From Thermoplasmata archaeon (GTDB taxonomy: Archaea > Thermoplasmatota > Thermoplasmata > Lutacidiplasmatales > UBA184): DNA of 34,922 bases. The notes under the pieces were generated by a model. That model was not told the origin of the DNA. It was given only the letters and a program-made list of their open reading frames with translations, and ran no database searches. Positions 1 through 34,922 of this stretch are shown in pieces. The translations under genes were made by a program, and so were the position numbers. Each line of letters starts with the position of its first letter. Positions within the stretch are counted from its first letter, which is position 1. The stretch covers positions 1 to 34,922 of the forward strand of contig JAKAVY010000017.1 in the NCBI GenBank assembly GCA_021827405.1, in the 5' to 3' direction.

Positions 1-2487
1 GGACCCTTGGTCCTTCCGGTACGACCCGGGGGTCACGGTACGCTCGAAGCCACAGCGCACGCACAGGAGGACGAGGCTCTCCTCGGAAAGCCGGTCCCGA
101 ACGGCCCGCAGCAAGGTCGGAGGCGGAACATCCCCTAGCTCCTGCCAGCTCAGGCGCCCCAGGACCTCATGCCCGAGCGCCGTCGGTCCTCCGGGGACCT
201 CGACCAACTTCACCCCGCCCGACCGCAGTCGCCGGAACACCTCCATCGTCCCCTCCGGATCGAACCGGTCGTGCAAGGTCTTCTCCAGCACCTCCTCCCC
301 CAGCGGGGTCTCCCGGGCATGCTCCAGCAGGGGCTCCAGCGTCCTGAGGTCCCTTCCCTTTGACTCCAGGGAGATCACCCCCAGTTTGCGGGCCACGGTC
401 GTGAAGGTCCACCGGTACTCCAGGGAAGCCGGGACCAGCCGGCGCAGGAGCTCCGGGACCGCTTCCGGGTCCAGGAGCAGGAGTTCCGCCACTTCCCGGG
501 GGGTAGGATGCGAAGGAACCCCGAGGATGAGCCAGGTCGGCTCGGACAGGAGCACTTCGCTCCGGATCCCGAACCGGCTGGTGGCCAACCCCGACCACAA
601 GAGCCCCAGGGTGTGGTTCACCCGCGTCCCGAAGCAGACCCCGAGGACCGCTTGCCCGCCGTACAGTTCCAGGGTCACGGTCCGGTCATCCGGTATGGCG
701 GGGGCCTCCTGGAGCCGCTGGCTGCGCCGGGTGAGCCGCTCCCGGGCCGCCGGCGACAGGGGGTAGGGCCTGAGGTCCCCTTCGCGGCGGTACCGCCCGA
801 TCTCCTGCGCGACCGGGAAGGGGACGGGGATGTCCTCGCCCACCCACCGGGGTTCCGACCCGATCTCCTTGACCGATTCCACCAAAAGCTCCTCCTCCCG
901 GAACTCCACCACGCGCCAGGTGGAGCCGTGGAGGAGGAAGGTGAAATCCGGGCGGGAGAGGATCTGGGTGACGACGAACCGTTCGTCGAGGGTGCCCAGG
1001 ACCCGGCGGGTGCCCAGGTCCCGTAAGGGATAGGTCTTCTCCTCGGGGATGAGGGAGAGCGCCTGGTAGAAACGGGTCAGGGTCCCTCGACCGGGCCGGA
1101 TGCGCCCCCCCTCCCGCCGAAGACTGCCCAGCTCCTGGAGGAAACCCACCAGACCGTCCACCTCCAGGTCCGTCAGGCCCCGGACCGGCACGGCGAGACG
1201 CAGCCGGGCCAGGAGGGGCTCCAAGGGGATCTCCCCCTCTGCCCTCAAGGAAGCCACGATCTGCTGGGCCAGCGCTAAGCGGTTCCGCCTCCGCACCCGG
1301 ATCTCCTCCACCTCGCGGGCCAGAGCCCGCCGGGAAAGGACCATGGCCTCCTCCAGGTCCTCGTCGTCCAGCCCGATCACGGTGCCAGAAGAGACCTCCC
1401 CCATCCGGTGCCCGGCCCTGCCCACCCGTTGGAGAAGACGGGAGGCCTGATGGGGGGAACCGAACTGGACCACGTGGTCGACACTACCCACATCGATCCC
1501 GAGCTCCAGGGAGCTGGTGGCGATCAAGACCCGGAGCCGACCGCCGCGGAACGCCTCCTCGGTCTCCTCGCGGACCTGGCGGGAGAGCGACCCGTGATGG
1601 ACCGCCAGCGGGAGATCCGGAGCGAGGAGCCGGAGCCGGGCTCCCAGGGACTCGGCTGTGGGCCGGGTGTTCACAAAGAGAAGGGTGGAACGATGCGCCC
1701 GTACCTCCTCCAGGAGGGCCGAAAGGGCCCGGAGCAGGAGGTCGTCCGCCTTCAGGTCCTGCCGGAGCCCCGGGGAGAGCGGAAGGACCTCGTCGGCCGG
1801 GGGACGGACCTCGATGGCGAAGGCCTTCGCGGAGGGCGCGGAGATGACCACCCTCCCGGCCCCGTGGGGGGAGAGGAACTCGGCGATCTCCTCGGGGTTT
1901 CCCACGGTGGCGGAAAGCCCGATCCGACGGACCGGGTGCCCGGCCCAGGCCTCCAGGCGTTCGAGGGAGAGCGCGAGCTGCGCCCCCCGGTCCGAACTGG
2001 CGAGCTCGTGGATCTCATCCACCACCACGGTTTGGACCCCCTTGAGCCCCTGGCGGAGGTGCTTGCCGACCAGAAGGAGCTGGAGCGTCTCCGGGGTGGT
2101 GAGGAGGAGGTCCGGCGGGGCCCGGGACTGCCGCAACCGTTCCTTGGGGAGCGTGTCGCCGTGCCGGACCGCCGCCGTCAGGCCGAGGTCCCTGGCCCAC
2201 CGGAGAAGACGGGCCTCCAGGTCCCGGTTGAGCGCCCGGAGGGGGGTCACGTAGAGAAGGCTCACCGGCGGATGCGGGTCGGCCAACAGACGGGAGAGGA
2301 CGGGCAGGAGCGCTGCCTCGGTCTTCCCGGTCCCGGTAGGGGCGACGAGGAGGGCGTCCTGACCGGCCTGAAGGGCCGGCCAGGCGAGGGCCTGGATCTC
2401 CGTGGGCTGAGCAAAGCCCCGGACGGCCAACAGTCCCCGGATCCGAGGATGGAGGGCCCCCTCAGGGGGCGGGCCCGACGCGGCCAT
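1..2487 (-). CDS. lhr: Lhr-type DEAD/DEAH helicase, partial (C-terminus beyond window)
   Basis: ATP-dependent superfamily 2 helicase of the archaeal Lhr group, acting on DNA or DNA/RNA hybrids in repair. One frame stays open from the ATG at 2487 to base 1, giving 829 visible residues with no stop, so the gene is cut by the left edge. The N-terminal RecA domain has a Q-motif-like PTEIQALAWPAL, Walker A APTGTGKTEAA and the box VVVDEIHELAS, then SAT (GLSATVG). The second RecA domain has TLLFVNTRPTAE, SSLELGID and QRVGRAGHR. A long winged-helix and Lhr-specific region follows, and near the edge VLLCVRCGFERTV looks like the start of the C-terminal zinc-ribbon. Only a short tail should be missing. 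A weak TATA-like ggtaat lies about 28 nt upstream of the start. It is divergent from larE. The family is clear; the physiological substrate is not. Confidence 0.92.
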   Translation of the reverse strand, partial: MAASGPPPEGALHPRIRGLLAVRGFAQPTEIQALAWPALQAGQDALLVAPTGTGKTEAALLPVLSRLLADPHPPVSLLYVTPLRALNRDLEARLLRWARDLGLTAAVRHGDTLPKERLRQSRAPPDLLLTTPETLQLLLVGKHLRQGLKGVQTVVVDEIHELASSDRGAQLALSLERLEAWAGHPVRRIGLSATVGNPEEIAEFLSPHGAGRVVISAPSAKAFAIEVRPPADEVLPLSPGLRQDLKADDLLLRALSALLEEVRAHRSTLLFVNTRPTAESLGARLRLLAPDLPLAVHHGSLSRQVREETEEAFRGGRLRVLIATSSLELGIDVGSVDHVVQFGSPHQASRLLQRVGRAGHRMGEVSSGTVIGLDDEDLEEAMVLSRRALAREVEEIRVRRRNRLALAQQIVASLRAEGEIPLEPLLARLRLAVPVRGLTDLEVDGLVGFLQELGSLRREGGRIRPGRGTLTRFYQALSLIPEEKTYPLRDLGTRRVLGTLDERFVVTQILSRPDFTFLLHGSTWRVVEFREEELLVESVKEIGSEPRWVGEDIPVPFPVAQEIGRYRREGDLRPYPLSPAARERLTRRSQRLQEAPAIPDDRTVTLELYGGQAVLGVCFGTRVNHTLGLLWSGLATSRFGIRSEVLLSEPTWLILGVPSHPTPREVAELLLLDPEAVPELLRRLVPASLEYRWTFTTVARKLGVISLESKGRDLRTLEPLLEHARETPLGEEVLEKTLHDRFDPEGTMEVFRRLRSGGVKLVEVPGGPTALGHEVLGRLSWQELGDVPPPTLLRAVRDRLSEESLVLLCVRCGFERTVTPGSYRKDQGS

Positions 2488-2599
2488 AGGGCCGAGGCAC
2501 CCGGGATAGGGGCGATTACCTTTGCGGCGAGGGGGCCCTGCCAGACGCCCCGGTGGGCGAGCCTTCAAACCATCCCGGCCTCTGGGGAGGGGTCCACCT

Positions 2600-3433
2600 A
2601 TGGCCGCTCCCCTGGCAACCCCCCGGCTTGAGCAGCGCCTCGCCACCGTCCTGGAGGGGCTGACCCCGTGTGTCGTCGCCTTCTCCGGAGGGGTGGATTC
2701 CGGGGTGGTCGGCGCCCTCGCTCATGCACGAGACCCTTCCGGCGTGCTCCTGGTCACCTTCACCGGGCCCGCGGTGGCGCGGGAAGAGGTGGATCGAGCG
2801 GTGCGTACGGCCCGATTCATCGGGGCCCCGCATCGTCGGGTCCCGTTGGACCCAGTGAACGATCGCCGTTACGCTTCGAACCCCCTTGACCGCTGTTACT
2901 TCTGCCGTTCCCTGGAGGGGGATGCCCTCGCCTCCCTGGCCCGGTCGGAAGGGTTCCCCTGGGTATTGGACGGCATCCATAGGGACGATCTGGGAGACGA
3001 CCGCCCCGGGGTCCGGGCCATGGACGAGCGCGGGATCCGTCACCCCCTTCTGGAGGCGGGCCTCGGGAAGGCCGATGTCCGGGCGCTCGCCCGGGAGATC
3101 GGTCTTCCGAACTGGGACACCCCCTCCAACAGCTGCCTCGCCTCCCGCATCCGGACCGGAGAGCCCATCACCCGCGAGATGCTCACCCGGGTGGAAGCGG
3201 CGGAGGCGATCCTCCATCGGGAAGGGTTCAGACAGGTGCGGGTCCGGACGAGCCAGGGAATGGCCACCCTCGAGTTGGACCGCCAGGAGCTTCCCCGGCT
3301 CGCGATCGGAGGGCTCCTGCCTCGAATCGCCGAGGAGGTCCGGCGGCTGGGCTTCACAGAGGTCACGGTCGATCCCGAGGGGTACCGGCCCGCCGGGCTG
3401 AGGCGACGGGGTCCCCGGGCGGAGCCGCCATGA
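2600..3433 (+). CDS. larE: LarE-like ATP-dependent sulfur transferase
   Basis: PP-loop ATP pyrophosphatase of the LarE family. LarE adenylates the pyridinium dinucleotide intermediate and donates sulfur during synthesis of the nickel-pincer nucleotide of lactate racemase and related enzymes. The product is 277 aa, the usual family size. The PP-loop SGGVDS is at residues 29-34, CYFC at 99-102, DGIHRDD at 124-130, and NSCLASR at 177-183. Cys179 matches the position of the sacrificial sulfur-donor cysteine (Cys176 of Lactobacillus plantarum LarE); I see a single Cys in that segment, which favours the sacrificial type over the [4Fe-4S] type. The ATG at 2600 is chosen because a ggggagggg purine tract precedes it; the longer frame from 2522 has an Arg/Pro/Gly-rich unconserved head. 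Its stop overlaps the uvrB start. No larB or larC is visible in the window. Confidence 0.88.
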   Translation: MAAPLATPRLEQRLATVLEGLTPCVVAFSGGVDSGVVGALAHARDPSGVLLVTFTGPAVAREEVDRAVRTARFIGAPHRRVPLDPVNDRRYASNPLDRCYFCRSLEGDALASLARSEGFPWVLDGIHRDDLGDDRPGVRAMDERGIRHPLLEAGLGKADVRALAREIGLPNWDTPSNSCLASRIRTGEPITREMLTRVEAAEAILHREGFRQVRVRTSQGMATLELDRQELPRLAIGGLLPRIAEEVRRLGFTEVTVDPEGYRPAGLRRRGPRAEPP

Positions 3434-5505
3434 GCGGGACGGGAGCCGTCTCTGTCGACCCCGCGCGCGCCCCGGGTCGGCGGGGGGGGTCGCTCCCCCC
3501 CTCAGGGGGCCAGTTCCATCTCCGGTCCCCTTTGACCCCCCGGGGTGACCAGCCCGAAGCCATTGGGAAGCTCGTGGAGAGCCTGCGCGCGGGCGAACGG
3601 TTCCAGACCCTGCTGGGCGTGACGGGCTCCGGGAAGACCTTCACCATGGCCCACGTGGTCCAGGCCCTCCAGCGCCCCACCCTGGTGATCTCCCCCAACA
3701 AGACCCTGGCGGCCCAACTGGTCAGCGAGTTCCGGGACTTCTTCCCGGACAACGCCGTGGAGTACTTCGTGAGCTACTACGACTACTTCCAGCCGGAGGC
3801 CTACGTACCGGCCGTCGACCTCTACATCGAGAAGGACGCCTCCGTCAACGAGGAGATCGACCGACTGCGGCACCGGGCCACCCAGGCCCTCCTCACCCGG
3901 CGCGACGTCCTGATCGTCGCCTCGGTGAGCTGCATCTACGGCTTGGGCTCCCCCGAGGACTACCGGGAGCATGTGCTGGTCCTGCGGAAGGGGGAGAACT
4001 GGCCCCGGCGGGAGTTGGTCCGTCAAATGGTCCGGCTCCGGTACGAGCGGAACGACCTGGAGCTCAAGCGGGGGCGCTTCGCCGTGCGAGGTTCCACCGT
4101 GGACCTCCAGGGGGCGAACGAGGAGGCCCATCGGCTCTTCTTCGAGGGCGACGTCCTTTCCGAGATCCGGCCCCTGGCCCCGGGGAGCCGGGAGGAGGGG
4201 CCGGCCATGGACGCCTTGGCCATCTTCCCCGCCAGCCATTTCCTCACCGACGAGGGCCGCCGGGAGCAGGCGCTCCAGGAGATCGAGAGGGACCTGGGGC
4301 CCCGGGTGGCGGAGCTGAAGGAACAAGGGAAGGCCCTCGAGGCCCAGCGGCTGAAGAGCCGGACCGAGTACGACCTCGAGATGATCCGGGAGACCGGCTA
4401 CTGCACGGGCATCGAGAACTATTCGCGCTACCTGACCGGCCGGGCCCCGGGGGCCCCTCCGTACACCCTGCTCGACTTTTTCCCGGAGGACCTTTTGGTC
4501 TTCCTCGACGAGTCCCATGTGACGGTCCCCCAGCTCAAGGGGATGTACGAGGGGGACCGGAGCCGCAAGGACAACCTGGTGGAGTTCGGCTGGCGGCTCC
4601 CCTCCTGCCGGGACAACCGACCGCTCCGTTGGCCGGAGTTCCTGGAGCGGATCCCGCAGATGGTCTTCGTCTCCGCCACCCCAGGGGCCCTGGAGCTCAA
4701 GCTCAGCGGCGCGCACGTGGCCGAGCAGATCATCCGGCCCACAGGGCTGGTCGACCCTCCGGTGGAGGTGCGCCCCTTGAAGGGCCACATCGCGGACCTG
4801 GTCCGGGAGCTCCGGGCCCGGGTGGAGAAGGAGCAGCGGGCGCTCGTGACCACGCTGACGAAGGCCACGGCGGAGGAGCTGGCGAACTACCTGAGCGGGC
4901 TCGGGCTGAAGGTCCGCTATCTTCACGCCGACGTGGAGACGCTTAAGCGGACAGAGATCCTGCGGGACCTGCGGCTCGGCCGCTTCGACATCCTGGTGGG
5001 GATCAACCTCCTCCGGGAGGGGCTCGACCTGCCGGAAGTCAGCCTGGTGGCGATCCTCGACGCCGACAAGGAGGGGTACCTCCGGTCGGAGACCTCGCTC
5101 ATCCAGACGGCGGGGCGGGCCTCCCGGAACCTGGACGGACGGGTGATCCTCTACGCCGACCGGATGACCGGGTCCATGGCCCGGGCGCTCCAGGAGACCG
5201 GCCGGCGCCGGGCGCGACAGCTCGCCTACAACGCCGAGCATGGGATCGTCCCTGAGACCATCATCAAGGAGGTCCGGGACCTGCTCACCGGGGAGGAGTC
5301 GGTCGCCTCCGGGGAGCTTTCCACCCAGGGACTGGGCCCCCACTGGAAGGACCGGCTCCCCCTGCTGATCGCGAACCTGGAGGAGGAGATGCGTATCGCG
5401 GCCGAGCGGCTGGAGTTCGAGCGGGCTGCGGAGATCCGGGACCGGATCCGGGCCCTCCAGCAGGACTCCGGGAAGCGGCGGTCCCGGGAGAGCGCGGCCC
5501 CCTGA
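3430..5505 (+). CDS. uvrB: Excinuclease ABC subunit UvrB
   Basis: DNA damage-recognition helicase of nucleotide excision repair; it receives damaged DNA from UvrA and recruits UvrC. The protein has 691 aa, slightly longer than typical because of a roughly 30-residue Gly/Pro-rich N-terminus. The family features are present in order: Walker A GVTGSGKT, the beta-hairpin YYDYFQPEAYVP, the CIYGLG segment, the DEAD-like box VFLDESHVTVPQ, SATPG, the C-terminal RecA domain with GINLLREGLDLPEVSL and QTAGRASRN, and a C-terminal UVR motif (ANLEEEMRIAAERLEFERAAEIRDRI is split around the conserved FERAAEIRD) that binds UvrC. The ATG overlaps the larE stop (ATGA), implying translational coupling. UvrABC is bacterial in origin and patchy in archaea, so ancient transfer is likely. 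uvrA and uvrC are not in the window. Confidence 0.97.
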   Translation: MSGTGAVSVDPARAPGRRGGSLPPSGGQFHLRSPLTPRGDQPEAIGKLVESLRAGERFQTLLGVTGSGKTFTMAHVVQALQRPTLVISPNKTLAAQLVSEFRDFFPDNAVEYFVSYYDYFQPEAYVPAVDLYIEKDASVNEEIDRLRHRATQALLTRRDVLIVASVSCIYGLGSPEDYREHVLVLRKGENWPRRELVRQMVRLRYERNDLELKRGRFAVRGSTVDLQGANEEAHRLFFEGDVLSEIRPLAPGSREEGPAMDALAIFPASHFLTDEGRREQALQEIERDLGPRVAELKEQGKALEAQRLKSRTEYDLEMIRETGYCTGIENYSRYLTGRAPGAPPYTLLDFFPEDLLVFLDESHVTVPQLKGMYEGDRSRKDNLVEFGWRLPSCRDNRPLRWPEFLERIPQMVFVSATPGALELKLSGAHVAEQIIRPTGLVDPPVEVRPLKGHIADLVRELRARVEKEQRALVTTLTKATAEELANYLSGLGLKVRYLHADVETLKRTEILRDLRLGRFDILVGINLLREGLDLPEVSLVAILDADKEGYLRSETSLIQTAGRASRNLDGRVILYADRMTGSMARALQETGRRRARQLAYNAEHGIVPETIIKEVRDLLTGEESVASGELSTQGLGPHWKDRLPLLIANLEEEMRIAAERLEFERAAEIRDRIRALQQDSGKRRSRESAAP

Positions 5506-5517
5506 GGCGACCCGGGG

Positions 5518-5730
5518 TCACCGGGGCATGTGATAGACCGTTCCGCTGCGCTCCAGTTGGGCCCGGAGCTTACGGACCTCGTTCTCCAGCCGGGCCACCT
5601 CGGCCTCGAGCGCCTCCACCAGCACCTCCGCGTGCACGTGGTCGGGGCAGTGGCCCCCGTTCCCCCCCTGGCAGGCCCGGTAGGCCTGCCGGGCCCCCGG
5701 CAAGGAGCTCGTTCGTTCCGGGACTGCCAT
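5518..5730 (-). CDS. Small Cys/His-containing coiled-coil protein
   Basis: A 70-residue protein I do not recognise. Codons are strongly G/C-ending and consistent with a real gene, although the frame is short. The N-terminal half has Cys20, His27, Cys28, His31 and His33 (the cluster CQGGNGGHCPDHVH), a possible metal site. Residues about 34-61 form heptads (VLVEALEAEVARLENEV and on) typical of a short coiled coil, so the protein may dimerise. It is convergent with uvrB, whose stop is 12 nt away, and tandem with the downstream-oriented aldo/keto reductase gene at 5800-6615 (69 nt gap), so co-transcription with that gene is possible. No good ribosome site is visible. It could be a chance frame, but the regular heptads argue against that. 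Confidence 0.55.
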   Translation of the reverse strand: MAVPERTSSLPGARQAYRACQGGNGGHCPDHVHAEVLVEALEAEVARLENEVRKLRAQLERSGTVYHMPR

Positions 5731-5799
5731 CCCCCAGCCGGCAGTTCCCGGGGCTCATGAAGCCACCGCCTCCCCGCCCGGGCGCCGGGGAGCGCGTCG

Positions 5800-6615
5800 T
5801 CAGGCCGACGGACGGAGGAACGCGCTGAGGGCCTCCCGGTCCTCCGCCTCGAACCAGGGAGGCGATCCCGCCTGGGCGTTCTCCGCGGTGCGCTCCGGCC
5901 GGGAAGTGGCGGGCAGCACCACGTGGACCCGGGGATCGCTCAGGACCCATTTGAGGAGGGCTTGGGCCAGGGAGGTGACGCCTTTGTCCCGGAACCTCCG
6001 TTCCAGGGAAGAGGGCAGGGGACGGGAGAGGAGTCGGCCGCTGCCCAAGGGGACCATCACCAGGACGCCGAGGCCGAGTTCCTCTGCCAGGGGAAGCAAC
6101 CGCTCCTCGGCCCGGCGGTCGAGCGCATTGTACGGGAATTGTACGGTATCCACCTCCCCCTTCTCCATCCACGACGCCAGGGCGTCGAAGGAGGAGGGGT
6201 CCCAATGGGTGAGCCCCACCCGGCCGACCGTCCCGGTCTCCTTCAGGCGCTTCAGCCGGGGAAGGACCTCTTCGATCCTCGACAGGTTGTGGACCTGATA
6301 GAGATCGATGGTGCCGGCGTAGTAGCTCAGCGCGTCGGCGATCTGGCGCTCACACTCCCCCGGAGCCTTCGCCCAGACCTTGGTGGCGACAAAGGCCTCT
6401 TTCCGACGAGCGCCTAGCCCGGCCCCCAGGACCCGTTCGGCCTCCCCGTACATGGGGGAACTGTCAAAGACCCGAATGCCGGCATCCAGGGCCGCCTGTA
6501 CCACCCGGTGACGTTCCTCCTCCAGGGCGGGACCCCTCACGTCGAGGACCTTCCACGTCCCCATCCCGACCACGGGGAGCTCAGGGCCGTTCCGGCCAAG
6601 CCTTCTCCGTTCCAT
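5800..6615 (-). CDS. Aldo/keto reductase family oxidoreductase
   Basis: NAD(P)H-dependent reductase with a TIM-barrel fold, 271 aa. The catalytic tetrad is visible: Asp51 and Tyr56 in FDSSPMYGEAERVLG, Lys79 in VATKVW, and His109 in LYQVHNLS. The later segments RVGLTHWDP, VQFPYNALDRRAEE and the barrel-end LALLKWVLSDPRVHVVLPATSRPE match the family. The final part, which binds the cofactor's phosphate, is short (PERTAENA), as in small AKR members. The substrate cannot be read from sequence. It starts at the ATG at 6615; a weak A/T patch (aactagtctca) lies about 30 nt upstream. The gene faces away from the gene-free structured stretch at 6616-7085. The family call is secure. Confidence 0.92.
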   Translation of the reverse strand: MERRRLGRNGPELPVVGMGTWKVLDVRGPALEEERHRVVQAALDAGIRVFDSSPMYGEAERVLGAGLGARRKEAFVATKVWAKAPGECERQIADALSYYAGTIDLYQVHNLSRIEEVLPRLKRLKETGTVGRVGLTHWDPSSFDALASWMEKGEVDTVQFPYNALDRRAEERLLPLAEELGLGVLVMVPLGSGRLLSRPLPSSLERRFRDKGVTSLAQALLKWVLSDPRVHVVLPATSRPERTAENAQAGSPPWFEAEDREALSAFLRPSA

Positions 6616-6981
6616 GACGGAAGGAAGGCCCGCCAGGTCTTGAGACTAGTTCCCGAGCGGAGGCCACCCCGTTTCGCTCCCAGGCCGATGTCCGCTCTCT
6701 TCGAGCTCCTCCCGGGCCCGATGTACGGACCCTCTCGACCCCCGCCCTCGCTCCTTCCTCCCCGGGCTATGGGCCCGGGTGCCATCGGGTGGGGGTCTTT
6801 CTTCGGTCCCCCCTCCGGGTCTAGGGCGAGTTGCTCCCCCTTGGACCGGGTCCCACGGGGCCTCGCGGACGTCCGGGAGGCCTGGACGCTCGCGGAATGC
6901 ATCCGGTCCATCTCTCCCGAGGGAGTTCCTACGGGGATTGCTCGGGCGACCGATCTCGACGCAGGGGGATGTTTACCGTTC

Positions 6982-7019
6982 GACCGAGGTCCCGTTCGCG
7001 CCCTCTCGGGACCCCGGTC
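6982..7019 (+). other. Strong stem-loop
   Basis: GACCG-a-GGTCCCG pairs with CGGGACC-c-CGGTC, giving 12 paired bases with one mismatch around a 12-base loop. It lies 22 bases before a second hairpin that is followed by TTTT. The function is unknown; it supports the idea of a structured transcript in this stretch. Confidence 0.5.
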
Positions 7020-7040
7020 TCGAGCGGGGCACGCCTCGCC

Positions 7041-7066
7041 GCCCGAGCCCCGGAGGGCGGGCTTTT
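7041..7066 (+). terminator. Hairpin with T-tract, possible terminator
   Basis: GCCCG, a two-base bulge, CCC, loop cgga, GGG, CGGGC, then TTTT. The shape is that of an intrinsic terminator read on the + strand. The gctttt part could instead serve as the TATA-like element of the gene starting at 7086 or 7092, as it lies about 25-28 nt before those GTG codons. The two readings may both hold. Confidence 0.4.
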
Positions 7067-7091
7067 GAGGCGACAGTGCCTCCCTGTGCCC

Positions 7092-7448
7092 GTGACGGTC
7101 CGGTTGGAGGAACTCCCCCGCGTGGTGGTCTTGGAACCGGGCAAGGGAGTGCGGATGGAGATCAAGCTCGAGTCCCCCGCTTGTGAGCTGGAGTTCCGAC
7201 TGGCGGGGGAAGCCCCCGGACGGAGCTTCGTCCTCATGGTGGGGCACAAGAACGGGGAGTTCGTGCAACGGGTCCGGGTCGCCGGCCACACCAAGATCTA
7301 CTTCGACCCGGAGCAACCGGGCGAGTACGTGCTTGTCCTGACGAACCCCATGACGGAGCCCGCCGTGGTACACTGCGAGGCGAGAGGGGTCCCCCGGGCC
7401 CCGGTGCATCGGGTCCGGGACAGCGATTACGACCCCGCCTTCCGCTGA
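7092..7448 (+). CDS. Uncharacterised beta-rich protein
   Basis: A protein of 118 aa that I do not recognise. It has alternating hydrophobic strands (VTVRLEELPRVVVLEPG, RMEIKLES, ELEFRLAG, SFVLMVGHKNG, VRVAGHTKIYFDPEQPGEYVLVLTN) that suggest a small all-beta sandwich. The C-terminus is charged and aromatic (RVRDSDYDPAFR). There is no signal peptide or membrane segment. The start is uncertain between GTG 7086 and GTG 7092; I took 7092 because the ctttt patch at 7062-7067 is then 25-28 nt upstream, the spacing seen at other leaderless genes here. The open frame runs upstream to 6831 but that part is unlike a protein. The beta-sandwich with FDPEQPGEYVLVLTN recalls GOLD-like or cupredoxin-like modules, but there are no copper ligands and this is only a guess. 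Confidence 0.72.
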   Translation: MTVRLEELPRVVVLEPGKGVRMEIKLESPACELEFRLAGEAPGRSFVLMVGHKNGEFVQRVRVAGHTKIYFDPEQPGEYVLVLTNPMTEPAVVHCEARGVPRAPVHRVRDSDYDPAFR

Positions 7449-7596
7449 CGGGCCCGCCGCTCTGGGCTACCCCGGTCCGGGAGCGGCCCCCGAGCGGCTT
7501 CCCTCCCCCCGGGGGTACCCCGGGATGAGGCCAAGGCGCTCCGGTGGGGCGCGAACTCTTATCCGCCCGTGACGGGCTAGCCTCGGCGGTGAGACG

Positions 7597-8064
7597 ATGG
7601 TAAACCCTCGGGCGAAGATCGACACGACGCTGGGCGTGATCGAGGCCGAACTCTTCCTGGACAAGGCCCCGATCACGGCGGGGAACTTCAAGACCCTCGC
7701 CGAGAAGGGGTTCTATGACGGGCTCATCTTTCACCGGGTGATCGACGGGTTCATGATCCAGACCGGGTGCCCGAAGGGGACCGGGACGGGAGGTCCAGGC
7801 TACACGATCCGGGACGAGTTCGGCCCGGGACTCAAGCACGAGACGGAGGGGATCCTCTCCATGGCCAACGCCGGCCCGAATACCGGTGGCAGCCAGTTCT
7901 TCATCACCCTCGCTCCCACCCCCTGGCTGGATGGGAAGCATGCCATCTTCGGCCGGGTGGTCAAAGGGATGGAAGTGGTCCGGAGCATCGGGAAGACCCC
8001 CACCGACGGACAGGACCGGCCCCGGACCCCTATCCGGATGGTCCGTCTTACGGTCTCGGGCTGA
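7597..8064 (+). CDS. ppiA: Cyclophilin-type peptidyl-prolyl cis-trans isomerase
   Basis: Catalyses cis-trans isomerisation of Xaa-Pro bonds during protein folding. The 155-aa protein is a single cyclophilin domain with no signal sequence, so it acts in the cytoplasm. Diagnostic segments are present in order: [34 protein letters not shown] with the catalytic Arg, [33 protein letters not shown] with the Gln/Phe of the active site, and [23 protein letters not shown] with the Trp and His of the pocket. The ATG at 7597 is preceded by ggtgag and by an A/T patch (aactcttatcc) about 38 nt upstream, so a leader of roughly ten bases is likely. It is convergent with the gene at 8073-8375. Confidence 0.96.
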
Positions 8065-8072
8065 ACGGGCGG

Positions 8073-8375
8073 TCAATACCCTTCGACCAGGCGACGGACG
8101 GCGTCCAGGTCTGAATCGATCCTTTGGGCCAGCGCTGCCTCCTCGCCGAACTGGAGGTCTGGGCGCCGCTCTTTGAGCCAGCGCAAGATCTCCTCGCCCC
8201 GGAGCTGCCCCAGCCACCGGAGCAGCAAACCCCGGGAGCTACGGACCAGCAGCGGATGCTCCTCCAAGAGCCCCCGGACCCGCTCCGTGACGGAGATCTC
8301 CCCCCGGGACCAGGCGTCGAGCTGTTCCTGGCGGAGTTCCCGGGCCCACCCCTCGAAGATGTTCCGGGCCGCCAT
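8073..8375 (-). CDS. Small helical hypothetical protein
   Basis: A 100-residue protein I do not recognise. It is predicted to be almost entirely helical and is rich in Arg, Glu and Leu: an N-terminal segment (NIFEGWARELRQEQLDAW), then a Leu/Arg-rich middle (RGLLLRWLGQLRGEEILRWLKERRPDL), and a charged C-terminal helix ending DLDAVRRLVEGY. It has no cysteines, signal peptide or membrane segment. The composition suggests a nucleic-acid- or protein-binding adaptor, but nothing specific can be claimed. It is divergent from the peroxiredoxin gene and ends 8 nt from the cyclophilin stop. The ATG at 8375 is the only plausible start; an A/T patch (ggattaa) is close to it, so its promoter is not clear. 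Confidence 0.68.
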   Translation of the reverse strand: MAARNIFEGWARELRQEQLDAWSRGEISVTERVRGLLEEHPLLVRSSRGLLLRWLGQLRGEEILRWLKERRPDLQFGEEAALAQRIDSDLDAVRRLVEGY

Positions 8376-8424
8376 GGCCCTTAATCCCCCCGGGAGAGGA
8401 AAAGGGCTTTCGGGCCCGGACGGA

Positions 8425-8432
8425 ACAAATAC
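8425..8432 (+). promoter_or_regulatory. TATA-like box of peroxiredoxin gene
   Basis: acaaatac in GC-rich surroundings, centred about 25 nt before the ATG at 8453. This is the spacing expected for a leaderless archaeal transcript. The same octamer recurs at 34885-34892 after tRNA-Ala. Confidence 0.5.
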
Positions 8433-8452
8433 TTCCCTCGCTTGCAGAGGAC

Positions 8453-8899
8453 ATGGTCGCCGTAGGGGAGCCCGCCCCGGAGTTCCAGGTGTCGGATAGC
8501 GAAGGGAAGCCTTTCCAACTCTCCCAGTTCCGCGGACAGAAGCGCGTGGTGCTCTACTTCTTTCCGAAGTGCTTCACGCCCGGGTGCGACCTGGAGGCCC
8601 AAGGGTTCCGGGACCAGATCCCCACCTTCGAAGGGAAGGACACTCAGGTGGTGGGCGTCTCCGCGGACCCGCCGGATGTGGCCCAGGCGTTCCGCAAGAA
8701 GTTCCAGCTCCGCTTCCCGGTGCTGCCCGACCCCGACCGGAAGGTCATCGAGCTCTACGGGGTCAAAGGGATGATGGGTCTGGCCAAGCGCACCACCTTC
8801 CTCATCGGGAAGGACGGGAAGGTCGAAGAGATCGTCGAATCCATGCGCCCCTCCCCCCACGTGGAGAAGACCCTGGCGCGGGTCACCCAAGCTTCGTAA
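8453..8899 (+). CDS. bcp: Peroxiredoxin of the BCP/PrxQ family
   Basis: Thiol peroxidase that reduces hydrogen peroxide and organic hydroperoxides, 148 aa. The thioredoxin-fold core begins VGEPAPEFQVSDSEGK; the active site is FFPKCFTPGCDLEAQGFRD with Cys45 as peroxidatic residue (TPGC), and the Arg of the active site is in the later TTFLIGKDGKV region. Many PrxQ proteins carry the resolving Cys five residues after the peroxidatic one; here that position is Gln50. A different cysteine sits five residues before it (Cys40). So the enzyme is either 1-Cys or uses Cys40 in a non-standard disulfide. The gene is probably leaderless from the TATA-like box at 8425-8432. It is convergent with the PH-like membrane protein gene. 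Confidence 0.94.
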   Translation: MVAVGEPAPEFQVSDSEGKPFQLSQFRGQKRVVLYFFPKCFTPGCDLEAQGFRDQIPTFEGKDTQVVGVSADPPDVAQAFRKKFQLRFPVLPDPDRKVIELYGVKGMMGLAKRTTFLIGKDGKVEEIVESMRPSPHVEKTLARVTQAS

Positions 8900-8913
8900 G
8901 ACCCCCCGGGGGG

Positions 8914-9489
8914 TCACACCAGAGACTCCAGCCCCTGCTTGGGAGCCGTGGGCCACAGGACCGGCTCCACTCCCGTTCGGCTGACCAGTTCCTGGGCAAA
9001 GGCCTCGGGGTCCGCCGGGGAGAGGAAGAGCGGGACGCCCTGCCCCAACACGAGGAGGCCCGCGTGATATCCCGAGATGTTGTCGAACCGACCGATGACC
9101 GGGGACCACATCCGGGAGCGCCACCCCCACGCCCCGAAGAAGCTCACCGGGGAGAGCTCTCGGAGGGAGGCGCGCTCCACCTTGCGGATGCTGGCGAGCG
9201 GGACCCGTCGCCAGCCGAAGATCCGCCAGGCGATCAGGTCGTCGTCGTTCAGCACGTAACGGATGGAGAGTTCCCGGGCGAAATAGACCAGGAGGACCGC
9301 GATGAGGAAGAGCGCGATGTCCAGGCCGACCAACCCCTTCAGGAAGTACAGGGCCACGAGCAGGACCAGGTAGAACCCCACCACCACGTTGTTCCGGGCG
9401 GTCGGCATCCGGTACACCGGGTTGAACCCCCCCCGGGGGGGCCTGGGGCCCGTCCGGACGGCGGAGGGGGGACTCGAAGCTCCGGTCAC
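8914..9489 (-). CDS. Membrane protein with PH-like (bPH) domain
   Basis: A 191-aa protein with two adjacent membrane segments (about residues 35-52, NVVVGFYLVLLVALYFL, and 56-70, VGLDIALFLIAVLLVYF) followed by a small PH-like domain: ELSIRYVLNDDDLIAWRIFGWRRVPLASIRKVERA is the usual strand-helix start in bacterial and archaeal PH (DUF304-like) proteins. The domain ends with an amphipathic helix (SPADPEAFAQELVSRTG), as in that family. The role is unknown; such proteins are membrane-anchored and possibly scaffolding or lipid-binding. The start is GTG at 9489, with an alternative ATG at 9408 that would drop a Pro/Gly-rich, unconserved 27-residue head. The real start may be the latter. Confidence 0.75.
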   Translation of the reverse strand: MTGASSPPSAVRTGPRPPRGGFNPVYRMPTARNNVVVGFYLVLLVALYFLKGLVGLDIALFLIAVLLVYFARELSIRYVLNDDDLIAWRIFGWRRVPLASIRKVERASLRELSPVSFFGAWGWRSRMWSPVIGRFDNISGYHAGLLVLGQGVPLFLSPADPEAFAQELVSRTGVEPVLWPTAPKQGLESLV

Positions 9490-9716
9490 GAAAGCATCCT
9501 AGGTCCACCCGCCAGGAACCTTCACGGATTATCAGGATGACCGAAGGGGAGGACCCAAAAAGCCCCGGGCCATCGGGGACCTGCGGGGAGGGGCGCGAGG
9601 CCCGTCTTCCGGCCTCTTGGGTGAAAGTACTTGTCCCCGATGCCCCTGGGTGCGCCCAGCCCCCCGGGCTCCCGCCCCGGTCTGGTGACCGGGTCCGGGC
9701 CCGGAGGAACGTGGGG

Positions 9717-10247
9717 ATGCAGTCCAGTCATTACGGTCCGGGACCGGAGGTGGACCGGATCCGACCGGAGGACTGGCCCCAGCTCCGGGACCTCCGTCTT
9801 CGGGCCCTTCGGGAGGACCCGTTGGCCTTTGGTTCTTCTTGGAGGCGGGAACATGCCTTCCCGCAGGAGCGCTGGAAGGAGAGAGCGCGTCAGGGTTCCG
9901 AGTCGTGGGACCAGGGGACCTGGGTACTTCGGGAGGGGGAGCGACACCTCGGTGGCATGATCGTCGCCCGCGCGGAGGGGGAGGTCGTGGAGATCTTTTC
10001 CCTCTGGGTAGAACCCCGGCTCCGAGGACGCCACCTGGGAAGCCAGCTCCTGGACTGGGCGCTCCTCTGGTGCCGGAGCCGATTCCCTCGCCGGAACGTG
10101 GTGCTTAAGGTGAACCCACGAGAGGCCGCCGCCGTTGCCCTCTACGTCCGACGGGGGTTCGTCTTCACGGGGGAGTCGGAGCCCTTGCCTCACGGGATCT
10201 TCGAGATCGTGGTGACGATGAAACGCCTCCCCGCCGTCCCCGCCTGA
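9717..10247 (+). CDS. GNAT family N-acetyltransferase
   Basis: Acetyl-CoA-dependent N-acetyltransferase, 176 aa from the ATG at 9717. The fold is visible: IRPEDWPQLRDLRLRALREDPLAFGSS forms the first strand and helices, WVLREGERHLGGMIVARAEGEVVEIFSLWVEPRLRGRHLGSQLLD holds the acetyl-CoA-binding strand and the R-x-x-G-x-G/A-like loop (RLRGRHLGSQLL), and LKVNPREAAAVALYVRRGFVFTGE is the last helix-strand pair with the Asn and Tyr-Gly-Phe-like ending. The start was put at 9717 because the open frame from 9537 adds a Pro/Gly-rich head with no GNAT features. An A/T patch, gtgaaagtactt, is near 9620-9631, so a leader of about 60 nt is possible. The substrate is unknown. Confidence 0.88.
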   Translation: MQSSHYGPGPEVDRIRPEDWPQLRDLRLRALREDPLAFGSSWRREHAFPQERWKERARQGSESWDQGTWVLREGERHLGGMIVARAEGEVVEIFSLWVEPRLRGRHLGSQLLDWALLWCRSRFPRRNVVLKVNPREAAAVALYVRRGFVFTGESEPLPHGIFEIVVTMKRLPAVPA

Positions 10248-10255
10248 GGGAGAAG

Positions 10256-10286
10256 CCCGGGGGGTTCCCCCGCCGGCGCCCCCGGG
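10256..10286. terminator. GC hairpin between convergent genes
   Basis: CCCGGGGG at 10256-10263 pairs with CCCCCGGG at 10279-10286. It sits in the 52-base gap between the stop codons of the GNAT gene and rli1. No T-tract follows, so a role in termination is only a possibility. Confidence 0.3.
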
Positions 10287-10299
10287 GGGGCCGGGCGGG

Positions 10300-12078
10300 T
10301 CAGCCCGCCTCGTAATAGTACTCGCCCCGGCCCCGTTGCTCGCGGTCCAGCACCGAGTCTTCCTTGTTGATCCGGGGCCGGTGGCTCTCCTCGTCCCGAC
10401 GGAAGGTGACCTCCACGTCCTTGAGCAGGACGTTCATGCCCTCCCGCATGGGGAACGGGCCCAACCCCTCCCCCCGGGTCTTTCGGGCGTCCTGTGCCCG
10501 GAAGACCATCATCGCATCGCAGAGCAGGTCCAGGAAGTACACGTCGTGGTCCACCACCAGCGCCGAAGAGCCCTCCCGCTCCACCAGCCGCCGGATGAGA
10601 CGGGCCACGTTCATGCGCTCGTTGGAGTCCAGGTACGCCGACGGCTCGTCGAGGAGATAGAGCGTGGCGGGCCGGCTCAGGGCGAGCGCCACCGCGGCCC
10701 TTTGCAACTCTCCTCCCGAGAGTTCCGGTAACGGTACGTCGAGCAGGGAGCCCAACCTCAGGTGGGGGACCAGTTCCCGGGTGAACAGCCCCTGGTCGAA
10801 GGAGCCTCCCTGCGCCAGGGCCCCCACCCGTTCGTTCAAGGTCCAGCTCCCCGTCGCCCGAAGGTATTGCGGCTTGTAGCTGACCGTGACCCCGGAGGGG
10901 GGGGTTCCCTCCGTGGGCGTCTCGGCCCCGGCGAGCATCCGAACGAACGTGGTCTTGCCCACGGCGTTCGGCCCCACGATGCCGACCGTTTCCCCCTTGT
11001 AGAGGGTCCCGCCGACCACCCGGACCTCGAAGCCGGAAAAGGCCTTGCTCAACGCCCCGAAGGTGACCCGGGGGCTCCGCTGGGAGGCGGGCTTGGGCGG
11101 GTGGGCCGTAAAGACGATCGGTTCGGAGCGGAAGCGGACGTTCTCGTCCTTGAGATACCCCCCCAGATAGGTGTTGATCGCCGTCCGCATCGGCATCGGA
11201 TGGGTCACCACCCCGAAGGCCGCCTCCTCTCCGTAGACCAGGTGAGCCTGGTCGGCCAGGTAGTCTAGGAGCACCAGGTCGTGCTCCACGACGATGACGC
11301 TGGACCGCTCGCCGAGCCCTCGGAGAAGGCGCGCCACCTTCAACCGCTGGACGATGTCCAGGTAGTTGGAGGGCTCGTCGAAGAAGTAGAGCCCGGCGGG
11401 CGTCGCCAGGGCCCGGGCGATCGCCCCGAGTTGAAGCTCCCCGCCCGAAAGGGTCTCCAGCGGGACCGAATCCCGGTGCGCGAGCCCCACCTGGTCCAGG
11501 GCCGCGCCCGTGTCCCCCCGCGCCTCGTCCACATAGGCGCCTAAGGTGACCCCGGTGCGCTGGGCCAGGACGTCCACGTACTGGGGCTTGAGAGCGGTGA
11601 CGAGTTCGCCCCGATAGATCCGCTGGAAGTGGGCCTGCAGTTCGGTGCCGCGGTAGTGGCGGAGGATCTCCGGCCAGTCCGGAGGGTTCTCGTAGTGCCC
11701 CAGGTTCGGCCGCTCCGCCCCGCTGAGCAGCCGGATCGCCGTGGATTTCCCCATGGCGTTCGGCCCCAGGATCCCCACCACCCCCCGGGGGCGCGGGATG
11801 GGAAGCCGGTAGAGCCGGAAGGTGTTGAGCCCGTAGCGATGGACCATCTCCTCCTCGGCGGCCTCCGGCGTGTTCAGGATCTTGATGGCGGAGAATGGGC
11901 ACTTGTGCACGCAGATCCCGCACCCGATGCACAAGACCTCGGAGATGACCGCCTTGCCATCCTCCCCCCAGACGATGCAGTCCTGGCCCATCCGCACCGG
12001 CGGGCAATAGGCCTGGCACTCCCCCTGGCACTCCGTGGGGTGGCAACGATCGCTCAGCAGGACCGCGATCCGGGCCAC
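10300..12078 (-). CDS. rli1: Ribosome recycling ATPase ABCE1/Rli1
   Basis: Twin-ATPase Fe-S protein that splits post-termination ribosomes with aRF1/Pelota and is universal in archaea and eukaryotes. The 592 residues contain the complete layout. An N-terminal Fe-S domain has CHPTECQGECQAYCPPVR and a ferredoxin motif LCIGCGICVHKCPF. The first ATPase has Walker A GPNAMGKST, signature LSGGELQ and Walker B GLYFFDEPSNYLD. The second has GPNAVGKTT, LSGGELQRAA and LYLLDEPSAYLD, each followed by a switch His (VEHD, VDHD). The C-terminus TFRRDEESHRPRINKEDSV then DREQRGRGEYYYEAG is the conserved ABCE1 tail. The GTG start is set by a strong Shine-Dalgarno (gaaggaggtctc). It lies 30 nt after mptA, so the two form an operon in which this internal gene uses Shine-Dalgarno initiation. 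Confidence 0.98.
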   Translation of the reverse strand: MARIAVLLSDRCHPTECQGECQAYCPPVRMGQDCIVWGEDGKAVISEVLCIGCGICVHKCPFSAIKILNTPEAAEEEMVHRYGLNTFRLYRLPIPRPRGVVGILGPNAMGKSTAIRLLSGAERPNLGHYENPPDWPEILRHYRGTELQAHFQRIYRGELVTALKPQYVDVLAQRTGVTLGAYVDEARGDTGAALDQVGLAHRDSVPLETLSGGELQLGAIARALATPAGLYFFDEPSNYLDIVQRLKVARLLRGLGERSSVIVVEHDLVLLDYLADQAHLVYGEEAAFGVVTHPMPMRTAINTYLGGYLKDENVRFRSEPIVFTAHPPKPASQRSPRVTFGALSKAFSGFEVRVVGGTLYKGETVGIVGPNAVGKTTFVRMLAGAETPTEGTPPSGVTVSYKPQYLRATGSWTLNERVGALAQGGSFDQGLFTRELVPHLRLGSLLDVPLPELSGGELQRAAVALALSRPATLYLLDEPSAYLDSNERMNVARLIRRLVEREGSSALVVDHDVYFLDLLCDAMMVFRAQDARKTRGEGLGPFPMREGMNVLLKDVEVTFRRDEESHRPRINKEDSVLDREQRGRGEYYYEAG

Positions 12079-12108
12079 GAGACCTCCTTCAACGGATAGG
12101 GTCAGGCC

Positions 12109-13014
12109 TTATGAGGCGAGTTCCCGCCGCAGGGCTCCCAGGGTGGACCGATGCTCCGCCCGGACATCGTACTTGTGGATCGACTCCTCGCTCCGCGTGG
12201 CGACCTCCACGTCCGTGGCGTCGGGCAGCCTGGGCAGACGTTCCACCAGAAGGGAGAGGATGGCTCGGACCACGTCCTCGACGAAGCGGGGTCGGCGGTG
12301 CGCGTCCAAGACCACTTGTCCCTCGTCCCCTCGTTTGAGGATGGCGTAGGTGGGCGAGCTCTGGGCCCCCTCCAGGATGTCCAGCAGGTCATCGGCCTCC
12401 ACCTCGGTGTGCTCCTCCAGAGTGAGGCGGAGACGGGAACGGTTCCGTTGGTTGTGCGTGATGATGGGGAGGTCCCGGAACGCCGGGTCCTTCAACGCGG
12501 GAAACTCCTCTTCGAGACGGGCCCGGCAGGTCTCCATGGCGCAGGGGCAGGCGGTCATCCCGATGGCCTCGGCTCCCACGGACTGGCGGACCTCGGTCCC
12601 CGAGGGCGTCCGCCGGGCCCAGGCCCCGCCCAGGAGGGTGAAGTTCTCCAGCGAGACCCGGTCCTCCCGGATGCCCCGGGGACGGAAGTACTCGGCCTCG
12701 ACCCGCACCTCCGCCTCCCGGGCATACGGGTGGCGGATGAGCAGCTCACGGGAGATGTCCAGGCAGGCGGCCTCCACCGAACGCACGGGACGATGCACGG
12801 TCTCGTCGATCACCTCCGCGAGGACCTGGGCGTTCCGGGAGAGGTCCGAACCCTTCCGGAGGGCGGGGAGATCCACATACACTTCGAATCCGGCGGAGAG
12901 GGTATGGGTCCGATCCGGCCGCTGGATCACCAGCGGTTTCCGGATCCCGCAGATGCCCACCTTTCCCAGGGAGAGCCGCCCCATGGTGGGGGGGAGGGCG
13001 TGGATGTCCGTCAT
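12109..13014 (-). CDS. mptA: GTP cyclohydrolase of the MptA/FolE2 type
   Basis: Fe(II)- or Zn-dependent enzyme that opens GTP and makes a cyclic dihydroneopterin phosphate, the first step to methanopterin- or folate-like cofactors in archaea. The 301-aa protein has the family's N-terminal LGKVGICGIRKPLVIQRPD, VYVDLPALRKGSDLSRN, the metal and active-site segment GMTACPCAMETC (Cys156, Cys158 and Cys163), THNQRNRSRL with His187, and EDVVRAILSLLVERLPRLPDATDV near the end. The start is the ATG at 13014: the frame extends to 13233 but that part is a Gly/Ser-rich, unconserved sequence antisense to the DUF59 gene. A TATA-like ccttttag lies about 30 nt upstream. It heads the mptA-rli1 operon. FolE2 and MptA cannot be separated by eye; the archaeal context favours MptA. 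Confidence 0.93.
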   Translation of the reverse strand: MTDIHALPPTMGRLSLGKVGICGIRKPLVIQRPDRTHTLSAGFEVYVDLPALRKGSDLSRNAQVLAEVIDETVHRPVRSVEAACLDISRELLIRHPYAREAEVRVEAEYFRPRGIREDRVSLENFTLLGGAWARRTPSGTEVRQSVGAEAIGMTACPCAMETCRARLEEEFPALKDPAFRDLPIITHNQRNRSRLRLTLEEHTEVEADDLLDILEGAQSSPTYAILKRGDEGQVVLDAHRRPRFVEDVVRAILSLLVERLPRLPDATDVEVATRSEESIHKYDVRAEHRSTLGALRRELAS

Positions 13015-13082
13015 GGAGGCTCCGGGCAACGTCTCTCCTTCTAAAAGGCTGGGGAACTGTCGCGTTTCCGCCCCGGCAGAGC

Positions 13083-13090
13083 CTAAATAG
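13083..13090 (+). promoter_or_regulatory. TATA-like box of DUF59 gene
   Basis: ctaaatag centred about 25-26 nt before the ATG at 13112, with nothing A/T-rich nearer. The transcript is probably leaderless. The mptA box (ccttttag on the other strand at 13040-13047) is about 40 nt away, so the two divergent promoters are close. Confidence 0.55.
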
Positions 13091-13111
13091 CCCGGCCGGG
13101 CTTTCCCGCCC

Positions 13112-13510
13112 ATGAGCGAAGGGTCCCAGAGCGCCCCGGAAACCGCTTCGCCGCCGCCGGTGCTTTCTCCTCCGGTCGCCCCGGCCGAGAGTGGGCCCGC
13201 CGGCAATACGGAACGGGAGGGGCTCATCCGCAAGGCCCTGAAGAAGATCTACGACCCGGAGATCCCGATGAACATCGTGGACCTCGGGCTCATCTACGGG
13301 CTGGACTTCGGCCCCGACGACCAGGTGACCGTCCGGATGACCATGACCGGGCCAGGCTGCCCGGTGGCGGGGATCCTCGCCGAAGAGGTGAAAAGCGCGG
13401 TGGAGACCGTTCCGGGGGTGAGGGGCGCCAAGGTGGAGGTGGTCTGGGAACCCCCCTGGGGCCCGGACAAGATGAGCGACTTCGCGAAGCGGCAGTTCGG
13501 GTACCTCTGA
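13112..13510 (+). CDS. MIP18/DUF59 family Fe-S assembly protein (SufT-like)
   Basis: A 132-aa protein with a Pro/Ala/Ser-rich head of about 33 residues followed by a complete MIP18 domain: ALKKIYDPEIPMNIVDLGLIY, VTVRMTMTGPGCPVAG with the conserved Cys83, then VPGVRGAKVEVVWEPPWGPDKM. Members of this family (SufT, CIA2/MIP18) help mature iron-sulfur proteins; archaeal ones are often annotated as metal-sulfur assembly factors. It is divergent from mptA-rli1, and Rli1 carries two Fe-S clusters, so a role in supplying clusters to it is an attractive inference. The Met at 13112 fits the leaderless rule. The Pro-rich head could be flexible or, less likely, wrongly included. Confidence 0.92.
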   Translation: MSEGSQSAPETASPPPVLSPPVAPAESGPAGNTEREGLIRKALKKIYDPEIPMNIVDLGLIYGLDFGPDDQVTVRMTMTGPGCPVAGILAEEVKSAVETVPGVRGAKVEVVWEPPWGPDKMSDFAKRQFGYL

Positions 13511-13575
13511 GCCCCGGTCCCGGCTGTGACCCTTTCCTTCCGTCCCGTCCCTCCCATCGCAGGGAGGTTCGTGGC

Positions 13576-13590
13576 TCCGGTCAAACCGGA
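13576..13590. promoter_or_regulatory. Perfect palindrome upstream of fhs promoter
   Basis: TCCGGT-caa-ACCGGA, with an outer GAGGT/ACCTC pairing that extends the structure to 13564-13598. It ends about 10 nt before the TATA-like cgttatcc at 13601-13608. As the expected transcription start is downstream of it, the repeat is more likely an operator in DNA than part of the fhs transcript. It could also be a terminator stem for the DUF59 gene ending at 13510. Confidence 0.4.
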
Positions 13591-13633
13591 CTGACCTCGC
13601 CGTTATCCCCCGGGCAAGGTGGTCCGTAGCACC

Positions 13634-15238
13634 ATGGAGCCTTTAGACTCCCTGCTGGAGCGGCTCACTGTCCCTCCCGACGCCTGGGAGCCGTTCGGCC
13701 GGAGGGTGGCGAAGGTCGACTCGAACCATCCGCAGATCCTGGACCGCCCGCGGAAGGGGAAGGTGGTCCTCATTACCGGCATGACCCCCACGGGCCATGG
13801 AGTCGGGAAGACCGTCACCATGCTCTCCCTGGCCTCCGCGCTTCACCGACGTGGGACCCGGGTCATGGCCTGCCTGCGACAGCCCTCCATGGGGCCGGTC
13901 TTCGGGATCAAGGGGGGAGGGGCGGGGGGAGGACGGGCCACCGTTGAGCCGTTCGTGGAGGTCAACCTGGGGCTCACGGGGGACCTGGACGCGGTCACGA
14001 ACGCCCATAATCTTCTGGCGGCCCTGATCGACAACCATCTGCACCATGGCAATGCTCTGAACCTGGACCCGGAGGCCGTGCTCTGGCCCCGGGCCCTGGA
14101 TGTGGAGGACCGGGCCCTCCGACACCTCCAGGTCGGCCTAGGGACGGGGAACGGCCCGGCCCGGAGCGGGAACTTCGTCATCACCCCGGCCTCGGAGGTC
14201 ACGGCCATCCTGGGGCTGGCGGAGAGCCCGAAGGACCTGACGGACCGGCTCGGGCGGATCCTCATCGGGAAGAGCCGCGCCGGGCGCATCCTCCGAGCCT
14301 CCGACCTCAAGGCCGAGGGAGCCATGGCCGCGATCCTCCGCAAGGCCATCCGCCCGAACCTCCTCACGACTCCCGAAGGGGCGCCCGTGCTCGTCCACGG
14401 GGGCCCCTTCGGCAACCTTTCCTACGGTACGACCACGCTCCGGTCGATCCATCTAGCCCAACGGCTGGCCGACGTGGTCTTGGTGGAGGCCGGCTTCGGG
14501 ACGGACCTGGGGGGAGAGAAGTTCGTGGACCTGGTCGCCCCGCAGGGGGACCTCGCCCCCGCGGCGGCGGTGGTGGTGGCGAGCGTCCCGGGGATCCGGG
14601 CCCATTCGGCAGGGGGACCCGATTCCCTGACCCCCGGGTTGGAAAACTTGGAGAAGCATCTGGAGAACGTGCGGGCCTTCGGCCTGGAGCCGGTGGTCGC
14701 GCTGAACCAGTTCCCTGAGGACAGCGAATCGGACCTCCGTGCTGTGGCCGACTTCTGTGCCAGCCGGCGGGTGGGACTGGCGCGCAATCTTGGATACGCC
14801 GAGGGGGGAGCCGGGGCCGAAGCCCTCGGCGAACTGACGCTGCAGGCCCTGGGGGCCGGGCGCCGGAGCCGGCCGATCTACCAGGCCGGGGAGCCTCTCA
14901 TGGACAAGATCAACGCCGTGGTGAAGGGGATGTATGGAGGAGAGGGAGCCGATCTCTCGTCGGCGGCGGTGGAAGAGCAGTCCTCCGGGGTCCTGGAAGG
15001 GACGGAGAGGTTCCCGGTCTGCCTCGCGAAGACCCCCCTCTCCCTCACCGACGACCCTAAGCGGCTCGGTCGGCCGAAGGGCTTCCGGGTGCAGGTGCAA
15101 TCCCTCGTCCCGGCAGCCGGAGCCGGCTATTTGGTGGCCCTCCTGGGGAAGATCGAGACCATGCCTGGCTTGCCCGGGGAGCCGCGGGCCCTCGAGATCC
15201 GTCTCGGGGCCGACGGGACGGTGCTGGGGATCAGTTGA
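13634..15238 (+). CDS. fhs: Formate-tetrahydrofolate ligase
   Basis: ATP-dependent ligase making 10-formyl-tetrahydrofolate (or an analogue) from formate, feeding purine synthesis and one-carbon metabolism. The 534-aa protein is about 20 residues shorter than usual bacterial enzymes, mainly at the N-terminus. Diagnostic blocks are PSMGPVFGIKGGGAGGG, INLH-like EVNLGLTGDLDAVTNAHNLLAALIDNH, FVITPASEVTAIL, FGNLSYGTTT, EAGFGTDLGGEKFVDL, and the C-terminal AKTPLSLTDDPKRLG and GAGYLVALLGKIETMPGLP. The nucleotide loop reads TPTGHGVGKT (residues 51-60) where the family has TPAGEGKT, i.e. two extra residues. The ATG at 13634 is about 29 nt after the TATA-like box cgttatcc. In archaea this enzyme is scattered and thought to be acquired. 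The identity is secure. Confidence 0.95.
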   Translation: MEPLDSLLERLTVPPDAWEPFGRRVAKVDSNHPQILDRPRKGKVVLITGMTPTGHGVGKTVTMLSLASALHRRGTRVMACLRQPSMGPVFGIKGGGAGGGRATVEPFVEVNLGLTGDLDAVTNAHNLLAALIDNHLHHGNALNLDPEAVLWPRALDVEDRALRHLQVGLGTGNGPARSGNFVITPASEVTAILGLAESPKDLTDRLGRILIGKSRAGRILRASDLKAEGAMAAILRKAIRPNLLTTPEGAPVLVHGGPFGNLSYGTTTLRSIHLAQRLADVVLVEAGFGTDLGGEKFVDLVAPQGDLAPAAAVVVASVPGIRAHSAGGPDSLTPGLENLEKHLENVRAFGLEPVVALNQFPEDSESDLRAVADFCASRRVGLARNLGYAEGGAGAEALGELTLQALGAGRRSRPIYQAGEPLMDKINAVVKGMYGGEGADLSSAAVEEQSSGVLEGTERFPVCLAKTPLSLTDDPKRLGRPKGFRVQVQSLVPAAGAGYLVALLGKIETMPGLPGEPRALEIRLGADGTVLGIS

Positions 15239-15383
15239 CCGGGCGGGGCTCGGGACCCGCGGGAGGACCGGGTCGGGGCCCCCTCCCGTTCCTCAGGGCT
15301 TCTTCCCGGAAGGGGCCTCCCTACGGACCTCGGCCGCCTCGGCCTCAGGGGGAGCTCCCGAGGGCGCCTCCCCCCGCCCCCCC

Positions 15384-15725
15384 CTACGAGCGTAGCCACC
15401 GGCTGAAAGGAAGGAGGGAGCGATAGAGCTCCACCCCCTTGGGGGTGAGCCCGTAGGACCCGTGGGCCCGACGGTCCCTCAGGACCGGGACGGTGGACAG
15501 TATCCCCTCCAGGGAGAGTTGGCGCAACGTCGATGTCAGCGTGGCGGGGCTCACCCCCGGCAGGGACCGCTGGAGCGTCCCGAAGCGTTGCGGGCCATGC
15601 TTCCCCAACAAGGTGACCACGCAGAGCGCCCACTTCTTGCCGACCACCTCCACGAGTCCCTGGGGGGGGCACGGGCAGTCCAAGGGAGGCTCGGACGCGT
15701 TTGCTTCGGGCGTACGTAGGGACAT
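15384..15725 (-). CDS. HxlR-type winged-helix regulator, candidate arsenic sensor
   Basis: A DNA-binding regulator of 113 aa with the HxlR signature: CPPQGLVEVVGKKWALCVVTLLGKHGPQRFGTLQRSLPGVSPATLTSTL, then LRQLSLEGILSTV and YGLTPKGVELYRSLLPFSRW. The helix-turn-helix is the GTLQRSLPGVSPATLTSTLRQL region. Cysteines 17, 19 and 35 sit in or near the N-terminal helix, where HxlR members often carry a redox- or ligand-sensing Cys. Transcription diverges from arsC-acr3, so it most likely controls that operon and itself. The ATG at 15725 is about 28 nt from the TATA-like ctttaaat at 15750-15757. An ArsR-type regulator would be the usual partner; HxlR here is inferred from the motif and not proved. 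Confidence 0.85.
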   Translation of the reverse strand: MSLRTPEANASEPPLDCPCPPQGLVEVVGKKWALCVVTLLGKHGPQRFGTLQRSLPGVSPATLTSTLRQLSLEGILSTVPVLRDRRAHGSYGLTPKGVELYRSLLPFSRWLRS

Positions 15726-15732
15726 CGGACGG

Positions 15733-15757
15733 CCTTATATTAGTTCAACATTTAAAG
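15733..15757. promoter_or_regulatory. Overlapping divergent promoters of HxlR and ars genes
   Basis: An A/T-rich island in GC-rich DNA. On the minus strand ctttaaat (15750-15757) is about 28 nt before the HxlR ATG. On the plus strand ccttatatta (15733-15742) would place a transcription start near 15765, upstream of the ars genes. The two boxes are only about 15 nt apart, so one bound regulator could block both. Confidence 0.5.
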
Positions 15758-15786
15758 TGATTTGGAGGGGGGGGAGACGGGGAGAC

Positions 15787-15951
15787 ATGCCTGCCCTCGC
15801 TCCGGTCCTGAGGGGGGATGCCCTGCGAGCCGCCTTGGGCGGGGGGGCCCGCTCCTTGGAGAGGGGACCGTTCGGTCAAGGCCCTCCCCAGGCTGCCCCC
15901 TCGAGACTTCGGGATCCCCCCTGCCGGCAGCTTCGTGAAGGGGGCCAATAG
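15787..15951 (+). CDS. Possible leader peptide before arsC
   Basis: A 54-codon frame from ATG 15787 to TAG 15951, about 20 nt after the expected transcription start and ending 4 nt before arsC. Its product is Ala/Gly/Pro/Arg-rich (MPALAPVLRGDALRAALGG at the start) and resembles nothing I know. It may be an uncoded leader or chance frame; the position is the only evidence for it. Confidence 0.2.
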   Translation: MPALAPVLRGDALRAALGGGARSLERGPFGQGPPQAAPSRLRDPPCRQLREGGQ

Positions 15952-15955
15952 AAGG

Positions 15956-16360
15956 ATGACGGACGGACGAACGGTCCTCTTCGTCTGCGTGGAGAACGCT
16001 TGCCGGTCCTTGATGGCCGAGGCCTTCTTCGGTCGGGAGGCCCCCAACGGCTGGGTCGGCCGGTCCGCCGGGACGGAGCCGGCCACCCGTCCCAACCCCA
16101 GGACCGCCCCCATGTTGAGGGAGGTCGGCCTCGAGCTCCCCGACCACCCTCCCCGCCGGCTGACGGAGGAAATGGCGCAGGAGGCGGATCGGATCATCCT
16201 CATGGGATGCCTCGACCGCCCCAGTTGTCCTGCGTTCCTCTACCCCCGCGTCGACGAGGATTGGGAGCTTCCGGATCCCGCCTCGCTCCCAGATGAGGGG
16301 TTCCGGTCCGTACGGGATGAGATAGGCCGGCGCGTGCAGGATCTGGTACGCCACCTCTGA
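15956..16360 (+). CDS. arsC: Arsenate reductase, LMW phosphatase type (ArsC)
   Basis: Reduces arsenate to arsenite, which Acr3 then exports. The 134-aa protein has the low-molecular-weight phosphatase loop CVENACRS (Cys11, Arg17), the MAEAFF helix typical of ArsC, RSAGTEPA, and the acid loop ELPDP with Asp107. Two more cysteines lie at 85 and 91 (ILMGCLDRPSC), the place where thioredoxin-coupled ArsC enzymes carry the pair that relays the disulfide. This supports arsenate reductase over a simple protein tyrosine phosphatase. The start is the ATG at 15956 with agaagg just before it; the in-frame ATG at 15818 adds 46 unconserved residues. Nine bases separate its stop from acr3, so the two are an operon. 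Confidence 0.92.
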   Translation: MTDGRTVLFVCVENACRSLMAEAFFGREAPNGWVGRSAGTEPATRPNPRTAPMLREVGLELPDHPPRRLTEEMAQEADRIILMGCLDRPSCPAFLYPRVDEDWELPDPASLPDEGFRSVRDEIGRRVQDLVRHL

Positions 16361-16369
16361 GGGGGGAGA

Positions 16370-17509
16370 GTGTCCGAGACGGCGGGGGAACCGCCCGTCC
16401 TCAGCAGGCTCTCCTGGCTCGACCGCCTGCTTCCCATCTGGATCTTCCTCGCCATGGGCGCCGGGGTGCTGCTCGGCCGTCTCCTTCCCGGCATTGGCCC
16501 GGCCCTGGACTCCCTCCAGGTGGACTCGGTCTCCCTTCCCATCGCTGTGGGGCTCATCTGGATGATCTATCCTCCGCTCGCCGCGGTGGACTACCGACGG
16601 ATGCCCCAGGTGGTCGGGGCCCGTCGGGTGGTCACCGTCTCCCTCCTGTTGAACTGGCTCGTCGGTCCCTTCCTCATGTTCGGCCTGGCGGTCCTTCTTC
16701 TTCCCGGGCTCCCGGCCCTTCAGGAAGGGGTGATCCTCGTCGGCCTGGCCCGGTGCATCGCCATGGTCCTCATCTGGAACCAGCTCGCGGGCGGGAACAA
16801 CGAGCACGCGGCGATCCTGGTGGCCTTGAACGCGCTCTTCCAGATCGTCACCTATTCGGCCTATGCCTACCTCTTCCTCGTGGTGCTGGCCCCGCACCTG
16901 GCCCCCCAGGCTGGGGGCGTGGCGGTCACGGTGAACTCCGCGGCGATTGCCCTGAACGTGGCGGTCTTCCTGGGGATCCCTTTGGCGATGGGGTTCCTGT
17001 CCCGGGTGGTCCTGATCCGGCGGAAGGGGGAGGCCTGGTACCAGTCCGCCTTCCTGCGCCGGGTGCAGCCGACCGCCCTGCTCGCCCTTCTCTTCACGCT
17101 GGTGGTGATGTTCGCGCTCGAGGGGAACGCGTTCGTGCAGTTCCCGCTCACGGTCCTCAGGGTATCCGCTCCGCTCTTGGCCTATTTTGCCCTGATGTTC
17201 CTCATCTCCTACTTCCTGGCGTGGAAGTTGGGCTTCGGCTACCGGGACACGGCCACGACGGCCTTTACCGCGAGCAGCAACAACTTCGAGCTCGCGATCG
17301 CCGTAGCCGTGGCCACCTTTGGTCTCACCTCCTCCCAGGCTTTCGCGACGGTGGTGGGGCCGCTCATCGAGGTGCCGGTGATGATCGGCCTGGTCTACCT
17401 CTCTCTGGCCTTGAGGAAGCGGCTCTTCCCTATCCCTGGACGCAAGCGGACGGGCCCGGCCGGACCCCACGCACCCGAGGTCGCGGTTCCAAGGGAAGGC
17501 CCGCCCTGA
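16370..17509 (+). CDS. acr3: Arsenite efflux permease Acr3
   Basis: Membrane carrier for arsenite export, 379 aa with about ten transmembrane segments of the bile-acid/arsenite family. Family markers are PIWIFLAMGAGVLLGRLLPG at the first segment, SLPIAVGLIWMIYPPLAAVDY, VGLARCIAMVLIWNQLAGGN containing the conserved Cys needed for arsenite transport in Acr3 proteins, and ATTAFTASSNNFELAIAVAVATFG near the end with the conserved Glu. The C-terminal 20 residues are polar and Pro-rich. The GTG at 16370 follows arsC by 9 nt with a purine-rich ggggggagag before it. It is convergent with rfcL. The identity is firm from these motifs. Confidence 0.96.
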   Translation: MSETAGEPPVLSRLSWLDRLLPIWIFLAMGAGVLLGRLLPGIGPALDSLQVDSVSLPIAVGLIWMIYPPLAAVDYRRMPQVVGARRVVTVSLLLNWLVGPFLMFGLAVLLLPGLPALQEGVILVGLARCIAMVLIWNQLAGGNNEHAAILVALNALFQIVTYSAYAYLFLVVLAPHLAPQAGGVAVTVNSAAIALNVAVFLGIPLAMGFLSRVVLIRRKGEAWYQSAFLRRVQPTALLALLFTLVVMFALEGNAFVQFPLTVLRVSAPLLAYFALMFLISYFLAWKLGFGYRDTATTAFTASSNNFELAIAVAVATFGLTSSQAFATVVGPLIEVPVMIGLVYLSLALRKRLFPIPGRKRTGPAGPHAPEVAVPREGPP

Positions 17510-17694
17510 CCATGATCCGGAAAACCGCCGGACAGGGCGGGGGCGGAGATCTCCGGCATGGGTCCCGCTGCCTGGAGCGCGCGGGGTCCTCTTCCCTTCC
17601 CGCTCGGGGGGTGTCCCCCGAACTCATGGGGGGGGGCTCCGGGACCAAGCGCATCGTGGGGGGGATGCCCAAGGCAGACTTCCGAGAACCTCGT

Positions 17695-19380
17695 TCAGAA
17701 GAGCGTGCGCTGCCGGCGACGACCCTTGGGGCCGCCGGACTCCGGCGTCGGCGGCCGCGAGTCCCCGGCCCTGGCGCTCCCCTCTGCCTCCCGAAGGAGG
17801 AGCTGGACCGAGGGGTGGTCCTCCTCCACGCGCAGGAGCAGCGCGAGCTCGGGGGCCCCGAGACGCAACTCCCGTGCCAGCCCCACCTGGACCCGATGGC
17901 CCTGGGTGAGCCCCGCCGCCCCGGCGCCAGGGGAGGGAAGGGTGAAGACCCGCTCCAGGTACGGCAGGACGTCCTCCGCGGCCTTGCGGCTGGAAAGATG
18001 TCCGGAGCTCGCCACCTTTCCCAGGAGCGCCGCCCGGACCCCGCGCCGGTTCCGGCTGCTCCCCATCTGCCCCAGGAAACGGGGGAACTCCACCCGGGGC
18101 CGGGTAAGGGAGGAGGGGTGGGGAGAGTGGATGGCCACCGACACTCCGCCGGTCATCAACTCACTGGCGAAGCCCCACTGGCTCCAGATCCGTTGTCGCT
18201 GGGCGCGCCCCAGGAGGACCTGCGCCTGGGCCAGGCGCTGGAACCCCCGGGCGACCCCTTCGGGAGAGCCCGCGAAGGCGGCCAGATTCTCCTCGATCCA
18301 GGGGAGGAGCTCGTCTGGGGAGGTGGAAGTGCGTTCCATGACCTCCACGGCGCGGAAGAACCTCGGCTCCCCAAGGAAGAGGCTGGTCGCGTCGTAGAGA
18401 TTCCCCTCCACGTCCCGCCACCCGAGCACCTCCTCCGGAGGGACCTGGGGGGGTAGGGCCGCCGCCACCTCCAGATCGGTCAGGGCCGCCCGCAGGTCCC
18501 CCCGCACCTGACGGGCAATGAGCCGTACCACCTCGTCGGAGACCCGGAGGTGCTCGGAGGCTGCCACCCGGTTCAGGTGCGAGCGGACCGCCTCGTCGTG
18601 GAGGGGGAGGAACCGGATCCGGACGACCCCCGTCCGAAAGGCCGGGTTCGCCCGGGAGAGCTTTCGCCCATCCAGCGCGGTCAGGAGGATGGGCTGGTGG
18701 CTCTCGCGTACCAGGGCGGCCAGCGTCGCGAGACCTCCTCGGTCCGAATAGTCCGTGGCCCGGGCCGTGTTCCTCCAGTCTTCCAAGTCTGAAAGGACCT
18801 CTTTGCGCTTGGCGAGATTCCCTCTGGGGCCCGTGGCTGGCAGCGCCGGAAAACTGGGGTACGGGGGCGGGGAGGAACCCTCCACCAGCCCCCAGGCCTG
18901 GTTCAACGCCTCCACGCTCCGGTACCGGCCCCTCAAGAAGTCCGGCCAGGAGATCGAGGGGGCCGCGCGCCGGGAGGAGGCGGGGGAACCCTGGCTGGAC
19001 ATGCTGTCCGCGTCGTCCAGCAGGATGAGCGTACGGCGTCCCTTGGACGCATCGAGGTACTCCCCCGTCTCCGAGAACCCGTTGGAGAGGGATGCCCGCC
19101 CCGCGACGCCCTCCAGGGTAAGGTGGTTCCGGACGTCCGAGGCCCCCAGCTCCACCACCCCCCAACCAAGCTCCTCGGCGAGGGCATAGGCGGCGGCCGT
19201 CTTCCCGGTCCCGGGGACCCCTTCCAACAGCGCCGCCCGGAGACGGGGCGGATGTCCCGGAAACCCCCAGGATTCGGCAAACTGCCGCAGACGGGCCACG
19301 GCCTCCCGCTGCCCGACCAGCCCGCTCAGGGTATGGGGCCGGTACCGTTCGGTGAGTGGGGCTGGCAGTGCGGTCGTCAA
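17695..19380 (-). CDS. rfcL: Replication factor C large subunit
   Basis: AAA+ clamp-loader subunit that, with the small subunits, loads PCNA onto primed DNA. The 561-aa protein starts with PLTERYRPHTLSGLVGQ, has Walker A GVPGTGKT (54-61), Walker B LILLDDAD (118-125), the box DRGG (213-216), the sensor segment ILLTALDGRK, and a collar domain. The C-terminus RRRQRTLF matches the PCNA-binding QxTLF motif of archaeal RfcL. Residues about 128-211 form an insert absent from the usual spacing between Walker B and DRGG. The start is TTG at 19380 because no ATG or GTG lies nearby and a TATA-like cctaaaagcc is centred 27 nt upstream. Loss of the conserved DEAD-like Glu (DDAD instead of DEAD/DEVD) is notable; RfcL often has changes here. 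Confidence 0.96.
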   Translation of the reverse strand: MTTALPAPLTERYRPHTLSGLVGQREAVARLRQFAESWGFPGHPPRLRAALLEGVPGTGKTAAAYALAEELGWGVVELGASDVRNHLTLEGVAGRASLSNGFSETGEYLDASKGRRTLILLDDADSMSSQGSPASSRRAAPSISWPDFLRGRYRSVEALNQAWGLVEGSSPPPYPSFPALPATGPRGNLAKRKEVLSDLEDWRNTARATDYSDRGGLATLAALVRESHQPILLTALDGRKLSRANPAFRTGVVRIRFLPLHDEAVRSHLNRVAASEHLRVSDEVVRLIARQVRGDLRAALTDLEVAAALPPQVPPEEVLGWRDVEGNLYDATSLFLGEPRFFRAVEVMERTSTSPDELLPWIEENLAAFAGSPEGVARGFQRLAQAQVLLGRAQRQRIWSQWGFASELMTGGVSVAIHSPHPSSLTRPRVEFPRFLGQMGSSRNRRGVRAALLGKVASSGHLSSRKAAEDVLPYLERVFTLPSPGAGAAGLTQGHRVQVGLARELRLGAPELALLLRVEEDHPSVQLLLREAEGSARAGDSRPPTPESGGPKGRRRQRTLF

Positions 19381-19402
19381 GGCCGGTGGGAGTAGGACGG
19401 GA

Positions 19403-19412
19403 GGCTTTTAGG
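19403..19412 (-). promoter_or_regulatory. TATA-like box of rfcL
   Basis: cctaaaagcc on the minus strand, centred about 27 nt before the TTG at 19380. It supports TTG as the real start and a leaderless transcript. Confidence 0.45.
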
Positions 19413-19569
19413 CCTGCGCCGCTCGGGACACAGCGCGTGTTTGCCGGCCTCGGCTCCCGGGGCACGGGCACTGCGTCCCCATGCCCGTCCGGCCTCCGCC
19501 TTGTGCTCGGTCGTTGCGTACGGCACGCATGGGGACCTACCATAGCCGCCTTGGGGAGCGCTCCCGCCG

Positions 19570-20823
19570 GTGGGCGGTGGAAAGGCTATGTCGCCCCCCC
19601 TTCTCCCGAAGCCCGTGGGTCCCCGAGAGCCCCCTCGAGCACCGTGGATCTCGAGAGACGGGATCCTCATCGCCAGTTCCGCCTTCTTCGCAGACCTCGG
19701 GTACCAGGGGGTCACCGTCCTCATCCCCATCCTCCTGGTCCTGGACCTCGGGCTCCCAGCGTATGATTACGGGGTGCTCCTGGCCCTGAGTTTCGGGGTC
19801 GGCTCGGTCGTCTCCCTGGCCGGAGGCCGCCTTGCCGACCGGTGGGGGCGCAAGTCCGTCGCCCTGCTGGGAAACGCGTTCATTCCCCTCATGTCCGTGA
19901 GCGTGCTCTTCCCCAACCTGGACCTCCTGGGGGCCCTTTTCGTGCTGGGCTGGTGGGCCCGGTACTTCCGGACCCCGGCCCGCAGGGCGTGGCTCGCGGA
20001 CCTGACCGACCCGGCGGTCCGACCCCGGGTGTTCGGCTTCCTCCATGCCCTGGACGTGGGGGGCGGGCTTCTGGCCGTCGGCTACGCGGTGTCCCTCGTC
20101 CTCCTGGGGGTCCCTATCCGCGAGATCGTGCTCTTCACGGCGATTCCCCTGGTGATCTCCACCTGCGTCCTTCTCCCGGTCCGCCGGGGCCCCCACGACC
20201 GGAACCTTCCGGCCCCAACCCCGGCCCCTCCGGTCGCCCTCCGACGGGAACTCGGCCCCTCGCCGGTACCGTTGTTCCAGGGCCTGCTGGTGGCAGCCAC
20301 GCTCTTTGGGTTCAGCTACTACGCCTTTGGCTTCCCGGTCCTGACGGTGACCGAAAGCACCGGCAACATCCCCCTGGGAATGCTCACCTTCGGCATCTAT
20401 CTGGGCGTCTCGGCCCTGGCGGGCTACTCCCTGGGGAAGACCCAGGGCGAAAGGCCTATGCGTACCCTCTGGTCCCTCGGCTATCTCCTGGCCTCGGTCG
20501 CCTCCCTCGGTCTGGCGCTCTCCTACGTGACCCACTCCGATCTCGCGCTCTTCTACCTCATGGCGGCCGCCCTCGGATTCGCCACGGGAGCCGTAGAGAC
20601 CTTCGAGCCGGTCCTCGTGGCCTCCTGGGTAAAGGCCTCCAAGCTGTCCGGAGGGATGGGGTGGCTGAGCTCCAGTCGGGCCGTGGGACTCTTGGTCTCG
20701 AACGTGGTGGTGGGGATCCTCTTCACCATGGGTCAAGCCTACGCGTATGCCTTCGCCTTCGCCACGGCCCTCGCGGCGGCAACCCTGCTCTATTCCCTTC
20801 AACGACAGAGCCGCGAACCGTAA
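19570..20823 (+). CDS. Major facilitator superfamily transporter
   Basis: A 12-segment secondary transporter, 417 aa. The MFS marker between segments 2 and 3 is clear: SLAGGRLADRWGRKSVALLGN. Segment pairs continue through ALFVLGWWARYFRTPARRAWLADLTDP (the segment 4-5 region) and a central cytoplasmic loop rich in Pro/Arg around residues 205-235. The second half begins LFQGLLVAATLFGFSYYAFGFPV. The substrate is not readable. The GTG at 19570 is 25 nt after a TATA-like ccatag; an ATG at 19588 preceded by ggaaagg is an alternative that loses six residues. It is divergent from rfcL and runs toward tRNA-Thr. Drug or solute export is a fair guess but no more. Confidence 0.92.
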   Translation: MGGGKAMSPPLLPKPVGPREPPRAPWISRDGILIASSAFFADLGYQGVTVLIPILLVLDLGLPAYDYGVLLALSFGVGSVVSLAGGRLADRWGRKSVALLGNAFIPLMSVSVLFPNLDLLGALFVLGWWARYFRTPARRAWLADLTDPAVRPRVFGFLHALDVGGGLLAVGYAVSLVLLGVPIREIVLFTAIPLVISTCVLLPVRRGPHDRNLPAPTPAPPVALRRELGPSPVPLFQGLLVAATLFGFSYYAFGFPVLTVTESTGNIPLGMLTFGIYLGVSALAGYSLGKTQGERPMRTLWSLGYLLASVASLGLALSYVTHSDLALFYLMAAALGFATGAVETFEPVLVASWVKASKLSGGMGWLSSSRAVGLLVSNVVVGILFTMGQAYAYAFAFATALAAATLLYSLQRQSREP

Positions 20824-20875
20824 GCTCCTCCCCCCATCGCCCGCGGGGTCGAGGAGGACACGCACGAGGGGAGGG

Positions 20876-20948
20876 AGCCGCCGGGGAGGTTCGAACTCCC
20901 GACCTGCTGATTACAAATCAGCCGCTCCACCAGCTGAGCTACGGCGGC
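20876..20948 (-). tRNA. tRNA-Thr (anticodon TGT)
   Basis: Full cloverleaf on the minus strand. The 7-bp acceptor GCCGCCG/CGGCGGC, an anticodon stem gctga/tcagc around loop tttgtaa (anticodon TGT, reads ACA), a T arm gggag-ttcgaac-ctccc, and discriminator T, which is usual for archaeal tRNA-Thr. No CCA is encoded and I see no intron. A TATA-like ctttttacc is about 25-30 nt upstream (20973-20982). Confidence 0.97.
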
Positions 20949-21060
20949 GCCAGGCCCTCCCCACCCAGGCCCTGGTAAAAAGCCCCTGTGCTCTCGCCTT
21001 CGGTGTCCCGGTAGGAGGCTTCAAGCGGGTCCGCCCGTCCGGAACGGTAGGGAGGACCGA

Positions 21061-21936
21061 GTGTTCGTCCAGGTCGAAGGGAACCGCATCTTCTACCGCA
21101 GCTTTGGCCCGGAACGAGACGGGCCGACCCTCCTGGGCCTCCACGGTGGGCCGGGGGCGACCCACGACTACCTGACCCCCCTGGAAGACCTGACCCGCTA
21201 CGGTTACCGGGTCGTCCTCTACGATGCCCTGGGTTGTGGTGAGAGCGAAAGGGTCACCGACGCTTCCCTCTTCACCCTCTCCCAGGACGTCCGTCGCTTG
21301 GAGGGCGTGCGCCAGGCCTTGGGCCTTGGCCGGGTCCACCTCTTGGGGTCGAGTTACGGTGGCCTCTTGGCCCTCGCCTACGCCCTCGAGCATCCGGAGA
21401 ACCTCCGTAGCGTGGTCACCACCGGCGGGCTCGCCAACGTTCCGCTCGCCTCGTCCGAGATGGAGCGGTTGAAGAGCGAACTTCCCCCGGAGACGCTCGC
21501 CACCCTCCGGTCGCACGAGGCGAAGGGGGAGTTCCAGCATCCGGACTACCTCCGTGCGGTGGAGGTTTTCTACCGGAGGCATGTTTGCCGGCTCGACCCC
21601 TGGCCCGAGCCGGTGACCTATTCCCTGACGCACCTGAGCCTGCCGGTCTATGAGACCATGAACGGCCCGAACGAATTCACCATCGTGGGGAACATCCGGG
21701 ACATCGACCTCACGCCCCGCCTCCACGAACTGGACTTGCCCCTTCTGGTGACCACGGGCCGTTACGATGAGGTCACCCCCAAGGTCGGCCAGGCGATCGT
21801 GGACCGGGTGCCGGGGTCGCGCCTCTGGGTGCTCCCCAACAGTTCCCACATGGGATTCTGGGAAGAGCGCTCGACGTACATGGCGGGGGTCGGGGAGTTC
21901 CTCCGGAGCGTGGACCAGGGGAGGAGAGAGCCGTAG
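21061..21936 (+). CDS. pip: Prolyl iminopeptidase (tricorn factor F1 type)
   Basis: Alpha/beta-hydrolase that removes N-terminal residues (Pro and others) from short peptides, downstream of tricorn or the proteasome. The 291 aa match the length of Thermoplasma F1 (about 293). The oxyanion block HGGPG is at 28-32; the nucleophile elbow GSSYGG puts the Ser at 98; the acid Asp is in GRYDEVTP and the His in NSSHMGFWE near the C-terminus. The cap domain (roughly 125-200) has the Glu-rich segment expected to bind the peptide amino terminus. The GTG at 21061 has gggagg six nt upstream, so this gene probably has a short leader. It lies between tRNA-Thr and the urocanase gene; no tricorn or F2/F3 genes are nearby. 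Confidence 0.93.
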   Translation: MFVQVEGNRIFYRSFGPERDGPTLLGLHGGPGATHDYLTPLEDLTRYGYRVVLYDALGCGESERVTDASLFTLSQDVRRLEGVRQALGLGRVHLLGSSYGGLLALAYALEHPENLRSVVTTGGLANVPLASSEMERLKSELPPETLATLRSHEAKGEFQHPDYLRAVEVFYRRHVCRLDPWPEPVTYSLTHLSLPVYETMNGPNEFTIVGNIRDIDLTPRLHELDLPLLVTTGRYDEVTPKVGQAIVDRVPGSRLWVLPNSSHMGFWEERSTYMAGVGEFLRSVDQGRREP

Positions 21937-22109
21937 TTGCTTCGGTCTCCCGCTGACCTCCCCGCTCTCCCCGATCCGGGTTCCGGCGAGACAGAAGTGT
22001 GCCCTCGTCGACCCCCGGTCCCCCAGGCGAGGCCGAGTGCCAACCCACGTCCTTCCCGCGGACTCGCCCCCCGCGAGGCTTCATACCTCCTTGTGAGCCT
22101 CCGTGGCCA

Positions 22110-23810
22110 ATGCCCGATTCTCCCGGCCCGAGGCCCCTCCGCGCCCCCCGGGGCAAGGCCCTGTCGTGCCGCGGCTGGCCGCAGGAAGCCGCCTACCGAC
22201 TCCTCCAGAACAATTTGGACCCTGAGGTTGCGCGGGACCCGGAGCATCTCATCGTCTACGGCGGTCGGGGGAAGGCGGCCCGAAGCTGGCCGGACCTGGA
22301 GCGGATCCTCGAGGCCCTCCGCACCCTGGGGGACGAGGAGACCTTGCTCATCCAGAGCGGGAAACCCGTGGGCGTCTTCCCAACCCATCGGGAGGCCCCG
22401 CGGGTCCTCCTGGCCAACGCGCTGATCGTTCCGCGCTGGGCCACGGACGAGGTCTTCTGGGACCTGGAGGCTCGGGGCCTCACCATGTATGGACAGATGA
22501 CGGCAGGCAGCTGGATCTACATCGGAAGCCAGGGGATCCTTCAAGGGACCTACGAGACCCTGGCCTCGCTCTGTCGCCAGGAGTTCGGGCAGCTGACGCT
22601 CCGGGGGAAGTGGGTCTTGAGCTCCGGCCTGGGCGAGATGGGGGGGGCCCAACCGCTCGCCATCACCATGCTGGAGGGGGTCGGGCTCGTGGTGGACGTG
22701 GATCCCCGGGCCATCGAGCGCCGCCTCGCCAAGCGCTACCTGGACGTCCAGGCGGCCACGCTGGACGAAGCGCTCGCGATGAAGGAGGAGGCCCTGTCCC
22801 AGGGCCGAGCGCTTTCCATCGGTCTGGAGGCGAACGCCGCCGACGTCTACCCGGAGCTCCTGAGACGGGGGGTCATCCCCGACGTGGTGAGCGACCAGAC
22901 CGCCGCCCACGACCTGACGGTAGGCTATATCCCGAACCACCACACCCTGGAGGAGGCCGCCCAACTACGCCGGGCGGACCCGGATCGGTACCGTCAGGAG
23001 GTCTACCGGGCCATCGTCGAGCAGGCCCGGGCCTTCCGGGAGCTGCTCCGGCGGGGGGCGCGAGGGTTCGACTACGGGAACAATTTCCGGACCCGGGCGA
23101 AGGAGGGAGGGTTCCCAGAGGCGTTCGAGATCCCGGGGTACGTGCCCCGCTATATCCGCCCGCTCTTCGCAGTGGGATCCGGCCCGTTCCGCTGGGTGGC
23201 CCTCAGCGGGGCGCCCGAGGACATCCGCCGGATCGACCGGGCGATCCTCAGGGAGTTCCCGGGGGACGAACACCTCCTTCGCTGGATCCGCCTTGCCGGG
23301 GAGAAGGTGGAGTTCCAGGGCCTTCCGGCCCGGATCTGCTACCTGGGATATCCTCACCGCGAGCGGCTGGGGCTCCTGGTGAATCAGATGGTCCAGGACG
23401 GCGAATTGGAGGCCCCGGTGGCGATCGGCCGGGACCATCACGATACGGGCGCGGTGGCCTCCCCCTTCCGGGAGACGGAGGCCATGAGGGATGGCACCGA
23501 TGCCATCGCCGATTGGCCGATCCTCAACGCCCTGCTCAATGTGGCCTGCGGGGCGACCTGGGTCTCGGTGCACCACGGAGGAGGGGTGGGGATCGGCAAC
23601 GCCATCCACGCGGGGCTGGTGATCGTGGCGGACGGGACCCCGGAGGCGGAACGCAAGATCCGCCGGGTCCTCAACGCGGACCCCGGGTTGGGGGTGATCC
23701 GGCACGCGGACGCGGGCTACCGGGCCTCCCTGGAGCTCCTCCAGGCCGCCCGCTTCCGAGCGCCCAGTCCTCCCACGGGCGTTCCGGAGCCTCCTTTCCG
23801 TACCGCTTAG
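22110..23810 (+). CDS. hutU: Urocanate hydratase (urocanase)
   Basis: NAD+-containing enzyme converting urocanate to imidazolone propionate in histidine breakdown, 566 aa, close to the usual 555. The N-terminus [23 protein letters not shown] then [27 protein letters not shown] matches the family start. NAD-binding and active-site blocks follow: [57 protein letters not shown] with Cys410 that appears to be the active-site Cys of Pseudomonas enzyme, [20 protein letters not shown], and [14 protein letters not shown]. The start ATG at 22110 is 27 nt after the TATA-like cttcatacc. It stands alone: no hutH, hutI or hutG is visible. The related thiourocanate hydratases cannot be excluded. Confidence 0.96.
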
Positions 23811-23973
23811 CGGACCTCGGAGGGCGGTGGGGGGCTGGACCTTCTGTTCCCGCCGGAAGGGCGCTCAGGCCCGAGGTACCCAGGAACCGCTCACGCCCGG
23901 CGGCCTCTGACCCAGGGCCCCGTTCCGTTCGAGCGGCGGAGAGGGAGCGACCTCCCGCGGTCCGATCGGAAGG

Positions 23974-24987
23974 TCAGCCCCCGAGGAGCGAATCGCGGAC
24001 CCGGAGGTAGGCTTCCAGGTCCCGGGCGAAGGTCCGCCGGGTGAGGCACAGGCGGACGCCCGAAGGGTCTCCGAAGAACGAACCGGGGCAGACCAGGACG
24101 CCCCGGGATGCCGCCTGGCGGGCCAGGCGGTCCCCAGGAAGCCCGGTGGTCCCCCGGTCGAACACCACCGGGGCCTGCAGGCGGGGGAAGCCTCCGAGAT
24201 GGTGGTGCAGGATCCTCTCGTTCCTCCGGAAGAGCTCCCGACTCTCCCGAAGAATGGCCGGGCGGTCCCGTAGCAACGCGAGGGCGCTTTCCACGGAGGC
24301 GGCGGGCAGGGTATCCAGAAAGAGCCCCTGAAAGGCGCCGAACGGGTCTTCGAGCCCGGGCGGGACCACCACGAACCCGACCCGGATCGCGTCCGCCCCG
24401 TACACCTTGGTGAACGTCCCGGTGACCCAGACCTTACCGGCACGGCGACGGGCCAGCGTAGGGCGGTCCGAGAACTCCCGGAAGGTCTCATCCACCAGGA
24501 CCGGAGCAGGACCCCCCATCAGCGCTTGCATCGGGTCGTACGGATGCGAGATCCCGGACGGGTTGTTGGGATTGGAAAGGACCACCAGGTCGGGCTCCTC
24601 CCGGTCCCTCGCCAGGCGTGCGCCCCCCCAGAGAGCCATGTCGCGGAGGGGGGGGTACTCCGGAAAGAAGAGGCGCACACGGGGGGTCCGACCCAGCGAG
24701 CGAGAGAGAGATCGAAGGAGGGTGAGGAGCACAAGTCCGTTGGCCTCGGTGGCCCCATGGGTGAGGAACAGGTTCTCCGGGGGGACACCGTGGAGCTTCG
24801 CCAAGGCCGTACGTAGCTCCCCCGCTTCTCCCTTCACCGGTGCCCTTAGAGCGGAACCGGCACGGGTCAAGACCCCCTTCATCCCGCTCTGGGCGAGGTC
24901 GTGCGGGATTCCCGCGTGGTCGAGGATCCAGCGGGCAAGAGGGAACGGATACGTCGGTCTGGCGGCGCGGAGCTCCCCCACTGGCAT
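23974..24987 (-). CDS. PLP-dependent aminotransferase, class I/II
   Basis: A compact aminotransferase of 337 aa, shorter than the usual 380-400. Visible pieces are the N-terminal PTYPFPLARWILDHAGI, the phosphate-binding-like THGATEANGL (77-84), the acidic NPNNPSG (139-145), Asp166 in VLVDETFREFS for the pyridine nitrogen, the cofactor Lys194 in TFTKVYGADAIRVGF, and a C-terminal domain ending GVRLCLTRRTFARDLEAYL with the carboxylate-binding Arg. Histidinol-phosphate or threonine-phosphate decarboxylase-like relatives are possible but the specific substrate cannot be read. The ATG at 24987 is preceded by ggaggaggcgggg, a good ribosome site. The upstream M29-like gene ends 26 nt before, so they are one operon. 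Confidence 0.9.
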   Translation of the reverse strand: MPVGELRAARPTYPFPLARWILDHAGIPHDLAQSGMKGVLTRAGSALRAPVKGEAGELRTALAKLHGVPPENLFLTHGATEANGLVLLTLLRSLSRSLGRTPRVRLFFPEYPPLRDMALWGGARLARDREEPDLVVLSNPNNPSGISHPYDPMQALMGGPAPVLVDETFREFSDRPTLARRRAGKVWVTGTFTKVYGADAIRVGFVVVPPGLEDPFGAFQGLFLDTLPAASVESALALLRDRPAILRESRELFRRNERILHHHLGGFPRLQAPVVFDRGTTGLPGDRLARQAASRGVLVCPGSFFGDPSGVRLCLTRRTFARDLEAYLRVRDSLLGG

Positions 24988-25013
24988 CCCCGCCTCCTCC
25001 CGCCGGGGACTCG

Positions 25014-26135
25014 CTAGGGGGAGGTCGACGGCAAGGGAGGAAGAGGGAGGGGCTTCCCATCTAGGGTGATCTCCGCGCCCCCCAGGGAGAGGTATCCGAA
25101 CAGCGAGCTTGCGTTGTGCCCCCCGAGGCCCAAGTTCCTGCCGATCCCGAGGGACAGGACACCGGCTTGCGTGTCCTCGTACTGGGGGGCCATCTTGAGC
25201 TCCGGGTTCAGCCCCAGGGCAAGCCAGCTCGCGCTCTCCCGGCCCTTTCCCCCCTTCTCGAAGGCCTCGTTGAACGCCTCGGACCCGCCGCTGAATTGGT
25301 GGTCCACGAGGCGTCCCTCCTTGAAGTCCCAGCGCCCTCCCTCCCATCGGGTGAGCGCCGGCACGCTCGGGCGGTCCGCCACCAAGGTACCTTCCACACC
25401 CTTCCCATCCAGAGGGAGGGTCACCGACCCGGAGGGAAGGGTGAGGAACCGATCGAAGATCCCCGCCTTCGGGTCCGGGGGGACCACGCCGGTGGCGAGG
25501 GTCGGCCGCGCCCGTCTGAGGGGGATGGACAGGGCGGTCCCGTTCGGGTGGCGCACCTGGAGGAGCTTCCCACCGGCCAGCGCGCGGACCAACGGACGGC
25601 CTGCACGGGACAGGGTGGCCGGGTCGACCAGGGTCGCCCGGACGATCTCCTCGCGCCACCGCTCCAGGTCCACCCCGAAGGCTACGGCCAGGGAGGGAGT
25701 GACCCGACCCAACTCCATCCGGGCGCCGCATAGATGCGCCCTCCCGGCGGTCTTGTACCACTGCTCGTTGTATGCCGTGGCCCGGGCCCGGACCTTTCCC
25801 GCCAGGCGCTCATAGCGCGCACGATCGCCCGGCCCCCAGAAGAAGACATACGCGTCGGCCTTGGAGAGCGCTCCCCACTCGGCAGCGCAGCCCTCCCCCA
25901 CGGAAGCGGGGCCGAGCTTCTCCAGACTCTCCCAGTAGGCTCCCTCGTCCTCGTAGAGCGTCAAAGGACGGGCCCCCATCCTTCGGGCCTCCAAGATGAA
26001 CCCCCGGGCCCAGGGGAGGGAGTGGGTCCAGGTCTCGATGAGGACGCTCTGGCCGCGTTTGAGCCCGAGGTTCCTCCTCAGCACCTGGCGAGCGACCTGG
26101 GATGCGATGTCCGGGGAAACCTCCTCGCTGTCCAT
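25014..26135 (-). CDS. M29 aminopeptidase-like protein
   Basis: A 373-aa protein of the thermophilic metalloaminopeptidase (AmpS/PepS, family M29) type. The N-terminal part shows the family pattern: VARQVLRRNLGLKRGQSVLIETWTHSLPWARGF, then a helix-rich middle with MELGRVTPSLAVAFGVDLERW. The C-terminal half carries RLVDHQFSGG, ASWLALGLNPELKM and GVLSLGIGRNLGLGGHNASSLFGYLSLGG. Active members have a metal site with two Glu, two His, Tyr and Asp, and end in a His-x-Asp pair; here the equivalent end reads LFGYLSLGGAEITLDG with no such pair, so the metal site may be incomplete. It may be an inactive relative or an enzyme with different ligands. It starts at ATG 26135, about 24 nt after a TATA-like ttgtaccc. 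Confidence 0.8.
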   Translation of the reverse strand: MDSEEVSPDIASQVARQVLRRNLGLKRGQSVLIETWTHSLPWARGFILEARRMGARPLTLYEDEGAYWESLEKLGPASVGEGCAAEWGALSKADAYVFFWGPGDRARYERLAGKVRARATAYNEQWYKTAGRAHLCGARMELGRVTPSLAVAFGVDLERWREEIVRATLVDPATLSRAGRPLVRALAGGKLLQVRHPNGTALSIPLRRARPTLATGVVPPDPKAGIFDRFLTLPSGSVTLPLDGKGVEGTLVADRPSVPALTRWEGGRWDFKEGRLVDHQFSGGSEAFNEAFEKGGKGRESASWLALGLNPELKMAPQYEDTQAGVLSLGIGRNLGLGGHNASSLFGYLSLGGAEITLDGKPLPLPPLPSTSP

Positions 26136-26234
26136 GGTGCCTCGAACCGGGGCGGGTACAAGAAGGCTACCGGAACGAGGGGGAGCGATCCTACGAGACT
26201 GGAAATCTCAAATCACCGGGGCGCTCCCCTATCC

Positions 26235-26867
26235 GTGCCGGCAGACGGTTTCCGGGCTCCTGTGACCCTCACCGGGGATCGGGTCCGGCTGGTCCCCCTG
26301 GACCGGGAGCACGTGGATGCCCTGGTCGCGGTGGCGGGAGACCGGGAGATCTGGAGGTACTTCCGGGGAGGGACACTGGTGGACCGGCCCTCCATGGAAC
26401 GGTACATCGAAGAGCGGCTCCGGGACCAGAGGGCGGGGATGGACCTCCCGTTCACCGTGATGGAACTTCCGGGGGAACGCCCGGTGGGTATGACCCGCTT
26501 CATGGGGATCGACCGGGAGAACCGAGGGGTGGAGATCGGGGGGACCTGGTTGAGCCGACCGCTCTGGGGGACCGGGGTCAACGTGGAGGCCAAATTTCTC
26601 ATGCTGCGGCACGCCTTCGAGAAGGAAGGGGTGATCCGGGTGCAGATCAAGAGCGACGCCCGGAACCTCCATTCCCAGCGCGCCATTGAGGCTCTCGGGG
26701 CGGTTCGGGAGGGGGTGCTCCGCCACCAGGTCATCCTCCCGGACGGGTTCCGCCGGGACTCGGTGTACTATAGTATCCTCGAGGAGGAGTGGCCCGCGGT
26801 CAAACAACGACTGGAAGCCCGGATGGCCCGACGGACGGATCGGCCGGCTCAGACCCCCGGAACTTGA
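26235..26867 (+). CDS. RimJ/RimL-type GNAT acetyltransferase
   Basis: N-acetyltransferase of the RimJ/RimL group. Typical segments in order are TGDRVRLVPLDREHVDALVAV, PFTVMELPGERPVGMTRFMGID, VEIGGTWLSRPLWGTGVNVEAKFLML (the acetyl-CoA loop RPLWGTGVN), FEKEGVIRVQIKSDARNLHSQRAIEALGAVREGVLR, and a closing VYYSILEEEWPAVKQRLEAR. The product is about 210 aa. The start is open between GTG 26235 and GTG 26262; the A/T patch aatctcaaat is about 25 nt before 26235, which favours it. It is adjacent to the next gene (stop TGA, then ATG) so translation is coupled. It is divergent from the M29-like gene. The substrate may be an amino sugar, polyamine or protein N-terminus. Confidence 0.88.
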   Translation: MPADGFRAPVTLTGDRVRLVPLDREHVDALVAVAGDREIWRYFRGGTLVDRPSMERYIEERLRDQRAGMDLPFTVMELPGERPVGMTRFMGIDRENRGVEIGGTWLSRPLWGTGVNVEAKFLMLRHAFEKEGVIRVQIKSDARNLHSQRAIEALGAVREGVLRHQVILPDGFRRDSVYYSILEEEWPAVKQRLEARMARRTDRPAQTPGT

Positions 26868-27470
26868 ATGGCGGGACGGCGATCGACCGGGGCTCCGAGG
26901 GGCATGGGGGGCTCCGGGGTGGCGTCCGTTCACGGAGGCCGCCGGAAGCACTTCGTCGTCACCGGGTATCTGGTATACCATCGCCGGGTCCTGCTCTTGT
27001 TCCACCGCAAGCTCCGACGCTGGCTTCCTCCTGGGGGCCACGTGGAGGAAGACGAGGACCCCTGGACCGCGCTGGTCCGAGAGTTTAGGGAGGAGACCGG
27101 GCTTACGGTCCATCCCGCCGCCCGGGCCTCAAGGCGGGGGAAGGAACGCGGGGTCCGCCTGCTCCCGGACCCTCATCACGTTCAGGTAGAGCGTATCGAC
27201 TCCCAGCATGACCACGTGGACCTGGTCTACTTCTGCCGGAGGGCGCGGGGCCGGCTGCGGCGGAACCCGGAGTCGGAAGCCCTCCGGTGGTTCTCGCGGC
27301 AGGAGCTCACCGTTCCTCTGCTAGGCCCGAACGTCCGGACCTTCGCCCGGGAAGCCCTCGGAGGGGACACCTCGGACGCCATCACTCCGTCTCGAGCCTG
27401 GGGCGGGGGGGGAGGAGCCCGGTCCAGCCGGTCCGCCGTTCGAAGACCACGAAAGCCCCCGCCACGGTGA
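26868..27470 (+). CDS. Nudix hydrolase, coupled to GNAT gene
   Basis: A Nudix hydrolase of 200 aa that cleaves nucleoside diphosphate-like substrates. The Nudix box at residues 57-79 is complete, with Gly57, Glu63 and the core REFREETGL at 71-79. The domain spans about 28-165 (KHFVVTGYLVYHRRVLLLFHRK at the start). A His/Asp-rich segment QVERIDSQHDHVDLVYFCRR follows. The C-terminal 35 residues are Gly/Arg/Pro-rich and overlap, on the opposite strand, the end of the MFS gene (27382-27470). The ATG directly follows the GNAT stop. The substrate is unknown; no MutT or ADP-ribose signature can be called. Confidence 0.88.
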   Translation: MAGRRSTGAPRGMGGSGVASVHGGRRKHFVVTGYLVYHRRVLLLFHRKLRRWLPPGGHVEEDEDPWTALVREFREETGLTVHPAARASRRGKERGVRLLPDPHHVQVERIDSQHDHVDLVYFCRRARGRLRRNPESEALRWFSRQELTVPLLGPNVRTFAREALGGDTSDAITPSRAWGGGGGARSSRSAVRRPRKPPPR

Positions 27471-28656
27471 GGCCCAGCGCCCCCATGGTCCCCCAGAGGA
27501 GTAACGGCCCCTGGTTCCCGAGCCCCAGGAGAAGGGTCCCCACCGCGGGGGCCGCCGCCCGGGCGCTGTTGGTGAGGGTGTTGTAAGCCCCGTAGTAGCT
27601 CCCTCTCCCCCTCCGTCCCGAAAGCCCCGCCACCAGGGACGACTGCAAGGGGGCCACGATGTCCTCCCCCACGGTCAGAAGGGAGATCGCCATCAGGGCG
27701 ACCCCGTAAGCGGCCCCCGCCTCGAGGACGAGGTACGCCACTGCGTAGAAGCCCGTCCCCGCCGCCATCCAGAGCAAGGGGCGACGTCGGAGGTTCCAGG
27801 AGATCGGGAGCTGGAGGGTGACCACCAGGATCCCATTGAGCGAGTACAACAGACCGATCCCGGCGTACGAATAACCCCGGACCCCTTCGAGAAAGAGGGC
27901 GAGCGGGGTCCCGAACTGTCCGCTGACCAGCGCCAGTCCCGCCCCCAGCAGCCCCAGGGTCAAGAGGAGGCCATCCCGGAAGGGAGCCCGCAACTGGTCC
28001 CGGAACCGGGGTCTGGGCGGTTCGCCCGGTGTCAGAGGCGACGGGACACCCCTCGGATTGGACTCCCTCAGGAAGAGGAGGAGAAGGATCGCCTCCCCGA
28101 AGGTGGTGATGGCCGCCATCAGAAAGACAATGGGAAGCCCGTAGTACCCGGCCAGGACTCCCCCGAGCGCCGGGGAGAGAGCGAAGCCGGCGTTCGCCAT
28201 GACCCGCTGGAGCCCGAACGCATTCACCCGCTGAGCGGGAGTGGTCACGTCGCCCACCATGGCGTCCTGGGACGGCCCCTGCAGCCCGATGAGAAGGCTT
28301 TGCCCGGCCCAGAGTCCGACGAGAAGGGCAAGGTCGGTCGCCCCCCACAGGTAGAGCGCCACGAACGCGATGGCGATGACGAGCGGCGGGAACGCCGCCA
28401 ACGGGCGCCGGCCGATCCGATCCGAGGCGGACCCTCCGAGGAAGTATCCGGCCACGTTGATCGGGACGACGGCGGCGGTCAGGAGACCGACCTGAAGGAA
28501 GCTCAGATGAAAGAGGGTGTAGAGGATGAGCGGAAGGAAGACGTAAGCGGCGGAGCGCCCGGAGGAGCGGACGAACGCGGCCGTGGCCAGGAGATAGACC
28601 CGCCGGTCGAAACGGAAGGAGGAGAAGCGGGCGGCGACGGAAGGGATCCGGGACAT
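27382..28656 (-). CDS. Major facilitator superfamily transporter
   Basis: A 12-segment MFS permease, 424 aa. The N-terminal domain includes the signature loop GGSASDRIGRRPLAAFPP and the first motif region around QVGLLTAAVVPINVAGYFLGG. A central loop is Pro/Arg-rich (about 200-220, PRGVPSPLTPGEPPRPRFR). The second half has TLGLLGAGLALVSGQFG, GVALMAISLLTVGEDIVAP and VGTLLLGLGNQGPLLLW. It lies 21 nt after a Nudix gene on the same strand, so they probably share a transcript. Its end overlaps the end of the upstream-facing Nudix gene by 89 bp. The substrate cannot be read. Confidence 0.93.
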   Translation of the reverse strand: MSRIPSVAARFSSFRFDRRVYLLATAAFVRSSGRSAAYVFLPLILYTLFHLSFLQVGLLTAAVVPINVAGYFLGGSASDRIGRRPLAAFPPLVIAIAFVALYLWGATDLALLVGLWAGQSLLIGLQGPSQDAMVGDVTTPAQRVNAFGLQRVMANAGFALSPALGGVLAGYYGLPIVFLMAAITTFGEAILLLLFLRESNPRGVPSPLTPGEPPRPRFRDQLRAPFRDGLLLTLGLLGAGLALVSGQFGTPLALFLEGVRGYSYAGIGLLYSLNGILVVTLQLPISWNLRRRPLLWMAAGTGFYAVAYLVLEAGAAYGVALMAISLLTVGEDIVAPLQSSLVAGLSGRRGRGSYYGAYNTLTNSARAAAPAVGTLLLGLGNQGPLLLWGTMGALGLTVAGAFVVFERRTGWTGLLPPRPRLETE

Positions 28657-28677
28657 GAGGTTGGCGGTGGGCGCCCC

Positions 28678-29145
28678 TCAGCCCTCGGGGGACCCGGCCA
28701 GGGCTTCGCGCGCCATCGCCAGGACCGATCGGTCAGAGTCGAAGCGGACCCGGACCTCGGCCTCGGGGAGGGGGAGCCACGCAAACTTGTCGAATATCGG
28801 TTCGGTCCGCAGGTCCCGGTCTCGGGCCTCCACGAGGAAGTAGACCACGGATTTGTGCACGTTCAGACCCCGGACCGGGTCGAAGAAACGGTAGGTGGAC
28901 TGCCCTACTTCCTTCCCCAAGGACAAATCCGACAGGCCGGTCTCCTCCCGGACCTCTCTCAGGGCGGCCCCCTCCAGGGACTCTCCGGGGTCCACGTGCC
29001 CCTTCGGAAAGCACCAGCGGTCCTCCGCGGACTCGTGCAGCAACAGGACCTCCCGGGACCCGGAAGCCAGGACGATCCCTCCCGCCGAGAGCTCCGGAAC
29101 GATCGGAACGCCAGGACGGTAGGGCAAGTTCCGGGACGGAGACAT
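28678..29145 (-). CDS. Nudix hydrolase
   Basis: A 155-aa single-domain Nudix hydrolase. It begins ELSAGGIVLASGSREVLLLHES, followed by WCFPKGHVDPGES and the full Nudix box from Gly49: Glu55 and the core REVREETGL at 63-71. The CFPKGHVDPGES version of the box start resembles diadenosine tetraphosphate hydrolases. A segment FFDPVRGLNVHKSVVYFLVEA follows, ending with FAWLPLPEAEVRVRFDSDRSVLAMAREAL, typical of the C-terminal helix. It heads an operon with the downstream MFS gene. The ATG at 29145 is about 25 nt after an A/T-poor gggaaagg. The substrate is uncertain; asymmetrical Ap4A hydrolase is a reasonable candidate. Confidence 0.9.
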   Translation of the reverse strand: MSPSRNLPYRPGVPIVPELSAGGIVLASGSREVLLLHESAEDRWCFPKGHVDPGESLEGAALREVREETGLSDLSLGKEVGQSTYRFFDPVRGLNVHKSVVYFLVEARDRDLRTEPIFDKFAWLPLPEAEVRVRFDSDRSVLAMAREALAGSPEG

Positions 29146-29293
29146 GTAAGGCTGCGAGCGCCGAGGACCTTTCCCCCGCTCATAAGCCTGTCCGGGGCCC
29201 GAGCTTCTCCCTGTAGGTTCCGGCGGAAGGAGGCGGGACTGCCGGGAAAGGACGGACGGCAGGGACCCCTAAGCTCAGGCCGGGCCCACAATC

Positions 29294-29300
29294 CTATATC
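29294..29300 (+). promoter_or_regulatory. TATA-like box of acyl-CoA ligase gene
   Basis: ctatatc centred about 26 nt before the GTG at 29323. This supports the GTG as start and a leaderless transcript. Confidence 0.6.
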
Positions 29301-29322
29301 GCTTCTCCTCGTCCGGCGGGAT

Positions 29323-30927
29323 GTGCTGGACCCCAAGGAGGAGTACCACGACCTCCCGACCTTGCTGGAGGGCAAGGCCCGCAAGAACGAGGAGCGCCCG
29401 GCCGTACGGACCGGCCCACGCAGCGTAAGCTACCGTGCCCTTTACGAGGGGTCCCTTCGCGTCGCCCAGGGATTGAAGGACCGGGGTGTCGGCCCCGGGG
29501 ACAAGGTCGCGCTGTTCCTTTACAATTCCCCGGAGTTCCTCCAGCTCTGGTACGGGGCCAACCTCCAGGGGGCGGTCATGGTCCCGCTGAACACCGCGCT
29601 GAAGGGGGAGTTGCTGCGATACGAGATCAGGGACAGCGACGCCCGGATCGTGGTCTCAGACCTCCGGCTGTACCCTGAGGTGGAGAAGGTCCGGACGGGC
29701 ACCGGGGTCCAACGTGTGGTGGGGTATGACACCGCCGGGACTTACGATGCTCTCCCCGCCTCGGTGGAGGCCTTCCCGGACCTCACGCGCTCCCCCGCGA
29801 ACCGGACCGACCTGCCACGACCCCAGCCCTCCGACCCGGCCGCCATCCTCTACACTTCCGGGACCACGGGCCCTCCCAAGGGCGTGGTGATCCCTCACGA
29901 AAAGTACCTATCTACCGCCCGGGCGATCTCGACCCGGAGCGAGCTCACGCCAGAGAGCGTGCTGTTCACCGAACTGCCGCTCTTCCATTGCAACGCCCAG
30001 GAGATGAGCACGCACACCGCCCTGTTGAACGACCTCACGGTCGCGTTCACGGAATGGTTCCGTGCCTCCGACTACTGGGAGGTCGCGGGGCGTCTGGGGG
30101 CCACGCACGTGAGCCTTCTGATCTCCATGGTAAACGTCCTGTTCAAGCAGCCCCCGAGGCCCTCCGACCGGGAGCACCGGGTGCGGGTCGCCCTCACCGC
30201 CGGGACGCAAAAGGGGATCTGGAGGCCGTTTGAGGAGCGTTTCGGGCTCAAGATCGTAGAGCTCTACGGAATGACCGAGTGTGGATGCACGACGCTGATG
30301 AACCCGCCGGACCGGGTCCGACTGGGGTCCATCGGCCTCCCTCTGGACTTCGTCGAGGCCCAGGTGGTGGATGAGATGGACCGACCGGTCGGACCGGGGG
30401 TCCGCGGAGAGTTGGTGGTCCGACCGCGGAGGCCCTACTCGATGATGTTAGGGTACTACAAGAAACCGGAGCAGACGGTGGAGGCCTGGCGGAACCTCTG
30501 GTTCCACACCGGGGACTATGTATGGCAGGACGAGGAGGGGTACTACTACTTCGTGGAGCGGAAGAAGGATGTGATCCGGCGTCGGGGGGAGAACATCGCC
30601 CCCTACGATGTGGAGCAGGTCCTGAACCAGCACCCGATGGTCTTCGAGACCGTGGTGGTCGGGGTACCGTCCCCGCTGGGGGAGGAGGACGTGAAGGCGT
30701 ACGTGCAATTGAAGCCCGGGGCGAAGGTGGAGGCGAGGGAGCTCTTCGAGTTCGCGGCGCAGCGGCTGCCCTTCTTCATGGTCCCCCAGTTCCTGGAGTT
30801 CGTCTCGGAGATCCCCAAGACGGCCAACCAGAAGGCCCAGCGCTATCTCCTTCGTTCCCGCCCGCCGGGTCCCGGAACGGTGGACCGGGACAGCTTGGGG
30901 ATCCAAGTGACGCGGCCCCCACGCTGA
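29323..30927 (+). CDS. Acyl-CoA ligase (AMP-forming synthetase)
   Basis: Adenylate-forming ligase that activates a carboxylic acid with ATP and CoA, 534 aa. Core motifs: A3 ILYTSGTTGPPKGVVIPHE, A4/A5 with FHCNAQEMSTHTALL and VELYGMTECGCTTLMN, A7 WFHTGDYVWQDEEGYYYFVER, A8 KKDVIRRRGENIAPYDVEQVL, and A10 PKTANQKAQRYLL with the catalytic Lys position being Gln/Lys of this segment. The layout is like crotonobetaine/carnitine-CoA ligases (CaiC), but the substrate is not determined. The long open frame running back to 28300 is not coding; the GTG at 29323 is set by the TATA-like box. A PIN-domain gene follows 17 nt after its stop, so they form an operon. Confidence 0.93.
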   Translation: MLDPKEEYHDLPTLLEGKARKNEERPAVRTGPRSVSYRALYEGSLRVAQGLKDRGVGPGDKVALFLYNSPEFLQLWYGANLQGAVMVPLNTALKGELLRYEIRDSDARIVVSDLRLYPEVEKVRTGTGVQRVVGYDTAGTYDALPASVEAFPDLTRSPANRTDLPRPQPSDPAAILYTSGTTGPPKGVVIPHEKYLSTARAISTRSELTPESVLFTELPLFHCNAQEMSTHTALLNDLTVAFTEWFRASDYWEVAGRLGATHVSLLISMVNVLFKQPPRPSDREHRVRVALTAGTQKGIWRPFEERFGLKIVELYGMTECGCTTLMNPPDRVRLGSIGLPLDFVEAQVVDEMDRPVGPGVRGELVVRPRRPYSMMLGYYKKPEQTVEAWRNLWFHTGDYVWQDEEGYYYFVERKKDVIRRRGENIAPYDVEQVLNQHPMVFETVVVGVPSPLGEEDVKAYVQLKPGAKVEARELFEFAAQRLPFFMVPQFLEFVSEIPKTANQKAQRYLLRSRPPGPGTVDRDSLGIQVTRPPR

Positions 30928-30944
30928 GGGAAAAGGGGTGCTCC

Positions 30945-31433
30945 GTGAGGCGAGGGAGGGGAGGCCCCCGTGCCGGGGTCCCAAAGAGGGTGTTGCCGGC
31001 TCGCGACCGCTTGCTTGGTCATGCCACCCCGTCCCCACCGCCCCCCGCGGGGCGGCCGTGGGTACTCTTGGACACCAACGCCCTCTTTCTTCCGTTCACC
31101 CGGCGCTTCCCCCTGGAAGCGGAGGTACAGCGGCTCATGGAGGGAGCGCGCATCGGGGTCCCTCAAAGCGTCCACGGCGAGCTCAGGCGTCTGGAGGCGC
31201 GTGGGGGGGCCCACGCCCGGGCCGCCCGGTTGTTCGCGGACCGGTTCCCTTCGTTACCCACCGACCTCCATGGGGACGACGCGCTGGAGTCGTTGGCCCG
31301 GGAACTTGGGGCCTGGGTCGTGACGTCGGACCGGGCGCTGCGGACCCGGCTCGAGGCCCAGGGGCTGGGGGTCCTCTTCCCTCGAGGGGACCACCACCTC
31401 GCCTCAAGTCCTCGGGCCCCACCGTTTCCTTGA
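30945..31433 (+). CDS. PIN-domain ribonuclease (Fcf1/VapC-like)
   Basis: A single PIN domain of about 130 residues after a basic, Pro-rich head. The four acidic positions are present: Asp in VLLDTNALFLPF, Glu in SVHGELRRLEAR, Asp in TDLHGDDALESLARELG, and Asp in WVVTSDRALRTRL. The layout and the AWVVTSDRALRTRLEAQGLGVLFPRG ending match the archaeal Fcf1-like PIN group (rRNA processing), although VapC toxins are close. No antitoxin gene is adjacent. Start: GTG 30945, 17 nt after the ligase stop, with aaaagggg ahead; GTG 30990 is an alternative. It is likely co-transcribed with the acyl-CoA ligase. Confidence 0.83.
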   Translation: MRRGRGGPRAGVPKRVLPARDRLLGHATPSPPPPAGRPWVLLDTNALFLPFTRRFPLEAEVQRLMEGARIGVPQSVHGELRRLEARGGAHARAARLFADRFPSLPTDLHGDDALESLARELGAWVVTSDRALRTRLEAQGLGVLFPRGDHHLASSPRAPPFP

Positions 31434-31502
31434 CCGGCTGGTTTCCCTAAAGCTATAAGGGCCCCCCGGCCCCCCGGGGCCCGGACCGGACCGGAGGACG
31501 GC

Positions 31503-32726
31503 TTGACGGACGAGGACCTGATGCTGGAGGGCCCCCCGGGGGAGTTCGGATCCGGGGTGGTGGGGGTGTGTGACATCTGCCATCAACGGCAGGCGGTGAT
31601 CGTGCTCTCCAAGGAGCGCTTCAAGCTTTGTGTGATCGATTTTCTGAACAAGGCCTGGATCAAGACCGACGCGAAGCCCGCGGCCCCGACCCCTCCCTTC
31701 ACCTCCTCCCGCGAGTACCTCCCTACCCGGGCCGTTCCCGGCGGACGTGCGCCTGTAGTGGTGCTATCCCCCACCAAGCAGGTCAAGCGCCCCTCGGTGC
31801 TGGTGGTCCCGGAGGTCTTCGGCCTGACCACCCAGGTGTTGGAGGCTGGGGTCCGGTTGGCCCACGAGGGATACGAGGTCATCCTTCCCGACTTTGCGAA
31901 GACCCCGGGAGTGAATCTGGCGACCTACGCGAAGCTCCGGGGCTATCGGATGCTCTTTGACAGCGTTCCCGTCTCCCAGACCCGGCGAGAGCCCTACCTC
32001 AGGGTGCTGGAGGATTGCCGGCTCCATGTACGGTCCCGGCCCATGGTGGACCCCACTCACTTCGGGGTGCTAGGGATATCCTACGGAGGAGCCCTGGCCT
32101 TGGCCTACGCCGCCCAGACCCCGGAGGTGGAGACCGTCGCCCTCGCGTATCCGTTCATGATCCGGCCCACGGGCTGGCTCCAGGCGTTGAGGGCGTCGGT
32201 GCTGGCCGTCTACGGAGCGGACGACAATGTGGCCGCGCCTTCCCTCTTGTTGCTGCGAGAGGCGGCGCGGAGGTACGGATTCCCGTTCGAGAGCCTGGTG
32301 CTTCCCGGGGCCCGGCACCACTTCCTTAACCGGGACTCCAAGGCGTACCGTCTCCCCGAAGCGGAATTGGCCTGGACCCGGATGATGGCCCACATGAAGG
32401 TGAGCTTGCAACCCCCGAAGGTCGCCCCCACCCCACCCCACCTGGCCTCCCGGGACCCCCTGGCGGCTCCCCGCCCCACCCCACCCGCATCGGCCAAGCC
32501 GGCGGTCCCCTCGGCCGCCAAGGGGCCCGATCCGGTTCCGGCCTCCCCCGCGCCGGGGGGGAAACCCCCGGGAACGCCGGCCGCTCCCCCTTCCTCAGCG
32601 ACACCTGTGCTTCCCCCCAACCTCTCGGCGGGACCCACCCCTTCCGCTCCCCCCCCTCCCGCAGCCGGGGTCCCGGGGGGACCCAGGGCACCGCGTCCAA
32701 CGGGGGATCGAGCGACCCAGGCCTGA
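31503..32726 (+). CDS. Dienelactone-hydrolase-like protein with Cys-rich head and Pro-rich tail
   Basis: An alpha/beta-hydrolase of the dienelactone hydrolase type, 407 aa. Residues 1-55 hold CDICHQRQAVIVLSKERFKLC, a small Cys/His knuckle (Cys23, Cys26, Cys45). The hydrolase core (about 75-300) has VVVPEVFGL-like start, GISYGGALALAYAA with Ser in the nucleophile position (dienelactone hydrolase uses Cys), the acid YGADDN, and His in GARHHFLN. The last 100 residues are almost entirely Pro, Ala, Ser and Gly and probably unstructured. The start TTG 31503 is preceded by ggagg and by a TATA-like gctataagg about 48 nt upstream. An ATG at 31521 is an alternative. The substrate is unknown. Confidence 0.85.
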   Translation: MTDEDLMLEGPPGEFGSGVVGVCDICHQRQAVIVLSKERFKLCVIDFLNKAWIKTDAKPAAPTPPFTSSREYLPTRAVPGGRAPVVVLSPTKQVKRPSVLVVPEVFGLTTQVLEAGVRLAHEGYEVILPDFAKTPGVNLATYAKLRGYRMLFDSVPVSQTRREPYLRVLEDCRLHVRSRPMVDPTHFGVLGISYGGALALAYAAQTPEVETVALAYPFMIRPTGWLQALRASVLAVYGADDNVAAPSLLLLREAARRYGFPFESLVLPGARHHFLNRDSKAYRLPEAELAWTRMMAHMKVSLQPPKVAPTPPHLASRDPLAAPRPTPPASAKPAVPSAAKGPDPVPASPAPGGKPPGTPAAPPSSATPVLPPNLSAGPTPSAPPPPAAGVPGGPRAPRPTGDRATQA

Positions 32727-32733
32727 TCCGAGA

Positions 32734-33813
32734 TCACCGGGGCGCCGGGGCGGCCGTTGGGACCGGGGTCTGGGAGGCCGGACCGACCGCGTCGGCTGGG
32801 CCCGAGCCCTTTCTGGCCCGGGGAAGTCCCACGAGCTGGGCAAAGCTTCGCAGGGACCTACGGGAGCGCGCCGGGGAGAGGCCTCCGAAATCAAAGATGC
32901 CGAGCAGGTCCGTGATCCCGGTAGCCTCGATCTGCAAAAGCCTGCCCCGGATCTCCTCGGGTGTCCCGACCAAGGCGAGGCTCCGTTCGATCAAGCCCTC
33001 GGCGCTCGAGCCCTCCGGGTCCTTCCCCGCCCGGGCCGCATAATGGGTGCTTTGCGTGGAGAGGCGTTCGCCGAGATAGGTCCTCAGGGCCTCCACCCCC
33101 GGCTTCGGGTCCTCCCCGACGAAAACGTGAAACGCCGCCGCCACCCGGACCTCGAGCCCTGGGGGAAGGGCACCGCGGAAGAGGTCGACCCGGTCCTTGA
33201 GCTCGGAGAGACCGGACATGGAAGCGTAAGGGATCATGGCCACAGACAGACCTCTCCGGGCCACAAAGGGGAGGGCTTCCCGGCTCTGGACGGCCATCCA
33301 AAGGGGGGGGTGAGGCTTCTGGACCGGGTGGATATTGAGCCGGACCGACCCGCCCAGGGCACCCGGGGCGGGGAGCGGGTCCCCCCGGAGCGCCGAAAGG
33401 AGCTCGGGGAACCGTTCATCAAAGGCCTGCCTGCGTCGCTCCAGGTCCTCCCCGTACCCCTGGAACTCCAGGGGGATGTACCCGCTCCCGAGGCCGATCT
33501 CCAAGCGCCCTCCCGAGAGCCGATCCACGGTCAGGAGGGCTTCGGCCAGTTCCCGAGGCCGATGCAAGGGAAGGACCGCGACCAAGACCCCGAGCCGCAG
33601 CCTTCGGGTCTCCCGGGAGGCCGCTCCCAGGAAGACCGGAGGGGCCGGGAGGACCCCGCCAGGGTGGAAGTGGTGCTCGGCCACCCAGAAAGTCTCCAGG
33701 CCGTCCCGGTCCGCCTCCCGGGCCAACGCGAGGGCTTCCTCGTACCGGTCGCCTCCTCTTGCCGCCCGACGGCTGGGGTCGTCATCCAAGACGGAGAAGA
33801 TGGAGAAGCGCAT
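32734..33813 (-). CDS. LLM-class flavin-dependent oxidoreductase
   Basis: Bacterial luciferase-like monooxygenase, 359 aa. The barrel segments are clear: MRFSIFSVLDDD, TFWVAEHHFHPGGVLPAPPVFLGAA (first flavin-site His pair), RRLRLGVLVAVLPLHRPRELAEALLTVDRLSGGRLEIGLGSGY (the family's most conserved segment, split by me at residues), QKPHPPLWMAVQSREALPFVARRG, and a C-terminal LVGTPEEIRGRLLQIEATGITDLLGIFDFGGLS. The last 25 residues are Pro/Ala-rich. The cofactor may be FMN or F420; archaeal context makes F420 possible. The ATG at 33813 is 26 nt after the TATA-like cacgtatagc. It is convergent with the dienelactone hydrolase-like gene and divergent from the fusion gene. Confidence 0.92.
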   Translation of the reverse strand: MRFSIFSVLDDDPSRRAARGGDRYEEALALAREADRDGLETFWVAEHHFHPGGVLPAPPVFLGAASRETRRLRLGVLVAVLPLHRPRELAEALLTVDRLSGGRLEIGLGSGYIPLEFQGYGEDLERRRQAFDERFPELLSALRGDPLPAPGALGGSVRLNIHPVQKPHPPLWMAVQSREALPFVARRGLSVAMIPYASMSGLSELKDRVDLFRGALPPGLEVRVAAAFHVFVGEDPKPGVEALRTYLGERLSTQSTHYAARAGKDPEGSSAEGLIERSLALVGTPEEIRGRLLQIEATGITDLLGIFDFGGLSPARSRRSLRSFAQLVGLPRARKGSGPADAVGPASQTPVPTAAPAPR

Positions 33814-33835
33814 GCGGGCTTGGACGTGGGCGAGG

Positions 33836-33843
33836 CTATACGT
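33836..33843 (-). promoter_or_regulatory. TATA-like box of LLM oxidoreductase gene
   Basis: acgtatag on the minus strand, centred about 26 nt before the ATG at 33813. Confidence 0.5.
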
Positions 33844-33906
33844 GGTTTGCCCTGGGGGAACCCTCCCGAGGGGACCTTCCTTGCCGTTCGGGGGCCCGCT
33901 CGGTCT

Positions 33907-33913
33907 CAAATAG
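33907..33913 (+). promoter_or_regulatory. TATA-like box of swivel/Nudix fusion gene
   Basis: caaatag centred 26 nt before the ATG at 33936, in GC-rich surroundings. It implies a leaderless transcript and fixes the start of the fusion protein. Confidence 0.55.
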
Positions 33914-33935
33914 GCCCCTCCGCGTGCGGACTCCC

Positions 33936-34757
33936 ATGCAGCTCCAGGGGAGGAAGGTGTATGCCGGGAAGGCCAGCGGGCCGGTGGCCAAGAGCACGAT
34001 CCCGCTCTCCTTCCTGGGGGAGATCGACCCCCTCACGGGTCGCGTGGACAACGCGTCCAGTGAGCTGAACGGGAGGACGTTGGGGGGTGCGGTCCTGGCC
34101 TTCCCGGAGGCTCGAGGGAGCACGGTGGGCCCCTACGTCATCTACGGGGCCGGGAAGCGCGGCGTGGGCCCGGTGGCGATCGTGGTGGAACGGGCGGATG
34201 CCATTGTCGTGAGTGCGGCGGTCATCGCGAGGATCCCTTGCGTGGAAGGGGTGGACATGGACCTGCTGGTGGATGGGGAGACCGTGCATGTGGACGGAGA
34301 GAAGGGAACGGTGGAGCTTCCCGGGGTGAAGGAGAGCCCGGTGGTCACGGCCTTTCTTAAGCGGGAGGACGGAAAGGTGCTGCTACTCAAGCGCTCCCAA
34401 AAGGTGGGATCTTTCCAGGGCCGGTGGGCGGGGGTGAGCGGCTACCTGGAGACGCCACAGCCGTCGGAGCAGGCGTTCCGGGAGATCGAGGAGGAGACGG
34501 GCCTGGGACGCCAGGATGTCCGGTTGGAACGGGCGGGCCCCACCCTCTTCGCTCGGAGAGGAGGGGAGGTCTTCGTGGTGCACCCCTTCCTGTTCCGGAC
34601 GAGCAGGGACAAGGTTCGGATCGATTGGGAGCACACGGAATACGAGTGGGTCGACCCGGCCGAGATCTCTCGCCGGGAGACTGTTCCCAAGCTGGACCGG
34701 GCGTGGCGTTCGGTGGCCCCGGGAGAAGCCGGAGGTGAGACCGACCCCCCCGCATGA
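33936..34757 (+). CDS. Fusion: aconitase-X swivel domain (phosphomevalonate dehydratase small subunit) + Nudix hydrolase
   Basis: A 273-aa protein with two domains. Residues 1-125 match the aconitase-X small subunit (DUF126): GRKVYAGKASGPVAKS, PLSFLGEIDPLTGRV, LAFPEARGSTVGPYVIYGAG, AIVVERADAIVVSAAVIARIP. In archaea this subunit pairs with a large subunit to dehydrate 5-phosphomevalonate in the modified mevalonate pathway; the conserved Ser in the GSTVG loop (61-65) is present. Residues about 136-270 are a Nudix domain: VTAFLKREDGKVLLLKRS, GRWAGVSGYLE, then the catalytic core REIEEETGL (172-180). The box is one residue shorter than the consensus between its Gly and REU core, and the Glu normally seven after Gly is Gln165. 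The frame is continuous with no sign of frameshift. The large subunit is not in the window. A tRNA gene follows. Confidence 0.9.
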   Translation: MQLQGRKVYAGKASGPVAKSTIPLSFLGEIDPLTGRVDNASSELNGRTLGGAVLAFPEARGSTVGPYVIYGAGKRGVGPVAIVVERADAIVVSAAVIARIPCVEGVDMDLLVDGETVHVDGEKGTVELPGVKESPVVTAFLKREDGKVLLLKRSQKVGSFQGRWAGVSGYLETPQPSEQAFREIEEETGLGRQDVRLERAGPTLFARRGGEVFVVHPFLFRTSRDKVRIDWEHTEYEWVDPAEISRRETVPKLDRAWRSVAPGEAGGETDPPA

Positions 34758-34799
34758 GGGGAGAGGCGCAAGGATAGACCGCCCCTTCGGATCGGGCAC

Positions 34800-34871
34800 G
34801 GGCGCGTAGTTCAGCGGAAGAATGCCTGATTTGCAATCAGGAGGTCTCGGGTTCAAATCCCGACGCGTCCA
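34800..34871 (+). tRNA. tRNA-Ala (anticodon TGC)
   Basis: Full cloverleaf. The acceptor gggcgcg/cgcgtcc contains the G3-U70 wobble pair that specifies alanine. The anticodon stem cctga/tcagg surrounds loop tttgcaa, giving TGC (reads GCA). The T arm is tcggg-ttcaaat-cccga and the discriminator is A. CCA is not encoded and no intron is seen. A weak A/T box (aggatag) lies about 25 nt upstream. Confidence 0.97.
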
Positions 34872-34883
34872 TCCCCCATGGAG

Positions 34884-34893
34884 TACAAATACC
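34884..34893 (+). promoter_or_regulatory. TATA-like box for a gene beyond the window
   Basis: tacaaatacc shortly after tRNA-Ala, the same octamer (acaaatac) as at the peroxiredoxin promoter. A transcription start would fall near 34914, so a gene is probably just past the right edge. A ggcccc/ggggcc hairpin at 34901-34920 lies in between and could instead end the tRNA transcript. Confidence 0.35.
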
Positions 34894-34922
34894 CAAAATG
34901 GGCCCCCGCCCTTCGGGGCCTC

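Follow-up and report, generated by a model that had tools for sequence, protein, structure and literature searches.

A fusion of the phosphomevalonate dehydratase small subunit with a Nudix domain is old and common in the archaeal class Thermoplasmata

The window analysed here, a stretch of 34,922 nucleotides of contig JAKAVY010000017.1 from a Thermoplasmata archaeon (assembly GCA_021827405.1), carries a gene whose 273-residue product joins the swivel domain of a small subunit of the aconitase-X (AcnX) type to a Nudix domain (Table 1). Both domains exceed their Pfam cut-offs in the same chain: AcnX_swivel_put (PF01989) over residues 24-103 scores 88.5 bits (E 2.6e-25; cut-off 27), and NUDIX (PF00293) over residues 135-249 scores 44.5 bits (E 1.9e-11; cut-off 21.1). 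The initial annotation, made from the letters of the DNA, had described the swivel-Nudix join in one continuous frame, an intact GSTVG loop and a Nudix box shortened by one residue and lacking the first Glu, and all three descriptions agree with what we find; the first Glu is replaced by Gln. A tRNA-Ala (TGC) lies shortly downstream of the fused gene (34800-34871, plus strand).

Table 1. The fused gene, its parts and its divergent neighbour, in window coordinates.
Feature	Position	Strand	Basis
Fused gene, PMDh small-subunit swivel plus Nudix, 273 aa	33936..34757	+	Single open frame, ATG to stop; fusion recurs in 300-genome class search
Swivel domain, residues 1-128	33936..34319	+	End-to-end alignment with TK1248 (7cnr_B); PF01989
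GSTVG loop, residues 61-65	34116..34130	+	Present in 50/53 intact-class fusions, 0/25 decayed
Short junction, residues 129-134 (~6 residues)	34320..34337	+	Near-constant interdomain spacing across 53 fusions
Nudix domain, Pfam residues 135-249	34338..34682	+	PF00293; AlphaFold; Foldseek
Nudix box, residues 169-190, GYLETPQPSEQAFREIEEETGL	34440..34505	+	Glu conservation in three groups of relatives
E232 of DWEH motif	34629..34631	+	96-100% conserved
Luciferase-like monooxygenase, divergent neighbour of fused gene	32734..33813	-	Same neighbour in relatives

The assignment of the swivel half to the small subunit of phosphomevalonate dehydratase (PMDh), also made in the initial annotation, is well borne out. 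Among solved chains it is closest to TK1248 of 7cnr/7cns (E 3.8e-31 for 7cnr_B, query residues 2-128), which the literature uses as a reference structure for PMDh (PMC10040528). The match to the NCBIfam equivalog NF003046 (DUF126) spans the whole domain (residues 1-128 against model positions 2-129) at 125.7 bits, below the equivalog cut-off of 163 bits. A large subunit elsewhere in the genome, which the annotation had asked about, is encoded on a separate contig (G000:C59:3905-5089; PF04412, E 2e-124); it aligns with the Thermococcus kodakarensis large subunit (E 3e-84) and has Cys at all three Fe-S positions, in FSCTPY, AIGCPH and QDTCMV, as judged against the cysteines listed in PMC10040528. 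The end-to-end swivel, the GSTVG loop and the presence of a matching large subunit with three Fe-S cysteines are features held in common with archaeal PMDh (Aeropyrum pernix APE_2089 and T. kodakarensis TK1248). By contrast, small subunits of the APE_2089/TK1248 type are single-domain proteins of about 130 residues, to which the protein described here adds a Nudix domain, and the window's fused gene does not lie beside the large-subunit gene. The AlphaFold model of the swivel is poor (pLDDT below 50 over residues 24-89), probably because the alignment was shallow, and does not allow the domain arrangement to be judged. Just upstream of the large-subunit gene, an H+-pyrophosphatase-like gene was identified by eye; a similar gene lies within a few kb of AcnX in 8 of 20 other loci examined.

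Set against the pattern G-x5-E-x7-REUXEEXGU, the Nudix box deviates in its first part: the fused protein has neither the full 23-residue spacing nor the first Glu of G-x5-E-x7, and the stretch around this position is variable among its relatives. The catalytic REXXEEXG motif is present, and its glutamates E183, E186 and E187, together with E172 and E232, are conserved at 96-100% in the fused, decayed-swivel and standalone sets of relatives alike, which argues that the shortened box is a family trait rather than damage. E232 is a candidate for a further catalytic or metal-binding Glu. The predicted structure of this half is confident (pLDDT about 85-96 over residues 131-260), and the nearest solved folds found by Foldseek are 3grn (TM 0.82 by target length), the NudI-like 3n77 and BdRppH. 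A profile search of the PDB ranks MutT-related 3grn, NudI, CTP pyrophosphohydrolase, BdRppH and an Ap4A hydrolase at the top, with plant Nudix hydrolase 1 lower and as a partial match, and NCBIfam returns weak matches to several Nudix families, mostly NudI and dihydroneopterin-triphosphate diphosphatase. Enzymes of the MutT/NudI/RppH type (3grn, 3n77/3oga/6dt3, 3ees) are thus the best matches by profile and by Foldseek, with the predicted fold and the catalytic REXXEE in common. The Nudix half differs from them in having family motifs of its own (RSxKVGSFxGxWAGVSGYLE, VHPFLF, DWEH and TVPKL), a short box lacking the first Glu, a dehydratase subunit fused to it and scores below the NCBIfam equivalog cut-offs; the VHPFLF and DWEH motifs may also be shared by halobacterial Nudix-eIF2B/R15P-isomerase fusions. 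Among the candidate substrate classes, a nucleotide-type pyrophosphate appears the most likely, about as probable as all others taken together; isopentenyl or dimethylallyl diphosphate (IPP/DMAPP) or another prenyl diphosphate comes second and is on balance unlikely, and a substrate of another kind ranks third. A plasmid search for relatives of the Nudix half returned two bacterial matches only.

The fusion of the PMDh small subunit with a Nudix domain is genuine and of long standing, and it is widespread in the class Thermoplasmata. It is shared with a second species of the same genus (G101; 82% identity, residues 2-267), with further genera of the window's family (52-63%) and, along the entire protein, with numerous other families of the class (about 35-49%), each time as a single frame. 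At E<=1e-10, 216 of 300 class genomes have a match of any kind, swivel-only and Nudix-only matches included, and most among the matches listed are full length. The initial annotation had named the recurrence of the fusion in related archaea, and a frameshift or assembly error between the domains, as the points to be checked; the former is found across much of the class and the latter does not apply. An artefactual join, by misassembly or frameshift, or a chance fusion confined to a single genome, as the position of the gene near a contig end and the frequency of artefacts among single-MAG fusions might suggest, is next to impossible and is refuted by this recurrence, at about 35-63% identity across the class in independent assemblies that include single-contig genomes. 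At one locus (L151/L162, G222:C4:280678-281429) the fusion occupies two frames, the swivel with part of the Nudix and then the rest, a break that represents a frameshift or sequencing error. The fusion is undescribed in the open-access literature searched, a scope outside which most subscription journals and preprints lie.

The genomic setting varies across the class. Most other families have the AcnX large-subunit gene directly upstream of the fusion on the same strand (for example in G226:C8, with AcnX at 35946-37091 and the fusion at 35137-35919, both minus); in the window's own family the two genes are mostly apart, so that expression coupling is not obvious there. A wider search of the phylum found, in sister classes, a standalone swivel of about 130 residues and a standalone Nudix of about 135 residues, encoded on different contigs or far apart, the latter roughly 45-55% identical to the window's Nudix half (for example in G328, G408 and G347). 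Within the class, families f13, f15 and f24 have only a standalone swivel, adjoining AcnX. These separate genes and swivel-only families indicate that, before the fusion, the Nudix was in all likelihood encoded by a gene of its own. The genomes surveyed are incomplete MAGs, in which single absences carry little weight, and sampling outside the phylum was light, the search returning close relatives only. A plasmid-borne DUF126 match in Vibrio europaeus is unfused and adjoins an aconitase X gene.

The two halves have had separate fates. In genera g2, g4 and g7 of family f1 and in family f11, matches to the fused protein mostly start only at residue 70-102 or so, and the N-terminal part of these decayed forms is a shrunken swivel (hhalign against intact swivels, probability 98.7). 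The GSTVG loop occurs in 50 of the 53 sequences of the intact set and in none of the 25 decayed ones, a contrast that is not a blind test, the grouping having been made partly by hand from the match start. Its three exceptions are L099, with GSTAG in an otherwise intact domain, and L133 and L135, which look like early decay. Within f1, intact sequences (55 pairs) have a mean pairwise identity of 65% in the swivel and 49% in the Nudix; among decayed sequences (190 pairs) the corresponding values are 33% and 57%. The luciferase-like divergent neighbour is common to intact and decayed f1 genes, which indicates that the locus is orthologous and that the swivel decayed in place.

This decay goes together with the state of the pathway. 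Nearly all decayed-type f1 and f11 genomes tested encode a TIGR01240 decarboxylase and lack PMDh-type AcnX; f1 genomes with PMDh have no TIGR01240 decarboxylase. The exceptions, G254 with neither decarboxylase nor AcnX and G169 with an intact fusion and no AcnX, are MAGs that are 83-89% complete. TIGR01240 also covers the haloarchaeal phosphomevalonate decarboxylase, reported in Thermoplasmatota (PMC11052028), and the match in f1 and f11, which may be of this or another type, marks a decarboxylase route that took the place of PMDh. PF01989 was not detected in the tested decayed-type f1 and f11 genomes apart from single-chain AcnX in four g2 genomes. These four genes (L216, L217, L219 and L221, in G263, G272, G248 and G161) have a layout like that of cis-3-hydroxyproline dehydratase, in genomes devoid of PMDh-type AcnX, and were rejected as a surviving PMDh since each has its own swivel in the same frame. 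Families f2, f7 and f17 have a separate swivel, adjoining AcnX in f2 and f17, along with a Nudix-bearing copy in which the swivel is decayed or absent.

Reciprocal decay is seen within a single genome, G041, which has two paralogues. The one adjoining AcnX (L012, G041:C4) keeps the swivel motifs and carries R153Q, E183V, E186A, E187A and E232G in its Nudix half; in the other (L128, G041:C21) the swivel motifs are gone and the Nudix residues are retained. Such reciprocal domain loss after duplication is a clean case of the splitting of a bifunctional gene, and relatives in which one half is lost offer ready natural test pairs for the role of the Nudix. The retention of the Nudix where PMDh is gone and the decay of either half alone indicate that the domains are separable. 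In the Nudix tree, decayed forms stand at several places among fused ones with weak resolution; few columns and many open forks make the number of fusion and decay events a rough count. A fused Nudix lacking two key glutamates (E186K, E232S) occurs in L134 (G063:C52:5811-6560), and no second Nudix copy of the same family was found in G063 at E<=1e-4.

Comparison of sequences makes it very probable that the protein combines, in one chain, a small-subunit swivel paired with the G000:C59 large subunit and a catalytically competent, separate Nudix. The protein seems to serve two distinct tasks, one per half, rather than to act as a flux switch. The swivel would pair with the AcnX large subunit for the dehydration of mevalonate 5-phosphate, the Nudix half would be an enzyme in its own right, with a conserved task of its own and descended from a standalone gene, and the fusion would probably set expression at 1:1 rather than couple two reactions; we infer the formation of the complex, the activity of both halves and the Nudix substrate. 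Against this explanation stand the near-fixed length of the junction across 53 fusions and the persistence of the decayed swivel as a shrunken domain instead of its deletion, which suggest that the Nudix may still depend, in structure or in function, on its N-terminal partner. The mostly separate position of the fused and large-subunit genes in the window's own family, the NF003046 score below the equivalog cut-off and the poor model of the swivel also count against it. Completion of the archaeal mevalonate pathway is recent, and little is known of its regulation. The fusion, class-wide, apparently undescribed and involving a key enzyme of this pathway, is also a warning that a Nudix joined to a pathway enzyme need not imply control of the pathway.

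The initial annotation had proposed such a control, with one protein linking flux at the dehydration step to hydrolysis or sensing of a downstream diphosphate. In its full form, the Nudix would sense or hydrolyse a downstream isoprenoid diphosphate (IPP/DMAPP to IP/DMAP) and tune dehydratase flux, or, in the manner of plant Nudix enzymes, supply recycled IP to isopentenyl phosphate kinase. We consider this unlikely, although the fusion partner is a pathway enzyme, some f1 genomes have genes for isopentenyl phosphate kinase and type II isopentenyl-diphosphate isomerase (IDI-2) at a distance of about 10 kb, the standalone Nudix of one sister lineage lies near GGGP synthase and a geranylgeranyl-reductase-family gene, and structures of plant Nudix hydrolase 1 are among the profile matches. 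The Nudix persists after the loss of PMDh and the domains decay independently, to the point that each G041 copy keeps one domain only; the neighbours of the standalone Nudix are mostly non-isoprenoid genes; the structural neighbours of the fused Nudix half are nucleotide hydrolases; and the isoprenoid-making families f13, f15 and f19 have no such Nudix match. A more specific version, in which hydrolysis of IPP/DMAPP (or of a related prenyl diphosphate) by the Nudix yields the monophosphate and so closes an IP/IPP cycle linked with the dehydratase complex, is similarly doubtful; if true, it would be an archaeal parallel to the cycle of plant Nudix and isopentenyl phosphate kinase. Plant enzymes of the NUDX1 type (isopentenyl/geranyl diphosphate) belong to the same superfamily, with weak profile matches (about 8e-7 over about 65 residues), and would share their metabolic setting with the fused protein if the isoprenoid reading is right. 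They differ in that the Nudix here is fused to an upstream pathway enzyme, and a specificity for prenyl diphosphates, which has no sequence signature, is in this case only a proposal. Other neighbours of the Nudix include PINA-type ATPase, tRNA-modification and peptidyl-tRNA hydrolase genes, or PurQ-like genes. In L171, L174, L180-L183 and L186 the standalone Nudix is coupled to the PINA-type ATPase gene, and Taw2/Trm5-like, Pth2, GGGP synthase and geranylgeranyl-reductase-family genes lie nearby, varying by locus.

Far less probable is a role of the Nudix in yielding dimethylallyl phosphate for UbiX, the maker of the prenylated-FMN cofactor of the pathway's decarboxylase. Known UbiX chemistry fits such a supply, UbiX is present in 275 of the 300 class genomes, and in f17 it directly adjoins AcnX and the standalone swivel. 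The distributions of UbiX and the Nudix nevertheless disagree, which disfavours this role: several Nudix-bearing f11 genomes that are 95-97% complete (G008, G020 and G040) have no UbiX match, and the listed f19 genomes contain UbiX and no Nudix. The arrangement of UbiX beside AcnX and the standalone swivel (G015:C1:1618571-1620682 and G026:C1:2575587-2577698) suggests a dehydratase-prenylFMN operon.

That the Nudix replaces a missing isopentenyl-diphosphate isomerase, a need at which the initial annotation had hinted and which the lack of IDI-2 in the window's genus g1 and in genus g3 might create, is highly improbable and as an explanation of need refuted, since the window's genome encodes a separate type I enzyme (IDI-1; G000:C17:668-1141, E 1e-35, over the cut-off for its family), and IDI-2 is present in other fusion-bearing families and in 276 of the 300 class genomes. 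The C-terminal half has the Nudix fold in common with type I isomerases; unlike them, the fused protein is not matched by TIGR02150, for which the G000:C17 gene is the only match in the window's genome. IDI-1 genes of this type also occur in G101, G021, G041, G121 and G201, and g1 and g3 carry the type I enzyme in place of type II, the rest of the family having mostly type II.
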